This document shows positions 1-64,000 of a DNA stretch of 64,000 nt, piece after piece. Origin of the DNA: Leisingera sp. ANG-Vp (GTDB taxonomy: Bacteria; Pseudomonadota; Alphaproteobacteria; Rhodobacterales; Rhodobacteraceae); assembly GCF_000813725.1 (NCBI RefSeq), contig NZ_JWLD01000007.1:62001-126000 (forward strand). The letters run 5' to 3'. The position numbers were made by a program, and so were the translations under genes. The first letter of the stretch is position 1, and each line of letters opens with the position of its first letter. The notes under the pieces were generated by a model. It made no database searches, was not told where the DNA came from, and was given only the letters and a program-made list of their open reading frames with translations.

Positions 1-104
1 AGGGCGCCAGCGGCGAAACCGGCTTGGAAGAGCTGTGGCAGGGCAACCTGTGGAAGAAGGGCGTTGATGCGATGAAAGACGCGGCGGGCGCCAAGGCGTC
101 TTAA
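1..104 (+). CDS. C-terminal fragment of an unidentified protein
   Basis: The reading frame is open from the window edge and ends with TAA at 102-104. The visible residues are an amphipathic, Trp/Lys-containing tail with the segment LEELWQGNLWKKGVDAMKD and an Ala-rich end. Too little is present to assign a family. It is followed by the convergent glycine-zipper gene on the other strand. Confidence 0.5.
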   Translation, partial: GASGETGLEELWQGNLWKKGVDAMKDAAGAKAS

Positions 105-169
105 GTCACAGAGGCTTGCGGGCCGCGCCCCGGCGGGGCCCGCGTTGGCTGCTCATAGGGGCGGGCTGT

Positions 170-832
170 TCAATCCAGATCCACGATCTGCCAGCCGCCG
201 CCCTGGTGGCAGGCCAGGCCGCGGCGCCAGCGGCCTTCGCCGAACCGGGCATCAAAGCTGCGGCAGCGGCTGCCGCCGCGGCGGCTCCACTGCAGCGGGC
301 GCAGCGCGTAATCCAGCCCGGTCTCCCGGTTCACAAAATCGAACATCTGATTGCTGCCGGCATATGCAAGGGCTGAGCCGATGCAGCGGCGGTCGCGGCT
401 GTCGATGCGCTGGCCGATCTCGCTGCCCAGCAGCGCGCCCAGCACCGAGCCTGCGGCAATCGCCAGCGCATCGCCGTCACCCAGCCGCGAACCCGCCGCG
501 GCGCCTGCCGCGGTACCCAGCAGCGTGCCAAGCGATTGGGAGTTGCAGGTGAAAATGGTCCCGCTGGGCTGCTGCTTGTGCCGGTGCCCGGCAGCTGCGG
601 GCGGAGCAAACTGCGGGAAATGGCCGATATGGGAGCAGTCGCCCTTTTCCTGCGACTTGACCTCGCCGCTGGAGAACTTGACCTGGTATTTGAACTGGCA
701 GCGATGGTCCTTGTACTCGTATTTGTACTGATCGCCTTTGTTCTGCACTTTGACCTTCGGCCCGCCTGCTGCGGCAGGAAGGGCGGTGACGGCACAGAGG
801 AGAGCGATGGCGAGCGGAGCAAGGGGACGCAT
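170..832 (-). CDS. glycine-zipper envelope protein, 17 kDa surface antigen-like
   Basis: A 220-residue exported protein. An in-frame start 48 bases upstream exists, but ATG at 832 places a clean signal peptide (MRPLAPLAIALLCAV...AAAG) at the N-terminus, so I prefer it. The middle holds two Gly/Ala-rich small-residue helices (LGTLLGTAAGAAAG and AGSVLGALLGSEIGQRID), the glycine-zipper arrangement of the 17 kDa surface antigen family, which packs against or spans the outer membrane. There is no lipobox cysteine, unlike the classical Rickettsia antigen. The first half is Lys/Gln/Tyr-rich and the last part Arg/Cys-rich with no match I recognise. Exact function is unknown; an envelope-integrity role is inferred. 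Confidence 0.72.
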   Translation of the reverse strand: MRPLAPLAIALLCAVTALPAAAGGPKVKVQNKGDQYKYEYKDHRCQFKYQVKFSSGEVKSQEKGDCSHIGHFPQFAPPAAAGHRHKQQPSGTIFTCNSQSLGTLLGTAAGAAAGSRLGDGDALAIAAGSVLGALLGSEIGQRIDSRDRRCIGSALAYAGSNQMFDFVNRETGLDYALRPLQWSRRGGSRCRSFDARFGEGRWRRGLACHQGGGWQIVDLD

Positions 833-1055
833 GCTGGGGGTCTTTCGTCTTTTGCCCGGCCGGGCTGGCCGGGGTTCCAATGCTCAATCACGCGGCGGCC
901 AAGGCGTCCAGAGGCGGCGGCAGGCAGGGTGGAAAGCGGCGGAGCCTTGCCAATAGGCCGATGCCGCGATTTTGAAGACGGGCGGGCCGTGGCAGGGCGG
1001 CGGATGTGCTAGGCTGGCGGTGGAAACAACGGCGCAGCGGAAGGGAATGGCTTCT

Positions 1056-1850
1056 ATGAACTGGCGGCGCGCAATTGCAGTATTCCGGCAGATGGGCTTG
1101 CTGGCTGCCGTGCTGGCAATGTGGCTGGCGCCAGGCGCATTGTCGGCGGAAAGCGCCGGCGTTGGGCCGCCGCAGAGGCCGGGGCTGATGTGGAACCGGA
1201 CCGGGCTGCCAGCGGTGTTCCCGCTGCAGGTGAAGTCGCCAAAGGGGGCGGACTACTTTCTGACGCTGCATGATCACGGGACCGGCGAGGCCGCGCTGGC
1301 TGCCTATATCGAGGGCGGCGCCTTTTTCAAAGTGCTGGTGCCGCCGGGGCGCTTTGTCCTGCGTTTTGCCAGCGGCACCAAATGGCAGGGGGAAGAGGCC
1401 CTGTTCGGCGCCGGAACGCAGCATTTCGAAATGCCGGAGCCCTTGGAATTCGCCGTCCGCGGGCTGGGGAGCAAGGCTGGCCATATCGTGACCCTGCGGC
1501 AGCCGCGCCCTGGCCGCAGCTGGCTGGCCGGATTGAAAGAACAATCTATCTGCCAGATTGCCCGGCTGGAGGTGCCGGATCCCGCGCTGCTTGATCCGCA
1601 GCCGGGCCGCCGCCTGTTTGAGCTGGGCCTGGAGGCGCAAGAAAATGCGCAGCAGCACATCAGGCAGCAGGAGGCGGAGCGCCTCAGGCGCCGCGATCTT
1701 GAGCGGGCTGGAGAGACAAGCAGGCTGCGGGCGCGGTCAGTCCCGGAGCCGCCGGTTCCGTATCAGGCATTGCAAACGCAAGAAAAGGTAGAGCCTTTGC
1801 CGCGGCAAAGCTTCCGGTCCTACATGGTGCGGTCGCGGTTCTGCGGCTGA
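1056..1850 (+). CDS. exported hypothetical protein
   Basis: A 264-residue protein of unknown function. The start at ATG 1056 is chosen because AAGGGA at 1041-1046 lies nine bases upstream; an ATG at 1047 would be too close. The N-terminus is basic (MNWRR) followed by a hydrophobic stretch (GLLAAVLAMWLAPGALSA) that ends in an Ala-x-Ala-like cleavage region, so it should be exported. The body has a beta-rich look, with a segment resembling a small-molecule or peptide-binding sandwich, then a charged Arg/Glu-rich helix near residues 190-240. It runs convergently into the next gene with six bases between them. Confidence 0.6.
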   Translation: MNWRRAIAVFRQMGLLAAVLAMWLAPGALSAESAGVGPPQRPGLMWNRTGLPAVFPLQVKSPKGADYFLTLHDHGTGEAALAAYIEGGAFFKVLVPPGRFVLRFASGTKWQGEEALFGAGTQHFEMPEPLEFAVRGLGSKAGHIVTLRQPRPGRSWLAGLKEQSICQIARLEVPDPALLDPQPGRRLFELGLEAQENAQQHIRQQEAERLRRRDLERAGETSRLRARSVPEPPVPYQALQTQEKVEPLPRQSFRSYMVRSRFCG

Positions 1851-1856
1851 GAGGGG

Positions 1857-2270
1857 CTATTCGCCCTCGCGGGCCTTGATCAGCCGGTCGGCCTTCTTGC
1901 GCACCAGAACGCTGCGCAGGTCGTGCATCGCCAGCAACAGTGCGTCAGTGACCTTTTCCAGCTGCTCATCGCTGGCGCGGCTGTTGGCCCAGTGGGTCGT
2001 CAGGTTCAAATGGTCGATGGCGCGGTGGATGTCGTCCACGTCGCGGGCCGCCAATGTGGCGGTGCGGGCTTCCATCCAGGATTTGATCTCGGCAATGTCC
2101 TGCTCGGACAGTGCGCGCTGGCCGTGCGGTTTGATCTCGCCGTTGCGGATGTTCACAACGGCGATCTGATCCATCTCGATCCGCCGCTGGCGGTTCTCGG
2201 TATCGACACGGAAGACAAAAGCGCCGTTCTCACGGACGCGGAAGTAGTATTCCGGCAGTTCGGCGCTCAT
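1857..2270 (-). CDS. conserved hypothetical protein downstream of aspartate aminotransferase
   Basis: A 137-residue soluble protein starting at MSAELPEYYFRVRENG. The start at 2270 follows a GGGAGACAAGG ribosome site; an upstream start would run into the aminotransferase gene. It has a beta-hairpin-like N-terminus and a helical C-terminal half ending KKADRLIKAREGE. I do not recognise a named domain. It lies 14 bases after the aminotransferase stop codon on the same strand, so it is probably co-transcribed with it. Confidence 0.65.
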   Translation of the reverse strand: MSAELPEYYFRVRENGAFVFRVDTENRQRRIEMDQIAVVNIRNGEIKPHGQRALSEQDIAEIKSWMEARTATLAARDVDDIHRAIDHLNLTTHWANSRASDEQLEKVTDALLLAMHDLRSVLVRKKADRLIKAREGE

Positions 2271-2284
2271 GCCTTGTCTCCCGT

Positions 2285-4260
<1,976 letters not shown>

Positions 4261-4336
4261 TAAAATTCCGGCTTAACTGATTTTTCGGGAATTGTTGGCA
4301 TCTTGCCTCAAGAGCAAATTCGAGTCGGAGATGCGA

Positions 4337-4834
4337 ATGAGTATGGAAATGCCAATCGGCCAGACGGACCGCAAAGGGTTTATGACTGGCTATCTGGAGG
4401 CGCTGGCGCTGGTCGAGCGTCTCCACCGTCTGCTGCTGGACGTCATCAAGGATGAATTCGAACGCGTTGGGGTGCTGGAAATCAACGCAGTCCAGGCGCT
4501 CCTGCTGTTCAATATCGGCGATAACGAGGTAACCGCCGGGGAATTGAAGACCCGCGGCTACTATCAGGGCAGCAATGTCAGCTACAACCTGAAGAAGCTG
4601 GTCGAGATGGGCTATATGCACCATCAGCGCTGCGAGATCGACCGCCGTTCAGTGCGGGTGCGACTGACCCAGCGCGGCCGCGAAATCCGCGATATCGTGT
4701 CGGCCTTGTTTTCCCGCCATGCGGAGGGGCTGGAAGGCAAAAACGTGATCTCTTCTGAAGGGATCGAGGATATTACCGCCTCGCTGAAGCGGGTGGAGCG
4801 TTACTGGTCGGATCAGATCCGCTACATCTATTAA
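4337..4834 (+). CDS. ldtR: LdtR-like MarR-family transcriptional regulator
   Basis: A 165-residue winged-helix protein. The start at 4337 is set by GGAG at 4327-4330, which abuts the ATG at 4331 but is well spaced from 4337. The HTH and wing are visible in EVTAGELKTRGYYQGSNV...LKKLVEMGY and RCEIDRRSVRVRLTQRG. The sequence style (GYYQGSNVSYNLKKLVE) is that of LdtR of Rhizobiales and Rhodobacterales, which controls an L,D-transpeptidase and osmotic or envelope stress genes. No transpeptidase gene lies here, so the target is elsewhere. It is a single gene followed by a long gap. Confidence 0.8.
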   Translation: MSMEMPIGQTDRKGFMTGYLEALALVERLHRLLLDVIKDEFERVGVLEINAVQALLLFNIGDNEVTAGELKTRGYYQGSNVSYNLKKLVEMGYMHHQRCEIDRRSVRVRLTQRGREIRDIVSALFSRHAEGLEGKNVISSEGIEDITASLKRVERYWSDQIRYIY

Positions 4835-5387
4835 GACGCCAGACGGGCAGATTAGCCCGGCAGGCAGCAGGCCGTGCAGACCGGGGAAATCCGGCGGGCC
4901 GAAACAGGGGCATGAGGGGAAACCGTGCTCTGGACGTATTGAAGGGCAAAGCGCCGGGACCCGGGACAGGGGCCATGGCAGATGGTTGCAGAAGTAGCCG
5001 CCCTTATTACTTGGTTTGATGGTTGCAGGAAACCAAAGAGCGGCGGGAGATGCCGCGGCGAACGGGCAGCACCACAGCGGCGCTGCACCGGGTTTTCTGC
5101 GTTCCGGGAAAGGAAACTCTGCCGCATCCAGTATTCAAAGAGGCGGGCGATTGCTCCCAAAGCCAGATGTTCTGAGCATGTGTGCCGCAGCTCTCCAGCA
5201 CGCTTGCTGAGACACGGCCGCCTACCGCACTTGCCGCCGCCTCATCTTCCGAAAAGAACCGGCGCCTTAAGGGAATATGCCTGTGCCGCGGCTGTGGAGC
5301 CCAAGACTTTTTGGAAAAGTCTTGGCAAAAGTTTTCCTCAAAACTTTTGCGCGCGATCCGGACAGGCTCCGGCCCGCGCTTGCAGGA
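4835..5387. other. 553-base stretch without a supportable gene
   Basis: Open frames here lack ribosome sites, family motifs and the codon pattern of the neighbours. The stretch lies between the end of ldtR and the end of the convergent glyoxalase gene. Its last part holds two adjacent perfect hairpins (5301-5350, listed separately). The rest shows no tRNA-like or other RNA fold that I can recognise; a small RNA or decayed gene cannot be excluded. Confidence 0.6.
5301..5350. repeat. two back-to-back perfect 11-bp inverted repeats
   Basis: First hairpin: CCAAGACTTTT (5301-5311), loop TGG, AAAAGTCTTGG (5315-5325). Second hairpin: GCAAAAGTTTT (5325-5335), loop CCTC, AAAACTTTTGC (5340-5350). They share one base at 5325, and both have AT-rich inner stems ending in T runs on each strand. 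They lie 38 bases past the stop of the glyoxalase gene on its downstream side, so a bidirectional terminator or an intergenic palindromic repeat element is likely. Confidence 0.8.
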
Positions 5388-5816
5388 TTACCAGCTACCG
5401 GTGTTTTCCATGCTGGCCCAGGGCTCTGCCGGGGCGAGCGGCTCGCCGTTCTGCAGAAGTTCAATGGACACATTATCCGGCGAGCGCACAAAAGCCATGC
5501 GGCCATCGCGCGGTGGGCGGTTGATCGTAACACCGTTGTCCATCAGGTGCTGACAAGCGGCGTAGATGTCATCCACCCCATAGGCGAGATGGCCGAAATG
5601 GCGGCTGTCGCTCGGCAGCCCTTCGTCGCCATCCCAATTGTATGTCAGCTCCAGCGGCGTCTCCTCCTGGCCGGGAGGGGCCATGAAGACCAGGGTGAAG
5701 CGGCCCGCCTCATAGTCCCAGCGGCGGGTCTGCTTGAGGCCCAGCAGCTCATAGAAGGCCATGGATTTTTCCAGGTCCTTCACCCGGACCATTGTGTGCA
5801 GATACGTAAGGGGCAC
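5388..5816 (-). CDS. gloA: lactoylglutathione lyase (glyoxalase I)
   Basis: A 142-residue VOC-fold enzyme that isomerises the methylglyoxal-glutathione hemithioacetal to S-lactoylglutathione. The metal ligands expected for the family are in place: His7 in YLHTMVRV, a Glu in TPLELTYNW, a His in HFGHLAYGVDD and a Glu in VSIELLQNG. Substrate-loop features (GLKQTRRWDYEAGRFTLVF) also fit bacterial GloA. The start at 5816 gives the standard N-terminus. It is a single gene next to the divergently placed noncoding stretch, and 75 bases from the Slam-like gene's stop. Confidence 0.93.
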   Translation of the reverse strand: MPLTYLHTMVRVKDLEKSMAFYELLGLKQTRRWDYEAGRFTLVFMAPPGQEETPLELTYNWDGDEGLPSDSRHFGHLAYGVDDIYAACQHLMDNGVTINRPPRDGRMAFVRSPDNVSIELLQNGEPLAPAEPWASMENTGSW

Positions 5817-5891
5817 GGCTCTCTCCTGTCTGTGTTTGCTGGGACTTTAGCGGGGCAGGGGGTGAAGGCCAGCAAAAGCGCCGGCAGGCTC

Positions 5892-7325
5892 TCAGAATTT
5901 TGATTCAACGCCAAGAGAGATGGAGAACTCTGAGGTCTCGAAGCGGCTGTGGTTCGAGAACCGCTTGCCAGCGCGCAGACGCAGCATCGGGGCAAATCCG
6001 GCGTAGTCGTATTCTTCAAAGAACACGTTCAAGTCGGCATAGGCGGAGGTGTCCTGGCGCCCGCCGGGGACTGGCTGCCAGGAATGGCCATTGTGAAAGG
6101 TGTGATGCGGGTAGTCCGCTGTACCTAGAATCAGCCCTGTGCTGATTTTGGCCGGTCCGATTTGGTGTCCAAGGGCATAGCCTACGCGGAAGGTCGCGGA
6201 TGTTCCGTCGGAATTATTGCTCTTGGCTTGAGTGTCGCGCAGTCCAAGCGAGAAACTCAGGCTGCTGCCGTTGCTGAGCTGGCGCGACAGCGACGCTCCA
6301 AGCCCAAAGACATCCGCTTCCAAGGTGGCAAAGCGCGGACTCAGCCTGTGTTCGGCGCTGCCGTCTATGGTCAGCCGGTTTTGCGGTGAAAGTGCCCAGC
6401 TGCGGGCTGCAGAGAGTTTGGCTAGATTATAGTTGCGCTCGCCGCCATACCAGGAGGTGGCACCAGTCAATGCGACGCGGGCACTGCCGCCTTGGCCAGG
6501 TTTGCCTGCCTTGAAGGCGTGGCTAAGGGTGATCTCGCCATAGGTCGAGCCGAATTCGGAGTTCCGCGGAACCGTTGTGCCGGTGCGGGCGGCCAGCTCA
6601 GCCGCCTGCGCCTTGGCGCTGTCAGAGAGGGCAACCCGCTGTACATACAGGCGGCCGCTAAGCGCGGTCAGGCTGGATTCGCTTTGCTGCAGGCGGCGGC
6701 TGACGCCTGCATCCAGCGTGCCGATGAGGCCGGACAGTGCAATGGCGCGCGGTCCGAACCTGTTTTCATGCGATGCCAGCCCGTCGATTTCCTGGGTGGC
6801 CGCGTCCGAGCCGTTGTTCACATTGCTGGAGGGTTTCACCCCTCCGCTGAGCCGGAACGACCAGGGGTTTATGCGCCGTAATGTCTCGTAATCCTTGGCA
6901 ATCAGCTTCTCGGCCTTTTCATCCGGTGCGTAGACGGCTGTGCGGCGCAGCCAGTATTGCGACAGCGTCGGGCTGCCGCCCTGAAAGGCGAGGCGGGAGG
7001 CCAGTTGGGCCATCTGGTAGCGGCTGGCGTCATCCGGGGCAAAACGGAAGGCGCGGGCAGCCGATTTGCGCCCTTTCTCCGGCTGACCGGTCCGGGCATA
7101 GGCGGCGGCTTGCAGATGCCAGGCAAGGTGATCCTTGCCATTTGCTTGCAGCAGGGAGCTTGATAGCTGAAGGGCCAGCTGCGGATTGCCGGAGTTCAGC
7201 GCATGCGCAGCCATGACCTGCCCCTGTTGCAGGGACAGATGCAGTTGCTGCTTGGCTGGTTCCTGTGCGTGAGGCTGGGCCGTTGCCAGGCCCAGCAACA
7301 ATAACGCCGCTGCGGCCTTGCGCAT
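5892..7325 (-). CDS. Slam-like outer-membrane protein (TPR domain plus beta-barrel)
   Basis: A 477-residue protein of the surface lipoprotein assembly modifier type (also called type XI secretion), which moves lipoproteins across the outer membrane to the cell surface. It starts with a signal peptide (MRKAAAALLLLGLATAQPHAQ). Residues 30-150 form TPR-like helices (LALQLSSSLLQANGKDHLAWHLQAAAYARTG is one repeat, shown in part), and from about residue 165 the sequence alternates as amphipathic beta strands and ends in the outer-membrane signature ...LGVESKF with C-terminal Phe. Its ATG lies three bases after the stop of a TbpB-like lipoprotein gene, its likely client. Slam families are best known in Neisseria and are less studied in alphaproteobacteria. 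Confidence 0.82.
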   Translation of the reverse strand: MRKAAAALLLLGLATAQPHAQEPAKQQLHLSLQQGQVMAAHALNSGNPQLALQLSSSLLQANGKDHLAWHLQAAAYARTGQPEKGRKSAARAFRFAPDDASRYQMAQLASRLAFQGGSPTLSQYWLRRTAVYAPDEKAEKLIAKDYETLRRINPWSFRLSGGVKPSSNVNNGSDAATQEIDGLASHENRFGPRAIALSGLIGTLDAGVSRRLQQSESSLTALSGRLYVQRVALSDSAKAQAAELAARTGTTVPRNSEFGSTYGEITLSHAFKAGKPGQGGSARVALTGATSWYGGERNYNLAKLSAARSWALSPQNRLTIDGSAEHRLSPRFATLEADVFGLGASLSRQLSNGSSLSFSLGLRDTQAKSNNSDGTSATFRVGYALGHQIGPAKISTGLILGTADYPHHTFHNGHSWQPVPGGRQDTSAYADLNVFFEEYDYAGFAPMLRLRAGKRFSNHSRFETSEFSISLGVESKF

Positions 7326-7328
7326 GGA

Positions 7329-8243
7329 TCAGGGATCGGGCTGGTTGCAGACCGGATCCGGGCTGGCGCCGTCGCAGGAGCCGAGCACAAAGACACCAAA
7401 CTCTTCGATTGGAACCGTACTTCCTGAAAAGGCCTGTATATGGCTTGTAGCGTGGACTGATCCCGCCACAGCCGCGGCATCTGTTCCCGAGAAGACGCCC
7501 CCGTATTCCCCGACGCCGATGCCGCCGGTGGAAACCGCTCCGTCAAACGTCCCGCCGGAGGCAATATCGGTGGGCTCAAGATCCAAGTCTTCTACTATTG
7601 TTGCCGGCTGATCCGTAATCTGACGGTTATACACCGTCCCTTTGACCCGGTTGTCCGAGAAATCGGCATTGATGAACACATCTCCGGTCACTTCGGCGGC
7701 CTGGCCAGGCAACAATTCGGGGGCGGTTCCTGGAGTCGGCGTGATCAGGTCTCCACCATCACCGTTGATGTTCAGCAGACCTATGTAAGTGCCAGCATAG
7801 CTGACAATTCCACCGGGCCCTTGTTCGGTGTCAGGTGCTGAAAACGTACCGGTGCGGCCATAGGTCGTTCCGCCTTGGAAAAAACCGAACTGTCCCCCGG
7901 TCATGACAACGGTCGCTTGGCCGCCTTCAATCTCGCGCACATAGGCGGTGGAATGTTCGGTAAGCGCGTTGTCCTGTACCGTATAGGCTTCATAGCCGTT
8001 CCGGTCGAGCGCGGGTTTGCGGACATAGGTCGCGGTGAAAGGAGTCTCGTCCAGGCCGACACCGGTTACGGTCAGCGTCTGGTCGGTAGCGTTGTAGCTC
8101 ACACTGTCTACGTCACCCGCCAGGGCTTCAGGAATGGTCGAGCCCGTGACCGGATCGGTGGGGTCTGTTGTTGCAAAGGGGTTCCCCCCGCCGCATGCGG
8201 ACAGCGCGGACGCTGCCGCGAGCCCTAGCCAATAGCGCCTCAT
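7329..8243 (-). CDS. TbpB-like surface lipoprotein, likely Slam client
   Basis: A 304-residue lipoprotein. The ATG at 8243 gives a short signal with the lipobox LSAC, so Cys17 is the lipidated residue, followed by GGG; a TTG 15 bases upstream is an alternative. The C-terminal half has the features of the transferrin-binding-protein-B beta-barrel domain: repeated Gly-rich hairpins such as GTFDGAVSTGG, GEYGGVFSGTDAAAVAGSVHA and FGVFVLGSC, where the GGxFxGxxAxxVAGxF-type motif is typical. A GQFGFFQGGTTYGRTGTF segment lies in the middle. It is the first gene of a two-gene operon with the Slam-like protein. The ligand is unknown; iron or haem binding is only an inference from the fold. Confidence 0.8.
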   Translation of the reverse strand: MRRYWLGLAAASALSACGGGNPFATTDPTDPVTGSTIPEALAGDVDSVSYNATDQTLTVTGVGLDETPFTATYVRKPALDRNGYEAYTVQDNALTEHSTAYVREIEGGQATVVMTGGQFGFFQGGTTYGRTGTFSAPDTEQGPGGIVSYAGTYIGLLNINGDGGDLITPTPGTAPELLPGQAAEVTGDVFINADFSDNRVKGTVYNRQITDQPATIVEDLDLEPTDIASGGTFDGAVSTGGIGVGEYGGVFSGTDAAAVAGSVHATSHIQAFSGSTVPIEEFGVFVLGSCDGASPDPVCNQPDP

Positions 8244-8492
8244 CTGCCTGTACCTCAATATGTTTTATCGTTTTGCGCTACCTTCGGCCGGAGGGGCGCT
8301 CTTGTCAATTGAACTGTAAGGATTTGGGCGCAACCGTGGCGGATGCGCTACCTGCATGTAGTTTGCAGTGGTGCAGGCGGCGGCACATGTAGTATTCTGA
8401 GGCAGCGTGAAGGCGATATTTGCGCTTGGCGCCCGGCACTGCAGCCGTTATGCCGGAGCGTGAAATTCCGCGGCAGGACAGGGGGAGAATCC

Positions 8493-9326
8493 GTGCAGCA
8501 GTACCTGGATCAGCTACAGCATATTCTGGATCACGGGGAGCCGTCCGGCGACCGCACCGGCACCGGCACGCTCAGCTGTTTCGGGATGCAGGCGCGGTAC
8601 TCGCTGGCGGACGGCTTTCCGCTGGTGACCACCAAGAAGCTGCATCTGCGCTCGATCATCCATGAGCTGTTATGGTTTCTGTCCGGCGATACCAATATCC
8701 GCTATCTGAAAGAGAACGGCGTCTCGATCTGGGATGAATGGGCGGATGGAAACGGCGACCTGGGACCGGTCTATGGCCATCAGTGGCGCAAGTTTCCGCG
8801 GCTGGAGCTGGCGGAAGGCACCACCGGGGATGAGCCGCTGTACCGTGCCGGTTCCGTTGATCAGATCACGGATCTGGTGGAGATGATCCGCACCAGCCCT
8901 GACAGCCGCCGCCTGATCGTCTCGGCCTGGAACCCGGGCGATGTGCCGGACATGGCGCTGCCGCCGTGCCACACGCTGTGGCAATTGCGGGTGGTGAACG
9001 GCAAGATGCATCTGCAGCTGTACCAGCGCTCGGCGGACATGTTCCTGGGCGTGCCCTTCAACATCGCTTCCTATTCACTGCTGCTGGCGATGCTGGCGCA
9101 TGTGACCGGTTATGAGGCCGGGGATTTTGTGCACACGATGGGTGATGCGCATATCTACTCGAACCATATGGAACAGGTGAAGCTGCAGCTGTCGCGCGAA
9201 CCGAAGCCGCTGCCGCAGCTGCGGATCAAGCGCCAGGTCAGCTCGATCTTCGACTTCAAGTATGAGGATTTTGAGATCCTGAACTACGATCCGGATCCGG
9301 TGATCAAGGCACCGGTTGCGGTCTGA
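8493..9326 (+). CDS. thyA: thymidylate synthase
   Basis: A 277-residue enzyme that methylates dUMP to dTMP with methylene-tetrahydrofolate. The start is GTG at 8493, preceded by GGGGGAGA at 8481-8488; the frame is open further upstream but that part has no family similarity. Catalytic Cys159 sits in [15 protein letters not shown], and [20 protein letters not shown] and [10 protein letters not shown] are conserved. It is about a dozen residues longer than the E. coli enzyme because of an insertion around [16 protein letters not shown]. It is followed after 18 bases by folA, which regenerates the folate, so they form an operon. Confidence 0.96.
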
Positions 9327-9344
9327 TTTCAAAGGAAAATACGG

Positions 9345-9824
9345 ATGATTACCCTGATCGCCGCGCGGGCGCGCAATGGTGCCATTGGCAAGGACAATGA
9401 TATTCCCTGGCACGCGCCGGAGGATCTGAAGGCGTTCCAGCGCGAGACTTTGGGCGGCGCTATCATCATGGGGCGGAATACCTGGGACAGCCTGCCGTTC
9501 AAGCCGCTGAAAAACCGCCTGAACCTGGTGGTGTCCTCTAATCCGCAGGCGGCGGAAACCGTGCTGCCGTCAATTGAGGCCGCGGTTGCGGAAGCTTATG
9601 CGCAGGGCTACCGCCGGGTCTATGGCATTGGCGGCGAGGGGATCTACAAAGGCATGCTGGGCATGGCCGACCGGCTGCTGATCACCGAGGTGGATCTGAG
9701 CATCGACGCGGCGGACGCGTTTTTCCCCGAGTTTCAGGCAGGCGAATGGAACATGGCCGGGAAAACGCTGCTTCGCGACAGCGATCCGGCCTGCGTGATG
9801 GTTGAATACCTACGGCGGGCCTGA
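9345..9824 (+). CDS. folA: dihydrofolate reductase
   Basis: A 159-residue NADPH-dependent reductase that returns the dihydrofolate made by ThyA to tetrahydrofolate. Visible family marks are the N-terminal MITLIAARARNGAIGKDN, PWHAPEDLKAF with the catalytic Asp, IIMGRNTWDSLP and the cofactor loop VYGIGGEGIYKGML. AAAGGAAAA at 9330-9338 is the ribosome site. It is the second gene of the thyA-folA operon and is followed by the convergent cold-shock gene. Confidence 0.96.
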   Translation: MITLIAARARNGAIGKDNDIPWHAPEDLKAFQRETLGGAIIMGRNTWDSLPFKPLKNRLNLVVSSNPQAAETVLPSIEAAVAEAYAQGYRRVYGIGGEGIYKGMLGMADRLLITEVDLSIDAADAFFPEFQAGEWNMAGKTLLRDSDPACVMVEYLRRA

Positions 9825-9840
9825 AGGGCCTGCGCATAGC

Positions 9841-9867
9841 CTGCGCCCAGCTGAAGTCCGGGCGCAG
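9841..9867. terminator. hairpin between folA and cold-shock gene
   Basis: CTGCGCCC (9841-9848) pairs perfectly with GGGCGCAG (9860-9867) around an 11-base loop between two convergent genes. The T run after it is weak, so this is only a possible intrinsic terminator. Confidence 0.4.
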
Positions 9868-9883
9868 CGCTGGTTTGGAAAAC

Positions 9884-10090
9884 TTAAATCGCCTTGAGGT
9901 CTGCAGCCATTTTCCGGCCGTCACGGCCTTCGGTCAGTTCATAGCCGATCTTCATATTGTCGGCGAGGCCGGTCATGCCGGACCGCTCCACCGCTGAAAT
10001 GTGCACAAACACATCCTTGCCGCCTTCATCGGGTTCAATAAACCCATACCCTTTGGTGGTGTTGAACCACTTCACGGTGCCGCTTGGCAT
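9884..10090 (-). CDS. cspA: CspA-family cold-shock protein
   Basis: A 68-residue single-stranded nucleic acid-binding protein. Both RNA-binding motifs are present: RNP1 as KGYGFIEP and RNP2 as DVFVHIS, with MPSGTVKWFNTTKG at the start. Such proteins act as RNA chaperones; not all are cold-induced. GGAGACACGGGAA lies just upstream of the ATG. A hairpin 30 bases upstream of the start (10120-10139) probably lies in the leader RNA. Confidence 0.95.
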   Translation of the reverse strand: MPSGTVKWFNTTKGYGFIEPDEGGKDVFVHISAVERSGMTGLADNMKIGYELTEGRDGRKMAADLKAI

Positions 10091-10119
10091 TTCCCGTGTC
10101 TCCTTCTACTTTGCACTTT

Positions 10120-10139
10120 GCCTTGGGGGCTCCCAAGGC
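10120..10139 (-). promoter_or_regulatory. hairpin in the presumed 5' leader of cspA
   Basis: GCCTTGGG (10120-10127), loop GGCT, CCCAAGGC (10132-10139) forms a perfect 8-bp stem. It lies 30 to 49 bases upstream of the cold-shock start codon on the same strand, where cspA leaders carry structured regulatory RNA. Confidence 0.5.
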
Positions 10140-10291
10140 ATCCGGCCCGTCCCTTGCGCCCCTCCGCTCCGGTGGTGGGCAAGGCAAGACCAGACAACTT
10201 GGAGTTTTGCACGGGCTGGATGAAAATCAAGAGAAAGTGAAGAATTCTACCATAAATTGTGCAAGTTCCGCTGCGGGACATTGGGGGAAGC

Positions 10292-10609
10292 ATGAAAATT
10301 TACGGGCTTAAGAACTGCGACACCTGCCGTAAGGCTTTGAAATCCTCTCCGGATTCGGTTCTGGTCGATATCCGCACGGATGGTATGCCAGAGGGGCTGT
10401 TGGAGACGGCTTACGGGCAGTTCGGAGCAAAGCTTGTCAACACGCGCTCAACCACCTGGCGCGGGCTGGATGAGGCTGAGCGCGCCGGCGAACCGCTGGC
10501 ATTGCTGCGGGCGCATCCCGCTTTGATGAAGCGGCCGCTGATCGAGCGGGACGGGGAATTATTCCTGGGTTGGGATCAGAACACGCGCGCGGCCCTTGGC
10601 GTCTCGTAA
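10292..10609 (+). CDS. ArsC/Spx-family protein
   Basis: A 105-residue thioredoxin-fold protein of the ArsC/Spx/YffB family. GGGGGAAG at 10281-10288 fixes the start at 10292. The N-terminus has a CxxC pair, MKIYGLKNCDTCRKAL (Cys9 and Cys12), and the ALMKRPLIERDG segment is the conserved C-terminal signature of the family. Family members are arsenate reductases, glutathione-linked thiol proteins or transcription partners; YffB-like proteins of proteobacteria have no proven arsenate role. No arsenic resistance genes are nearby, so I do not assign that activity. Confidence 0.85.
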   Translation: MKIYGLKNCDTCRKALKSSPDSVLVDIRTDGMPEGLLETAYGQFGAKLVNTRSTTWRGLDEAERAGEPLALLRAHPALMKRPLIERDGELFLGWDQNTRAALGVS

Positions 10610-10648
10610 CCCGCTGCCTAAGTCATACCGGCAGATGACGGGAGACGC

Positions 10649-11020
10649 ATGATGCGCAATGCAGCGCTAGTTCTGGGAATTATCGCCGGGATTTTCGGCA
10701 TGGTGGTCGGGTTCTTCGGCTATGGCTACACCGCGGCGGTGGAGCATTTCGGCGAAGTGGAAGGCTTGGCCGAGCAGGTCGACAATGTGGGCCAGCTGAG
10801 GCTTCTGGCGGTGCTGTCGCCGCTGCTGGCGATCGCGGGCGGTGCGATGGCACGGGCGCGGGCCCTTTGGGGCGGCATCCTGCTGCTGGGCTCAGCCGCG
10901 GGCATGTACGCCGGGTTCGGGTTCAACGTCTTTACGGTTTTCCCGCTGAGTTTTGCTGCCCTGGCCGGGCTGCTGGCCCTGGCCGCAGGCAAGCCGGATG
11001 AGCCCAAAGCCCATTTCTGA
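10649..11020 (+). CDS. small integral membrane protein
   Basis: A 123-residue protein with four hydrophobic segments (about 5-28, 50-66, 70-88 and 92-112) separated by short loops; the first loop (EHFGEVEGLAEQVDNVGQ) is acidic. GGGAGACGC precedes two consecutive ATG codons at 10649 and 10652, either of which could be used. No named family is recognised. It ends in front of a strong bidirectional terminator. Confidence 0.7.
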   Translation: MMRNAALVLGIIAGIFGMVVGFFGYGYTAAVEHFGEVEGLAEQVDNVGQLRLLAVLSPLLAIAGGAMARARALWGGILLLGSAAGMYAGFGFNVFTVFPLSFAALAGLLALAAGKPDEPKAHF

Positions 11021-11039
11021 CCCGCAACTCAAGACATGA

Positions 11040-11073
11040 AAAAGGCGCCGCTGCCGGGGGCAGGGCGCCTTTT
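11040..11073. terminator. bidirectional intrinsic terminator
   Basis: AAAAGGCGCC (11040-11049) pairs with GGCGCCTTTT (11064-11073), with A and T runs on both sides. It lies between the small membrane protein gene (plus strand) and the end of the bufferin operon (minus strand), and can serve both. Confidence 0.85.
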
Positions 11074-11091
11074 GCGTTCTCAGTTGAAAGT

Positions 11092-11628
11092 TCAGGCTTC
11101 TGCCGGTGCTGCGACCTTGCGGACCAGGGCGTCAGCCGACAGGGCGCCGGCACCTTTGAAGACCAGGACCAGCAGCAGGAAGCTCCACATCACGCGCTGG
11201 TCGACCAGTTCGATGGCATTGTTGAACAGGCTGCCCAGTTTCACGCCGTGGCCGGTGACGTCGACGATGGTCTGCACCCAGATGAAGCCGATGGTGCCAA
11301 GCGCGGCAAGGCGGGTCATCAGGCCAACAAGGATCAGCGCAGGCAGGACGTATTCGGCGACGGTGCCGGCAAAGATCACCAGGCGCTGGAAAATGTTCAG
11401 CTGGGTGACGTCGTAGAGCACCGCCTCAGCCGCGTGCGGGAAGATCTGGCCGAAGGCGCCGGCCGAGGGCGAGAAGATCGAGCCATCCGTCTTCAGGCCT
11501 GCGGAATTCCAGTAATAGACCAGCAGGACGGCGGCAAAAACAAGCCGCGCCAGAGTCGGGACGACGAAGTCCGACATCCGGTCGGCCTTGCCGAGGAGGG
11601 ATGTGTAAGTGGAAACAAGTGCGTGCAT
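11092..11628 (-). CDS. bufD: DoxX-family membrane protein of the bufferin operon
   Basis: A 178-residue inner-membrane protein with four hydrophobic segments, beginning RLVFAAVLLVYYWNSAG and with VTQLNIFQRLVIFAGTVAEY and ALILVGLMTRLAALGTIGF. These fit the DoxX fold. It is the last gene of a four-gene set; its ATG lies four bases after the stop of the DUF2063 gene. DoxX proteins commonly accompany bufferin precursor/maturase genes and are thought to take part in redox steps or membrane handling of the metallophore; the exact role is not settled. The symbol follows its place in the operon. Confidence 0.83.
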   Translation of the reverse strand: MHALVSTYTSLLGKADRMSDFVVPTLARLVFAAVLLVYYWNSAGLKTDGSIFSPSAGAFGQIFPHAAEAVLYDVTQLNIFQRLVIFAGTVAEYVLPALILVGLMTRLAALGTIGFIWVQTIVDVTGHGVKLGSLFNNAIELVDQRVMWSFLLLVLVFKGAGALSADALVRKVAAPAEA

Positions 11629-11632
11629 GGTC

Positions 11633-12388
11633 TTACCCTTTGCTATCCAGTCCTGTTATTGCGCCGCCCTGCAACAGCAGGGCCAGCGTGGCACCCAGGT
11701 CGAAGGTTTCGTCTTCGGCGGCGGCCTGTTCCAGGGCCTCGCCAATGGCAGCGCCCCCCATCAAGGCGCGGATCCAGACTGCGCCGCCGGGCGGCAGAAC
11801 CTGGGGAATGGGGTCGAATTCGGGGCGGGTGATCAGCACGTCCTGCGCCTGGGGCTCAGGCTTGGGCGCGCCGTCCTCGGTGTTGTAGCGCCAGAGGCCG
11901 TGGACCGGCCAGGGCGATCGCAGCACCTGCACGGCAGGCGCCAGCGCCAGGCGTGTGTTCATCAGCGCGTCCGGCGTCAGGGCGCCAAGCGCCTCAGGCG
12001 CGATCGGGGCTGCATCCGCGGCGTGGTAGGCACGGCGCAGGGCCAGCTCCAGCCGGGCGGTGTCGCCGAGGTAGCCAAGGTGCTTGAGCTGCTCCATGCC
12101 TTCCAGGAATTCCGGAAAATGCGCGCCGTAGAACATCATCAAAGGCGAGGAGGGCGGATGCTGGCGCAGGTAGATGCCTGCGAGCCCGTCCATGTTCTGT
12201 TTGCCCAGGAGCTTGGCAATCACCGGAAAGGCGCTGTGCATTGCTTCGGTCAGCGAGACAGCGACGTTGTTGCGGTAGACGCTGAACCGGCGGCCTGCGG
12301 GCTGCGCCAGGTGGTCGGTCAGACCATCCGGCACCGCTTGGCCCGCATCCATCATGGCGCGGGTGAAATCTGCCTGGGTGACGCTCAT
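11633..12388 (-). CDS. bufC: HvfC/BufC-type partner of the DUF692 maturase (DUF2063)
   Basis: A 251-residue protein with the DUF2063 domain in the first 100 residues (MSVTQADFTRAMMDAG, FSVYRNNVAVSLTEAMHSAFPVIAKLLG, LRQHPPSSPLMMFYGAHFPEFLE). In RiPP metallophore systems this protein binds the precursor peptide and presents it to the DUF692 enzyme, comparable to MbnC in methanobactin synthesis. The old label of the domain as DNA-binding is not supported by this context. Its start overlaps the stop of bufB by four bases (ATGA), so the two subunits are translated together, as expected for a complex. Confidence 0.9.
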   Translation of the reverse strand: MSVTQADFTRAMMDAGQAVPDGLTDHLAQPAGRRFSVYRNNVAVSLTEAMHSAFPVIAKLLGKQNMDGLAGIYLRQHPPSSPLMMFYGAHFPEFLEGMEQLKHLGYLGDTARLELALRRAYHAADAAPIAPEALGALTPDALMNTRLALAPAVQVLRSPWPVHGLWRYNTEDGAPKPEPQAQDVLITRPEFDPIPQVLPPGGAVWIRALMGGAAIGEALEQAAAEDETFDLGATLALLLQGGAITGLDSKG

Positions 12389-13239
12389 GCCGGGACGCGC
12401 TCCAGCGCGGTTGCGGCGCGGGCGGCCTCTGCCTCCAGCACCGGCCAGTCGGGGACGTCATTGTCCCATTCGATCAGCACCGGCCTGGGGCCGGACTTGG
12501 CCAATGTGTAGTCCAGCAGCGCCCAGACCGGGTCCACCACTTCGCGGCCGTGGCTGTCGATCAGCAGCGGGCGGCCATGGTCGTCTTCGTCCTCGTCATG
12601 GCCGCCGAGGTGGATTTCGCCGACCTTGTCCAGCGGGAAGGCGTCGATATAGCCCTGCGGCGAGAACTCCAGATTGGTGGCCGAGACAAAGACGTTGTTC
12701 ACGTCCAAAAGCAGCCCGCAGCCGGTGCGGCGGGAGATTTCACCCAGGAACTCAGGTTCCGACCAGGTGCTTTCGGCAAAGGCGAGATAGCTGGAGGGAT
12801 TTTCCAGCAGCATCCGGCGGCCGATTGTGTCCTGCAGCTGATCAATGTGGCTGCAGATACGCTGCAGGCTGGCATCCGTATAGGGCAGCGGCAGCAAGTC
12901 ATTGTAGAAATGGCTGTCGTGGGTGGACCAGGCCAGATGCTCGGAGAAGCTGGCGGGGTTCAGCCAGGAGACCAGGTGCTTGAGCCGGGCCAGGTGGTCT
13001 GCATCCAAGGGGCCTTCGCCGCCGATGGAGAGACCGACGCCATGCACCGACACGGCAAAGCGTTCGGAGAGATGGCGCAGCTGCGCGATTGGGCGGCCGC
13101 CGTCCCCCATGTAGTTTTCTGCGTGGATTTCCAGCCATTTGACGCTGCCCGCATCCTCGGTGATCTGGGCAAAATGCTGCGGCTTGTAGCCAACGCCGGG
13201 GGCGGCGGGCAGTTTGTCATGTGCAGCGGCGTCAAGCAT
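12385..13239 (-). CDS. bufB: DUF692 multinuclear iron oxidase, bufferin maturase
   Basis: A 284-residue TIM-barrel enzyme of the MNIO (DUF692) family, relatives of MbnB, which modify cysteines of ribosomal peptides using an iron cluster and oxygen. ATG at 13239 follows AGGACCC; a TTG upstream lies in the bufA hairpin and is less likely. Conserved metal-ligand regions are visible: WLEIHAENYMG, VSVHGVGLSIGGE, FSEHLAWSTHDSHF, MLLENPSSYL, LLLDVNNVFVSATN and GEIHLGGHDEDED. It follows the precursor gene bufA and overlaps bufC by four bases. In bufferins the product is expected to convert precursor cysteines to 5-thiooxazole groups that bind copper. Confidence 0.93.
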   Translation of the reverse strand: MLDAAAHDKLPAAPGVGYKPQHFAQITEDAGSVKWLEIHAENYMGDGGRPIAQLRHLSERFAVSVHGVGLSIGGEGPLDADHLARLKHLVSWLNPASFSEHLAWSTHDSHFYNDLLPLPYTDASLQRICSHIDQLQDTIGRRMLLENPSSYLAFAESTWSEPEFLGEISRRTGCGLLLDVNNVFVSATNLEFSPQGYIDAFPLDKVGEIHLGGHDEDEDDHGRPLLIDSHGREVVDPVWALLDYTLAKSGPRPVLIEWDNDVPDWPVLEAEAARAATALERVPA

Positions 13240-13265
13240 GGCGGGTCCTGTATCAGGGTGCAAAA

Positions 13266-13291
13266 GGGGCGGGAATTTGCACTCCCGCCCC
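13266..13291 (-). terminator. attenuator-like hairpin between bufA and bufB
   Basis: On the minus strand GGGGCGGGA pairs with TCCCGCCCC (arms 13283-13291 and 13266-13274, loop of eight bases) and is followed by TTTT at 13262-13265. It starts 17 bases after the bufA stop. This is a complete intrinsic terminator inside the operon, so only part of the transcripts should reach bufB. Confidence 0.75.
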
Positions 13292-13307
13292 GGTACTTTA
13301 GCGGCAA

Positions 13308-13613
13308 TTATGCCGGCAGGTCACGCTCCAGAGGCTCCAGCGAGCCGCTGCGTGCGGAACCGTCTGCCTGTGCCGGCAGTTCCAGGCCTTCGCAGGTGCC
13401 TGCGTCAACCAGGGTCCATGCGTTGCCCTGATAGTCGACGGTCGAGGTGCCCGCGCAAGTGGTGCCGGGGCCGGCAGCGCAGTCGTTCTGGCCTGCCAGC
13501 GAAACGCCGTAGCACTTTTCCTTGGTGGCGGCGGCGGCGGGGATGGTGGATGCAGCAGTCAGAGCAGCGGCAACGGCACCAGCAACGGCCAGGGATTTTG
13601 CGGTGTTCGACAT
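13308..13613 (-). CDS. bufA: bufferin precursor peptide (DUF2282)
   Basis: A 101-residue exported precursor of a copper-binding ribosomal peptide. The start at 13613 follows AAGGAA; an upstream in-frame start is less likely. Residues 1-29 are a signal peptide ([17 protein letters not shown]...AAAA), and the mature part has four cysteines at 34, 45, 53 and 74 in the family pattern [20 protein letters not shown] and GTCEG. The E-K-C-Y-G motif is the hallmark of BufA peptides. By analogy the middle cysteines are converted by BufB and the product sequesters copper in the periplasm; this strain's product has not been tested. It leads the operon and has a terminator-like hairpin behind it. Confidence 0.92.
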
Positions 13614-13672
13614 CTCGTAAATTCCTTTCGGTTTTAGCATGCGGTGTCGTGATGACAGGAAAACACTAACCC

Positions 13673-13689
13673 GAGGTTTTCAGGAGGTT
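13673..13689 (-). promoter_or_regulatory. direct repeat upstream of bufA
   Basis: GAGGTT at 13673-13678 and again at 13684-13689, eleven bases apart, lies 60 to 76 bases upstream of the bufA start. On the coding strand this reads AACCTC twice on one face of the helix. It could be an activator site or coincidental; bufferin operons elsewhere are controlled by an ECF sigma factor. Confidence 0.3.
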
Positions 13690-13787
13690 AAGTCACGAGG
13701 CCGTGTCTCACAGCTGCGTCAGAAAGGGTTGCACTGGTTTTGGGGGCAAGCCGTTGTTTTTATGTGTTTTCACGGTGCTGGAAATCA

Positions 13788-13813
13788 AAACGGCCCCCGA
13801 TTGGGGGCCGTTT
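13788..13813 (-). terminator. intrinsic terminator of thrS
   Basis: AAACGGCCCCC (13788-13798), loop of four, GGGGGCCGTTT (13803-13813). On the minus strand the stem is followed by TTTTGATTT, just past the end of thrS. Confidence 0.85.
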
Positions 13814-13835
13814 GTGTTGCAATTGGAGCGAAATG

Positions 13836-15782
13836 TTACAGAAGGTCCGGCGGGGTGGCCTCGAGGGCCAGCGCCTTTGTAACATTTTCCAGGCTCTCAA
13901 CCTTGGTCTGCTTTTCGCCGAGGCGGCGGACGGAGACGGTGCGCTCCTCCACTTCGCGGTGGCCGATGGCAAGAATGACCGGCACCTTGCCCACCGAATG
14001 TTCGCGGACCTTGTAGTTGATCTTCTCGTTGCGGGTATCGGCCTCTGCCCGGACGCCCGCAGCACGCAGGGTTTCGACCACTTCGTTCACGTAGTCATCC
14101 GCTTCCGAGGTGATCGAGGCGACCACCACCTGGCGCGGCGCCAGCCAGAACGGCAGCTTGCCGGCGTGTTCTTCGATCAGGATGCCGATGAAACGCTCAA
14201 ACGAACCCAGGCAGGCGCGGTGCAGCATGAACGGGCGGTGCTTGTTGCCGTCGGCGCCGATAAAGCTCGCTTCCAGCCGTTCCGGCAGGTTGGGGTCAAC
14301 CTGCAGGGTGCCGCACTGCCAGGTCCGGCCGATGGCGTCGGTCAGGGTGAACTCCAGCTTGGGTCCGTAGAAAGCGCCTTCGCCTTCGAGCAATTCATAG
14401 TCGTAGCCGGCTGCCTTGCAAGCATCGCCAAGCGCCTTTTCCACCAGATCCCAGCTTTCGTCCGAGCCGATCCGCTTTTCGGGGCGGGTCGAAAGCTTGA
14501 TGGTCCAGTTGTGGAAGCCGAGGTCGGCATAGACCTTGGACAGGAAGGCGATGAACTTTGCGGTTTCGGATTCAATCTGATCCTCGGCGCAGAAGATATG
14601 GCCGTCGTCCTGGGTGAAGCCGCGCACCCGCATGATGCCGTGCAGCGCGCCGGAAGGCTCATAGCGGGCGCAGGAGCCGAATTCGGCCATGCGCAGCGGC
14701 AGGTCGCGGTAGGATTTGAGGCCCTGGTTGAACACCTGCACGTGGCAGGGGCAGTTCATCGGCTTCAGCGCGTTGATCGCTTTTTCGCGGGCATGGTCCT
14801 CGTCCACTTCGACGATGAACATGTTTTCCTGGTATTTGTCCCAGTGGCCCGAGGCCTCCCAAAGCTTGCGGTCGACGACCTGCGGGGTGTTGACCTCGAC
14901 ATAGCCGTCACGCTCCTGCATCCGGCGCATGTAGTCCTGCAGGGTGGTGTAGATCTTCCAGCCGTTGGGGTGCCAGAACACCTGGCCCGGCGCCTCTTCC
15001 TGCATGTGGTAGAGGTTCATTTCCTTGCCCAGCTTGCGGTGGTCGCGCTTGGCAGCCTCTTCCAGCATGGTCAGGTGGGCCTTCAGCTTTTCCTTGCCGG
15101 TGAAGGCAACGCCGTAGATCCGCTGCAGCATGGCGCGGTCGCTGTCGCCGCGCCAGTAGGCGCCGGCAATCGACATCAGCTTGAAAGCATCGCCCGGCAG
15201 CTGGCCGGTGTGCTGCAGATGCGGGCCGCGGCAGAGGTCCTGCCAGTTGCCATGCCAGTACATCCTGAGCGGCTCATCGCCGGGGATGCTTTCGATCAGC
15301 TCGACCTTATAGGGCTCATTGCTGTCGGTGTAATGCTGGATCGCGCGGCTGCGTTCCCATACCTCGGTCCGGACCTCATCACGCTTGTTGATGATTTCTT
15401 TCATCTTTTTCTCGATAGTGCCGAGGTCTTCGGGGGTGAAGGGCTCCGCACGGTCGAAGTCGTAATACCAGCCGTTTTCGATCACCGGGCCAATGGTGAC
15501 CTTGGTGTCGGGCCAGATTTCCTGCACCGCACGGGCCATAACATGGGCCAGGTCGTGGCGGATCAGCTCATTTGCCTGAGCCTCGTCCTTCATGGTGTGG
15601 ATGGCGATGGTGGCATCCGCATCGATCGGCCACTGCAGGTCCCAGTGCTGATCGTTGACGGTGGCGGAGATGGCCTTTTTGGCCAGCGAGGTGGAAATGC
15701 TGGAGGCAACCTGCGCAGGGGTGACGCCTGCGTCAAAGGATCGTGCATTGCCATCGGGGAAGGTGAGAGAGATTTCGGCCAT
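13836..15782 (-). CDS. thrS: threonine--tRNA ligase
   Basis: A 648-residue class II aminoacyl-tRNA synthetase. In order: an N-terminal TGS domain (first about 60 residues), the editing domain with [16 protein letters not shown] and the [10 protein letters not shown] region, the catalytic core with [10 protein letters not shown] and [19 protein letters not shown], and an anticodon-binding domain ending in [17 protein letters not shown]. The Zn-ligand Cys of MNCPCH is present. Length is normal. It is a single gene ending in an intrinsic terminator. Confidence 0.97.
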
Positions 15783-15915
15783 CTAAAGGCTCTCCTCGTC
15801 GGTTTGGCGCCCACTGAACGCCCGGTTGCGGGTTATGTCGTCCGGCTGATTTCGCAGGTGCAGCGGCGGCTGTCAAGACGGGGCTTTGCCCCCGGCGCCT
15901 GCAGCGTCTCCCCCA

Positions 15916-15939
15916 GGGTATTTCCAGCCAGAAAGAAGC
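15916..15939 (+). repeat. copy A of a dispersed intergenic motif (GGGTATTT...GAAAGAAGC)
   Basis: A 24-base stretch with the ends GGGTATTT and CCAGAAAGAAGC, close to the copies at 43632-43655 and 43807-43829, with a more diverged relative at 30906-30926. It sits between thrS and the DUF4105 gene. Confidence 0.6.
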
Positions 15940-15943
15940 AAAG

Positions 15944-16951
15944 TCAGTTCGCTGCGGGGGAAGGCACGCCGTCGCGGATCACGGCGGAATAGTCCGGGGT
16001 GACGCCATGGGCCTGCGCTATCGGGGTGATGCTGCCAAGGGCACGCAGCTCTTCGACGGTGCGGGTCTGGTCGAGCACGCCCTGCTCCCAGGCGTAGTCC
16101 GGCAGGTAGCCGTTGGCCAGCACCCGCCAGTCCAGCGGTACGTCATCGGCAAAGCTGCGGATCAGGTCCATCACCACGGTGGTGCAGTTGGTGGTCAGCG
16201 AATTGTACCATTGCGGCTGCGCGGCAAGGCTGTTGGCGGCGTTGACGTAGCGCAGCAGCAGGGCGCGGGCGGTGTCCGGGCTCACATCGATGCGGAACAG
16301 CTGCACATCTTCGCCGCGGGCGTTGGTGCGGGTGCCGACCACATCGCGCTCATCCGCGGCGATCAGCACCAGGGTGTTGGATTTGAACAGATCGGCCACG
16401 GGGGAAAAACCGCCTCCGATCTGACGGCGGACCTCGACGGACCAGGCGATCTGCTCGCCGTCAGCGAAGCCGAAGCTGACAATCATATGGGCCATCTGCG
16501 GACCGGCCCAATAGGACATGAACAGATCCACGGTTTGGAGCGCGGTCAGGTCGTAGCTGCGGACCTCCCAGGATTCGGAAAACTCCTCTGGGGTCTGCCA
16601 GGAAAAATTGCGCACACCGGAGAGGGTGAGGATATCGTCTTCGACCACACCTGTGACCTGCCGGGCCACGTCGGGAGACCAGTTGCCGTTTGCGGGCGGG
16701 GTCAGGGTGGACCACCACAGGATCATGGCGGCAAGCGCCAGCGTGAAGGTTGTGAGCGCGCGCAAGGCTTTGCGGCGGAACAGGGCGATCACGACAGCAA
16801 GGCCGAGAAGGGCAAATCCCCCGGCCAAGGCGGCGCGGGGCAGGGTCTCAAACGGCAGCCGGTACCACAGCGCCAGCGCGGCCCAGGCCGTGGCCAGAGC
16901 CACTGCGGCGGCTGCAGTTGCCAGTACTATGCCTTTGAGAAATCTGAACAT
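15944..16951 (-). CDS. DUF4105 membrane-anchored protein
   Basis: A 335-residue protein with two or three transmembrane segments in the first 85 residues (ALATAWAALALWY, ALLGLAVVIALF, FTLALAAMILWW), followed by a DUF4105 (Lnb N-terminal) periplasmic domain. The conserved NSLTTNCTTVVMDL near residue 260 carries the Cys typical of this family, which is distantly related to papain-like or NlpC/P60-type peptidases. Activity is unproven. It stands alone, about 160 bases upstream of thrS on the same strand, and is divergent from the hydrolase at 17083. Confidence 0.8.
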   Translation of the reverse strand: MFRFLKGIVLATAAAAVALATAWAALALWYRLPFETLPRAALAGGFALLGLAVVIALFRRKALRALTTFTLALAAMILWWSTLTPPANGNWSPDVARQVTGVVEDDILTLSGVRNFSWQTPEEFSESWEVRSYDLTALQTVDLFMSYWAGPQMAHMIVSFGFADGEQIAWSVEVRRQIGGGFSPVADLFKSNTLVLIAADERDVVGTRTNARGEDVQLFRIDVSPDTARALLLRYVNAANSLAAQPQWYNSLTTNCTTVVMDLIRSFADDVPLDWRVLANGYLPDYAWEQGVLDQTRTVEELRALGSITPIAQAHGVTPDYSAVIRDGVPSPAAN

Positions 16952-17082
16952 GCCTTGCGGTCCTTAAAAAATTTCGGCGACCATAAGGAAGCGGGCAGGG
17001 CGCTGGCAAGAGGCAGTTCCGCGGCTTGCGGGGCAGGCGCAGCCGTGCCACATCTTGGGCAAACCGACAGGAGACCTGAGAC

Positions 17083-17832
17083 ATGCCCGCCACTTCGTTC
17101 CTTGAGACTGCCCAAGGCCGCCGGATTGCCTATCACAAGAGCGAAGGGCAGGGGCCGTGCGTGGTGTTCCTAGGCGGTTTGAAGTCGGACATGGAGGGCA
17201 CCAAGGCAGTGCATCTGGAAGCCTGGGCCAGGGCGCGCGGCCAGGCGTTTCTGCGGTTCGACTACTCCGGCCACGGCGAAAGCTCCGGGCGCTTCGAGGA
17301 CGGCTGCATCGGCGACTGGCACGAGGACACGCTGGAGGCTGTGGCGAAACTGACCGAAGGGGAGATTGTGCCGGTCGGCTCTTCCATGGGCGGCTGGCAG
17401 TCGTTGCTGCTGGCGCGTGCCATGCCGGAGCGGATCAAGGGCATGGTGACCATCGCCGCAGCGCCGGATTTCACCGAGGATGGCTGGTGGGCCAATTTCA
17501 CGGAGGCGCAGAAGGCAGACTTGGACGCCCGGGGCTATGTGGAGCTGCCCAGCGACTACATGGAGCCCTATTATGTGTCCAAGCGGATGGTTGAGGACGG
17601 GCGCAGCCAGCTGGTTTTGCGCGCACCGCTGAAGCTGCCGTTCAAGGTGCGCTGCCTGCAGGGGACGGCGGATACCGCGGTGTCCACCGAAACGGCGGTG
17701 CGGCTGCTGGAGCATGCGGATTGCCCGGACATGCGGCTGAGCCTGGTGAAGGATGCCGACCACCGGTTCTCTGATGAGGCTTGTTTGAAGATGATCGAGG
17801 ATGCCGTGCTGGAGGTTCTGGGCGGAAGCTGA
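17083..17832 (+). CDS. alpha/beta hydrolase, ABHD10-like
   Basis: A 249-residue serine hydrolase. The nucleophile elbow is GSSMGGW with Ser101, the oxyanion-loop region LGGLKSDMEGTKA lies near residue 30, and the C-terminal catalytic His is in VKDADHRFSD with an Asp in LQGTADTAVS. The RFDYSGHGESSG segment is typical of small esterases of the ABHD10/palmitoyl-thioesterase type. CAGGAGACC precedes the ATG. The substrate is unknown. It is followed after 87 bases by a VOC protein on the same strand. Confidence 0.85.
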   Translation: MPATSFLETAQGRRIAYHKSEGQGPCVVFLGGLKSDMEGTKAVHLEAWARARGQAFLRFDYSGHGESSGRFEDGCIGDWHEDTLEAVAKLTEGEIVPVGSSMGGWQSLLLARAMPERIKGMVTIAAAPDFTEDGWWANFTEAQKADLDARGYVELPSDYMEPYYVSKRMVEDGRSQLVLRAPLKLPFKVRCLQGTADTAVSTETAVRLLEHADCPDMRLSLVKDADHRFSDEACLKMIEDAVLEVLGGS

Positions 17833-17919
17833 CGCAGGTTTTCCAGAACTTTTCCAGAACGGCACGATTCTGCAGCGGCTGTAGAGTTCGAAAAGATTTG
17901 AGAAACAAGGGGTTGAGCC

Positions 17920-18345
17920 ATGGAGCAAAGGGTAAGCCTGATTACGCTGGGGGTGCCGGATATGGAGAAGGCGGCGGCCTTCTATGAGGCCCTGGGCTGG
18001 CAGCGTGCCGAAAGCCCGGACGGGGTGATTGCCTTTGATCTGATCTCGCAGACCCTGGGGCTTTACCCGCTGGCGGCGCTGGCGGCAGAAATCGGGGTGC
18101 CGGAGCGGGAGCTGGGCACCGGTGCCATGACGCTGAGCCACAATACCCGCACGAAGGAAGAGGTGGCGGAGCTGCTGGCGGCGGCGCAGGCCGCGGGTGC
18201 CGAGGTGCTGAAGCCGGCGCAGGATGTGTTCTGGGGCGGCCATCACGGCTATTTCCGCAGCCCCGACGGGCATATCTGGGAGATTGCCTTCAACCCGTTT
18301 TCCAGGCTGGCGGAGAACGGCGCGTTTTGCTGGAACGGCCACTAG
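17920..18345 (+). CDS. VOC-family protein
   Basis: A 141-residue glyoxalase/bleomycin-resistance fold protein. It has VSLITLGVPDMEKAAAFYEALGW at the start and the metal-ligand Glu in SPDGHIWEIAFNP near the C-terminus. An expected N-terminal His/Glu ligand is replaced by Thr (VSLITL), so it may have lost or changed metal binding, as in many PhnB-like members. Substrate unknown. It lies in a run of plus-strand genes but with its own spacing. Confidence 0.8.
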   Translation: MEQRVSLITLGVPDMEKAAAFYEALGWQRAESPDGVIAFDLISQTLGLYPLAALAAEIGVPERELGTGAMTLSHNTRTKEEVAELLAAAQAAGAEVLKPAQDVFWGGHHGYFRSPDGHIWEIAFNPFSRLAENGAFCWNGH

Positions 18346-18468
18346 GCGTGGCGCGGCGGCGGCTATTGCTTTCTAAATCACCTCTGGCGCGAGGTTTTTC
18401 TTGATCCCGGGGTTTGTTCTCCGCAGAGTTGAACCAACGGGTGGAAGGCAAAACCGCGAGGGCAGGAC

Positions 18469-19218
18469 ATGCCTTATGACCAGCAACCGTGCCGCGAACC
18501 TTTGGTTCTGCTGCCGGGAATGATGTGCGACGGCCGAATTTTTGATGCTCAGATCAGGACCTTTTCCGGCAGCATGCCGGTAATGGTGCTGCCGCTGGCC
18601 GGCGGCGACACGGTAGAGAAGATCGCCGCCCGGATGCTGTCGCATCTGCCGCCGCGGTTTTCCCTGGCCGGGCTGTCGATGGGCGGTATTCTGGCAATGG
18701 AACTGGTGCGCCGGGCGCCGGAGCGGATCAGCCGCCTCTGTATCATGGGGGCGAGCCCGCTTGCGGAGACGCCGGAGAAGGCAGCAGACCGGGAACCGCA
18801 GATTATCGCGGCACGCACCGGACGGCTGGAGGATGTGCTGCGCGAGTCGCTGCCGATGGAGTGCCTGGCGCCGGGGCCGTCGCGGCTGGAGGTGCACAAT
18901 CTGTTTTGCCAGATGGGAATGGAGTTGGGGCCTGAGCTTTATGTGGCCCAGGCCAGGGCGCTGCAGCGGCGGCCCGATCAGCAGGCGACCATGCGGCGGG
19001 TGCATGTGCCGGCGCTGGTGCTGGGCGGGGCGCATGACACTATGGTGCCGCCAGCCAAGCAGGAGCTGCTGGCACAGCTGATCCCTGAGGCAAAGGTGGA
19101 AATTCTGCCGGATGCCGGGCATTTCCCGGTGTTGGAAGACCCGGATGCGGTCAACCGCGCGCTGCTGCACTGGCTGGCAATTCCTGCACCTGCGGCTGCA
19201 CCGGAACCCGTGTCCTGA
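18469..19218 (+). CDS. alpha/beta hydrolase
   Basis: A 249-residue hydrolase. The nucleophile elbow is GLSMGG with Ser70, the oxyanion region LLPGMMCDGRIFD is near residue 15, and the catalytic Asp and His are in LGGAHDTMVPP and LPDAGHFPVLEDP. It has a Pro/Ala-rich C-terminus (IPAPAAAPEPVS). It is a different subfamily from the hydrolase at 17083. It ends two bases before the convergent DUF6151 gene's stop region. Confidence 0.85.
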   Translation: MPYDQQPCREPLVLLPGMMCDGRIFDAQIRTFSGSMPVMVLPLAGGDTVEKIAARMLSHLPPRFSLAGLSMGGILAMELVRRAPERISRLCIMGASPLAETPEKAADREPQIIAARTGRLEDVLRESLPMECLAPGPSRLEVHNLFCQMGMELGPELYVAQARALQRRPDQQATMRRVHVPALVLGGAHDTMVPPAKQELLAQLIPEAKVEILPDAGHFPVLEDPDAVNRALLHWLAIPAPAAAPEPVS

Positions 19219-19220
19219 GA

Positions 19221-19793
19221 TCAGGGATAAAGCTTTGCGCGCTGGTCTTTGCTGAGAAGCTCTGGCTCGCAGACCGGTTTGCCGCTGTCCGTGTCGAAAA
19301 ACGGGGTCTCTTTCCAGCGGCCGGACAGGCGGCCGGTGATCATCCGGCTGATGATGCCCCAGGCCATGACGCCGCCGCCCTTGGTGCGGGATTGCTTTCC
19401 CGGCGCCGGGATGAAGGCCTTGGCGCGGATCTTGCCAAGCGCGTCCTTATCTTCGAACAGGTCCGAGCGCAGGCCGGCAAAGGGCAGGCCGGGTTTGGCG
19501 AGGGTGTTGGCAAACGGCGTGCCGCAGCAGGCGGCATACCAGCGCAAGGGGCCGCGGGGGCCGAGGCGGATGGCCTTCAGGTGTTCGGCACCCTGGGTGA
19601 TGGTGATGCTGTCCGGCGCCAGCTGGAACAGGTCAACCGGATCCGGAGCCGGATCCGGCTGGCCGTGGTGCAGTTCATTGGCACGGCAGTCAGGGCAATA
19701 GCAGACCACGCGGGTGCCGCCCCGGATGCCTTCTGCGGAAACTTCGCCGCACAAGGCCCCGCAGTTGCAGGAGAACTTCTGCGTCGCGGCCAC
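19221..19793 (-). CDS. DUF6151/GFA-like zinc-binding protein
   Basis: A 190-residue protein with Cys clusters expected for a small zinc-binding fold: SCNCGALCGEVS, VVCYCPDCRANELHHG and AACCGTPFANT. It resembles GFA (glutathione-dependent formaldehyde-activating) domain proteins. I take GTG at 19793, four bases after the phaZ stop, as the start; an upstream ATG at 19859 would overlap phaZ by 62 bases. The ribosome site is weak either way, so coupling to phaZ translation is likely. No enzymatic role is established. Confidence 0.75.
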   Translation of the reverse strand: MAATQKFSCNCGALCGEVSAEGIRGGTRVVCYCPDCRANELHHGQPDPAPDPVDLFQLAPDSITITQGAEHLKAIRLGPRGPLRWYAACCGTPFANTLAKPGLPFAGLRSDLFEDKDALGKIRAKAFIPAPGKQSRTKGGGVMAWGIISRMITGRLSGRWKETPFFDTDSGKPVCEPELLSKDQRAKLYP

Positions 19794-19797
19794 CGGG

Positions 19798-21075
19798 TCA
19801 GGCCGCGGTGTTCTTGTTTGCGGGCTTGCGCTGCGCCGGTTTCTTGCGGCTGTTGGCATTCATGAAATCAATCACCAGCGGCCGGATGTTGTTGCGCCAG
19901 CTGCGGCCGGCAAAGATGCCGTAATGGCCGGCGCCGGGCTCCACATGGCTGGCTTTCTTGCTTTCCGGCAGCCCGGTGCAGAGGTCCAGCGCCGCGATGC
20001 ATTGGCCGGGGGCGGAGATGTCGTCCTTGGCGCCTTCGACAGTTTTTACCGCGACATCGGTGATCTTGGAAAAGTCCACCTTGTGGCCGTTCACGACAAA
20101 CTCGTTGCGGGCGATCTCGCGGTTCTTGAAGACGCGCTCCACCGTCGACAGGTAGAACTCGGCGGTCATGTCCATCACCGCCAGGTATTCGTCGTAAAAG
20201 CGGTTGTGGGCGTCATGGTCCGAGGCCTCGCCCTTGGAGACCCGCTGGATCTGATCGACAAATGCCTTGGTGTGGCGCTCGCCGTTCATCGACATGAAGG
20301 AGGCGAGCTGCAGCAGGCCCGGGTAGACCTTGCGGCCGACGCCCTTGTATTTGAAGCCGACCTGCTGGATCATGGTCTCTTCCAGCTGGCCCATGGTGAC
20401 GCGGCGGCCGAAGTCGGTGACTTCGGTCGGGGTGGCGTCCGGGTCCACCGGGCCGCCGATCAGGGTCAGCGAGGAAGGCTGTGCCTTGGGGTCGCGCTCG
20501 GCCAGGTAGGCGGTGGCGGCAAGGGTCAGCGGCACCGGCTGGCAGACGGCGACAACATGGGTGTCGGGGCCCAGTTCGCGCATGAAGTCGACGAGGTAGA
20601 GGGTATAATCCTCGACGTCGAATTTCCCAGCAGAAACAGGGATATCGCGGGCGTTGTGCCAGTCCGTCACATAGACTTCACAGTTTCTGATCAGACTTTG
20701 CACGGTGGAGCGCAGGAGGGTGCCGTAATGGCCGGACATCGGGGCAACCAGCAGCACCTTGCGCGGCTGTTCCTCGCGGCCGTTGACCTTGAAATGAATG
20801 AGATCGCCAAAAGGGCGTTCGATCACGGTGGTAATGTCGACCAGATGGTCCTTGCCGTCCTCGCAGGTGAAGGAGGGGATGCCCCAGTCGGGCTTTACCA
20901 CCATGCGCTGGTAAGTACGTTCCGTCACTTCGCCCCAAGCGGCCATCCAGCTGAGAGCAGGGTTTGGCAATGCCGAAAAGACCGGATAAGATGCCATGGA
21001 AAGGGCCGTGGCGCCCAGCCATTGGTTGGTGTTCCGGACGGTCTCCATCAGATCGTAGGTCATCATGTACCGCAT
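19798..21075 (-). CDS. phaZ: intracellular polyhydroxybutyrate depolymerase
   Basis: A 425-residue enzyme that breaks down stored PHB. The N-terminus MRYMMTYDLMETVRNTNQWLG is the standard start of the family. There is no classical GxSxG lipase box; instead the nucleophile is the cysteine in VVAVCQPVPLTL, as in the Ralstonia PhaZa1 type. Other conserved parts are LIGGPVDPD, APGQCIAALDLCTGLP and the C-terminal HVEPGAGHYGIFAGRSWR with the catalytic His. It is divergent from phaC across a 133-base region with PhaR-like operators. Confidence 0.95.
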   Translation of the reverse strand: MRYMMTYDLMETVRNTNQWLGATALSMASYPVFSALPNPALSWMAAWGEVTERTYQRMVVKPDWGIPSFTCEDGKDHLVDITTVIERPFGDLIHFKVNGREEQPRKVLLVAPMSGHYGTLLRSTVQSLIRNCEVYVTDWHNARDIPVSAGKFDVEDYTLYLVDFMRELGPDTHVVAVCQPVPLTLAATAYLAERDPKAQPSSLTLIGGPVDPDATPTEVTDFGRRVTMGQLEETMIQQVGFKYKGVGRKVYPGLLQLASFMSMNGERHTKAFVDQIQRVSKGEASDHDAHNRFYDEYLAVMDMTAEFYLSTVERVFKNREIARNEFVVNGHKVDFSKITDVAVKTVEGAKDDISAPGQCIAALDLCTGLPESKKASHVEPGAGHYGIFAGRSWRNNIRPLVIDFMNANSRKKPAQRKPANKNTAA

Positions 21076-21159
21076 GCCTGCCTCCTTCGCGCTCCCAACC
21101 GGCGTAACGTCACCGGCAAATCCGGACTATCGGACCAATCGTCGCTTTGCCCTTATTTT

Positions 21160-21186
21160 TGCAGAACGTTATTCTGCATAGCAGAA
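21160..21186. promoter_or_regulatory. overlapping PhaR-like dyads between phaZ and phaC
   Basis: Two palindromes share bases: TGCAGAA (21160-21166) with TTCTGCA (21172-21178), and TTCTGC (21172-21177)-ATA-GCAGAA (21181-21186). The second has the form CTGC-N3-GCAG that I recall as the Paracoccus PhaR target. It sits 23 bases before the phaC start. Confidence 0.75.
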
Positions 21187-21208
21187 AGCCTATGAGGGAT
21201 TCCTTTCT

Positions 21209-23011
21209 ATGACAACAAGTGAAGAATTATCCGCCGCGGCCACCCCTGAGAGTATTGAAAAGCTTAAGGAAAACATGGGCCGGGTGGAGCAGTTGAGTAA
21301 ACGCCTGGCGGATGTTTTGTCCCAGAAGGTCCCGCATAACCCGGCTTTGGACGGCCCGAATCAAGAACTTTATGCGCGCGCAGCAACGGCCTATTGGGCG
21401 GAAGCCATGCAAAATCCCGCCAAGCTGCTGGAGCATCAGCTGGAGTACTGGAGCAAGTCGGTTCTGAATTTCGCTGAAGCGCAGAAGGCCTTTGCCGGTC
21501 AAATGGAACCTGCGGATGACGGCGGCCCCAAGGACCGCCGTTTTTCAAATCCGCTGTGGGAAACCAGCCCGTATTTCCATTATGTGAAGCAGCAATACCT
21601 GACCAATGCCGATGCAATCCGCAAGGCGGTGCAGGATGCGGGCGAGATGGACGGCAAGGACAAGCAGCGCCTGACCTATTTCGCCGACCAGATCATCGAG
21701 ATGATGTCGCCAACCAATTTCCTGCCGACCAACCCGGACGCGCTGGAGAAGGCGGTGGAGACCGAAGGCCAGTCGCTGATCGACGGCCTGGAGAACCTGG
21801 TCACTGACCTGGAGGCCAACAACGGCGAACTGGTGGTGCGGCTGGCGGATGAGAGCGCGTTTGAACTGGGAACCAATATCGCCACCACGCCGGGCGATGT
21901 GGTGTTCCGCAACCGGATGATGGAACTGATCCAGTACAAGCCGTCCACGGAAACCGTGCATGAGACGCCGATTGTGCTGTTCCCGCCCTGGATCAACAAG
22001 TTCTACATCCTCGACCTCAAGGCGCAGAACAGCCTGATCAAATGGGTGACCGAGCAGGGCTATACCTTGTTTGTGGTCTCCTGGGTCAATGCAGATGCCA
22101 GCCATGCGGATGTCGGCATGGAGGATTACATTCAGGAAGGCTTCCTGACCGCAATCGAAAAGGCCAAGGAGATCTGCAAGGTCAAGCAGGTGAACGCGGT
22201 GGGCTACTGCATCGCCGGCACCACGCTGAGCCTGACCCTGTCGCTGCTGAAGCAGCGCGGCGACAAGTCAGTGAAATCGGCGACCTTCTTTACCACGCTG
22301 ACGGATTTCGGCGACCAAGGGGAATTCACCCCGTTCCTGCAGAACGACTTTGTCGACGGCATCGAGGCGCAGGTGGAAGAGGAGGGGCTGCTGCGCTCCT
22401 GGGTGATTGCGCGCACCATGTCCTTCCTGCGCTCCAAGGATCTGATTTACGGTCCCGCCGTCAAAAGCTACATGATGGGGGAGACACCGCCCGCCTTTGA
22501 TCTGCTTTACTGGAACGGCGACGGTGCCAATCTGCCGGGCCGGATGGCGGTGCAGTATCTGCGCGGCCTGTGCCAGAACAACGAGTTTGTCGGCGAAGGG
22601 TTCGAGCTGATGGGCCACAAGCTGCATATCCGCGATGTGGATGTGCCGCTGATGGCGATCACCTGCGAAACGGATCACATTGCGCGCTGGAAGGATTGCT
22701 ATGTCGGCGTGCAGCAGATGGGTTCGCGCAGCAAGAGCTTCATCGTTTCGGAGTCCGGCCATATCGCGGGCATCGTCAATCCGCCCAGCAAGAAGAAATA
22801 CGGCCATTACACCAACACTGACCTGAAGGGCGACAGCACCGCCTGGATGGAGCAGGCGGAGTTCCAGGAGGGCTCCTGGTGGCCGCGCTGGCAGGAGTGG
22901 CTGAAGAAGCGCTCCGGCAAGCAGGTTCCCGCCCGCGAGGTGGGGGATTCGGGTCATCCCTCTTTGGCTCCGGCGCCGGGCACCTATGTAAGGGTCAAAG
23001 CAAACCGTTGA
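21209..23011 (+). CDS. phaC: class I poly(3-hydroxyalkanoate) synthase
   Basis: A 600-residue enzyme that polymerises (R)-3-hydroxybutyryl-CoA into PHB granules. The lipase-like box is GYCIAGTT with catalytic Cys334, and Asp489 (TCETDHIARW) and His518 (SESGHIAGIVNPP) complete the triad. FPPWINKFYILDL and WNGDGANLPG are also conserved. Length fits class I. It is transcribed away from phaZ, and 133 bases after its stop comes the phasin gene. Confidence 0.97.
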   Translation: MTTSEELSAAATPESIEKLKENMGRVEQLSKRLADVLSQKVPHNPALDGPNQELYARAATAYWAEAMQNPAKLLEHQLEYWSKSVLNFAEAQKAFAGQMEPADDGGPKDRRFSNPLWETSPYFHYVKQQYLTNADAIRKAVQDAGEMDGKDKQRLTYFADQIIEMMSPTNFLPTNPDALEKAVETEGQSLIDGLENLVTDLEANNGELVVRLADESAFELGTNIATTPGDVVFRNRMMELIQYKPSTETVHETPIVLFPPWINKFYILDLKAQNSLIKWVTEQGYTLFVVSWVNADASHADVGMEDYIQEGFLTAIEKAKEICKVKQVNAVGYCIAGTTLSLTLSLLKQRGDKSVKSATFFTTLTDFGDQGEFTPFLQNDFVDGIEAQVEEEGLLRSWVIARTMSFLRSKDLIYGPAVKSYMMGETPPAFDLLYWNGDGANLPGRMAVQYLRGLCQNNEFVGEGFELMGHKLHIRDVDVPLMAITCETDHIARWKDCYVGVQQMGSRSKSFIVSESGHIAGIVNPPSKKKYGHYTNTDLKGDSTAWMEQAEFQEGSWWPRWQEWLKKRSGKQVPAREVGDSGHPSLAPAPGTYVRVKANR

Positions 23012-23035
23012 TTTCACAGGTTTTGCGATTTTTTT

Positions 23036-23076
23036 CTGCAATGCAGCAAGAAAAATCTTGAAATGCTGCGCTGCAG
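23036..23076 (+). promoter_or_regulatory. two PhaR-like dyads upstream of phaP
   Basis: CTGC-AAT-GCAG (23036-23046) and CTGC-GCT-GCAG (23066-23076), 30 bases apart start to start, lie 69 to 109 bases before the phasin start. Same dyad form as before phaC. Confidence 0.75.
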
Positions 23077-23144
23077 AAACGATATTCCCCTCATGCTGAA
23101 GAGCGCAGGATGGTCCTGCCGCAGCTTTCTGAGGAATTAGAACT

Positions 23145-23588
23145 ATGGCAAAGACCCAAGACTTCACCGCGATGATGAAAGACTTCATGGGCGCATTCCC
23201 GGTCGACACCAAGGCAATGGAAGACGCGTTCAAAACCACCGCTGCCCTGAACGAAAAGCTGTCCGCTGTTGCTCTGGACGCTGCTGAGAAATCCGCCGAG
23301 ATCTCCAGCAAGTGGACCAAAGAAACCCTGGCCAAGCTGGGCGACGTGTCCAAAGTCCAGGCCGACCCGGCCGACTATGCCAAGGCGGCAACCGATTTCG
23401 CTTCCGCTTCCGCTGAAGTGGCTGCCGAAAACATGGCTGCCTTTGCTGAAGTTGCCAAGAAAGTCCAGATGGACACCGTGGAACTGATGATGGCTGCCGG
23501 CAAGGAAGCCTCGGAAGAAGCCACCGCCGCCGTGAAGAAGGCCACCGAAGAGGTGACCACCGCAGCCAAGAAAGCAGCTGCGAAGTAA
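23145..23588 (+). CDS. phaP: phasin, PHB granule-associated protein
   Basis: A 147-residue protein that coats PHB granules. It starts MAKTQDFTAMMKDFMGAF and is almost entirely amphipathic helix with Ala, Lys and Glu, ending in KKAAAK. This is the phasin_2-type pattern. AGGAATTAGAACT lies upstream. Its promoter region carries two PhaR-like dyads, and an intrinsic terminator follows. Confidence 0.92.
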   Translation: MAKTQDFTAMMKDFMGAFPVDTKAMEDAFKTTAALNEKLSAVALDAAEKSAEISSKWTKETLAKLGDVSKVQADPADYAKAATDFASASAEVAAENMAAFAEVAKKVQMDTVELMMAAGKEASEEATAAVKKATEEVTTAAKKAAAK

Positions 23589-23645
23589 GAACGTCCACGG
23601 ACCGGCCCCGGCTCTCCTCCCTGATAGGTGCCGGACCGTGAAGAA

Positions 23646-23671
23646 GGGCAGGCTGCGAGGCCTGCCCTTTT
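23646..23671 (+). terminator. intrinsic terminator of phaP
   Basis: GGGCAGGC (23646-23653), loop of six, GCCTGCCC (23660-23667), then TTTT. It lies 57 bases after the phaP stop and also just before the end of the convergent cyclase gene. Confidence 0.85.
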
Positions 23672-23683
23672 GCGTTGCGGGGG

Positions 23684-25423
23684 TCAGGCCGGCAGCCCGG
23701 CGCGGCGCAGCCCGTCGCAGTAATGCTCCAGGTCCTCAGCCCTGACAAAGGGCAGCGTCTTGCAGATGCTGGCGATGGAGAAACCCGGTTCCATGTCCAG
23801 AATTCGCCCGCATTCGCGTGCGGCCGCGGATTTGTCGCCCGCCTGAGCATGGCAGGCGGCCAAATGGCGATGCGGCGACGGGAAGCCGGGAAACAGCGCA
23901 ACCGCCTTGTTCACTTCGGAAATGCCGGGCTGGTATTCCCGGCACATGTACAGCGCGAGGCCCCGGAACCAGTGGAAATAGGTTGGATGGAAGGGGTTGC
24001 GGACAGAGGCTTTGTCAAGCTCGGCAATGGCCTTTTCCGGCTGTCCCTGAAACACAAGAGACAGGCCGCGAAAGGCCATGGCATCGGTGTCATTCGGGTT
24101 CAGCTCCAAAGCACGCTGGAAGTGGTCCTCGGCCAGGGCGAACTCCCCCTTGCATAGATGCATGACGGCCAGGCGCCTCTGCGCGACGCTGTCCAGCGGG
24201 TCGATGCGGGCAGCGCGGCGCAGCAGCGGGAAGGCTCTGTCCAGAGTGTCCTCTGGGGACATGCTCCAGCCGCTCATCCATTCCACCAGATAGGTGAGCG
24301 CCAGGCCCGAATGCGCAGCGGCATTGCCCGGATCGCTGCTGCAGGCCTCGTGGTACAGCGCTCTGCACCGGGTCAGGGTTTCCCGCGAGTCCAGAATGAG
24401 GGCTTTGGCGCGCAGAACCAGTTCCCGCGGAGTCTCCGGCCCGGCTCTGGCCGCCAGTCGCTGGGACTTGCGTTTTGCCTCCGCTTGAAGCTGCCCTGCA
24501 AGGGTCTGGATGATTTCCGCTGCAAGTGCATCCTGGGCGCTGAAGCCCGCTGCCTCCTCCTGAACGTATTGCCGGCTCAGCAGCACCAGGCCGCTGCTTC
24601 CCTCTGTAAGCGTCGCCGAGATGCGCAGCTTGCCCAGCATCTGCCGCACGCTGCCTTCCACCAGGTAGCGGACGCCAAGCTCCACTGCAGCATGAGTGTT
24701 GTCGGCAGCTCCGGCAGCGTAGCGAAGCGCAGTGGTGCAGGACACCACGCGCATATCGCGGAAGCGGGATAGCCCGATTGTCACATCTTCGGTCAATTGC
24801 TCTGCCAGCGCGCCGGCTGATGGTGCATCTGGAGAGTGGTCTGCGAATGGCAGAACTGCGACTGACACTTCCGCGGCCGGTCCCTCGGGCTCTGGCGCAG
24901 GCATTGAATTCCCGGCGACCCGGAACAGGCGGACCGGTTCGGAAATGTTGCGGACCATTTGCAGGCCCAGATCTTCGAAGGCGGCATCAACTTTGCCGCG
25001 GGTCTGACGCTGAATTGTGCCGGAAACACAGATTTCACCGGGTGCGGCGAGGGATTCCAGGCGGGCGGCGATGTTGACCGCGCTGCCGTAGAGGTCTCCC
25101 CCGGCCTCCAGAACAGCGCCGGAGTGGATGCCGATCCGCAGGGTCAGGGTCTTGCCCTGCGCCGGGGATGCGGTTTGTCTGGATATCAGCAGCGCCGCCT
25201 TGACCGCCTGCGCCGCACTGGGGAAGGCCAGCAGAAAGCCGTCCCCTTGTGTTTTGACAAGCTCGCCGGAATACCGTTGCGCAGCAGGCGCAATGATGTT
25301 TTCCGCCAGATGCCGGATTGCAGCAACAGCATCGGGCTCCCCGGCCTCGACCAGCGCGGAGAATCCCGCCACGTCAGCAATCAGAATGGCAGCTTGTCTT
25401 TGTCTGTCCCCTTGGTCAGCCAT
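23684..25423 (-). CDS. class III adenylate/guanylate cyclase with C-terminal TPR repeats
   Basis: A 579-residue protein. An N-terminal class III cyclase domain covers about residues 10-180: metal Asp in LIADVAGFSALVE and in TQGDGFLLAF, and the NxxxR pair in GSAVNIAARLE, so it should be active. A linker has the segment SVAVLPFADHSPD, then a domain of about 120 residues as in adenylate cyclase regulators, followed by TPR-like repeats (KGEFALAEDHFQRALELNPND and AIAELDKASVRNPFHPTYF). The start at 25423 follows AAGGA. A perfect TGTGA-N6-TCACA site lies 64 to 79 bases upstream. The nucleotide product is not provable from sequence; adenylate cyclase is the best guess. Confidence 0.88.
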   Translation of the reverse strand: MADQGDRQRQAAILIADVAGFSALVEAGEPDAVAAIRHLAENIIAPAAQRYSGELVKTQGDGFLLAFPSAAQAVKAALLISRQTASPAQGKTLTLRIGIHSGAVLEAGGDLYGSAVNIAARLESLAAPGEICVSGTIQRQTRGKVDAAFEDLGLQMVRNISEPVRLFRVAGNSMPAPEPEGPAAEVSVAVLPFADHSPDAPSAGALAEQLTEDVTIGLSRFRDMRVVSCTTALRYAAGAADNTHAAVELGVRYLVEGSVRQMLGKLRISATLTEGSSGLVLLSRQYVQEEAAGFSAQDALAAEIIQTLAGQLQAEAKRKSQRLAARAGPETPRELVLRAKALILDSRETLTRCRALYHEACSSDPGNAAAHSGLALTYLVEWMSGWSMSPEDTLDRAFPLLRRAARIDPLDSVAQRRLAVMHLCKGEFALAEDHFQRALELNPNDTDAMAFRGLSLVFQGQPEKAIAELDKASVRNPFHPTYFHWFRGLALYMCREYQPGISEVNKAVALFPGFPSPHRHLAACHAQAGDKSAAARECGRILDMEPGFSIASICKTLPFVRAEDLEHYCDGLRRAGLPA

Positions 25424-25483
25424 ATTCCTTGCCACCACAGACTCAAAAGACCTGTTTCCAATTATATCACATTGAGAATCTTT

Positions 25484-25505
25484 TTCTGTGACTTCTGTCA
25501 CAGAA
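25484..25505 (-). promoter_or_regulatory. perfect CRP-type operator upstream of the cyclase gene
   Basis: TTCTGTGAC (25484-25492), spacer TTCT, GTCACAGAA (25497-25505): nine-base perfect arms. Its core TGTGA-CTTCTG-TCACA is the classical cAMP receptor protein site. It lies upstream of the cyclase start. Confidence 0.7.
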
Positions 25506-25540
25506 TTTCCGTTCTCCGTTCAGAGGGTTCTCTGCGTTTT

Positions 25541-26410
25541 TCAAAATTGAGCCTCGCGGAAGCTGGGGAACTGCGGCTGCCAGCCGGTCAGGCGGCGCAA
25601 TTTGTCAGAACCCATCTGCTGGTCCAGGGTGGGGCCTTCGGCCCAGTCGCCGTATTTGATCAGCGCATGTTTCAGCGAGCGCACCACATAGCTGCCGTCA
25701 TGGCCATGGCGGCGTGCGATCTCGCCGGTGATGTCCGCAACCTGCACGCCGGCTTCGGCGCTGGCGTTGAAATGGCCGCTGAGCTGCGGGTTCTCCAGCA
25801 GCAGGCAGTAGGCGCGGGCCAGATCTTCGCGCTGCACCAGCGGCCAGCGGGTGGCAATGCTGCCCCAGATCTCAAACGGTTTGGCGTTGCGGGCGGCCTG
25901 CAGGTAGCGGTCAAACACACCGCCGTTCTGATGATAAACCATGGCCGGGTGGATCACCGCAGCGGAAACCGCAGAAGAGGCCAGCACGGCATTGGCATTC
26001 TTCTGCATCCAGGCAAAGGGTTTGATCGGGCGCATCGGGGTGGTTTCATCGGCCACCCGGCGGCCGGTGGCACCGTAGAGCCAGCATCCGCCGGTATAGA
26101 TCAGCCGCAGCCGTTCGGGATGCAGGGCCGCCTGGCGCAGAATGGCGGTGATGGCGGCGGTGTCAGCCTGGCCCATGTCTTCGTCGAAGGTGGCGGCCAG
26201 CTGGATCAGCCCGTCCATGGCGGCAGCTTCCCTGGCCCAATCGCCCGGAAACCGCAGGTCGCCGCGCAGCGGGCGGGCGCCCATGGCGATGAGCTTCCGG
26301 TCTGAACTTTCCGAGCGGCTCAGGCCGGTAACGTCATGGCCGCGGCGGATCAGCTCTTGGGTGACAGCGGTGCCGATGGATCCGGTGCCGCCGAGGATCA
26401 GGACTTTCAT
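25541..26410 (-). CDS. NAD(P)-dependent epimerase/dehydratase, extended SDR family
   Basis: A 289-residue Rossmann-fold protein. The cofactor motif GGTGSIG sits at residues 7-13 (MKVLILGGTGSIGTAVTQEL), and SRSES follows beta-2. The usual catalytic YxxxK is not evident, so this may be an atypical or nonenzymatic member. It lies downstream of nothing obviously related and upstream of the cyclase gene on the same strand. Function unknown. Confidence 0.82.
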   Translation of the reverse strand: MKVLILGGTGSIGTAVTQELIRRGHDVTGLSRSESSDRKLIAMGARPLRGDLRFPGDWAREAAAMDGLIQLAATFDEDMGQADTAAITAILRQAALHPERLRLIYTGGCWLYGATGRRVADETTPMRPIKPFAWMQKNANAVLASSAVSAAVIHPAMVYHQNGGVFDRYLQAARNAKPFEIWGSIATRWPLVQREDLARAYCLLLENPQLSGHFNASAEAGVQVADITGEIARRHGHDGSYVVRSLKHALIKYGDWAEGPTLDQQMGSDKLRRLTGWQPQFPSFREAQF

Positions 26411-26486
26411 GAGTGCGCTCTCCTGCAGATTCTGGTGCAGGTACGATCTGTAAAAGCTGAAGCCGGGTTGAGGTCAAGCGCCTTGG

Positions 26487-26498
26487 CTGCAAATGCAG
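26487..26498 (+). promoter_or_regulatory. PhaR-like dyad upstream of phaR
   Basis: GCTGCA-AA-TGCAGC reads as CTGC (26487-26490), AAAT, GCAG (26495-26498), the N4-spaced version of the dyad found before phaC and phaP. It lies 120 bases before the phaR start, consistent with autoregulation. Confidence 0.65.
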
Positions 26499-26617
26499 CA
26501 AAATTCACCAGCGCAGATCCGGAAGAACAAATATTGCTGAAACGACGCTGAGGCTTCCATTTTGTTCTGCACTGGCATAGGCTTCGCTGCGATGCATCAT
26601 CACCGGGGAGGGAACGG

Positions 26618-27175
26618 ATGGCGGAACAGGACAAGCCCTTGCTGATCAAACGGTATGCGAGCCGCAGGCTCTATAACACCGAGACCAGCGATTATGTCAC
26701 GCTGGAGGATATCGCGGGGTTCATCCGGGACGGGCGTGAAGTGCAGATCGTCGATCTGAAAACGGGCGATGACCTGACCCGCCAGTATCTCTTGCAGATC
26801 ATTGCCGAGCATGAGAGCCGCGGCGAGAATGTGCTGCCGGTCAATGTGCTGAACGACCTGGTGCGCAGCTACATGGTGCCGGGCGGCGGGGTGATGCCGC
26901 AGTTCCTGCAGGCCTCATTCGACATGCTGCGCGACAGCCAGTCGAAGATGATGGAGAACATGAACGCGATGAACCCGATGGCGCAGATCCCGGGGTTCGA
27001 GGCGATGAAGGCGCAGCAGGAGGCGTTCCTGAAGGCGATGACCGGCGGCTTTGGCGCGGCGGGCTGGACCGGCGGCACACAGCCGGAGGAAAAGCCGGAG
27101 AGTGACGGCGAGGACCTTGACGACATCAAAAAGCAGCTGGCTGAGCTGCAGGAAAAACTGTCGAAGATGAAGTGA
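26618..27175 (+). CDS. phaR: PHB synthesis repressor PhaR
   Basis: A 185-residue regulator that represses phasin and its own gene until it is titrated by PHB granules. The N-terminal PHB/PHA-accumulation DNA-binding domain is visible as IKRYASRRLYNTETSDYVTLED and the adjacent REVQIVDLKTGDDLT, followed by the accumulation-regulatory domain (ENVLPVNVLNDLVRSYM) and a coiled-coil C-terminus (DDIKKQLAELQEKLSKMK). GGAGGGAACGG is the ribosome site. It lies three kilobases from phaP with unrelated genes between. Confidence 0.95.
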   Translation: MAEQDKPLLIKRYASRRLYNTETSDYVTLEDIAGFIRDGREVQIVDLKTGDDLTRQYLLQIIAEHESRGENVLPVNVLNDLVRSYMVPGGGVMPQFLQASFDMLRDSQSKMMENMNAMNPMAQIPGFEAMKAQQEAFLKAMTGGFGAAGWTGGTQPEEKPESDGEDLDDIKKQLAELQEKLSKMK

Positions 27176-27335
27176 GGCCGGGGTCGGAGCGTTTCCCGGA
27201 ACGGGGCGCTCCCGCCTGTTCACGCGCATTCAGAGAATGCGGTTCGCAGTTGGGCATGGCACCGCTGGCGCGGTGCCGTTTCGTTTGATGCCAGCAGAGT
27301 GGCAGCAGCAGGCGCCATGCGGGCCGCGGTACGGG

Positions 27336-27536
27336 CTACGGCTTGATTTTCAGGATGTTGTGCAGCCGGTGGTAGGGCGCGTTGCGGACAATCTCGTCAA
27401 TGTCCTTGGCTTCCGGCTGCGGCCGGGCGCGGTAGAACAGGTAGACGCTCGCAGCAAAGGACAGGGTGCAAGCCCCGGCAATTGCGCTGACGATGACAGT
27501 TTCCAGTCCCATATCCAGTCCCAAAACCTCAAACAT
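27336..27536 (-). CDS. small membrane protein
   Basis: A 66-residue protein with one transmembrane segment (VIVSAIAGACTLSFAASVYLF) and a charged C-terminus (DIDEIVRNAPYHRLHNILKIKP). ATG at 27536 is used because GGAGATCCGC precedes it. Not recognised; may be a membrane anchor or part of a larger complex. Confidence 0.5.
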   Translation of the reverse strand: MFEVLGLDMGLETVIVSAIAGACTLSFAASVYLFYRARPQPEAKDIDEIVRNAPYHRLHNILKIKP

Positions 27537-27589
27537 GCGGATCTCCGCGTTCAGGACCAATATAGGGAGGGACGGGTGAAAATTCCATA

Positions 27590-28111
27590 TCAGTCTTCGC
27601 CTCCTGCTGATTTTGCGGCTTCAAGCACGTGGCGGGCCAGGGTTTCCGCGGCCTCGCGCTCCTGCGCCTTGACGCGCATGCGGCTGCGGCTGCCGAGGCG
27701 GGAGGCGGTGGAGAAGATGAAGCCGGAGAAGGACAGCAGGGTGAGGCCGAATGCCGCTCCGCCGGTGACTGTGCCCGCGATGGCGGCGCCGAAGCTGGCC
27801 AGCAGGGCGCCGGCTGCCAGCCGCTGCGCCCATTGGCCGAGGACCTGGTCGCTGTCGCGCTCCTGGGCCTCGCCTTCGCCTGCCTCGGCGGCATAGGCGG
27901 TCAGCAGGTCGGCCACGGTCAGGCCGCTGTCAGGATCATTGGCCGCGCGGACGGCAGCCAGCAGTGCGGCGCGCTCGGCGCGGCTGGAGACAACCGCCTG
28001 GATAATGCGGGTCAGGTCCCGGTCGGGGAGGGCATCGCCCATGCCAAGGGCATTTGCCATTGCCACCAGTGCCGTGGCCGGGCGGCGTTCGAATTCGGGA
28101 AGCGGTGTCAT
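27590..28111 (-). CDS. membrane protein of unknown function
   Basis: A 173-residue protein with an N-terminal helical, charged part (LPDRDLTRIIQAVVSSRAERAALLAA) and two closely spaced hydrophobic segments (LAAGALLASFGAAIAGTVTGG and FGLTLLSFSGFIFSTASRLG), then a basic cytoplasmic tail. No named family is recognised. It is upstream of the small membrane protein on the same strand, separated by 53 bases. Confidence 0.6.
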   Translation of the reverse strand: MTPLPEFERRPATALVAMANALGMGDALPDRDLTRIIQAVVSSRAERAALLAAVRAANDPDSGLTVADLLTAYAAEAGEGEAQERDSDQVLGQWAQRLAAGALLASFGAAIAGTVTGGAAFGLTLLSFSGFIFSTASRLGSRSRMRVKAQEREAAETLARHVLEAAKSAGGED

Positions 28112-28155
28112 GGCGGCAAGGTGGAACGCACAAGCCAGGATTGCAATCGCGAAAA

Positions 28156-28179
28156 AGCCCCGGCGTGCGGGCCGGGGCT
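28156..28179 (-). terminator. intrinsic terminator of the DegT aminotransferase gene
   Basis: AGCCCCGGC (28156-28164) and GCCGGGGCT (28171-28179) form a nine-base stem that is followed on the minus strand by TTTTTC, 25 bases past the aminotransferase stop. Confidence 0.9.
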
Positions 28180-28204
28180 GTCACTCGTCACGGCACAGCG
28201 GTGT

Positions 28205-29410
28205 TCAGGCGGCGGCCCTGCCCATGGTTTCTTCCACGGCGGCCAGCAGGATATCCGCAATAACGTCCAGTTCGGCCCGGGTGAGGCGCACCGGCAGGCG
28301 CACGTCGCAGGCCTTCATCAGCATGCTGCGGGTCTGCGGCAGCTCGGGCTGATCGCGCAGGAACTGCCAGTTCCAGAAGGCGCGGGCATTGTCGGTCGAG
28401 AGACCGAAAACCTGCACCTTGACGCCTTTGGCTTCGGCGGCAATGGCAAAGGAGCGGGTCTGCTCCTCGCTGAGGCCGGCCAGGTTGAACTGGATCGAAT
28501 CCGGCGCGCGGCTTTCCGGCGCCAGCGGTTCCGGTACCTGAAAGAAGGGCGAGGCGTTCAGCCGCTCTGCCACATAGTTGTGGTTGGCAAGGCCCAGGCG
28601 CACCCGGCGTTCCAGCTCCGGCAGCTGCGGGCGGATCACGGCGGCGGACAGGTTGCTCATCCGCAGGTTATAAAGCGGCAGCTGGTTCTGCCATTTGGCA
28701 AAGGCCTGCTGCAGATCAGGGGTGTTTTCGCCGTGCGGGCCTTTGTGCTTTTTCCAGTTGTGCTCGTAAGCGCCGGACATGATGGCGGCGCGGGCGACCA
28801 GATCGGCATCGTCGGTGATCAGGATGCCGCCTTCGCCGGCATTGACCATCTTGTAGGACTGGAAGGAGAAGCAGCCCGCCTTGCCGATGGTGCCGATGTT
28901 GCGGCCGTTCCAAGTGGTTCCAAGCGAATGGGCGGCGTCTTCGACCACCGGGAGGCCGCGGGCATCGCAGAGCGCCATGATGGCGTCCATGTCGGAGGTG
29001 TGGCCGCGCATGTGGCTGATGATCACCGCCTGCACACTGTCCAGCTTGGCCTCAAAGTCGCTCATGTCGATGCGGTAGTTGTCGCCGACTTCACAGAGCA
29101 CCGGCACGCAGTCGGCATGCACCACCGAAGACGGCACCGCGGCAAAGGTGAAGGCGGGGATCAGCACCCGGGCGTCGCGGGGCAGGCCAAGCGCCTTCAG
29201 CGACAGGAACAGCGCTGCCGAGCAGGAGGACACTGCCAGCGCGTATTTGCTGCCCAGAAGTTCGGCGTATTCCTGCTCCAGCAGCGTGACCGGAGCGTCT
29301 TCCGCAGCGGTATAGCGGAACAGGTCGCCGGATTGCATCAGGGCGTCGATGGCGTCGCGGGCGGCTGCGGGAATGGGTTCAGCGTCATGAACGTTGGGCG
29401 GCAGAGCCAT
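28205..29410 (-). CDS. DegT/DnrJ/EryC1/StrS-family aminotransferase
   Basis: A 401-residue PLP enzyme of the sugar-nucleotide/antibiotic aminotransferase family. The cofactor lysine is Lys187 in FSFQSYKMVNAGEGGIL, and YALAVSSCSAALFLSLKALGLP, ISHMRGHTSDMDAI and VVEDAAHSLG are the expected motifs. These enzymes usually aminate keto sugars, but no sugar-nucleotide genes are nearby. The gene has its own terminator. Substrate is unknown. Confidence 0.9.
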   Translation of the reverse strand: MALPPNVHDAEPIPAAARDAIDALMQSGDLFRYTAAEDAPVTLLEQEYAELLGSKYALAVSSCSAALFLSLKALGLPRDARVLIPAFTFAAVPSSVVHADCVPVLCEVGDNYRIDMSDFEAKLDSVQAVIISHMRGHTSDMDAIMALCDARGLPVVEDAAHSLGTTWNGRNIGTIGKAGCFSFQSYKMVNAGEGGILITDDADLVARAAIMSGAYEHNWKKHKGPHGENTPDLQQAFAKWQNQLPLYNLRMSNLSAAVIRPQLPELERRVRLGLANHNYVAERLNASPFFQVPEPLAPESRAPDSIQFNLAGLSEEQTRSFAIAAEAKGVKVQVFGLSTDNARAFWNWQFLRDQPELPQTRSMLMKACDVRLPVRLTRAELDVIADILLAAVEETMGRAAA

Positions 29411-29476
29411 ATTTCAAAATCCTGAATTGTTGCTTCAGGAAATGTAAAACTATGGCAGGGCTATGCCAAGAGGCGA

Positions 29477-29498
29477 CGCGGCGGAAATTGCCGCCGCG
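29477..29498 (-). terminator. hairpin between the FAD oxidase and DegT genes
   Basis: CGCGGCGG (29477-29484) and CCGCCGCG (29491-29498) pair around AAATTG, past the end of the FAD oxidase gene. No T run, so termination is possible but unproven. Confidence 0.4.
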
Positions 29499-29548
29499 CG
29501 CGAAATTTCACTGAACTGTTGCGGAGTTCGCGCGGATTCCGGCCGGGA

Positions 29549-30853
29549 TCAGATCCCCAGCCGGTCGCGCAGGGCAAACCAGGTCATTGCCAGTGCCAGA
29601 AGCGGCGAGCGCATCCGCGGGCCGCCGGGGAATCGCGGTGCGGGAACGCGGGCTATGGTGTCGAAGCCTTCGGCCTGTCCCTGTATGGCTTGTGCCATCA
29701 GCTGGCCTGCATGGGTGGCGGTGCCGACGCCGTGGCCGGAGTAACCGGAGGCTGTCAGGATGTTCGGCGCCAAGCGGGCCAGGTAGGGCATCCGCTTCAT
29801 GGTGATTGCCAGGGTTCCGCCCCATGCGTAATCGATCTTCACGTCCTTCAGATGCGGGAAGATCCCGGCCATGGGCTTGCGCACGGTGGCAGAGATATCC
29901 GCCGGGAACCGGTAGCCGTAGCTCTCGCCGCCGCCAAACAGCAGCCGCTTGTCGTGGCTGAGGCGGAAATAGTTGACCACGAACTTGGTATCCGCCACCG
30001 CGACGTCGCGGGCCAGCACCCGGGCGGCCTCATCGCCGAGCGGCTCGGTTGCGGCCACGAAGTTGTTGATCGGCATGACCCGCGCCGCCACCTGGCCGTT
30101 GAGCCCGCCCAGATAGCCGTTGCAGGCAAGGATCAAATGATCGGCAGTGACACTGCCGCCTGCGGTTCGGATGCGTACCTTGGCGCCTTCCTGGATATCC
30201 AGAACTTCGCTGCCTTCATGAATGCGGGCGCCGGCAGCCGAGGCGGCACGGGCGAGGCTGAAGGCAAAATTCAGGGGATGCAGATGCGCGGCTCCATGGT
30301 CCAGGATGCCGCCCTTGTAAGCGGGCGAGGGGCACATGGCCCAGCAGGCGTCCTTGTCCAGGAATTCGATGCCGCTGTAGCCGTAGCGGTCCTGCAGGTG
30401 GCGGCCGTATTCATGCAGCTCCGTGGCTTCTTTCTCCGAGAACGCGGTCCAGGCAACGCCGGGTTTCAGGTGGCAATCTTCCCCGTGCTTGGCGATCAGC
30501 GATTTCACCAGGTCCTTGGAGTCCTCGCCCAGCTGCCAGAGCTTCTGCGCCTCGGGTTCCCCCATCAGCGCTTCCAGCCCTTCCTGGTCCATCCGCTGGC
30601 CGCTGCCCAGCTGGCCGCCATTGCGCCCCGAGGCGCCAAAGCCCACCCGCTGCGCTTCCAGCAGCACCACATCCATCCCGGCCTCGGCCAGATGCAGCGC
30701 CGCCGACAGCCCGGTATAGCCGCCGCCGACAATGCAGACGTCAGCCTTTACCTCGCCGGCCAGCGCCGGAAACGGCTGCATCGGGATGGCCGTCGCCGCA
30801 TACCAGCTGTTTGGATATTCGCCTTTGCGATCATTGGAATAGAGTAGATTCAT
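29549..30853 (-). CDS. puuB: FAD-dependent amine oxidase, PuuB-like (gamma-glutamylputrescine oxidase)
   Basis: A 434-residue D-amino acid oxidase-fold flavoprotein. The FAD motif GGGYTGLSAALHLAEAG starts near residue 44, followed by GFGASGRNGGQLGSGQR, which is characteristic of PuuB. A GGGESYGYR segment and GTLAITMKRMPYLARL are also typical. It would oxidise gamma-glutamylputrescine to the aldehyde. The start at 30853 is chosen by the GGAATGGGG just upstream; an ATG six bases earlier is possible. It follows the PuuA-like gene on the same strand, but a terminator-like hairpin separates them. Confidence 0.87.
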   Translation of the reverse strand: MNLLYSNDRKGEYPNSWYAATAIPMQPFPALAGEVKADVCIVGGGYTGLSAALHLAEAGMDVVLLEAQRVGFGASGRNGGQLGSGQRMDQEGLEALMGEPEAQKLWQLGEDSKDLVKSLIAKHGEDCHLKPGVAWTAFSEKEATELHEYGRHLQDRYGYSGIEFLDKDACWAMCPSPAYKGGILDHGAAHLHPLNFAFSLARAASAAGARIHEGSEVLDIQEGAKVRIRTAGGSVTADHLILACNGYLGGLNGQVAARVMPINNFVAATEPLGDEAARVLARDVAVADTKFVVNYFRLSHDKRLLFGGGESYGYRFPADISATVRKPMAGIFPHLKDVKIDYAWGGTLAITMKRMPYLARLAPNILTASGYSGHGVGTATHAGQLMAQAIQGQAEGFDTIARVPAPRFPGGPRMRSPLLALAMTWFALRDRLGI

Positions 30854-30905
30854 CCCCATTCCGCACCTCACCTGTTGGCGGGAGGCCTATTAGAGCGTCC
30901 CGCTG

Positions 30906-30926
30906 TTCTTCTTTGTCCAAATACTC
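30906..30926 (-). repeat. diverged copy of the dispersed intergenic motif
   Basis: Reverse complement has the form GAGTATTTGG...AAAGAAGAA, related to the copies at 15916 and 43632. It lies directly next to the hairpin at 30929-30961. Confidence 0.45.
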
Positions 30927-30928
30927 AA

Positions 30929-30961
30929 TTGCGCTGCCGCCGGCTGAGGGCGGCAGCGCAA
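30929..30961 (-). terminator. strong hairpin after the PuuA-like gene
   Basis: TTGCGCTGCCGCC (30929-30941) and GGCGGCAGCGCAA (30949-30961) form a 13-base perfect stem with a seven-base loop. It starts within six bases of the PuuA-like stop codon and is followed by an AT-rich stretch. Confidence 0.75.
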
Positions 30962-30966
30962 ATGGA

Positions 30967-32325
30967 TTACACGTTCATCAACAGATGCTCGCGCTCCCAG
31001 GGTGAGATCACCTGCAGGAACTCCTCGTATTCCGCGCGTTTCACGATGGAGTAGACGCGGGCGAATTCCGGCCCCAGCACTTCGTGCAGCTCGGTGGCCT
31101 CGTCAAACAGATCCAGCGCCTGGCCCATCACTTGCGGGATATCGCCTTCGCCTTCGTAAGCGTCGCCCTTGAACTGTTTGCGCGGGCGTTCTTCCTTGAT
31201 CAGGCCGAGGTAGCCGCAGGCAAGCGACAGCGCGATGCCCAGATAGGGGTTGCAGTCCATGCCGGCGATGCGGTTTTCCACCCGCCGCGCTTCCGGTCCC
31301 GACAGCGGGATGCGGATGCCCGTGGTGCGGTTGTCGCGCGCCCATTCCAGATTGATGGGTGCTGCGTGGTCCTTCACGTAGCGGCGGTAGGAGTTCACAT
31401 AAGGCGCCATCACCGCAAGCCCTGCCGGCAGATGGTTCTGCAGCCCGGCAATGAAGTGGTAGAAGGCATCTGTCTCGCCGCCCTGGGGGCCGGAGAAGAT
31501 GTTCTCACCCGTCTCGATGTCCAGGATCGAGTGGTGGATGTGCATGGCCGATCCCGGCTCATTCTCGATCGGCTTGGCCATGAAGGTGGCAAAGCAATCG
31601 TGACGCAGCGCCGCCTCCCGGATCAGGCGCTTGAAGTAAAACACCTCATCCGCCAGCTTGACCGGGTTGCCGTGGCGGAGGTTGATCTCCAGCTGGCCGG
31701 CGCCGCCTTCCTGGGTGATGCCGTCGATCTCGAACCCCTGCGCTTCGGCAAAGTCGTAGATGTCGTCGATGACCGGGCCGAACTCGTCCACCGCGGTCAT
31801 CGAATAAGCCTGGCGCGCCGCAGCCGGGCGCCCCGAACGGCCCATCATCGGCTCGATTTCCTTGGCCGGGTCAATGTTGCGGGCGACCAGGAAAAACTCC
31901 ATTTCCGGTGCCACAACCGGCTTCCAGCCCTTGTCGTGGTAGAGCTGCACCACGCGCTTGAGCACGTTGCGCGGAGAGAAGGGGATCGGCCTGTCATCCC
32001 GGTCATAGGCGTCATGGATCACCTGCAGGGTCCAGTCGCCGGTCCAGGGCGCTGCCGTGGCCGTTGACATGTCCGGCTTCAGCGTCATGTCCTTTTCGAT
32101 CCAGCCGTCATCATCCGCGGCATCGGCCCAGTCCCCGGTGATGGTCTGGTAAAAGATGCTGTCGGGCAGATGAAAGTAATCGGTTTTCGCGAATTTCGAT
32201 GCCGGTACCGCCTTGCCACGGGCGATACCGGGAAGGTCCGAGATAACGCATTCGACTTCGTCGAGACGACGCCCCTCCAGATAGGCTTGTGCTGCTTCGG
32301 GAAGGGTGTCGAGCCAGGCTGACAT
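30967..32325 (-). CDS. puuA: glutamine synthetase family ligase, PuuA-like
   Basis: A 452-residue enzyme of the glutamine synthetase fold. It probably joins glutamate to putrescine or another amine. The N-terminal part has VECVISDLPGIARGKAVP, and the C-terminal catalytic domain has APEMEFFLV (metal Glu), GAGQLEINLRHGNP, SAMHIHHSI and RIPLSGPEARRVENRIAGMDCNPYLG. Its ATG overlaps the stop of the amidotransferase gene by one base (TAATG). With puuB it makes up the first two steps of the gamma-glutamyl putrescine route. Substrate is inferred from context. Confidence 0.87.
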   Translation of the reverse strand: MSAWLDTLPEAAQAYLEGRRLDEVECVISDLPGIARGKAVPASKFAKTDYFHLPDSIFYQTITGDWADAADDDGWIEKDMTLKPDMSTATAAPWTGDWTLQVIHDAYDRDDRPIPFSPRNVLKRVVQLYHDKGWKPVVAPEMEFFLVARNIDPAKEIEPMMGRSGRPAAARQAYSMTAVDEFGPVIDDIYDFAEAQGFEIDGITQEGGAGQLEINLRHGNPVKLADEVFYFKRLIREAALRHDCFATFMAKPIENEPGSAMHIHHSILDIETGENIFSGPQGGETDAFYHFIAGLQNHLPAGLAVMAPYVNSYRRYVKDHAAPINLEWARDNRTTGIRIPLSGPEARRVENRIAGMDCNPYLGIALSLACGYLGLIKEERPRKQFKGDAYEGEGDIPQVMGQALDLFDEATELHEVLGPEFARVYSIVKRAEYEEFLQVISPWEREHLLMNV

Positions 32326-33005
32326 TAGGTCCTCTCTTTCCTGTAAAACTCTGCGAGGAAGGTTGCAATTTCAGGGTTGTCCACGGGGGCGTCCAGCTCG
32401 GAGGCTGCACGGTCCAGCAGGTTGTCCGGCACCACGCCGCGGCCGCGTTTCTCGATCAGGCCGCCGACAAAGGCGCTGGGAAACTCAGGATGCGGCTGCC
32501 AGGAAATGATATGGTCGCCATAGGCCAGGATGCCGTTCTCACAGAAGGCGTTGCCGCCCAGCACCCGGGCGCCATCGGGCAGTTCCACCACCTGGTCCTG
32601 ATGCCAGGCATTCAGGGTCAGGTCCTTGCCGTCCACCTGATAGGTGACCCGGCCGACGGCCCAGCCGCCTTCGTATTTTTCGACCTTGCCGCCAAGCGCC
32701 TGAGCGATGATCTGATGGCCAAAGCAGATGCCTGCCAGCGGCTGTTTCCTGGCGTTGATCTCGCGGATCAGCGCTTCCAGCGGCGGAATCCAGGCGTGGT
32801 CCTCATAGGCGCCGTGCTTGGAGCCGGTGATCAGCCAGGCGTCGGCGTCACCGGCGCTGTCCGGAAACACGCCGTCCACCACCGCCCAGGTCTGGAATTC
32901 AAAGCCGTTGCCATCCAGCATGTCGCGGAACATGCCGTCGTAATCGCCGAAGGGGCCGAACAGGTCTTCGGGGGAGTGGCCGGTTTGCAGGATGCCGATT
33001 TTCAT
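32325..33005 (-). CDS. class I glutamine amidotransferase domain protein
   Basis: A 226-residue protein of the GMP-synthase glutaminase type. The nucleophile elbow is GICFGHQ with Cys94, and the His-Glu pair is in SWQPHPEFPS. In E. coli the gamma-glutamyl-GABA hydrolase PuuD is a class I amidotransferase too, but it has a different Cys motif, so this is not a clear PuuD. It stands as first gene of an operon with the PuuA-like gene and probably hydrolyses a gamma-glutamyl product. A TTTGATCAAA palindrome lies just upstream of its start. Confidence 0.85.
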   Translation of the reverse strand: MKIGILQTGHSPEDLFGPFGDYDGMFRDMLDGNGFEFQTWAVVDGVFPDSAGDADAWLITGSKHGAYEDHAWIPPLEALIREINARKQPLAGICFGHQIIAQALGGKVEKYEGGWAVGRVTYQVDGKDLTLNAWHQDQVVELPDGARVLGGNAFCENGILAYGDHIISWQPHPEFPSAFVGGLIEKRGRGVVPDNLLDRAASELDAPVDNPEIATFLAEFYRKERT

Positions 33006-33015
33006 GAGTCACCAG

Positions 33016-33027
33016 ATTTGATCAAAT
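33016..33027. promoter_or_regulatory. palindrome ATTTGATCAAAT upstream of the amidotransferase-puuA operon
   Basis: A perfect 12-base palindrome centred 17 bases before the start of the amidotransferase gene. The same TTTGATCAAA core occurs upstream of the second glutamine-synthetase paralogue at 34472-34481. Confidence 0.65.
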
Positions 33028-33090
33028 TGAGCCTAGCTGAGGGGGCTGAAGCAGGCAAGAGCCCGGTTGCGCCGCTTGTTCAACGGGGCT

Positions 33091-34410
33091 CTATACCGCC
33101 TCGAGCCAGGACAGCCAATGGCTCTCCCTGGGGCGGTCTGCGAACTGTTGCAGCTCCTGGCGCTTGGTCATCACCAGGTTGCGGATCGCGTCCTTGGGCA
33201 GGATGCGGGCAATCAGCGGGTCGGTTTCAAACCAGGTGATGGCCGTTTCCCAGTCAGCGGCCAGCTGCGGCAGGCCTTCGATTTCATAGATGTTGCCGTC
33301 CGAGGGGGCGGGGGCCTCCATCTGCTCCTCGATGCCCAGCAGGGCTGCGCCCAGAACAGTGGCCAGCATCAGATAGGGGTTGATGTCGCCGCCGGCGGTG
33401 CGGTGTTCGATGCGGCGGGCCTTGGGGCTGCCGCCGGGAATGCGGATGGCGGCGGTGCGGTTTTCATAGGCCCAGGCGGCGCCGGTGGGGGCATGGGCGC
33501 CGGGCACCAGCCGCTCATAGGAGTTGCCGTGCGGGGCAAAGATCAGGGTGCTGGCTGGCATCGCCGCGAGGCAGCCGGCCACTGCCTGGCGCAGGAGGTC
33601 AGAACCCTGCTCGGTGCCATCGTCAAAGACGTTGCGGCCGTCCTGGTCCACAATGGAGAAATGCACATGCATGCCGTTACCGGCTTCTTCGGCATAAGGC
33701 TTGGCCATAAAGGTTGCGGCAAAGCCGTGTTTGCGCGCCATGCCTTTGACCAAAGCCTTGAACAGCCACGCATCATCGGCAGCGCGCAGGGCAGTCTGAT
33801 GGTTCAGGTTGATCTCGAACTGGCCCATGCCGGCCTCGCAGATCGCCGATTGGGCGGGGATGCCCATCGCCTCGGCACCGTCGTAGAGGTCGGTGAAGAA
33901 GGCATCAAAAGCGTCCAGTTCGCTGATCGACAGTACCGATTGCTGGTCGAGCGGGCGGCCGGTCTGCGGGTTGACGGCCGGACGGGGGGTGTCGCCGCTG
34001 TCGTCGATCAGGCAGAACTCCATTTCGGTTGCGGCCAGCACCGACCAGCCGCGCGCCTTGTAGCGCTCCAGCACATGCGACAGCACCTGGCGCGGGTCGC
34101 CCATGAAGGGGGAGCCGTCTTCCCAGTACATCATCATCGGCACCAGGGCAGAGGGGTTTGCCAGCCAGGGCATCGGCACCGCGCCGCGGTCGGCGGGCAG
34201 CATGATGCCATCGGCGTCGCCGGTCTCGAACACCAACGGGCTGTTGTCGATGTCCTGGCCCCAAAGGTCCACGTTCAAGGTGGAGATCGGCATCCGCGCG
34301 GCGCCGCTGTCCAGCTTGTCGGCCATATCGGCAGGCAGGCGCTTGCCGCGCATCTGGCCGTTCATGTCACAGGCGGCAATGCGGATGGTCTTGAGTGCGG
34401 ACAGGTCCAT
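33091..34410 (-). CDS. glutamine synthetase family ligase, second paralogue
   Basis: A 439-residue protein. The start at 34410 (MDLSALKTIRIAACDMNGQMRGKRLP) follows GGAGCCCCCT; the in-frame ATG 12 bases upstream is less well placed. Catalytic regions: LAATEMEFCLIDD, ICEAGMGQFEINLNHQTA, NGMHVHFSI and RIPGGSPKARRIEHRTAGGDINPYLM. It is clearly a paralogue of the PuuA-like protein and may use a different amine. It has its own promoter region with the palindrome TTTGATCAAA. The partner is unknown. Confidence 0.85.
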   Translation of the reverse strand: MDLSALKTIRIAACDMNGQMRGKRLPADMADKLDSGAARMPISTLNVDLWGQDIDNSPLVFETGDADGIMLPADRGAVPMPWLANPSALVPMMMYWEDGSPFMGDPRQVLSHVLERYKARGWSVLAATEMEFCLIDDSGDTPRPAVNPQTGRPLDQQSVLSISELDAFDAFFTDLYDGAEAMGIPAQSAICEAGMGQFEINLNHQTALRAADDAWLFKALVKGMARKHGFAATFMAKPYAEEAGNGMHVHFSIVDQDGRNVFDDGTEQGSDLLRQAVAGCLAAMPASTLIFAPHGNSYERLVPGAHAPTGAAWAYENRTAAIRIPGGSPKARRIEHRTAGGDINPYLMLATVLGAALLGIEEQMEAPAPSDGNIYEIEGLPQLAADWETAITWFETDPLIARILPKDAIRNLVMTKRQELQQFADRPRESHWLSWLEAV

Positions 34411-34470
34411 AGGGGGCTCCATGAATTCGTTGCGCCAACCCTAGCGCAAGGAATTCCATTCGCCAAGATA

Positions 34471-34482
34471 ATTTGATCAAAA
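34471..34482. promoter_or_regulatory. palindrome TTTGATCAAA upstream of the second glutamine synthetase paralogue
   Basis: ATTTGATCAAAA contains the perfect ten-base palindrome TTTGATCAAA at 34472-34481, 61 to 72 bases upstream of the start of the 33091-34410 gene. Matches the site at 33016-33027. Confidence 0.65.
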
Positions 34483-34502
34483 GTTTTGAGCGGCGTCGTT
34501 TT

Positions 34503-34698
34503 GCAGGAGTTTTCCTTGGAAAAACTGCGGCCTGGTTCCCGGCGGAGCGACCGGAGCCTGTTGCATTAGAGTGTGTTTGTTTCCCCTTGGCGGTGAGCGG
34601 CTGCCCGGGTGGGCGCGGTACGCGCCCGCCGTTTTGCCAGAGGCAAACCTTCGGTTTGACGGGCGGGCAGGCGCGTGGCTGCCGCTAGCGCGGCAGCC
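34503..34698. repeat. palindrome cluster
   Basis: Elements: GCAG...CTGC imperfect hairpin 34503-34528; GGGCGCG-GTA-CGCGCCC 34611-34627; CAAACC-TTC-GGTTTG 34644-34658; GGCTGCCG-CTAGCG-CGGCAGCC 34677-34698. The density of perfect inverted repeats in such a short space is above what neighbouring gaps show. Confidence 0.65.
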
Positions 34699-34765
34699 GG
34701 TGAATTCGATTGAGCGCGACAGGCCCTAGGCAGGGGCAGAATGGCCTGCTTGACGCGAAAAATGA

Positions 34766-34787
34766 AATGGCTCTCGGAGGAGCCATT
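34766..34787 (-). terminator. intrinsic terminator of the ABC transporter operon
   Basis: AATGGCTC (34766-34773) and GAGCCATT (34780-34787) pair around six bases, just after the last permease gene's stop at 34790, and on the minus strand are followed by TCATTTTTC. Confidence 0.8.
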
Positions 34788-34789
34788 CT

Positions 34790-35596
34790 TCAGCGGATCA
34801 GGTTGAGCTTCAGCTTGGTCTTGCTGCGCCGCTCTTGCGGCAGGTGCTTGTTCAAGCGCCGGTTCACGAAGCCGAAGATCGAGATGATCAAGAGCGTCAG
34901 CAGGATGAAGTAGAAGGCCAGGATCGGGTAGGGGACAAAGGGGTTGAAGGTCTTGTCCGCAAAATAGCTGGCGTAATAAAGCGCGTCGCCCTTTTGCCGC
35001 CAGGCTGGGAAGCCCGAGAAGAACACCAGTGTGGTGGCGTGGAACAGGAAGATGGCCTCGTTGGTGTAGGCGGGCCAGGCCAGCCGCATCATGGTCGGGA
35101 AGGTGATGCGGCGGAAGCGGGTCCAGCCGGTCATGCCATAGGCGTCTGCGGCCTCGATATCGCCCTTGGGGATGGACAGAAGCGCGCCGTAGAAGATCTC
35201 GCCCGAGTAGGCGGCGGTGTTGAAGAACAGCACGATCAGCGCACCCAGCCAGGCTGAGGTGAAGGGGTCGAAAAAGTTGGAGACGCCTTTTAGGCTGAGA
35301 AAGCAGGCGTAGGCAAAGAAGAACTGGATGAACAGCGGGCTGCCGCGGAACACGAAGATGAACCACTCCGCAGGTTTGCGCCACATCGGGTTGGCGTTGG
35401 ACTTGCCGACGGCCAGAGCAACCGCCAGGAAAAAGCCAGTGAGCAGGGCCAAAACACCGAAGTAGACGTTCCAGATCATGCCGGAGCCGATCAGGGTGAA
35501 GTGCTCGCAGAGGGTGTACTCGCCTTTGGGCAGCAGGCGCTCGCCAAAGCCCAGGGAGCGGAAGGCATAGGCCTGGATGGTTTCAACGCAACTCAT
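34790..35596 (-). CDS. polar amino acid ABC transporter permease
   Basis: A 268-residue membrane protein of the HisM/HisQ family. The start MSCVETIQAYAFRSLGFG at 35596 overlaps the previous permease stop by four bases (ATGA); the upstream open frame is not part of the protein. About five to six membrane segments, with the EAA loop FRGSPLFIQFFFAY and EAADAYGMTGWTRFRRITFP. It forms the membrane channel with the other permease. The type is that of histidine/lysine/arginine/ornithine or opine transporters. Confidence 0.92.
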   Translation of the reverse strand: MSCVETIQAYAFRSLGFGERLLPKGEYTLCEHFTLIGSGMIWNVYFGVLALLTGFFLAVALAVGKSNANPMWRKPAEWFIFVFRGSPLFIQFFFAYACFLSLKGVSNFFDPFTSAWLGALIVLFFNTAAYSGEIFYGALLSIPKGDIEAADAYGMTGWTRFRRITFPTMMRLAWPAYTNEAIFLFHATTLVFFSGFPAWRQKGDALYYASYFADKTFNPFVPYPILAFYFILLTLLIISIFGFVNRRLNKHLPQERRSKTKLKLNLIR

Positions 35597-36477
35597 GCCG
35601 CTGCCTTTCTTTGTGCTTCGCCGCCTGCGGTGGCCTGGCCTTTGGTCAGGCGCTTCATGATGCGGTCCAGGGCGACCTCGGACACTTTGGTGAAGCAGAG
35701 GTAGAAGACCAGCAGCGCTGCAAAATACCAGACGTGCCAGTTCGGGTGCGGGTAGTCGGTGAACCGTGCGGTCTTGGTGCCGCCCAGTTCGCGCGCCCAA
35801 TAAACGATGTCCTCGACCCCGAGCAGGAACAAGAGCGGTGTGGCCTTGATCAGCACCATCCAGAGGTTTGACAGGCCGGGCAGCGCATAGACCCACATCT
35901 GCGGCACCAGGATGCGCCAGAAGGCCTGGCGGGAGGTCATGCCATAGGCCTCGGCGGTTTCGATCTGGGCGCGTGGCACCGCACGCATAGCGCCGTAAAG
36001 CACGTTGGCCGCAAAGGCGCCGAAGACGATGGAAAAGGTCAGCACGGCCAGGAAAAAGCCGTAGGTTTCATGCACCCATTGCGGCGCGGTGGAGAGCGGC
36101 AGCTTGGCCGCGTCGCAGACCACAAAGTCGATGCCCTGGCGGATCGGCTGATCCCAGTCCGGGCATTTCACCTTGTGGCGCATCCACTCAAACGCCTGGT
36201 CGAGCGCGATGACAAAGAACAGGAAGAAAGCAATGTCCGGAACGCCGCGCACGATGCTGGTGTAGCCCATGCCGAACCAGCGCAGCGGCAGGAATTTGGA
36301 GCGGGCGGCGCTGGCGGCGCCAAAGCCGAACAACAGCGCGACCGGCGCGGTGATGGCCAGCAGCACCAGCACCACAAAGACCGAGATGTAGAGGTTCATA
36401 TGCTTGCCTGTGGTCAGGTAGCAGCTGAGCCAGCTCAGCCCCTCAAGCGTGGATGGGTCCGTGCAATAGGAAAACAT
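35593..36477 (-). CDS. polar amino acid ABC transporter permease
   Basis: A 294-residue membrane protein of the same family, with a long N-terminal part before the core. The EAA loop is IVRGVPDIAFFLFFVIALD and ETAEAYGMTSRQAFWRILVPQMW. It carries a Cys-containing periplasmic loop of about 40 residues (VKCPDWDQPIRQGIDFVVCD) between the first membrane segments. It is the third gene of the ATPase-binding protein-permease-permease operon. Confidence 0.92.
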   Translation of the reverse strand: MFSYCTDPSTLEGLSWLSCYLTTGKHMNLYISVFVVLVLLAITAPVALLFGFGAASAARSKFLPLRWFGMGYTSIVRGVPDIAFFLFFVIALDQAFEWMRHKVKCPDWDQPIRQGIDFVVCDAAKLPLSTAPQWVHETYGFFLAVLTFSIVFGAFAANVLYGAMRAVPRAQIETAEAYGMTSRQAFWRILVPQMWVYALPGLSNLWMVLIKATPLLFLLGVEDIVYWARELGGTKTARFTDYPHPNWHVWYFAALLVFYLCFTKVSEVALDRIMKRLTKGQATAGGEAQRKAAA

Positions 36478-36537
36478 GTATGAGCCTGTCTTTCTCGGGT
36501 CACGCCCGGCCGGGGTACGGCCGGAAGAGAATGAATG

Positions 36538-36565
36538 AGGCCCGCGTGCTACGGCGCGCGGGCCT
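36538..36565 (-). terminator. hairpin after the binding-protein gene
   Basis: AGGCCCGCG (36538-36546) and CGCGGGCCT (36557-36565) pair perfectly with a ten-base loop, 24 bases past the binding-protein stop. In such operons this stabilises the binding-protein mRNA and limits read-through into the permeases. Confidence 0.65.
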
Positions 36566-36588
36566 GCAGATCCTGTTTGAGGATCAGA

Positions 36589-37296
36589 TTACCACTGGGA
36601 AGCCACTTCCCACTTGGCGATCAGGGTGTTCAGCGTGCCGTCGTCTTTCATCGACTGGATCGCCGCGTCGAACTTGCCGCGCAGTTCCGCGTCGGATTCA
36701 CGGAAGCCCATGCCGACGCCGCCGCCGATGGATTCGGTGCGCTCAAGCTTGACCAGGCCGTCGCCGACCATGGTGTCGATGAAGCTGTTGTCGGCCAGAA
36801 CCGCATCCGCTTCGCCGCTGCGCACGGCGGCAACGGTTTCTTCCGGAGTGGCGAATTCAACCAGGGTCCAGCCCTGCTCGGCGATGAAGGCGGCCTGAAT
36901 GGTGGTCGCCTGGGCCGCGATCACGCCGCCAGCCAGATCCACATCGGCGGACTGGGCCAGGTACGCGGACGGATCCGGCGGGGTGTAGGCCTGGGTGAAG
37001 TCGATGACTTCGTCACGCTCGTCGGTGATCGACATGCCGGCGATGATGGTGTCGTAGTTGCCGGACACCAGGTTCGGAATGATCGAATCCCAGTCGTTCT
37101 TGACCCATTCGCAGGTCAGTTCGGCGCGCTTGCACAGCTCGTCGCCCAGCTCGCGCTCGAAGCCGTCGATCTCGCCGGCGTCGTTCACGAAGTTCCACGG
37201 CGCATAGGCGCCTTCGGTGCCCAGGCGTACGGTGTCCGCCAGGCCCATGCCTGCGGTCAGCGCCAGGGCGGCGGTGCCGAGAATCAGAGATTTCAT
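36589..37296 (-). CDS. periplasmic polar amino acid-binding protein
   Basis: A 235-residue solute receptor with a signal peptide (MKSLILGTAALALTAGMGLA). The family signature GFERELGDELCKRAELTCEWV, DTIIAGMSITDERDEVIDFT and EADAVLADNSFIDTMV fits the HisJ/ArgT group. Ligand is probably a basic amino acid, opine or related amine; location next to amine-catabolic genes makes a diamine or guanidino compound possible. Second gene of the operon. Confidence 0.92.
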   Translation of the reverse strand: MKSLILGTAALALTAGMGLADTVRLGTEGAYAPWNFVNDAGEIDGFERELGDELCKRAELTCEWVKNDWDSIIPNLVSGNYDTIIAGMSITDERDEVIDFTQAYTPPDPSAYLAQSADVDLAGGVIAAQATTIQAAFIAEQGWTLVEFATPEETVAAVRSGEADAVLADNSFIDTMVGDGLVKLERTESIGGGVGMGFRESDAELRGKFDAAIQSMKDDGTLNTLIAKWEVASQW

Positions 37297-37342
37297 ATAT
37301 TTACTCCCGTTCTGATTGGTTATTGGATTTGTTTATTATCGG

Positions 37343-38122
37343 TCAGTGCGCGTGGCGGGTCGAGGACAGGAAGGCCCGCAGCCGTTCCGAGCGGGTGCCG
37401 CCAAAGACTTCGTCCGGGGTGCCTTCTTCCTCGATCAGCCCCTGATGCAGGAACACCACGTGGCTGGAAACATCTGCCGCCATCTTCATATCGTGGGTCA
37501 CGATCAGCATGGTGCGGCCTTCGGCGGCGAGGTCCTTGATCACCTTGATGACCTCTTGCTCCAGCTCGGGGTCGAGCGCAGAGGTGGGCTCGTCGAACAG
37601 CAGTGCTTCGGGCTCCATGCACAGGCCGCGGGCAATCGCCGCGCGCTGCTGCTGGCCGCCAGAGAGCTGCGCCGGGTAGACATCGCATTTGTCGCCGATG
37701 CCGACCTGGGCCAGGTAGTGGCGGGCTTTTTCCTCAACCTCTGCCTTGTCGCGGCCCAGCACGGTGACCGGGGCCTCCATCACGTTCTGCAGGATGGTCA
37801 TATGGGCCCACAGGTTGAACTGCTGAAACACCATCGAGAGATTAGTGCGGATGCGCAGGACCTGCTTGGCGTCGGCGGGGCGGCGGCTGAGGCCCTGGCC
37901 GGCCCAGGTGATCGGTTCGCCCTTGAACAGGATTTCGCCTTGCTGGCTGTCCTCTAAAAGGTTGCAGCAGCGCAGGAGGGTGGACTTGCCCGATCCTGAA
38001 GACCCGATCAGCGAGACCACATCGCCCTTGTGGGCAGTGATGTCGACGCCTTTGATCACTTCCAGCTCGCCATAGGATTTATGCAGGCCGCGGATTTGCA
38101 GAACGGGCGATGTGTCGGTCAA
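37343..38122 (-). CDS. polar amino acid ABC transporter ATP-binding protein
   Basis: A 259-residue ATPase of the HisP/GlnQ family and the first gene of the four-gene operon. Walker A is GSSGSGKST, signature LSGGQQQR, Walker B ALLFDEPTSALDPE, and the H-loop is LIVTHDMK. It powers transport through the two permeases that follow. A pair of direct repeats and a hairpin lie in the gap upstream. Confidence 0.95.
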   Translation of the reverse strand: MTDTSPVLQIRGLHKSYGELEVIKGVDITAHKGDVVSLIGSSGSGKSTLLRCCNLLEDSQQGEILFKGEPITWAGQGLSRRPADAKQVLRIRTNLSMVFQQFNLWAHMTILQNVMEAPVTVLGRDKAEVEEKARHYLAQVGIGDKCDVYPAQLSGGQQQRAAIARGLCMEPEALLFDEPTSALDPELEQEVIKVIKDLAAEGRTMLIVTHDMKMAADVSSHVVFLHQGLIEEEGTPDEVFGGTRSERLRAFLSSTRHAH

Positions 38123-38161
38123 GGTGTCTTTGTCCCTGTGAGTGGAAATTCGTTCTTATTG

Positions 38162-38247
38162 GACCGAAAAAAAGACCGAATGCAACGTTCAAACCGCACA
38201 AACCGGCAGGGCAGGCGCCAAAATGGCAGGGCAGGCCGTCATTTTGG
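38162..38247. repeat. direct repeats and hairpin upstream of the ABC operon
   Basis: GACCGAA occurs at 38162-38168 and 38174-38180; GGCAGGGCAGGC at 38205-38216 and 38225-38236, exactly 20 bases apart. CCAAAATG (38218-38225) and CATTTTGG (38240-38247) form an inverted repeat around the second copy. Placed between the PhnD-like operon's end and the ABC operon's start. Confidence 0.55.
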
Positions 38248-38256
38248 AGGGGAGCG

Positions 38257-39030
38257 TTACGTCAGCTCGGCGGCGCGGATGCGCTGCTCGGTCAGCACCG
38301 GGCCGGGAGGAGTCGGCACGGCCAGGTAGTCAGCGGGGGGTATCTGCACCAGGCCTTTCAGGTGCAGCAGGCTGCGGGTTTCTTCATCCAGCCCGCGGAT
38401 GGCGGATTCTATCGCCGTGAACAATGCCTGCACGTCAGTTCCGAGGGAGGTGATGTAAGGCAGAGTCGGAGTCGGCTCAGTGCGCTCGATTTCCGCCAGC
38501 CCGCTGGCGAATTCGTCGTATTCCTTGATCAATTCCCAAGTCAGCGCATCCAGTGCGGCAAAATCGGCGCGCCCTTCGGCAACCGCTTCGGCCGACAGCT
38601 TGTGGCCGCCGGTTTCGACCAATGCACCGGGCAGAATATTGCGGTCGTGCAGATGCACCATCGGCGCGGCCCAGCCGGACTGCGACAGGGCCTCGTTATA
38701 GGCCAAGCGGCGGCCTGCAAAACTGCTCAGCGGCTTGCCGGCATCCTCGCTGCGGGCAATGAAGACGCTGTTGTAATAGCCGGGCGGGCATCCGGGCAGG
38801 CCGTAGTCAGGGGTGCCGACCAGCTCCACCTCGCCGTACAGCCGGGTGCGGTAGGGGCAGCCGCAGGTCTGCGACAGCACCAGATCGGGAGACTTCCATA
38901 CCTCCCAGAAGTCAGCATCGCGGGTGAGCGCCTCGGGCCCGCCGCCCAGGTGTTCGCGGACCGAAGCCCAGAACCGGTCATTTGCAGCGGCCGTCTCCGG
39001 CCGGTCGTACATTCCTAGGTGAGCAATCAT
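38257..39030 (-). CDS. PhnD-like substrate-binding domain protein without signal peptide
   Basis: A 257-residue protein of the phosphonate/phosphite-binding (PhnD, DUF type 12974) superfamily fold. It has the ligand-loop pieces SQTCGCPYRTRLYG, GTPDYGLPGCPPGYYNSVF and RRLAYNEALSQSGW. There is no signal peptide and no transporter gene next to it, so it probably acts in the cytoplasm as a sensor or enzyme. Its start overlaps the stop of the TerB-like gene by four bases. Ligand unknown. Confidence 0.82.
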   Translation of the reverse strand: MIAHLGMYDRPETAAANDRFWASVREHLGGGPEALTRDADFWEVWKSPDLVLSQTCGCPYRTRLYGEVELVGTPDYGLPGCPPGYYNSVFIARSEDAGKPLSSFAGRRLAYNEALSQSGWAAPMVHLHDRNILPGALVETGGHKLSAEAVAEGRADFAALDALTWELIKEYDEFASGLAEIERTEPTPTLPYITSLGTDVQALFTAIESAIRGLDEETRSLLHLKGLVQIPPADYLAVPTPPGPVLTEQRIRAAELT

Positions 39031-39467
39031 AAAGCAGCCTCTGCCCGTTTGCGCGCCTGAGCGCTGTCGATATCCGAAACGCCCAGCAGGCTGGCAGACA
39101 GCCGCAGGAGCGCATCCTCGTTTGCATCACGGTGCCCGTCGGCAAGCGCCACTTGCCACAGCGCCTCGATCACACCGGTGCGGTCCTCATAAGCCACCGC
39201 ATCCTTGATTGCGCGGGTGAAGCGCACAGTGTCCGGCGCCTCAGCCTCCATCGCCTCGGCCTGTTCCCGCAGGATCAGGGCGCCGCCGGTATCCAGCCCG
39301 TAGCGGGCGCCAAGGATGCGGTCGATACGGTCCTTTTCCACCTCGGAGTAATTATTGTCCGAGCGGGCGATGCGCACCAGCAGCGCCGTCAGCGCCATCC
39401 GCGCGCCTTCGTCATCCAGCGGCGCCGGGGCGGGTTCCAGAAGCTTGTGGAGCAGTTCCTTGAACAT
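39027..39467 (-). CDS. TerB-family protein (second copy)
   Basis: A 146-residue helical protein of the TerB/COG4103 family (tellurite-resistance-like domain). The core VRIARSDNNYSEVEKDRIDRIL and ALWQVALADGHRDANEDALLR matches the neighbouring copy. In other bacteria TerB proteins bind metal and work with membrane stress proteins. It starts at the base where the upstream copy's stop begins (TGATG), and overlaps the PhnD-like gene by four bases. Confidence 0.85.
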   Translation of the reverse strand: MFKELLHKLLEPAPAPLDDEGARMALTALLVRIARSDNNYSEVEKDRIDRILGARYGLDTGGALILREQAEAMEAEAPDTVRFTRAIKDAVAYEDRTGVIEALWQVALADGHRDANEDALLRLSASLLGVSDIDSAQARKRAEAAL

Positions 39468-39946
39468 CAGCTGCCCTCCTGCACGTCAGCCGCATTTCCG
39501 GTGAACTTCTCAGTGGCGCGGGCGCGGGCCTTCTGACTGTCGGCATAAGACAGGCCCATCGCCTTGCGGGCATCCTCGACAATGGTGATCTCGCCCGGGT
39601 GCTCGTTGCCGTCGGCCAGCACCACCTCCCACAGCGCGTCCAGCGCGGCGAGGCGTTCTTCAAGGCCCGTGGTCTCGCGGATCAGCCGCCCGAAGGTATC
39701 GGTTTCGGGGGCTGCCATGTGCAGCTTCTCGCAGGTGGCGCGCACCTTGGCGGCTTCGATCGCATTATGCTGATAGAGCCGCGCCAGGATCCGGTCGATC
39801 AGGCTGATCTCCTCCAGCTGATAGTCCCGGTCCGACTGCGCCACCCGCACCAGGAGCGCCCCCAGTGCCAGTTCGGCGTCCGGATCCGGCAGCGCCGGCG
39901 GTTCGGAGGGACGGAAAGCTTGAAAGAACTTCTTGAGCAGTGACAT
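39467..39946 (-). CDS. TerB-family protein (first copy)
   Basis: A 159-residue homologue of the next gene. MSLLKKFFQAFRPS at 39946 is the start; the longer open frame upstream is not supported. The core VRVAQSDRDYQLEEISLIDRIL and DALWEVVLADGNEHPGEITIVED lines up with the second copy, so the pair arose by tandem duplication. First gene of the TerB-TerB-PhnD-like operon. Confidence 0.85.
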   Translation of the reverse strand: MSLLKKFFQAFRPSEPPALPDPDAELALGALLVRVAQSDRDYQLEEISLIDRILARLYQHNAIEAAKVRATCEKLHMAAPETDTFGRLIRETTGLEERLAALDALWEVVLADGNEHPGEITIVEDARKAMGLSYADSQKARARATEKFTGNAADVQEGS

Positions 39947-39977
39947 TAGCGGACCCCGGGCAGCAAAGCAGGCGGCA

Positions 39978-40271
39978 TCAGCCGCCGTAGCCTTCGATGA
40001 TTTCCATATCACCTGCGGACACCGGATCGCGCAAGGCCTTGGCGTCCTGGTAGGCCACTGAATCATAGCAGGCTTTTGCGGTTTCGAAATCCTTGAATTC
40101 GATCACCACGGTGCGGGAGCGCATCTGCCCCTCGCGCACTTCCTTGCGGCCGCCGCGCACCAGAAAGCGGGCGCCGTATTCGGCAAAAGGCGCGGCATTG
40201 GCGGCGATATAGTCCTTGTACCGCTCGGTATCCTCCACATCGATGTGGGCAACCCAGTATCCCTTGGGCAT
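39978..40271 (-). CDS. DUF1330 family protein
   Basis: A 97-residue dimeric alpha/beta-barrel (ferredoxin-like) protein. The DUF1330 signature is MPKGYWVAHIDVEDTERYKDY, then RFLVRGGRKEVREG and VVIEFKDFETAKACYDSVAYQ. ATG at 40271 gives the family length; the longer open frame upstream has no similarity. Function not established; it sits 31 bases upstream of the TerB operon and may be part of it. Confidence 0.88.
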   Translation of the reverse strand: MPKGYWVAHIDVEDTERYKDYIAANAAPFAEYGARFLVRGGRKEVREGQMRSRTVVIEFKDFETAKACYDSVAYQDAKALRDPVSAGDMEIIEGYGG

Positions 40272-40408
40272 GGCGTTTGTGTCCCTGCATTTTATGGTTG
40301 TGGGCAGGCTGATACAAAACCGCGTCAAAGACAATGGGGCGGTTGTTAAGAATTTCCCCGTTCCGTGCGGAATTTGCGGCAGTTTCAAAGCGCTGCGCCA
40401 AAAACGCA

Positions 40409-40435
40409 AAACGCCCGCCGGAGAGGCGGGCGTTT
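40409..40435 (-). terminator. intrinsic terminator of valS
   Basis: AAACGCCCGCC (40409-40419), loop of five, GGCGGGCGTTT (40425-40435). On the minus strand a TTTTGCGTTTTT run follows. It lies past the valS stop. Confidence 0.9.
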
Positions 40436-40455
40436 CTGTTCAGCGGAAGGCGGGA

Positions 40456-43400
40456 TCAGCCGATCTCGGCCAGGCGCGCCAGCGCCTCCTTGACCTTGGC
40501 TTCCTCTTCTTCGCGCGCGGCGAGGTTCGCCTTGGCTTCCGCAACCACGTCTTCCGGCGCGGAGGCCGCGAATTTCGGGTTGTTGAGCCGCCCGCGCAGG
40601 CCGCCCAGTTCCTTGGCCAGCTTGCCCAGGGTTTTCTCCAGGCGGGCCTTTTCGGCATCGACGTCGATCACATCCGCCAGCGGCAGGCCGAAGGAGGCGC
40701 CGGGCGCCGCCACGGAGGCGCAGCCCTTGGGGAAGCTGTCCACCTGTTCCAGCGAGGTGATGCGGGCCAGTTTCTGGATCATCGCCTCGTTCTTCTCCCA
40801 GGCCGACCGCGCCTGGTCCGAGAACTCCGTCACCACCATCGGGATCTTGGCGCCCGCCGGCACATGCATCTGCGCCCGGGTGGAGCGGATGTTCTCGATC
40901 GCGGTGATCACCCAGTTCATCTCGGCGTCTGCGTCGGCATTGACCAGTTCGGCGCCATAGGCCGGCCAGTCCTCATGCACCAGCATGTTTTCGCGCTTGG
41001 CGGTGTTGCCCCACAGCTCCTCGGTGATGAAGGGCATGATCGGATGCAGCAGGATCATGCACTGATCCAGCACCCAGCCCAGCGTCTGGCGGGTCTCGGC
41101 GATCACCGCCTCATCGTCCGAGTTGAACAGCGGTTTGCTGAGTTCGATATACCAGTCGCAGACCTTGCCCCAGACAAAGGCATAAAGCGCATTGGCCGCG
41201 TCGTTGAAACGGTAGGCCTCCAATGCGGCGTCCACTTCCACCCGCACCTTGGCGGTCTCGCCAATGATCCACTGGTTGACGGCCGCTTTGGCATCGGGGC
41301 AGGCAAAGGCCGGGAAGGTGTCGTCATAGACTTTGTTGAAATGGGCAAAGTTCACCGCATTCCACAGTTTGGTGCCAAAGTTCCGGTAGCCCTTGAGGCG
41401 CTCCATATCCAGTTTCAGCACGCCGCCAAGAGCTGCCATCGCCGCCGAGGAGAAGCGCAGCGCGTCGGCGCCGAATTCCTCGATGATCTCCAGCGGATCC
41501 ACCACGTTGCCGGTGGATTTCGACATCTTCTTGCCCTTGGCGTCGCGCACCAGGCCATGCAGGTAGACAGTGTCAAAGGGGATCTGATCAACGACGGCCA
41601 GCTGCATCATCATCATCCGGGCCACCCAGAAGAACAGAATGTCCTGACCGGTGACCAGGGTCGAGGTCGGGAAGTACTTCTGCATTTCCGCGGTGTCTTC
41701 CGGCCAGCCCAGGGTGCCGATGGGCCAGAGGCCGGAGGAGAACCAGGTGTCCAGCACGTCAGGGTCGCGCCAGATCGGTACTCCACCGTTGGCTTCAAAC
41801 TCCTGCTTAAGTTCGGATGCCACTGTGTAACCGGAGTGGAAGAACTCGTAGGAAACACCCTGTTCGTTCAGATATGCCGCAACTTGTTTCTGAGCTTCTT
41901 CTTCAGAGGCTGCACAGAAATGAACCGGGCTGCTGAAGTCCAATTCCGCGTCAGCAATGGAGGAAGACCCTTCAGCTTTGGTAATCGACGGCAAATACCA
42001 AACCGGGATCTGGTGGCCCCACCACAGTTGGCGCGAGATGCACCAGGGTTCGATGTTTTCCAGCCAGTGGTAATAGGTCTTCTCACCGCTTTCCGGCAGG
42101 ATCTTCACATCGCCATTGCGCACCGCATCCAGCGCGGGGCCGACAACTTTTTCCGCATCCACAAACCACTGGTCGGTCAGCATCGGCTCGATCACCACCT
42201 TGGAACGGTCGCCAAAGGGCTGCATGATCGGCTTGTTCTCGACATACGGCACCGTCTCGGTGACTTGCGTTTCCTCGCCGTCCTCGCCCTTGATGGTCTT
42301 GGTCTCGCTGACCATCACCGCCAGGCCTTCGCTGGTGATCTGCTCGACCACCAGTTTGCGGGCCTCGAACCGGTCCAGACCGCGCAGGTTCTCCGGCACC
42401 AGGTTGACGGCGTCGGCTTCGTTCTCACTCAGGGTCTTTTCGCCTTTGGCCACAGCCATGGCGAGGGTGGCAGCGGCCTCGTAGCTGTCGCCGTCAGCCC
42501 GCATCTGGCCACGCATGTCCATCAGGCGGTACATCGGAATGCCGCCGCGCTTGGCCACCTGATAGTCGTTGAAGTCATGCGCGCCGGTGATCTTCACGGC
42601 ACCGGAGCCGAAATCCTTGTCCGGGTATTCATCGGTGATGATCGGGATCAGGCGGCGGTGCTCCTTGGGGCCGACCGGGATTTCACACAGCTTGCCGACG
42701 ATGGGCGCGTAACGCTCATCCGAGGGGTGCACAGCCACCGCGCCGTCGCCCAGCATGGTCTCAGGCCTTGTGGTGGCGATGGAGATATAGTCGCGCTCCT
42801 CCTCGAGGATGACGTTGCCGTCCTCGTCCTTCTCCACGTAAGTGTAGGTGGCGCCGCCTGCGAGCGGGTATTTGAAGTGCCACATGTGGCCTGCGACTTC
42901 GATGTTCTCCACCTCAAGGTCGGAAATCGCGGTCTCGAAATGCGGGTCCCAATTCACCAGCCGCTTGCCGCGATAGATCAGCCCCTTGTTGTACATCTCC
43001 ACAAAGACCTTGATCACGGCGTCGTGGAAATTGGGGGAGTTCTCATGGCCGGTGCGGGTGTCGCCCTGCGCGCCTGCCATGGTAAAGGCGGTGCGGGAGA
43101 AGTCGCAGGAGGCGCCGAGGCGTTTCAGCTGTTCCACAATGGTGCCGCCGGATTTCTCTTTCCACTCCCAGACCTTCTCGAGGAACTTCTCGCGGCCCAG
43201 TTCCCGGCGCGAGGGCTGCTGGGTCTTGGCCAGCTCGCGCTCGACAACCATCTGGGTGGCGATGCCCGCATGGTCGGTGCCCGGCTGCCAGAGGGTGTCG
43301 AACCCCTGCATGCGTTTCCAGCGGATCAGGATGTCCTGCAGGGTGTTGTTGAAGGCATGGCCCATGTGCAGCACGCCGGTGACGTTCGGCGGCGGGATCA

Positions 43401-43524
43401 TGATGCAATAGGTCGAGGCCTCGGGCTTGGCATTTGCGCCCGCTTTGAAGCAGCCGGCTTCTTCCCAGGCCTTGTACAGGCGGCTTTCGGCTTCGCCTGC
43501 GTTGAACGTCTTTTCCATCGCCAT
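40456..43524 (-). CDS. valS: valine--tRNA ligase
   Basis: A 1022-residue class I aminoacyl-tRNA synthetase. The start at 43524 follows GAGGGA; an in-frame ATG six bases later is possible. HMGHA (the HIGH motif, [14 protein letters not shown]) and KKMSKSTG (KMSKS) are both present, as are the CP1 editing domain and the C-terminal coiled-coil ([21 protein letters not shown]). About residues 508-590 hold an unusual expanded, AT-richer segment ([16 protein letters not shown]...NGGVPIWRD) before [15 protein letters not shown], longer than in E. coli ValS. Single gene with its own terminator. Confidence 0.96.
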
Positions 43525-43631
43525 CGCTCGTGATCCCTCATGCAGTTGGGCGATCAATTACCCAATGGGGCCGGGAAGGGGAAGGCGGATTTTGCCGCAA
43601 ACGGTCCGTCTGGGGCTGCCGGAGCGCTATT

Positions 43632-43829
43632 GGGTATTTAAGACCAGAAAGAAGCGGCAAGATTCCGTTAACCAGAATCGGCGCACTCTCCTTATGCGGT
43701 ACAGGCTGGGGAGCCGATGACCGCACCAGGAAGAAGCTGCCCTTGCTCCTGGCAGGATTATCCCCTGGCGGACGGACGGCCAGCGGGCAAGGGCGCTTCG
43801 CTTGTGGCTTCTTTCTGGTCAAAATACCC
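43632..43829. repeat. inverted pair of the dispersed motif enclosing 151 bases
   Basis: 43632-43655 reads GGGTATTTAAGA-CCAGAAAGAAGC; 43807-43829 is its near-perfect reverse complement (GCTTCTTTCTGG...AATACCC). The same motif appears at 15916-15939 and, diverged, at 30906-30926. Confidence 0.7.
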
Positions 43830-43859
43830 AAATCCCGCGCCGCAGGCGCTGAAACCAGC

Positions 43860-43877
43860 GCGCGCCCGCGGGCGCGC
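43860..43877. terminator. 18-base perfect GC palindrome after the PanB-like gene
   Basis: GCGCGCCCGCGGGCGCGC is fully self-complementary and lies 16 bases beyond the PanB-like stop. It could terminate transcription but has no clear T run. Confidence 0.4.
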
Positions 43878-43892
43878 ACCGCTAAGCTCCAG

Positions 43893-44717
43893 TTACAGCT
43901 TGTCCAGCGCTTCGTGCAGCTTTTCCAGTTCGCCATCGTGCATCGAAATCGCTTGCGCCTTGTAGGGGAAGTTTTTGGCGCGTACCTCCGATTGGAATTC
44001 CTGCAGCGCCTCGACCCGCTCCTGGTACATCTGCTTGTGCAGCCGGCCGAGATCGCGGAAGGCATGGGCGTGGCGCGGCGGGTTGTCCGCTTCGCCGCAG
44101 ATGTCAGCCATGAACAGGAAGATCACGTCGCCTGCGTTGCCGGAGCCCAGCGAGATGGTGACGATGGAGGTGCGGTCGTTCAAGAGCCGCAGGGTATCCT
44201 CGGCCACGCACTCAATCTCGCAGGCAAAGGCGCCGGCGTTCTCATAGCTCTTGAAGGTCTCGTGGATCTGCATCGCCTCTTCCGCGGTGCGGCCAAAGGC
44301 GCGCAAACCCCCGCACCAGTGGCTGAGCGAGGGCACCAGCCCCATATGCACCTGCACCGGGATGCCCTCCTTGGCCAGCATCTCCACCACGTCATAGGAG
44401 CGGTTGGTGAAATACATGTCGGCGCCGTTTTCCATGCAATCGATGGCGTGGCGCATGATTTCATCCTTGGTGGCGAACTGGCCCCAATTCATCGCGGTGC
44501 CGGCAAAGTGGGTGGGGGCGATTTCCCGCGCCATCTCCAGATGCACGTCCCACAGCGTCAAGAGATCGATGCCCGCATCGACGCAGGCCCGGATTTCCGC
44601 CTCGTTGGCCGGGTTGCACATGGTCAGGCGCTTGCCGGTTTTCTTGAGGTCGATCAGGTCCTTGACCGTATAGTTGCGTTGCGCCGGGCGGCGGCCGAAG
44701 GTGTAGATGTTTTTCAT
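43893..44717 (-). CDS. PanB-like ketopantoate hydroxymethyltransferase family protein
   Basis: A 274-residue member of the PEP mutase/isocitrate lyase superfamily with PanB features (ACVDAGIDLLTLWDVH, GIPVQVHMGLVPSLSHWCGG, ENAGAFACEIECV and SIVTISLGSGNAGDVIFLF). It is a divergent copy: PanB's usual motif around the first metal Asp is altered. No panC or panD is nearby. It lies 71 bases after the fatty-acid hydroxylase gene, across a terminator-like hairpin. Start at 44717 follows AGGGGATGAAC. A true pantoate role is uncertain. Confidence 0.75.
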   Translation of the reverse strand: MKNIYTFGRRPAQRNYTVKDLIDLKKTGKRLTMCNPANEAEIRACVDAGIDLLTLWDVHLEMAREIAPTHFAGTAMNWGQFATKDEIMRHAIDCMENGADMYFTNRSYDVVEMLAKEGIPVQVHMGLVPSLSHWCGGLRAFGRTAEEAMQIHETFKSYENAGAFACEIECVAEDTLRLLNDRTSIVTISLGSGNAGDVIFLFMADICGEADNPPRHAHAFRDLGRLHKQMYQERVEALQEFQSEVRAKNFPYKAQAISMHDGELEKLHEALDKL

Positions 44718-44745
44718 GTTCATCCCCTGTTGTTCAAAAAGGAAA

Positions 44746-44766
44746 GCCGGGCCATTCAGGCCCGGC
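44746..44766 (-). terminator. intrinsic terminator of the fatty-acid hydroxylase gene
   Basis: GCCGGGCC (44746-44753), loop ATTCA, GGCCCGGC (44759-44766). On the minus strand followed by TTTCCTTTTTG, so termination is likely, with some read-through to the PanB-like gene. Confidence 0.75.
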
Positions 44767-44787
44767 AATGTGTGCTGTTAGGCGTGG

Positions 44788-45789
44788 TTACTCGGCAGCC
44801 CAGATCTTGCGGCGGCGTTCCTTAACCATTTCGTTGCCCTCGTCGGTGCCGTCGTGGAAGGTGTTGAACCACTCGTCCCAGGGCGTCTCCCAGGTGCCGT
44901 AGTTGCAGTCGAAGAACCTGTGGTGCAGCTGGTGGAAGAAGTCGCCGACCAGGAATTTCGCCTTATTGCCGAACTTGATGTTCTCGAAGCCTGCGTGCGA
45001 GGTCGGAGCTCCGATGCCGTGGTGGAACAGCAGAAACAGGGCCAGAACCGGGTGCGAGGGCAGCAGGAAGAAGATCATCGTGTCGAACATCAGGAAGAAG
45101 CTTTCCACCGGGTGCATCGCCAGGCCGGACCAGGGGCCGGTGTTGATGTTGCGGTGATGCCAGGCATGGACCTTGGTATAAAGCACGCCCACATGCAGCA
45201 GCCGGTGCAGCCAGTAGAAGTGGAAGCCTGCCCAGATCGGGATGAAGATGGTCATCAGGAGGAAGGTGACCGGATTGCCGTCCAGCGTGATCATGGTGAC
45301 CCAGCCGTTGGCATAGGCATAAAGGATGAAGCTTTCCCAGAAGGTCCAGAAGGTGAGCGCCGGGCCAAGCGTCCAGAACATGTTGTCCCAAACCTGGTTC
45401 TTGAAGGTGAAGACCTTGGCGCCTTTCATCATCGGGCGCATGTCATATCGGTACTCATCGGCTTGCGTCCGGAACTTCCACAAGGCCAGATGCAGCCCGC
45501 CGGCCACCACCATCAGGATGCAGAAGTTGCGGAACCAGATCTCGGCCACCCAGTCCCAGCTGAGCGTTGCGATCCGGTCCAGCGACGGGGTGAAGAAATT
45601 CCAGGTGATGATGGCAAAACCCAGCAGCAGCGCCCGCAGCGCCAGCGGGTTCCAGCTTTGCAGCAGGTATTTGATCGAGGCCAGCGGCCTCAAAGGCCAG
45701 TCCCAATAGGGCGAGGTCTGGATCGGCAGCTGCGGGGTGAAGTTCCAAATTTTGCGCTTGGGGCGCGGTGCGTTGGCGGGACTTGTCAT
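44788..45789 (-). CDS. fatty acid hydroxylase / sterol desaturase family membrane protein
   Basis: A 333-residue diiron membrane hydroxylase. Three histidine clusters are visible: HFYWLHRLLHV, KVHAWHHRNIN and FFHQLHHRFFD, and hydrophobic segments surround them (LLLGFAIITWNFF, ALTFWTFWESFILYAYANGW). The start at 45789 (MTSPANAPRPKRKIWNF) is preferred. Substrate may be a fatty acid, carotenoid or hopanoid. It is divergent from a LysR gene; the 8-base-arm palindrome between them is a candidate operator. Confidence 0.88.
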   Translation of the reverse strand: MTSPANAPRPKRKIWNFTPQLPIQTSPYWDWPLRPLASIKYLLQSWNPLALRALLLGFAIITWNFFTPSLDRIATLSWDWVAEIWFRNFCILMVVAGGLHLALWKFRTQADEYRYDMRPMMKGAKVFTFKNQVWDNMFWTLGPALTFWTFWESFILYAYANGWVTMITLDGNPVTFLLMTIFIPIWAGFHFYWLHRLLHVGVLYTKVHAWHHRNINTGPWSGLAMHPVESFFLMFDTMIFFLLPSHPVLALFLLFHHGIGAPTSHAGFENIKFGNKAKFLVGDFFHQLHHRFFDCNYGTWETPWDEWFNTFHDGTDEGNEMVKERRRKIWAAE

Positions 45790-45903
45790 GTCTCGTCTCT
45801 CATCTGGCTGGTGGGGTGAGGCTGCGCGAAGACGCATCTCTGTTCGCTGGCTGGAAGCTTAGGGTGACGGCGGCAAATCCCAGCACGGTATGTCTTGCCG
45901 GTT

Positions 45904-45924
45904 AGGCTAAGTTCAGCTTAGCCT
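45904..45924. promoter_or_regulatory. LysR-type palindrome AGGCTAAG-N5-CTTAGCCT
   Basis: AGGCTAAG (45904-45911), TTCAG, CTTAGCCT (45917-45924): perfect eight-base arms with the T-N11-A-type layout of LysR sites. It ends six bases before the LysR start and is 115 bases upstream of the hydroxylase start. Confidence 0.7.
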
Positions 45925-45930
45925 GCTTCT

Positions 45931-46812
45931 ATGGCGACACGGATTCCCTCACTCAACTGGCTGCGCGTGTTCGAAGCGGCGGCGCGCACCGAAAGCTTTG
46001 CCCGGGCGGCGGCGCAGCTGAACATGTCGGCCGCTGCGGTCAGCCAGCAAGTGAAGGCGCTGGAGACGCAGCTGGGCACGCCGCTGTTTCAGCGCCATGC
46101 CCATGCGGTGACGCTGACCGAGGCGGGGCGGGCTTATCTGCCCTCAGTGCAGCAGTCGCTCTTGATGCTGGAGACCGCCACCACGGGGTTGTTCGGGGAA
46201 AGCCGTGAGCAGCGGCTGTTTGTGCAATCGGTGCTGCTGTTTGCCCATGGGGTGCTGGCGCGGGGGCTGCCGGACTTCCAGGCGACGCATCCTCAGGTCA
46301 ATCTGGCGCTCAGCACCGGCAATATGGCGGCGGATTTTGCCAACCGGTTCACCGACTTGCAGATCGTCTTCGGCAATCCGGCGCTGTTTGGCACCGAAAG
46401 CGACGAACTGCTGCGGGAGGTACTGTATCCGATGGCGCCGCCGGAAATCGCGGCGCAGATCGCCGCTCCGCAGGATCTGTTTCAGTTTCCGCTGATCGAA
46501 GTCTCCACCCACCGCGCCAGCTGGGTGCAGCTGTTTGAGCATCTACGGCTGCCGCATGGGCAGGCGCGCTACTTCTTTGCCGACAATTCGCTGATGGCCG
46601 CGGAACTGGCGGCGCAGGGGGGTGGTATTGCGCTGGCCCGGGCGCCAGCATCTGACGCCGCAATGAAAGCAGCTGGTCTAGTACCCTGCCTGCCCGGGGT
46701 GTCGGTGCCGGGGCAGGAGGCCTATCATCTGATCTATCCCGACCGTGGTGCAATGCGTCCGGCGGCCAAGCTGTTCCGGGATTGGCTGCTGGACTACGTG
46801 CGGACGGTTTGA
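45931..46812 (+). CDS. LysR-family transcriptional regulator, GcvA-like
   Basis: A 293-residue regulator. N-terminal winged helix: IPSLNWLRVFEAAARTESFARAAAQLNMSAAAVSQQVKAL (shown in two parts of the same stretch), then QLGTPLFQRHAHAV. The C-terminal substrate-binding domain follows. It looks like the GcvA/ AmpR-type subgroup by its N-terminus. It is divergent from the fatty-acid hydroxylase gene and probably controls it, itself, or both through the 45904-45924 palindrome. Confidence 0.9.
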   Translation: MATRIPSLNWLRVFEAAARTESFARAAAQLNMSAAAVSQQVKALETQLGTPLFQRHAHAVTLTEAGRAYLPSVQQSLLMLETATTGLFGESREQRLFVQSVLLFAHGVLARGLPDFQATHPQVNLALSTGNMAADFANRFTDLQIVFGNPALFGTESDELLREVLYPMAPPEIAAQIAAPQDLFQFPLIEVSTHRASWVQLFEHLRLPHGQARYFFADNSLMAAELAAQGGGIALARAPASDAAMKAAGLVPCLPGVSVPGQEAYHLIYPDRGAMRPAAKLFRDWLLDYVRTV

Positions 46813-46826
46813 AACCGAGCAGCGGA

Positions 46827-46880
46827 GGGCAGCGCCTTCCCAGGGGGAAGGTCAGGCGCTGCCCGGCGTGCCGCCGGGCG
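46827..46880. repeat. complex hairpin element between convergent genes (copy 1)
   Basis: GGGCAGCGCC (46827-46836) pairs with GGCGCTGCCC (46855-46864), with an inner CTTCCC/GGGAAG pairing. Directly next to it CCCGGC...GCCGGG forms a second stem up to 46877. A related arrangement lies at 57802-57863. Probably a bidirectional terminator. Confidence 0.65.
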
Positions 46881-46902
46881 GTACATTGGTGACTGGCAGC
46901 GT

Positions 46903-47340
46903 CTACTGCCCGGTCCGGTCAAGCTTGGTTGCCAGATGGATCAGGCTTTCCGACGACCGCACTCCGCGTGCCTCCGCGATGCGGTCGATGGTCTCGTCCA
47001 GTTCAGCCGTGCTTTGCGCCACCACCTGGGCCAGCAGGTCGAACCGGCCCGAGGTGGTATGCACCACCTCCACCCCCGGCAGGCTGCGCAGGCGGGCAAG
47101 CACCTCCGGGCCTGACCGCGGCTCGATCGACATCAGCACCGTCGCCTGCAGCGGCGGCCGGGCGGCGGCGGAGGATTTGAGGGTATAGCCGGTGATCACG
47201 CCGGTGGACTCCAGCCGCTCGATCCGCGCCTGAACAGTGGTGCGGGCGAGGCCCAGATGGCGGGCAAGCTCCGCCACCGGGCGGCGGGCGTTTTCGCGCA
47301 GCAGGGTGACAAGGCGCTGATCGGTGTCGTCTGTTTGCAT
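46903..47340 (-). CDS. Lrp/AsnC-family transcriptional regulator
   Basis: A 145-residue regulator with HTH (VAELARHLGLARTTVQARIERLES) followed by the RAM ligand-binding domain (VLMSIEPRSGPEVLARLRSLPGVEVVHTT in shortened form). It is divergent from the ODC-type gene; a perfect palindrome between the two starts is its probable operator. Ligand may be an amino acid such as ornithine or lysine, inferred from its neighbour. Confidence 0.92.
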   Translation of the reverse strand: MQTDDTDQRLVTLLRENARRPVAELARHLGLARTTVQARIERLESTGVITGYTLKSSAAARPPLQATVLMSIEPRSGPEVLARLRSLPGVEVVHTTSGRFDLLAQVVAQSTAELDETIDRIAEARGVRSSESLIHLATKLDRTGQ

Positions 47341-47355
47341 GTTTTACCTGCGATA

Positions 47356-47373
47356 TGACGAAAGTTTTCGTCA
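47356..47373. promoter_or_regulatory. palindrome TGACGAAA-GT-TTTCGTCA
   Basis: Perfect eight-base arms (47356-47363 and 47366-47373) lying between the divergent Lrp-type and ODC-type genes, 16 bases from the Lrp start and 73 bases from the ODC start. Matches the AT-centred dyad expected of Lrp-type operators. Confidence 0.75.
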
Positions 47374-47445
47374 CTATAGGCGAAGTGCCAAGCGATATCG
47401 ACGGGAATTTCCCGGAAAATATGTAAAACGAATGAGGGTTACCCG

Positions 47446-48597
47446 ATGCAGCAGATTCCTCCGCTTTGGCTTTCGCCTGAATCCCACCTGGCCCGCAGCG
47501 CGCCGGATCATCCGATCCTGTATTTCTCGCCGCGGGTCCTGCACGAGGTGGCACGGCGGTTCCGCAGCGGGTTTCCTGGGCTGGTGACCTATGCGGTGAA
47601 GGCCAACCCGCACCCCGCTGTTTTGTCCAATCTGGTGGCGGCGGGGATCACTGCATTTGATGTGGCCTCGCCCGCTGAAATGGAGGCCGTGCGTGCCGCC
47701 AGCCCCGACGCGGTGATGCACTACAACAACCCGATGCGGTCGGAGGCAGAGATCGCTGCCGGGATCGAGCATGGTGTAGCCAGCTGGTCGGTGGATGAGC
47801 TGAGCGAATTGGAGAAGCTGGACGCGGTGCCGCGCTCCTGCGAGCTGGCGGTGCGCTTTGCCCTGCCAGTGGCGGGGGCGGCTTATGACTTTGGCAGCAA
47901 ATTCGGGGCTGCGCCGGAAGAGGCTGTGGAACTGCTGAAGCAGGTGGCAGCCAAGGGCTGGACCCCGGCGTTGTGCTTCCACCCCGGCACCCAGTGCGAG
48001 GATGAGGCGGCTTGGGTGGAGTATATCTACGCGGCCAAGAAGATCGTCGATGATGCGGGTGTTCAGATTGCCCGGCTGAACGTCGGCGGCGGATTTGCCG
48101 CGAACCGCGATGGCGAGGCGCCCGATCTGGAGAAGGTCTTTGCCGCAATAGAAAAGGCGGCGGACAAGGCTTTTGGCACAGACCGTCCCACCCTGATCTG
48201 CGAGCCGGGCCGGGCAATGGTTTCCGAAAGCTTCACTCTCGCTGCGCGCATCAAGGGGATGCGCAAGGACGGCGAGGTCGTATTCCTGAACGATGGTATC
48301 TATGGCGGGCTGGTGGACATCCGCGATATGGGTCTGCCGGGCCGGGTGGAGGTGGTGTCCTCCGGCGGCAAGCATCGTGAGGGCGACCGCAAGCCGCGGG
48401 TGGTCTTCGGGCCGACTTGCGACAGCCTTGACCGGCTGCCCGACGGGCTGCCGCTGCCTTGTGATGCGGCGACGGGCGACTATGTACTGTTCCCGGGGCT
48501 TGGCGCCTATTCCTCGGCCATGAGCACGCAGTTCAACGGCTACGGCCTCAGTGACGTGGCGACGGTGATTGAGCTGGCTGGACAACCGGCCAGCTAA
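47446..48597 (+). CDS. ornithine/diaminopimelate decarboxylase family enzyme (fold III)
   Basis: A 383-residue PLP enzyme of the alanine-racemase-like fold. PLP Lys52 is in LVTYAVKANPHP, and Cys325 in FGPTCDSLDR supplies the second active site residue. LNVGGGFA and ICEPGRAMV are cofactor-binding motifs. The pattern fits bacterial ornithine or lysine decarboxylases that make putrescine or cadaverine; substrate is inferred. GAGGGTTACCC lies before the ATG. It is divergent from the Lrp regulator and could supply the amines used by the Puu-like genes upstream in the window. Confidence 0.88.
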   Translation: MQQIPPLWLSPESHLARSAPDHPILYFSPRVLHEVARRFRSGFPGLVTYAVKANPHPAVLSNLVAAGITAFDVASPAEMEAVRAASPDAVMHYNNPMRSEAEIAAGIEHGVASWSVDELSELEKLDAVPRSCELAVRFALPVAGAAYDFGSKFGAAPEEAVELLKQVAAKGWTPALCFHPGTQCEDEAAWVEYIYAAKKIVDDAGVQIARLNVGGGFAANRDGEAPDLEKVFAAIEKAADKAFGTDRPTLICEPGRAMVSESFTLAARIKGMRKDGEVVFLNDGIYGGLVDIRDMGLPGRVEVVSSGGKHREGDRKPRVVFGPTCDSLDRLPDGLPLPCDAATGDYVLFPGLGAYSSAMSTQFNGYGLSDVATVIELAGQPAS

Positions 48598-48645
48598 CAG
48601 TAGTCTCGCCCCCGGACACCAGCCAGCGCGGGACAGGGGGCGAGC

Positions 48646-50943
48646 ATGGAAAAATTCGGAAAAAGCCAGCCGGTGAAACGGGTTGAAGACACCCGTTTCC
48701 TGACCGGCCAGGGGCGCTACATCGAGGACGCCGCCCCTACTGGGTCCCTGCGCGCCTGGGTGCTGCGCAGCCCGGTGGCGCATGGGATGATCGCGGCGCT
48801 GAATGTGGAGGACGCCCGCGAGTGCGATGGCGTCCATCTGGTGATTACTCTCGCGGATCTGGAAGCGGCTGGCATTGATGTTTCCATGGACGGGGCAACG
48901 GTCAAGAACCGGGACGGCTCGGACGGCGCTTCGCCGGAGCGGCCGATGCTGGCGCGCGGCCGTGTCCGCTATGTGGGCGAGCCGGTTGCGGTGGTTATCG
49001 CGGATACTCTGGAGCAGGCGCGGGACGCGGGCGAGCTGATCGAGCTGGATATTGATGACCTGCCGGTGAAGATGGATGTGAAGCCGGGCGGGGAAGCGCT
49101 GCATGATGATGTCCCGGACAACAAGGCCTTTGATTGGGGCACGGGGGATGAGGTGGCGACGGAAGAAGCGTTCCGGAGCGCTGCCCATACTGTTGCGCTG
49201 CAGGTTGAGGACAACCGGATCATCGTGAACTCGATGGAACCGCGCGGCTGTTTTGCCGAATGGGAAGACGGCCGGCTGCACTTCTGTTTCGGCGGGCAGG
49301 GGGTCTGGGGGCTGAAGTCCCAGATGTCTGCCAAGCTGGGACTGGATGAGGCGGATGTGAAAGTCACCATCCCCGACGTCGGCGGCGGCTTTGGCATGAA
49401 GGCCTTTGCCTATCCGGAGTATTTCGCCGTGGCCCATGCCGCCCGCACCCTTGGCCGTCCCGTGTTCTGGATTGCAGACCGCACCGAGGCGATGCTGAGC
49501 GACAATGGCGGCCGCGATCTGACCTCGCTGGCGGAGCTGGCCTTTGACGATGATCTGAAGATCACCGCTTACCGGGTGACAACCCGCTGCAACCTTGGCG
49601 CCTATAACGCGCATTTCGGGCAGCCGATCCAGACCCAGCTGTTCAGCCGGGTGCTGGCAGGCGTCTATGACATCCAGACCGCTTGGCTGCAGGTGGAGGG
49701 GATCTATACCAACACCACACAGGTGGATGCCTACCGCGGCGCCGGGCGGCCGGAGGCGATTTATGTCCTGGAGCGCGTCATGGACCGGGCCGCGCGCGAA
49801 TTGGGCGTGGACCCCTGGGAGCTGCGGCGGCGCAACTTCATCAAACCTGCGGCGTTCCCCTATGGGACCGTGACCGGGGAGACCTATGATGTGGGGGATT
49901 TTAGCAAAGTCTTAGCCCGGGCCGCGCAAGAGGCTGATATTGCGGGATTCGCGGCCCGGCGCGCCGCAGATGGTAAACGCGGCAAGTACCGGGGCGTGGG
50001 CTTGTGTTACTATATCGAAAGCATTTTGGGCGATCCTTCAGAAGGCGCGGAAGTGGAGTTTCTGGAGGAGGGCCGGGTGAACATCTATGTCGGCACGCAA
50101 AGCAACGGGCAGGGGCATGAAACCGTCTATGCCCAGTTCCTTGCCGACCAGAGCGGTATCCCGGCAGAGAATATCCAGGTAATCCAGGGCGACAGCGACC
50201 GCATCGCCCAGGGCGGCGGCACCGGCGGCTCGCGCTCGGTCACCACCCAGGCCAATGCCACCCTGGCTGCGGTAGATGCGATGATTGCCGCCTTTACGCC
50301 CTTCCTGGCAGAGGAAATGGGGGTTGCGGAAGATGCGGTCGAGTTTGACGGCGAAACCTTCCGGGCGCCCGGGTCAAACCTGACGCCCACCATGCTGGAA
50401 GCCGCAGAGATGGCCCGCGCGCAAGGGCGGCTCGATCTGCAGCGTCACGCGGCGCGGGCCCGGCTGCCGGGGCGCTCGTTTCCGAACGGCGCCCATGTTG
50501 CCGAGGTCGTGATCGATCCGGAGACTGGGCATTCCGCCGTGGAGCGCTACACTGTAGTTGACGATTTTGGTAATCTGATCAACCCGATGCTGGCCGAGGG
50601 TCAAGTGCATGGCGGGGTTGCGCAGGGACTGGGACAGGCCATGCTGGAGCGCGTCGTCTATGATGAGGACGGCCAGCTGCTCACGGCATCGTTCATGGAC
50701 TATGCCTTGCCGCGTGCGGACGGCGTCCCCATGATTGGATTTACCTCCGAGCCGGTGCCTTCGACACAGAACCCGATGGGGATGAAAGGCTGCGGCGAGG
50801 CGGGCACCGTTGGCGCGCTGGCTGCTGTGGCAAACGCGGTGCAGGACGCGGTCTGGGACCGCGGCGTGCGGCAGGTGGATATGCCGTTCACCCCGCTGAA
50901 GATTTGGGAAGTGCTTAGGGATGTTTCTGACGCAGCTGAGTAA
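48646..50943 (+). CDS. molybdopterin-binding subunit of a xanthine dehydrogenase/CO dehydrogenase-type enzyme (CoxL form II-like)
   Basis: A 765-residue large subunit of a molybdenum hydroxylase. Conserved parts: the AYRGAGRPEA motif (form II, not the AYRCSFR of true CO dehydrogenase), GGGFGMKAFAYPE, QGHETVYAQFLAD, and GMKGCGEAGTVGA with the catalytic Glu. The 2Fe-2S (CoxS) and FAD (CoxM) subunit genes are absent from this window, so it is an orphan here. Its end overlaps the DUF2235 gene by 23 bases. Substrate unknown; an aldehyde or heterocycle is possible. Confidence 0.9.
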   Translation: MEKFGKSQPVKRVEDTRFLTGQGRYIEDAAPTGSLRAWVLRSPVAHGMIAALNVEDARECDGVHLVITLADLEAAGIDVSMDGATVKNRDGSDGASPERPMLARGRVRYVGEPVAVVIADTLEQARDAGELIELDIDDLPVKMDVKPGGEALHDDVPDNKAFDWGTGDEVATEEAFRSAAHTVALQVEDNRIIVNSMEPRGCFAEWEDGRLHFCFGGQGVWGLKSQMSAKLGLDEADVKVTIPDVGGGFGMKAFAYPEYFAVAHAARTLGRPVFWIADRTEAMLSDNGGRDLTSLAELAFDDDLKITAYRVTTRCNLGAYNAHFGQPIQTQLFSRVLAGVYDIQTAWLQVEGIYTNTTQVDAYRGAGRPEAIYVLERVMDRAARELGVDPWELRRRNFIKPAAFPYGTVTGETYDVGDFSKVLARAAQEADIAGFAARRAADGKRGKYRGVGLCYYIESILGDPSEGAEVEFLEEGRVNIYVGTQSNGQGHETVYAQFLADQSGIPAENIQVIQGDSDRIAQGGGTGGSRSVTTQANATLAAVDAMIAAFTPFLAEEMGVAEDAVEFDGETFRAPGSNLTPTMLEAAEMARAQGRLDLQRHAARARLPGRSFPNGAHVAEVVIDPETGHSAVERYTVVDDFGNLINPMLAEGQVHGGVAQGLGQAMLERVVYDEDGQLLTASFMDYALPRADGVPMIGFTSEPVPSTQNPMGMKGCGEAGTVGALAAVANAVQDAVWDRGVRQVDMPFTPLKIWEVLRDVSDAAE

Positions 50944-51994
50944 ACGGGTTTTAGGGTGGCTGGGACGGCCGCTGCGCTCGGAGCATTCCGGCGAAACCAA
51001 GCTGCGCGGGCCGCATGCCCATGTGATCATCCTGGACGGCACCATGTCGACGCTGGACGAAGGCCATGAAACCCATGCCGGGCAAGCCTACAAGCTGTGC
51101 CGGGAGATGGGCGGGCAGGTCTCGGTCTTCTATGAATCCGGCGTGCAATGGAAAGGCTGGGGCAGCGCGCCGGATGTGATGATGGGGCGCGGCATCAACC
51201 GGCAGATCCGCCGCGCCTATGGCTATCTGGCCTCGCGCTACCGGCCCGGCGACAAGATCTATTTGCTGGGCTACTCCCGCGGTGCCTATGCGGTGCGCTC
51301 GCTGGCGGGTGTCATTGACCGCATTGGCCTGCTGACGGCGGAGCACGCCACCGTCCGCAATATCCGCACCGCCTACCGCCATTACCGGCTGAACGGGCGG
51401 TCCAGGACTGCGGGCGCGTTTACCAAAGCGCACTGCCATGACGAGGTGGAAATCGAAATGGTCGGCGTCTGGGATACCGTCAAGGCGCTGGGCCTGCGGC
51501 TGCCGCTGTTGTGGCGCTGGGCGGAGAACCGGCACAATTTCCACAACCACCATCTGGGCCACCACGTCAAAAGCGGCTTTCACGCGCTGGCAATGGATGA
51601 GACACGCGATGTGTTCAAACCGGTGCTGTGGGATTGCCCCGAAGGCTGGACCGGCCGGATGGAACAGGTCTGGTTCCGCGGCGCCCATGGCGATATCGGC
51701 GGCCAGCTTGGCGGCTACGAAGAGGCCCGTCCCAAGGCCAATCTTTCCCTGGTCTGGATGCTGGAAAAGGCAGAGGACCGCGGCCTGCCGCTGCCGCTGG
51801 ACTGGCGGATGCGGTTCCCGGTGGATCCCAGTGCCCCATCGGTCGGCACTTGGCGGGGCTGGGGCAAGATCTTCCTGCTGCGCAGCCGCCGCAGGGTCGG
51901 GCTGGACGGCAGCGAGCGTCTGCACAGTAGCGTCAGCGCCGCTTCGGAAAAAGGGGCGGCTGCGGCCTGGGGAGCGACGGCTTCCAAGACCTGA
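50921..51994 (+). CDS. DUF2235 alpha/beta hydrolase
   Basis: A 357-residue protein with the DUF2235 domain: nucleophile elbow LLGYSRGAYAVRSLAG, KGWGSAPDVMMGRGINRQI upstream and GVWDTVKALG plus WFRGAHGDIGG downstream. Such domains are found in type VI phospholipase effectors of the Tle1 type and in stand-alone hydrolases; no secretion genes lie here. It starts inside the end of the CoxL-like gene. The C-terminal 20 residues (SAASEKGAAAAWGATASKT) are low-complexity; a +1 frame gives a longer natural-looking tail, so a frameshift at the A/G run near 51950 cannot be excluded. Confidence 0.83.
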   Translation: MFLTQLSKRVLGWLGRPLRSEHSGETKLRGPHAHVIILDGTMSTLDEGHETHAGQAYKLCREMGGQVSVFYESGVQWKGWGSAPDVMMGRGINRQIRRAYGYLASRYRPGDKIYLLGYSRGAYAVRSLAGVIDRIGLLTAEHATVRNIRTAYRHYRLNGRSRTAGAFTKAHCHDEVEIEMVGVWDTVKALGLRLPLLWRWAENRHNFHNHHLGHHVKSGFHALAMDETRDVFKPVLWDCPEGWTGRMEQVWFRGAHGDIGGQLGGYEEARPKANLSLVWMLEKAEDRGLPLPLDWRMRFPVDPSAPSVGTWRGWGKIFLLRSRRRVGLDGSERLHSSVSAASEKGAAAAWGATASKT

Positions 51995-52026
51995 TGGTCC
52001 GCTTCCATGCGCTGATGCAGTAAGGA

Positions 52027-52566
52027 TTATAGAACGTCAGGCAGTTCCGGCTCGGGTGTGCTGGCGTGCGGGGAAAAGAGTACACGTTGTCCGCCTTCCC
52101 GCGCCGTTTCATTGAAATGCCCTATGTAGTACAGGTTTTCATAGAAACGAGACTGCGGGTATCCGTTCTTGGATGGAGGCGGCCCTGGTGTTCTTACTTC
52201 ACTTGCTTTCCGACACAGAATGGGGCTGGGCTGCTCAACACCCACACGGTTCAAGTCAAAGCTGAAGCAGCCGGCCTGCCATTCGTGGAGCACATAGATG
52301 CCGGAGCCGTGCAGATAGAGGTTTGATCCGCGCCACCACCCCGTGTCTCCGTCCAGGCGTACTGTTTCGCTTTTCAACCCATTGGAGATGCGGAGTTGCC
52401 GGTGCCAATCGCTATGGATCCCAAACATGGCCCAAATCGACATACTGACCCGCTTGCCCGCTCCCAAGTCGGCGCGGGCTGTGTAAGCCCTGTAGTTGTA
52501 GGCCGCCAGAAGGGTCAAACAGGCAAGCAGTGCCAGAAATCCCCAGGAGAAAAGTCTGGTGTTCAA
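52027..52566 (-). CDS. membrane-anchored hypothetical protein
   Basis: A 179-residue protein with an N-terminal hydrophobic anchor (SWGFLALLACLTLLAAY) and a body containing ISNGLKSETVRLDGDTGWW and CFSFDLNRVG. GC content is visibly lower than its neighbours and I recognise no family, so it may be a recent acquisition. It is convergent with the DUF2235 gene. Confidence 0.55.
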   Translation of the reverse strand: MNTRLFSWGFLALLACLTLLAAYNYRAYTARADLGAGKRVSMSIWAMFGIHSDWHRQLRISNGLKSETVRLDGDTGWWRGSNLYLHGSGIYVLHEWQAGCFSFDLNRVGVEQPSPILCRKASEVRTPGPPPSKNGYPQSRFYENLYYIGHFNETAREGGQRVLFSPHASTPEPELPDVL

Positions 52567-52614
52567 TTTTTATTTCCTTGGCGGTGGCCAGAGGAGAAAT
52601 CCATAGCCGCAATC

Positions 52615-53115
52615 TTAGCTGGAAACCTGCTGCTGCAGACGTTTCAGCGTTGCGGCCACAATCAGTTTATGGGCCGGGCGGACAGGGATCATATAGGCGC
52701 GGCCAAACCAGTTATGCGTCTTCACGGAGGACGTGACAGAGAGAACACCGCTGTTGCAAGTGATGCAGGTCATCACGTCCAGATGGCTGTCCCTCGCGGT
52801 GAGTGTCAGGACTGTGTCCGACACCGCTTCCACCAGGAAGAAATCCAGCTTGTCTCCGGCTTGAACAGATGTGCGCGGCTGGCCGGAAAAACCGCCGATG
52901 CGTTTGACACCGAAGCAGGCCGAGACCGTGTCCCGCAGCCAGAAGGCCAGTTTCATGCCCGGGAGCGGCCGGGCGTGCATCAGGTTCCAGGCTTCCAGCG
53001 GTGTCAGCGGCTTGGGCAGGACAACAGATTGAGTGTCCAGGAAGTCCAGCTCATTGGCCGGTGCCAGAACTTGGATGCGGGCGGTGGCGGCGCGGGCAAA
53101 GCTGCTGGGGGGCAT
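52615..53115 (-). CDS. DUF2867 family protein
   Basis: A 166-residue protein. LDTQSVVLPKPLTPLEAWNLM, KLDFFLVEAVSDTVLTLTARDSHLDV and KTHNWFGRAYMIPVRPAHKLIV are typical of the DUF2867 domain, which also appears as the C-terminal part of some NAD-dependent epimerases. Function unproven; polyketide-cyclase-like ligand binding is possible. Confidence 0.85.
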   Translation of the reverse strand: MPPSSFARAATARIQVLAPANELDFLDTQSVVLPKPLTPLEAWNLMHARPLPGMKLAFWLRDTVSACFGVKRIGGFSGQPRTSVQAGDKLDFFLVEAVSDTVLTLTARDSHLDVMTCITCNSGVLSVTSSVKTHNWFGRAYMIPVRPAHKLIVAATLKRLQQQVSS

Positions 53116-53196
53116 GGCCGGTCCCTTTCCGGAAAGGTGTTTGCAAGCCGCAGCATATAGGCATGCAGACGGGCAGCAAGGCCGGAGTCGGTGCTG

Positions 53197-53682
53197 TTAC
53201 CGGGGGGTGATCTGCATCACGATGCAAGTGGTGGAGCCAGTGGCATAAAGATGGCCGTCTTCAACCCCGCGCAGTTCGCCATGAGCGACGCCGGTGGAGC
53301 GGCCCACGTGGTCAATGGTGCCGGTGCAGTCGATCTGAGTGCCCAGCGGGATCGGCCGCAGAATGTTGATCTTGTATTCCAGCGTTGTGTAGACCGAGCC
53401 CTGCGGCACCTTGGTCATCACCGCGCAGGCCATGGCGCTGTCCAGAAGAGTGCCGTACCAGCCGCCGTGCACGGTGCCCATCGGGTTGCAGACATGGAAT
53501 TCCGGCGTGCCGCGGAACACCACCTGGCCGTCTTCAACGGAATGCAGATGATAGCCCAGCGTCTCTGCAATTGGCGGACCGGGCAGGCGGCCGTCCAGAA
53601 TGCCTTGCATGAACGCGAGCCCGGAGATCCGGGTGATCTGCTCCATTGTCAGCAGGTCGGCGGGTTTTGTGGCGTAGTACAT
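53197..53682 (-). CDS. PaaI-family hotdog thioesterase
   Basis: A 161-residue hotdog-fold acyl-CoA thioesterase. The active-site region is NPMGTVHGGWYGTLLDSAMAC, where the Gly-Gly and Asp form the usual catalytic patch. Start at 53682 gives the family length. Substrate unknown. It lies 64 bases after the metF start region on the same strand but not obviously in an operon. Confidence 0.9.
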   Translation of the reverse strand: MYYATKPADLLTMEQITRISGLAFMQGILDGRLPGPPIAETLGYHLHSVEDGQVVFRGTPEFHVCNPMGTVHGGWYGTLLDSAMACAVMTKVPQGSVYTTLEYKINILRPIPLGTQIDCTGTIDHVGRSTGVAHGELRGVEDGHLYATGSTTCIVMQITPR

Positions 53683-53746
53683 GGCGCGCGGGTCCTTGGC
53701 GGGAAACTCCCCTCCATTAGAAACCGCGCAGCCATGGGTGCAACGC

Positions 53747-54616
53747 TTACGCCACGTTCGACAGCGCCACCTTGGGCGTGATGCCTAGGGCAAAGCAGAC
53801 GTCGCGGGTCAGTTCGGGCCGGTTCAGCGTGTAGAAATGCAGCTTGTCCACGCCGCCCTCCATCAGGTCCGAGCACAGCTCGGTGCAGATCGCAGTGGCC
53901 AGCAGTTCTTCGCGGTCATCTCGCAGGGCTTTGTCAAAGGCGTTCTCGACCCAATCGGGGATGATGGTGCCGCAGCGCTTGGCAAAGTTGCGGGCGCCTT
54001 TCCAGTTCTCAATCGGCAGGATGCCCGGTGTCAGCTTGCTGCCGTCGATCCCGGCCTTCTCGCAGGCATCGCGGAAGCGGAAGAAGGTCTCGGCCTCGAA
54101 GAAGAACTGGGTCAGGGCTTCATCCGCACCCGCATCCAGCTTGCGCTTCAGCCATTCCACATCGGCGGACTGATCGGCGGCCTCCGGGTGGCGGTCCGGG
54201 TAGGCGCCGACCTTGATGTTGAAATCGCCGCGCGCTTTCAGACCCTTGATCAGCTCGACCGAGTTGGCAAAGCCGTCGGGATGCGGGGTGAACTTGCCTT
54301 CGCCCTTGGGCGGGTCGCCGCGCAGCGCGACGATTTCAGTCACGCCGGCCTCGGCAAACTGGTCCGCGATCTCCAGCGTTTCCGCCTTGGAGGCGTTCAC
54401 GCAGGTGAGATGCGCGGCCACGTTCAGGCCGGAGGATTTGTGCAGCGTCGCCACCGCATCGCGGGTCAAGGTGCGGGTGGTGCCGCCTGCGCCATAGGTC
54501 ACGGACACAAACCGCGGGTCCATCGGGGCGAGGACTTGCACGGTGTCCCAAAGCCGGAAGGAGGCTTCGAGATTCTGCGGCGGGAAGAATTCAAAGGAAA
54601 TCTTGGGCGTCGTCAT
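53747..54616 (-). CDS. metF: 5,10-methylenetetrahydrofolate reductase
   Basis: A 289-residue FAD enzyme reducing methylene-THF to methyl-THF for methionine synthesis. The family start KISFEFFPPQN, then FVSVTYGAGGTTR, GDPPKGEGKF and FFFEAETFFRFRDACEKAG are all present. It is divergent from metR with an operator-like dyad between them. Confidence 0.95.
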   Translation of the reverse strand: MTTPKISFEFFPPQNLEASFRLWDTVQVLAPMDPRFVSVTYGAGGTTRTLTRDAVATLHKSSGLNVAAHLTCVNASKAETLEIADQFAEAGVTEIVALRGDPPKGEGKFTPHPDGFANSVELIKGLKARGDFNIKVGAYPDRHPEAADQSADVEWLKRKLDAGADEALTQFFFEAETFFRFRDACEKAGIDGSKLTPGILPIENWKGARNFAKRCGTIIPDWVENAFDKALRDDREELLATAICTELCSDLMEGGVDKLHFYTLNRPELTRDVCFALGITPKVALSNVA

Positions 54617-54663
54617 CTCAGGTCTCTCGCTAGGTTGATTTCGCCCCTTGTTGCATTTGCGGC

Positions 54664-54689
54664 ATTGTGAGACAATTTCATAATTCTCA
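54664..54689. promoter_or_regulatory. MetR-type operator candidates between metF and metR
   Basis: ATTGT-GAG-ACAAT (54664-54676) and TGAGA (54668-54672) with TCTCA (54685-54689). The pair of dyads lies in the divergent region where LysR-type regulators bind. Short arms keep confidence moderate. Confidence 0.45.
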
Positions 54690-54714
54690 AGAACAACATG
54701 AGCGTTTCTGTAAG

Positions 54715-55620
54715 ATGCACATCGAATTCCGCCATCTCCGCACCATCAAGGCCATCCATGAGGCCGGCGGGCTGGCCAGGGCTGCGGAGCAGCTGAACAT
54801 CACCCAAAGCGCGCTGAGCCATCAGGTAAAGGGGCTGGAGGATCAGGCCGGAGTGGAGCTGTTCATCCGCCGCTCCAAGCCGATGAAACTATCGCCGGCG
54901 GGGCTGCGCCTCTTGCGGCTGGCGGAGCAGGTTTTGCCGCAAGTGGAGGCAGCGCAAGCGGAATTTTCATCTCTGCGCGAAGGCAACACCGGCCGGATGC
55001 ATATCGCCATCGAGTGCCACGCCTGTTTCGAATGGCTGTTCCCGGTGCTGGAAGGCTTCCGCAAGAACTGGGGGGACGTGGACGTGGACATCCGCCCGGG
55101 GCTGGCCTTTGATGCGCTGCCTGCGCTGCAAAAGGAGGAGGTGGATCTGGTGGTCTCTTCCGACCCCGAGGACATTGCCGGCGTCGAGTTTATCGAGCTG
55201 TTTGATTACAATGCGGTGTTTGTTGCCTCGGCCCAGCATCCCCTGGCGGAGAAACCGTTTGTGGTGGCAGAAGATTTCGTGGGCCAGAATCTGATCACTT
55301 ACCCGGTGGAGAAAACTCGGCTGGATGTGTTCAGCCAGCTGCTGATCCCGGCAGGGGTGGAGCCGGCCTCGATCCGGCAGGTGGAGCTGACGGCGGTGAT
55401 CCTGCTGCTGGTGGCCTCAAACCGCGGCGTGTCGGTGCTGCCGGACTGGGTGGTGCGCGAGGTGAAGTATTCTTCGGACTATGTCACCCGGCCGCTGACC
55501 AAATCGGGCATCACCCGGCGGCTGTATGCGGCGATCCGGGTGGAAGACCGCGAGAAGCCCTATATGCAGGAGCTGATCCGCCTGGCCAAGGTCGAGGCGC
55601 GCAAGCTGCAGCATCAATAG
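54715..55620 (+). CDS. metR: LysR-family regulator MetR
   Basis: A 301-residue activator of methionine genes. MHIEFRHLRTIKAIHEAGGLARAAEQLNITQSALSHQVK is the HTH (positions 1-40, quoted in part), followed by the homocysteine-responsive effector domain with IECHACFEWLFPVLEGFR. The start at 54715 gives the standard N-terminus; the open frame upstream is not conserved. Homocysteine acts as coactivator in known members. It is divergent from metF. Confidence 0.93.
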   Translation: MHIEFRHLRTIKAIHEAGGLARAAEQLNITQSALSHQVKGLEDQAGVELFIRRSKPMKLSPAGLRLLRLAEQVLPQVEAAQAEFSSLREGNTGRMHIAIECHACFEWLFPVLEGFRKNWGDVDVDIRPGLAFDALPALQKEEVDLVVSSDPEDIAGVEFIELFDYNAVFVASAQHPLAEKPFVVAEDFVGQNLITYPVEKTRLDVFSQLLIPAGVEPASIRQVELTAVILLLVASNRGVSVLPDWVVREVKYSSDYVTRPLTKSGITRRLYAAIRVEDREKPYMQELIRLAKVEARKLQHQ

Positions 55621-55716
55621 GCGGGGCGCGTGGCGAAGCGCGGAGCGGCCTGGCGCCGTTCCGGCTTCCGTGCCCGCTCCGTGCGGTTGCGCAATTCTGC
55701 GGCCGTGCGGCCGGGA

Positions 55717-56736
55717 TCAGACCAGCTTGACGATCTGCTTGCCGGTATTGCCGCCCTGCATCATCGACAGGAAAGTCTTGGGCGCGTTCTCAAGGCCTTC
55801 AGCGATGTCTTCAAGATACTTGACCTCGCCGCTGACGATCTTGGGGGCCACTTCGCGCAAGAAATCGCCATAGCGGTCGTAGTGATTGAAGATGATGAAG
55901 CCATTGACCGACAGGAACTTGGTCAGCACCGAGCGCCAGATGGCGGGCGCCGTCAGCGCGGTTTCGGCGCTGTTGTACCAGGCGATCATGCCGCAAACCG
56001 GGATGCGCCCGAAGTTGTTCATCAAGGGCAGAACCGCTTCCAGCACCTTGCCGCCGACGTTTTCGTAATAGATGTCGATGCCGCCCGGGCACTCCGCCGC
56101 CAGCGCCTCGCTGAGCGCTTCGGAGCTGGCATAAGCGCGGTGATCGAGGCAGGCGTCAAAGCCGAAGGTCTCGACCGCCAGCCTGCACTTGTCCGCGCCG
56201 CCCGCGACGCCGACGACGCGCAGGCCTTTCTGCTTGGCCAGCTGCCCGACCATTGATCCGACCGGGCCTGTTGCGGCAGCAACCACCAGTGTCTCGCCCG
56301 CTTGAGGCTTCCCGTATGCGTCCAAGCCATGCCAAGCGGTAAACCCCGGCATGCCGAGAACGCCTAGCGCGGTGGTGAGCGGTGCCATGTCCGGGTCCAG
56401 CTTGCGGATCTCCGAGGCCTTGGCGCAGGCATGGCTGGCCCAGCCGAACATGCCCAGGGCAAAGTCGCCGGGCTGGAAATCCGGGCTGTTCGAGGCGATC
56501 ACTTCGCCGACGCCGCCCGCGGTCATGGTCTCTCCCACCTCGACCGGGTCGGCATAGGATTTGCCTGCGTTCATGCGGCCGCGCATGTAGGGGTCCAGCG
56601 ACATATAGTGAACTTTTACAAGCACTTCGCCTTCGCCGGGCCGGGGCATGTCCAGGGCTTCAAGGCGGAAGTTCTCTTCGCTGGCCTGCGCTTCGGGGCG
56701 GCTTGCCAGCACAATGCGCTGCATCTGTCCGGTCAT
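55717..56736 (-). CDS. MDR-family NADP-dependent oxidoreductase
   Basis: A 339-residue medium-chain reductase without zinc. Start at 56736 (MTGQMQRIVLASRPEAQAS) follows the usual N-terminus of the CurA/YncB group. AAATGPVGSMVGQLAKQKGLRVVG is the cofactor fold (about residues 150-175), and VHYMSLDPYMRGRM and IYYENVGGKVLEAVLP are family signatures. Substrate is likely an alpha,beta-unsaturated ketone or aldehyde. Confidence 0.93.
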   Translation of the reverse strand: MTGQMQRIVLASRPEAQASEENFRLEALDMPRPGEGEVLVKVHYMSLDPYMRGRMNAGKSYADPVEVGETMTAGGVGEVIASNSPDFQPGDFALGMFGWASHACAKASEIRKLDPDMAPLTTALGVLGMPGFTAWHGLDAYGKPQAGETLVVAAATGPVGSMVGQLAKQKGLRVVGVAGGADKCRLAVETFGFDACLDHRAYASSEALSEALAAECPGGIDIYYENVGGKVLEAVLPLMNNFGRIPVCGMIAWYNSAETALTAPAIWRSVLTKFLSVNGFIIFNHYDRYGDFLREVAPKIVSGEVKYLEDIAEGLENAPKTFLSMMQGGNTGKQIVKLV

Positions 56737-56926
56737 GGGGGATTCCTTTATTTGCTTGCGCTGGAGTTTGTGCCCCGCTTGCAGGGAATACAACTGGCGC
56801 AACAGCCCTTACGGCACGTCAAAGCTGTTCGGCTCATATCGGCAAAGCCTCTTGGCAAGCCGGGGCAGGGGGCGTATAGGCACGCATTGACCCGGCATCT
56901 CCCCGACCTGACAGGATTCTGCAGAC

Positions 56927-57712
56927 ATGATTGGCAGCGCAAACCTCAATGTGATGATCAAGGCCGCCCGCAAGGCAGGCCGTTCCCTGGTGAAAGACTT
57001 CCGCGAGGTGGAGAACCTGCAGGTCTCGATGAAAGGCGCAGGGGATTTTGTATCCAAGGCCGACATCGCCGCCGAGAAGATCATCAAGGATGAGCTGCGC
57101 AACGCCCGCCCGACCTATGGCTGGATCGCGGAAGAGGGCGGTGAGATCGAAGGCGAGGATCCGACCCGCCGCTGGATTGTCGATCCGCTGGACGGCACCA
57201 CCAACTTCCTGCATGGGCTGCCGCACTGGGCGATCTCCATCGCACTGGAGCACAAGGGCAAGATTGTTGCCGGCGTGGTCTATGACGCCGCCAAGGACGA
57301 GATGTTCTTTGCCGAAAAAGGCGCCGGTGCCTGGATGAACGACACCCGTATCCGCGTGTCGGGCCGCCACCGGATGATCGAGTCCATCTTTGCAACCGGC
57401 GTGCCGTTTGGCGGCCGCTCCGACCTGCCGATGACCCTGCAGGATCTGGCCCGCCTGATGCCTGCCTGCGCCGGCGTGCGCCGCTGGGGCTCTGCCGCGC
57501 TGGACATGGCCTATGTGGCTGCTGGCCGCTATGAAGGTTTCTGGGAGCGCCGCCTGAACGCCTGGGATCTGGCCGCAGGCATCATCATCGTGAAAGAGGC
57601 GGGCGGCCTGGCCGAAGCCATCGACCCGGAAGCGGGCATCATCGACAGCGGCTCCGTCGTCTGCTCGAACGAGCCGATCTTCGAGAACTTCGCCAAGGTG
57701 ATCCGCGGCTGA
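56927..57712 (+). CDS. suhB: inositol monophosphatase family protein SuhB
   Basis: A 261-residue metal-dependent phosphatase. The key motif WIVDPLDGTTNFLHGLPHWAISIAL (in two pieces WIVDPLDGTTNF and LPHW) and the later GSAALDMAYVAAGRYEGFWE with the second metal Asp are present; AWDLAAGIIIVKEAGG is the C-terminal motif. SuhB also acts in ribosome/antitermination biology in E. coli. It is followed by an intrinsic terminator. Confidence 0.95.
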   Translation: MIGSANLNVMIKAARKAGRSLVKDFREVENLQVSMKGAGDFVSKADIAAEKIIKDELRNARPTYGWIAEEGGEIEGEDPTRRWIVDPLDGTTNFLHGLPHWAISIALEHKGKIVAGVVYDAAKDEMFFAEKGAGAWMNDTRIRVSGRHRMIESIFATGVPFGGRSDLPMTLQDLARLMPACAGVRRWGSAALDMAYVAAGRYEGFWERRLNAWDLAAGIIIVKEAGGLAEAIDPEAGIIDSGSVVCSNEPIFENFAKVIRG

Positions 57713-57736
57713 TTAGCCCGGAAAACTGAGAGTTTG

Positions 57737-57763
57737 AAACGCGGCCATTGCGCCGCGTTTTTT
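57737..57763 (+). terminator. intrinsic terminator of suhB
   Basis: AAACGCGGC (57737-57745), loop of six, GCCGCGTTT (57752-57760), then TTTG. It lies 25 bases after the suhB stop. Confidence 0.9.
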
Positions 57764-57801
57764 GTTTCCTGTGATGGGGTGAGGGCTGCACCCGAGCCTG
57801 G

Positions 57802-57863
57802 GAGGGGGCGCATGCGCCCTCCCGTGGAGAGGGTCGGGCGCAGCCCGGCTTTCAGCCGGGCGG
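57802..57863. repeat. complex hairpin element between convergent genes (copy 2)
   Basis: A GAGGG...CTC-type stem with the inner GGCGCATGCGCC palindrome lies around 57802-57825, and GCCCGGCT-TTC-AGCCGGGC forms a perfect stem at 57843-57861. Layout resembles the element at 46827-46880: GGTC-GGCGC-GCCCGGC...GCCGGGCGG. Confidence 0.6.
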
Positions 57864-57867
57864 AAGG

Positions 57868-58248
57868 TTATTGCTGATCCGACGGATGGTTCACTCCGTC
57901 GTTCCAGGGGATCTCGCCATAGGTCTCCGGGTGTGTCCGCGGATTGGCGCCTTCGATACAGCCCAGGTTGACCCCGCATTCCGTGGGGTCGGAACGGCGC
58001 TGGTGGTGGGTGTAGATGCCGCAGGTCTTGCAGAAATAGTGTTTCGCCGTATGGGAGCCCCAGGTGTAGAGGCTGAGGTTCTCCGCCCCCTTCAGCACCT
58101 TCAGGCTGGCAGCAATGGCAGTGACGGCAGCCGCCCCGCGGCGGCGGCAAAAGGAACAGTCGCAGCGCGCGGCAGAGGCGAGGCCTTGGGGGAAGTCCGC
58201 CTCGATTTCAACAGCGCCGCAATGGCAGGTAGCGTTCAGGTGGGTCAC
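57868..58248 (-). CDS. GFA-family (formaldehyde-activating-like) zinc protein
   Basis: A 126-residue GFA-fold protein. Start is GTG at 58248, preceded by AAGGAACCTAGA; an upstream ATG lacks a ribosome site. Zinc ligand pairs are ATCHCGAVEIE, RCDCSFCRRRG and FCKTCGIYTHH. These were named after glutathione-dependent formaldehyde-activating enzyme, but many members have no such activity. No related gene is adjacent. Confidence 0.88.
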   Translation of the reverse strand: MTHLNATCHCGAVEIEADFPQGLASAARCDCSFCRRRGAAAVTAIAASLKVLKGAENLSLYTWGSHTAKHYFCKTCGIYTHHQRRSDPTECGVNLGCIEGANPRTHPETYGEIPWNDGVNHPSDQQ

Positions 58249-58446
58249 TCTAGGTTCCTTTCCTGGCTGAATGTGAGTTGTGCCTTCAATATTTCCCCAT
58301 AAAATCTTCGTGTGCAGCTCTACCATCCCCTAACCCCGATGCCCGTCGGGGTAGCGGCCTGCGTGTTATCCAGTTGCCTGTTCCCTTGGTTCCGCAGGCC
58401 GCTTTTCCTGAACACAGCTATTGGATGCAGAAGGCTGCATGAGGTC

Positions 58447-59217
58447 TTACTTCCCCCACGGCCCCGGACGCGGCTTCTTGCGCGGCAGCTTGGGGATGCG
58501 GCTGGCGGAGTATTCGTACTCGTTCTCCGGATGCGGCGGCAGCCCGTGGGTCTTGTTCCAGAACGAAGGGCCTCCGCGGCGCAGCCAGAGGGGCAGGCAG
58601 AGGACCAGGCCTACCGCAAAGCCGCCGGCATGGGCCCAATAGGCAACGCCGCCCTGGTCGGGGTCGGAGCCGAGGCCTCCGAAGAACTGCATTGCCAGCC
58701 ACAGGCCCAGCATGACAAAGGCGGGGATGGTGAAGATGCGGAAATAGATGATCAGCACCAGGAGGATATCGACGCGGGCCTTTGGGAACATCAGAAGATA
58801 GCCGCCCATGACACCGGCTATGGCGCCGGAGGCGCCGACAGTGGGCACCCAGGAGCCGGGAGCCGAGTACACATGGATCAACCCGGCGCCGATGCCACTG
58901 GCGAGGTAGAAGGCGAGGAAGGGGAGATGGCCCATCTCATCCTCCAGGTTGTCGCCGAAGATCCATAGGAACAGCATGTTGCCGCCCAGGTGCATCAGCC
59001 CTGCATGGATGAACATGGAGGTGAACAGGGTCTCAAATCCGTAGCCGTTGCTGATCTCGGCCGGAACCACCGCGTAGGCGTCATAGAACACGGCGAGTGC
59101 GCGGGGGGAGGCATAGCTGGCTGAATAGTAGAAATAGGCTAGGATGTTCGCCGCCATCAGCGCGTAGACGACATAGGGCGTGCGGCCGGACGGGTTGTGA
59201 TCTCGGATCGGAAACAT
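58447..59217 (-). CDS. rhomboid-family intramembrane serine protease
   Basis: A 256-residue membrane protease with about six transmembrane segments. The nucleophile is in VGASGAIAGVMGGYLL (GASG), and the catalytic His in AYWAHAGGFAVGLVL. ATG at 59217 (MFPIRDHNPSGRTPYVV) is the start; a longer open frame extends past it. The tail after the barrel is basic (PKLPRKKPRPGPWGK). Substrate unknown. Confidence 0.92.
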   Translation of the reverse strand: MFPIRDHNPSGRTPYVVYALMAANILAYFYYSASYASPRALAVFYDAYAVVPAEISNGYGFETLFTSMFIHAGLMHLGGNMLFLWIFGDNLEDEMGHLPFLAFYLASGIGAGLIHVYSAPGSWVPTVGASGAIAGVMGGYLLMFPKARVDILLVLIIYFRIFTIPAFVMLGLWLAMQFFGGLGSDPDQGGVAYWAHAGGFAVGLVLCLPLWLRRGGPSFWNKTHGLPPHPENEYEYSASRIPKLPRKKPRPGPWGK

Positions 59218-59270
59218 GGGTGAACGCTGGGCCGGAAACGGCCCAGCGTCAAGCACTTATCGGATGCGCC

Positions 59271-62200
59271 TCAGGCGTTGCCGCCCAAGAGCTGCGCATT
59301 GCCGCCGGAGGCGGTGGTGTCGACGCAGACGTGGCGCTCGGCGAGGACGCGGGCGCGGTCGGGTTTGCCGGGGATCAGCGGGGTGATCGGGCCGTTACGC
59401 TTGGCCAGCGCCTGCTCGATTTCCCGTCCGGTGGTCTCGTCGCCCCACCACAGCACGCCGGCAATGCCTTCAATGGTTTCCAGCCGGTGCAGGTCGAACA
59501 TGCCGTCGGCCTTCATCGCGGTGCCGCCCAGGCTGATGACTTCCCTGGCCTGCGCCTCAGCCGCCTCGGCGCCCGGCCCCATGCACAGAAGCGGCGGGCG
59601 GGCGGAGAGGGTCAGGCGGTTCGACTCGCCGGTCGGGCCGGGCAGGGTGGTGGTCACCGGCTGTGCGGGCACGCCGCTGACAGCAGGCACCGCAGAGGTG
59701 GCAGTTTCCCACTGGCCGCTGCTTTGCTGCCGGTCCGGCGCGCAGAAGCGGCTGAGGTAGTCGGGGCCGCCCGCCTTGGGACCGGTGCCCGACAGGCCCT
59801 CGCCGCCAAAAGGCTGGCTGCCGACGATGGCGCCGATCTGGTTGCGGTTCACATAGAGGTTGCCCGCATGCACCCGGTCGCAGACATGCTGCACCCGGTC
59901 GTCGATGCGGGTGTGCAGACCAAATGTGAGCCCGTAGCCGGTGGCGTTGATGTCGTCGATGATCTTGTCCAGTTCCTGGGACTTGAAGCGCACCACATGC
60001 AGGACCGGGCCAAAGATCTCTTCTTCCATCCAGGCGATGTCCGGGATTTCGATCAGGGTCGGGCCGACAAAGGTGCCGGCCTGCGGCGGCCGGATTTCCT
60101 TCAGCACCCGGCCTTCGGAACGGGCCTTGGCGATATGGGCCAGGATGCCGGAGCGCGCCTTGCCGTCGATCACCGGGCCGCTGTCGGTGCTGAGGTGCCA
60201 GGGGTCGCCCACATGCAGCAGGTCCATGGCGCCCTGCAGCATCTCCAGCACGTTATCGGCGATATCGTCCTGCAGGTAGAGGCAGCGCAGGGCCGAACAG
60301 CGCTGGCCCGCGGATTGGAAAGCGCTTTCGACAACCGATTGCACCGCTTGTTCCGGCAGCGCGGTGGAGTCGACGATCATCGCATTCAAGCCGCCGGTCT
60401 CGGCCACCAGCGGCGCACCGGGGCGCATGGTGTCGGCCATGGTGGCGCGGATGCGCATGGCGGTGGCGGTGGAGCCGGTGAAGCTGACGCCAGCAACCCG
60501 CGCATCACCGGTGATGGCAGCGCCGACCTTGGAGCCGCGGCCGGGCAGCAGCTGCAGCGCATTGCGCGGCACGCCGGCCTCATGCAGCAGCTGCACCGCA
60601 CGGTGGGCCACCAGCGGGGTGGGGTCGGCGGGCTTGGCAAGAACGCCGTTGCCGGTGGCCAGCGGTGCCGAGATCAGGCCGGTGAAGATCGCCAGCGGGA
60701 AGTTCCAGGGCGAGATGGACGAGATCACGCCTGCGGGTTCCGCATCGGGGATGCGGGCGGCGTAATAGCGCAGGAAGTCCACCGCCTCGCGCAGCTCGGC
60801 CACCGCGTCGGGGATGGTCTTGCCGGCCTCGCGGGCGAGGATGGCAAACAGCTCGCCGAAGTTTTCTTCGTAAAGGTCGGCGGCCTTGTTCAGCACCGCG
60901 GCGCGCTCGCTGGCCGGGGCAGCCCAGGGCGCAGCGGCGGCCAGTGCGGTTTCCAGATCGGCGCTGGAGCAATAGCGCACCTTGCCCACCGCACTGAGGT
61001 CGGCGGGGTTGGTCACATCCAGCGGCGCCTCGGGCTGGGCCTCGCCTGCAATCAGCGGCCCGGCTTCCCAGGTGTGGCTCCGCCAGGGCGCGCGGGCCTC
61101 TTCGATCCGGGCCAGCGTTGGAGCATGGCCGAGGTCGAACCCTTTGGAGTTAGGGCGCTCCGGGGCGTAAAGTTCCGGTCCGGTCGGGATCTTGCGGGTG
61201 ATGTCTGCAACCTCTGCAAAGGGATCAGCGGCGACCTCCTCCGGCGGCACGTTCTCATCCACGATCTGGTTCACAAAGGAAGAGTTGGCGCCGTTCTCCA
61301 GCAGGCGGCGCACCAGATAGGCCAGGAGGTCGCGGTGGGCGCCGACCGGCGCGTAGATCCGGCAGTTGGTCTTGTTCTGCTCCAGCACCATGCCGTGCAG
61401 CGTTTCGCCCATGCCATGCAGGCGCTGGAATTCGTAAGCAGCATTATCGATGCCTTCGGCCATATGCAGGATGGCGGAGACGGTGTGCGCGTTGTGGGTG
61501 GCGAACTGCGGATAAATGCGGTCCGTCAGCCCCAGCAGCTTGCGGGCGTTGGAGATATAGGACACATCGGTCAGCGCCTTGGAAGTGAAGACCGGGAAGC
61601 CGTCGACGCCTTCAACCTGGGCGCGCTTGATCTCGGTGTCCCAATAGGCGCCTTTCACCAGCCGCACCATGAAGCGGCGGTCGTATTTCTCGGCCATCTC
61701 ATGCAGCGCGTCAATCGCCAGCCCGGTGCGCGGGCCGTAAGCCTGTACCACCACGCCAAAGCCGTCCCAGCCCGCCAGAGCCGGGTCCGAGACCACGGCG
61801 TCAATGACTTCCAGCGACAGCGACAGCCGGTCGGCTTCCTCTGCATCCACATTCAGGCCCATCTTGGCCGCCTTGGCCAGCAGCGCCAGCGCCTTCAGGC
61901 GTGGCACTAGATGTTCCATCACGCTGTCTTCCTGCGCCAGCTCATAGCGTGGGTGCAGGGCGGAGAGTTTCACTGAAATGCCAGGGTTCTTGCGGATGTC
62001 GTCGCTGTTGCAGGCGGCGGCAATGGCCGAGATCGCCTTGGAATAGGCCAGGTGGTAACGGGCGGCATCCGCCTCGGTGCGGGCAGCCTCGCCCAGCATG
62101 TCGTAGGAATAGGTATAGCCCTTGGCCTCCATCCCGGCGGCGCGGTCCATGGCGCTTTCGATGCTTTCGCCCAGCACGAACTGGCGACCCATTTCCTTCA

Positions 62201-62684
62201 TCGCGCGGCTGACGGCGGTGCGGATCACCGGCTCGCCCAGGCGCTTGATGGCGCCGCGCAGGGCACCGATGGGGCTGCGCTCCTCGTCCAGCACCTTGCC
62301 GGTCAGCATCAGCGCCCATGTGGAGGCGTTGACCAGCGAGGAGGTGGATTTGCCCAGGTGCTTGCCCCAGTCTGAGGGGGCGATCTTGTCCTCGATCAGC
62401 GCGTCGATGGTGTCGGCGTCAGGCACGCGAAGCAGCGCCTCGGCCAGGCACATCAGCGCCACACCCTCGTCGGTCGACAGCCCGTATTCGGCCAGGAACA
62501 CCTCCATCAGCCCAGGCGCCGAGTGGCCGCGGATGTCGCGCACCAGGGCGGCGGCGTTGGCGCAGATACGGGCGCGGTCTGACTCGGTGAGGGCGGCCTG
62601 GGCAATCAGCTGGTCGCGGACCGCGGTCTGGTCGGCATAGGTTCCGGCATCAATCCGGTGGCGCAGTTGGGTCGGGGTGGTCAT
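59271..62684 (-). CDS. putA: bifunctional proline dehydrogenase / P5C dehydrogenase PutA
   Basis: A 1137-residue enzyme turning proline into glutamate in two steps. There is no ribbon-helix-helix DNA-binding domain, so it starts with the PRODH domain (from about residue 100, with RLGEPVIRTAVSRAMK and MVRLVKGAYWDTEIKRAQ), then the P5CDH domain with WNFPLAIFTGL and AGQRCSALRCLYL holding the catalytic Cys, and VAETGGLNAMIVD with Glu. Regulation falls to PutR, the divergent Lrp-type gene. The enzyme feeds the TCA cycle. Confidence 0.96.
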   Translation of the reverse strand: MTTPTQLRHRIDAGTYADQTAVRDQLIAQAALTESDRARICANAAALVRDIRGHSAPGLMEVFLAEYGLSTDEGVALMCLAEALLRVPDADTIDALIEDKIAPSDWGKHLGKSTSSLVNASTWALMLTGKVLDEERSPIGALRGAIKRLGEPVIRTAVSRAMKEMGRQFVLGESIESAMDRAAGMEAKGYTYSYDMLGEAARTEADAARYHLAYSKAISAIAAACNSDDIRKNPGISVKLSALHPRYELAQEDSVMEHLVPRLKALALLAKAAKMGLNVDAEEADRLSLSLEVIDAVVSDPALAGWDGFGVVVQAYGPRTGLAIDALHEMAEKYDRRFMVRLVKGAYWDTEIKRAQVEGVDGFPVFTSKALTDVSYISNARKLLGLTDRIYPQFATHNAHTVSAILHMAEGIDNAAYEFQRLHGMGETLHGMVLEQNKTNCRIYAPVGAHRDLLAYLVRRLLENGANSSFVNQIVDENVPPEEVAADPFAEVADITRKIPTGPELYAPERPNSKGFDLGHAPTLARIEEARAPWRSHTWEAGPLIAGEAQPEAPLDVTNPADLSAVGKVRYCSSADLETALAAAAPWAAPASERAAVLNKAADLYEENFGELFAILAREAGKTIPDAVAELREAVDFLRYYAARIPDAEPAGVISSISPWNFPLAIFTGLISAPLATGNGVLAKPADPTPLVAHRAVQLLHEAGVPRNALQLLPGRGSKVGAAITGDARVAGVSFTGSTATAMRIRATMADTMRPGAPLVAETGGLNAMIVDSTALPEQAVQSVVESAFQSAGQRCSALRCLYLQDDIADNVLEMLQGAMDLLHVGDPWHLSTDSGPVIDGKARSGILAHIAKARSEGRVLKEIRPPQAGTFVGPTLIEIPDIAWMEEEIFGPVLHVVRFKSQELDKIIDDINATGYGLTFGLHTRIDDRVQHVCDRVHAGNLYVNRNQIGAIVGSQPFGGEGLSGTGPKAGGPDYLSRFCAPDRQQSSGQWETATSAVPAVSGVPAQPVTTTLPGPTGESNRLTLSARPPLLCMGPGAEAAEAQAREVISLGGTAMKADGMFDLHRLETIEGIAGVLWWGDETTGREIEQALAKRNGPITPLIPGKPDRARVLAERHVCVDTTASGGNAQLLGGNA

Positions 62685-62798
62685 GCAGGTAACTCCACAG
62701 AAGGTGTGCAGGGCTTTTGCTTAGGATACACCCTTTCAGGCGGGACAATTGCCTAAAGGTGCGTTATACGTAGGTCAAAGTCGTAAAACTACCAGCGG

Positions 62799-63281
62799 AT
62801 GGCAGTCCAAATGAACTCTGCAGATCTTGACCGGTTCGACCGCGCGATTCTGAATGTGCTGGCGGAGGACGGCCGGATCTCCATTGCCGACCTCGCCCGC
62901 AGGATCGGCCTGTCCAAAACCCCGACGCAGACCCGCCTGCGGCGGCTCGAGGCGGATGGCATCATTACTGGCTACAGGGCGCTGGTGGATCCGATCCGGC
63001 TGGGGCTGGACCACGTCGCCTTTGTCGAGGTCAAACTGAACGACACCCGCGAGGCCGCGCTGGCCAAGTTCAACGCAGCGGTGGCCAAACTGCCGGAGAT
63101 CGAGCAAGCCCATATGATGGCCTCGCATTTCGACTATCTGCTGAAAGTGCGCACAGGATCGATGACCGATTACAGGGCGGTGCTGGGCGAGAAGATTTCT
63201 TCGCTGCCGCATGTGGCCTCGACCTCCACCTATGTGGCGATGGAAGCGGTGAAGGAAGACGGGGCAATGGGCCCGCTGTAA
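62799..63281 (+). CDS. putR: Lrp/AsnC-family proline-utilisation regulator PutR
   Basis: A 160-residue regulator with an HTH (ISIADLARRIGLSKTPTQTRLRRLEADG) in residues 20-50 and a RAM domain after it. It is divergent from putA, the standard arrangement in alphaproteobacteria, where PutR activates putA in the presence of proline. The gap of 114 bases shows no perfect palindrome but contains several TTGC/CCTAA-type inverted words. Confidence 0.93.
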   Translation: MAVQMNSADLDRFDRAILNVLAEDGRISIADLARRIGLSKTPTQTRLRRLEADGIITGYRALVDPIRLGLDHVAFVEVKLNDTREAALAKFNAAVAKLPEIEQAHMMASHFDYLLKVRTGSMTDYRAVLGEKISSLPHVASTSTYVAMEAVKEDGAMGPL

Positions 63282-63336
63282 CCCTGCGCACGGCCAGTTG
63301 ACTTGATCGCCCGCGTAATTGTGCCAGCATAAGGGT

Positions 63337-63942
63337 ATGCTGCTATCACCGCTCCAAGATCCGTTTCGATCCTCTGTCGCCGCCGCTGCGGCTGCTTGCG
63401 TACTGGCTGCCGCCTCTGCTGCCAGTGCGGAATGTCCGGCCGCACCTGACCACAGCACGCCGCTGGACGCGCTGCTGAGCGAGGTCCAGCAGGCCGAAAC
63501 AGAAGGCCAGGCGCGCGAGATCGCCGGCAGAATGTGGGAGCTTTGGGCGGATGCCCCGGATGAGCAGTCGCAGGAAATACTGAACCGCGGCATGACCCGG
63601 CGGTCGTCTTTCGATTTTCTTGGTGCGCTGGAGGATTTCAATCAGCTGATTGCCTATTGCCCGGACTATGCCGAAGGCTACAACCAGCGTGCCTTTGTGC
63701 ATTACCTGCGCCGGGACTTTGCTTCTGCCCTGGTTGACCTGGACAAGGCCCTGGAACTGTCGCCCCGCCATATTGCCGCAATGAGCGGCCGGGCGCTGTC
63801 GCTTTATGGCCTGTCACGGCTGGAGGAGGCGCGTGCTGCCCTGGCTGAAGCGCTGGCACTGAATCCCTGGCTGCCGGAACGCCATCTCGCGGATCCGGGC
63901 GGCCCGCTTGCACTGCCTGGCGCCGGGGATGTGGAGCTGTAG
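63337..63942 (+). CDS. exported TPR-repeat protein
   Basis: A 201-residue protein. The start at 63337 has a weak AAGGG just before it; an upstream ATG at 63319 is also possible. The N-terminus has a signal-like stretch (VAAAAAACVLAAASAASA, then ECPA), and the rest carries TPR repeats (DFLGALEDFNQLIAYCPDYAEGYNQR and DFASALVDLDKALELSPRH). The latter arrangement is common in periplasmic TPR proteins of Rhodobacterales. No specific partner is visible. Nothing is annotated in the 58 bases after it. Confidence 0.78.
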   Translation: MLLSPLQDPFRSSVAAAAAACVLAAASAASAECPAAPDHSTPLDALLSEVQQAETEGQAREIAGRMWELWADAPDEQSQEILNRGMTRRSSFDFLGALEDFNQLIAYCPDYAEGYNQRAFVHYLRRDFASALVDLDKALELSPRHIAAMSGRALSLYGLSRLEEARAALAEALALNPWLPERHLADPGGPLALPGAGDVEL

Positions 63943-64000
63943 CAGCGACCGCATGACGGGAAAAAATCTCCGTAAACTCTGAAAACCGATTGTCCGCACT

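Follow-up and report, generated by a model that had tools for sequence, protein, structure and literature searches.

A Buf1-type bufferin operon of Leisingera with a presumed tandem-palindrome operator in place of sigma-F/NrsF control

We asked to which kind of operon the four genes downstream of thrS belong in a 64-kb stretch of Leisingera DNA (the window), and by what their transcription is controlled. The bufA, bufB, bufC and DoxX-like genes lie in the order and at the place that a sequence-only reading had given them, all on the minus strand (Table 1). The four-base overlap of bufB and bufC (12385-12388) and the four-base gap between bufC and the DoxX-like gene (11629-11632) are as it had described, and the precursor carries the KEKCYG motif and the cysteines at 34, 45, 53 and 74. 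This residue numbering fits the 101-residue form with its ATG at 13613, whereas the end that had been given for the gene, 13640, belongs to an upstream ATG and a form of 110 residues. thrS is on the same strand as bufA, and a G+C-rich hairpin can be seen by eye between them (about 13787-13813). A terminator prediction, with four sites in all, did not include it, and shuffled sequence gives a similar number (2.8). Rfam and tRNA scans of the window returned no matches. Elsewhere in the window, 5895-7325 on the minus strand has a weak match to SlipAM, a surface lipoprotein assembly modifier (20.1 bits, cut-off 22).

Table 1. Features of the operon and its upstream region in window coordinates.
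Feature	Coordinates	Strand	Evidence
bufA, DUF2282 (Buf1) precursor, 101 aa	13308..13613	-	Pfam, alignments
bufB, MNIO-type maturase (DUF692)	12385..13263	-	Pfam, NCBIfam, alignments
bufC, DUF2063 partner, predicted TglI/NGO1945-like fold	11633..12388	-	Pfam, structure model, fold search
DoxX-like gene, allele unlike 18/20 congeners	11092..11628	-	Pfam, identities, tree
Presumed double operator, two 14-bp palindromes	13693..13721	-	conservation, pattern searches

The bufferin assignment made earlier is borne out by family matches. The precursor matched Pfam DUF2282 (84.1 bits, cut-off 22.4), BufB matched both Pfam MbnB_TglH_ChrH (341.3 bits, cut-off 25) and the NCBIfam BufB equivalog (372.7 bits, cut-off 310), and BufC matched Pfam DUF2063 (82 bits, cut-off 27.2). 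Judged by these matches, the operon is a Buf1-type bufferin operon of a known and widespread kind. The bufB frame opens at TTG 13263; by eye, ATG 13239, which is preceded by AGGA, is the likelier start. In HvfB, residues N175, D242 and H244 are described as essential in the available part of PMC13419390. Their counterparts in BufB, matched through an alignment to 3bww with an inferred offset of one residue, would be N189, D236 and H238; these presumed metal-site residues are conserved in 97% or more of 79 BufB rows. BufB is 91-97% identical to the proteins of six congeners compared and 87% identical to that of a member of another genus (L117). A BufB of 85% identity occurs in a public record titled Nocardioides marinus (L161), a title that looks wrong.

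BufC scored under the cut-off of the HvfC model (47.2 bits, cut-off 142). Because it had no significant match among PDB sequences, a fold search was made with a predicted structure (pLDDT 95.2), and the three best matches of this model were two TglI entries (one of them 8hci, E 1.9e-6) and NGO1945 (3dee, E 2.7e-4). Both TglI and NGO1945 are partners of MNIO enzymes, according to the portion of PMC12452194 at hand. The model of BufA was poor (pLDDT 62.5, pTM 0.47), too uncertain to bear on a presumed disulfide between C34 and C74.

The sequence-only reading had singled out a "particular" precursor, with a long acidic and proline-rich tail, as what sets this operon apart. The tail after the last cysteine comprises residues 75-101 (27 residues; six acidic, two basic, three proline), and a tail of the same length and pattern was found in all 21 precursors of the genus, window included. 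We surveyed 83 precursors from 81 sources, which ruled out the tail as a novelty. Among the other 62 family precursors it measured 17-18 residues in seven and 22-28 in 53, and was longer in two (44 and 61). Since congeners and most family precursors carry comparable tails, that of BufA is not peculiar; it appears to be a normal part of the family and is perhaps, speculatively, a recognition element for BufBC. When 72 of the 83 precursors were aligned (11 congener copies were omitted), the four cysteines were invariant and the tail residues G90, S91 and L92 were at least 90% conserved. By eye, the N-terminus resembles an export signal, with a lysine, a hydrophobic stretch and an AAA site. Two of the loci (L105 and L107) have a tandem pair of bufA-like precursor genes before a single bufB.

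DUF2282 was detected in 279 of the 394 family genomes sampled, in 21/21 of the genus and in 65 of 190 across the class, our own genome being counted each time. We fetched 80 loci, 20 from congeners and 60 from other family members, the latter a non-random choice of the better-scoring matches listed. Precursor, enzyme and partner are consecutive in 79 of the 81 sources including the window, as read by eye from stop-to-stop frames; in the other two (L099 and L131) the contig stops after the precursor. A DoxX-like match, in some cases weak, was present in 77/81. Class II tRNA synthetase genes are frequent neighbours of the operon, thrS being the one in the window: among 106 flanking proteins scanned, from the flanks of L073-L124, 28 had the core of this enzyme class.

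The DoxX-like gene at the end of the operon has a different relationship to its congeners. Its product was sub-threshold both for Pfam DoxX (18.7 bits, cut-off 23.6) and for the HvfX model, and a congener protein at the same position, 53% identical to it, passed the DoxX cut-off with 30.7 bits. It is 98% and 85% identical to the proteins of two congeners (L068 and L055) and 92% identical to that of L117, the member of another genus, but only 53-54% identical to those of four other congeners compared. In a tree of DoxX-like proteins, whose bootstrap had not settled, the other 18 congeners formed one separate group. Because the DoxX-like protein matches that of another genus better than those of these four congeners while BufB is native, we read this as a probable in-place exchange of the gene at the operon end.

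Alignment of the upstream regions of the genus revealed a conserved block, made up of two 14-bp copies of the palindrome TCACGnnnnCGTGA, at 13708-13721 (distal) and 13693-13706 (proximal). Their starts are 15 bp apart, 108 and 93 bp before the bufA ATG, and the pair spans 80-108 bp before it. Counting as a double site any pair whose scores add up to 15 or more of 20, we found it in 21/21 genus regions, in 39 of 53 other regions with a tail longer than 18 residues (the remaining 14 scored below 15) and in none of seven short-tail regions; shuffled controls gave a mean of 0.15 in 81 (20 rounds). With each site required to score at least 7 of 10, a spacing of 15 occurred in 59 of 74 long-tail regions, and any other spacing from 8 to 39 occurred in at most seven. 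A scan for sigma-70 promoters found none.

The double site is also rare outside this context. With zero mismatches it occurred once in our genome, and the pattern occurred once in the window (0.01 in shuffles). The next-best double site in the genome has two mismatches and lies inside a coding frame that reads like ribosomal protein S4. The single palindrome with one mismatch was at background (75 per strand, against 104 for a reversed-pattern control). It has two exact copies in the genome, and the one examined (L216) sits where a coding frame ends. A 15-base match (L213) overlaps the end of one frame, but since another frame on the same strand begins about 34 bases further on, it may yet be a further site. 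Across the family, the pattern with at most one mismatch was found in 111 of 394 genomes, and the reversed control in one among the matches listed. At this stringency it was present in 110 of the 279 genomes with DUF2282 (and absent from the other 169) versus 1 of the 115 without. Thirty loci bearing the pattern were inspected; bufA was present in 27 and followed the site directly in 26, and in L281 the site lies after bufA. Three loci have a double site without bufA, at 1501-1529 in each, which may be chance. By eye, the frames nearby resemble a TetR-type regulator and a cytochrome b561 (L290), an L,D-transpeptidase (L283), and a pair of which one is Ada-like and the other OmpA-like (L289).

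The closest described system is that of Caulobacter, where CC3254-CC3257 (CCNA_03363-03366) comprise the same four families in the same order (PMC3511200, PMC8224329, as far as excerpted). That operon is described as induced by copper (PMC8224329) and has a sigma-F promoter, GTAACC-N16-CGAA (PMC3511200), together with NrsF, whereas here neither was found and the double palindrome stands instead. A GTAAC...CGAA promoter was found before bufA in 0/21 upstream regions of the genus, window included, and NrsF had no match in our genome (99.65% complete), in a search that detected the Caulobacter control. We tested 63 of the 80 fetched genomes for NrsF (10 of the 20 congeners and 53 of the 60 others), and 16 had it. 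Among the 47 that lacked it, 41 had the double site, six had neither element and none had a strict sigma-F promoter; among the 16, by contrast, nine had the strict promoter, two the double site and five neither (Fisher p 9.7e-8 for double site versus NrsF, a value that ignores relatedness). Of the two genomes with both NrsF and the double site, one is just at threshold with a single good site (G074), and in the other NrsF lies about 52 kb from bufA (G299).

On a BufB tree, 13 of the 16 NrsF genomes fell into one clade (100/100) and the label needs four changes; the bootstrap of this tree had not settled and the count is rough. This clade and these four changes suggest that the two groups parted early and that a few switches came later. 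In 15 of the 16 NrsF genomes the region upstream of bufA contains one palindrome with a score of 9 or 10 out of 10, so a palindrome-binding factor may be older than the loss of sigma-F control. Across the class, 30 loci were scanned and 29 rows obtained (L251 gave none; one row is a family member). Sigma-F-like promoters were present in 11/29 and a palindrome scoring at least 9 in three.

We then looked for a regulator linked to the operon. An ArsR-like frame apart, no dominant one was seen in the 60 largest frame clusters from 161 sources. That ArsR-like frame occurs in 9/161 loci; in L180 it occupies 55-858, about 3 kb upstream of the operon there. Besides the tRNA synthetase core, the Pfam scan of 106 of 171 picked flanking proteins found sigma-70 region 2 in five and NrsF in four, and no other recurrent regulator among the families listed (25 of 63). 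From the conservation of the site we infer that an unlinked regulator acts on the double palindrome. The fuller version of this, that the bufferin operon escaped sigma-F/NrsF control in the main lineage of the Rhodobacteraceae and gained a dedicated unlinked factor that binds two copies of TCACGnnnnCGTGA 15 bp apart, we hold at slightly better than even odds. A literature search, mostly without full texts, found no paper on this control of bufferins.

The palindromes could instead be part of a promoter, or another conserved element with no dedicated regulator. We consider this rather unlikely. It would agree with the lack of a linked regulator among the flanking genes analysed and with the failure of single palindromes (at most one mismatch) to be enriched in the genome. 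An operator is favoured by the dyad symmetry and its 15-bp repeat, by the near restriction of the pattern to genomes with DUF2282 and by its position relative to the bufA ATG.

Other described operons resemble this one in part. The available text on Sinorhizobium meliloti SMb20530-SMb20527 gives a similar row of membrane protein, DUF692, DUF2063 and a fourth gene; unlike in the window, that operon is under RpoE7/EcfR7 control, with a promoter containing GTAAC and CGAA (PMC6180224). The GIG operons of Cupriavidus metallidurans and Legionella pneumophila contain related families and are induced by gold and copper (PMC8224329, PMC5413113, in excerpt). They belong to distant taxa and, going by description only, their control is apparently not a double palindrome. 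The Haemophilus hvf (oxazolin) and Fontimonas fon clusters also combine an MNIO with a DUF2063 partner and install thiooxazoles, but their precursors carry EGKCG repeats where that of the window is DUF2282 (PMC12668002, in part). A methanobactin-like or oxazolin-like product of the window operon would fit the further matches of BufB to the models of MbnB (52.2 bits, cut-off 325) and HvfB (228.9 bits, cut-off 360). Both scores are under their cut-offs while that for BufB is above its own, and the precursor is a DUF2282 protein in which no EGKCG repeats were seen by eye, which makes such a product highly improbable.

An operon of this kind might also mainly serve another metal or stress, such as gold, cadmium, chromate or oxidative stress, and not copper. 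Responses of homologous operons are described to chromate and cadmium (PMC3511200) and to gold as well as copper (PMC5413113). The Cupriavidus metallidurans cluster is said to be without effect on copper resistance, though other systems may mask it (PMC8224329), and the presence of doxX has been taken as a hint of other stresses (PMC12452194). Against this, copper impairs the growth of a Caulobacter sigF mutant, and the Caulobacter genes for DUF2282, DUF692 and the partner are tabulated as copper-induced under every condition, that for DoxX under a single one and by a laxer test (PMC8224329). On these sources, each available in part, a main role other than copper seems unlikely, at long odds.

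The reading that we prefer takes the operon as a Buf1-type bufferin operon. The putative export signal of BufA would direct the peptide out of the cytoplasm, after BufB, an iron oxidase, and its partner BufC had turned Cys 45 and 53 into thiooxazoles in the cytoplasm. The outer cysteines, 34 and 74, would pair as a disulfide, and the exported peptide would hold excess copper in the periplasm, with the DoxX-like protein in an assisting role. Modification, disulfide and copper binding are attributed to BufA by analogy with homologues. For a mature peptide beginning ATKEKC, a guessed cleavage site, two thiooxazoles (8.06 Da) and a disulfide (2.02 Da) would lower the calculated monoisotopic mass from 7314.376 to 7304.298. 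For Buf1, modification of the central cysteines and a disulfide between the first and the last are described (PMC12452194, as excerpted), and for related products thiooxazoles have been assigned, with copper binding for members of the EGKCG type (PMC12668002, likewise). Transcription would depend not on sigma-F/NrsF but on an unlinked regulator at the tandem palindromes upstream of bufA. As one explanation covering cytoplasmic modification, periplasmic copper holding and sigma-F/NrsF-free control through the palindromes, we give this a probability of roughly 0.88. The earlier interpretation thus keeps its bufferin and loses its peculiar tail; it had overlooked the double palindrome, the missing sigma-F/NrsF and the apparently replaced DoxX-like gene.

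The operon itself adds a further member to a large known family, and its control is the part worth following. Because the double site is almost confined to genomes with bufferin genes, a widespread group of marine bacteria may sense copper stress by a route of its own. If a dedicated factor does bind there, identifying it would bring to light a new sensor, either of the peptide product or of copper stress, for which the 29-bp site would serve as a direct bait.
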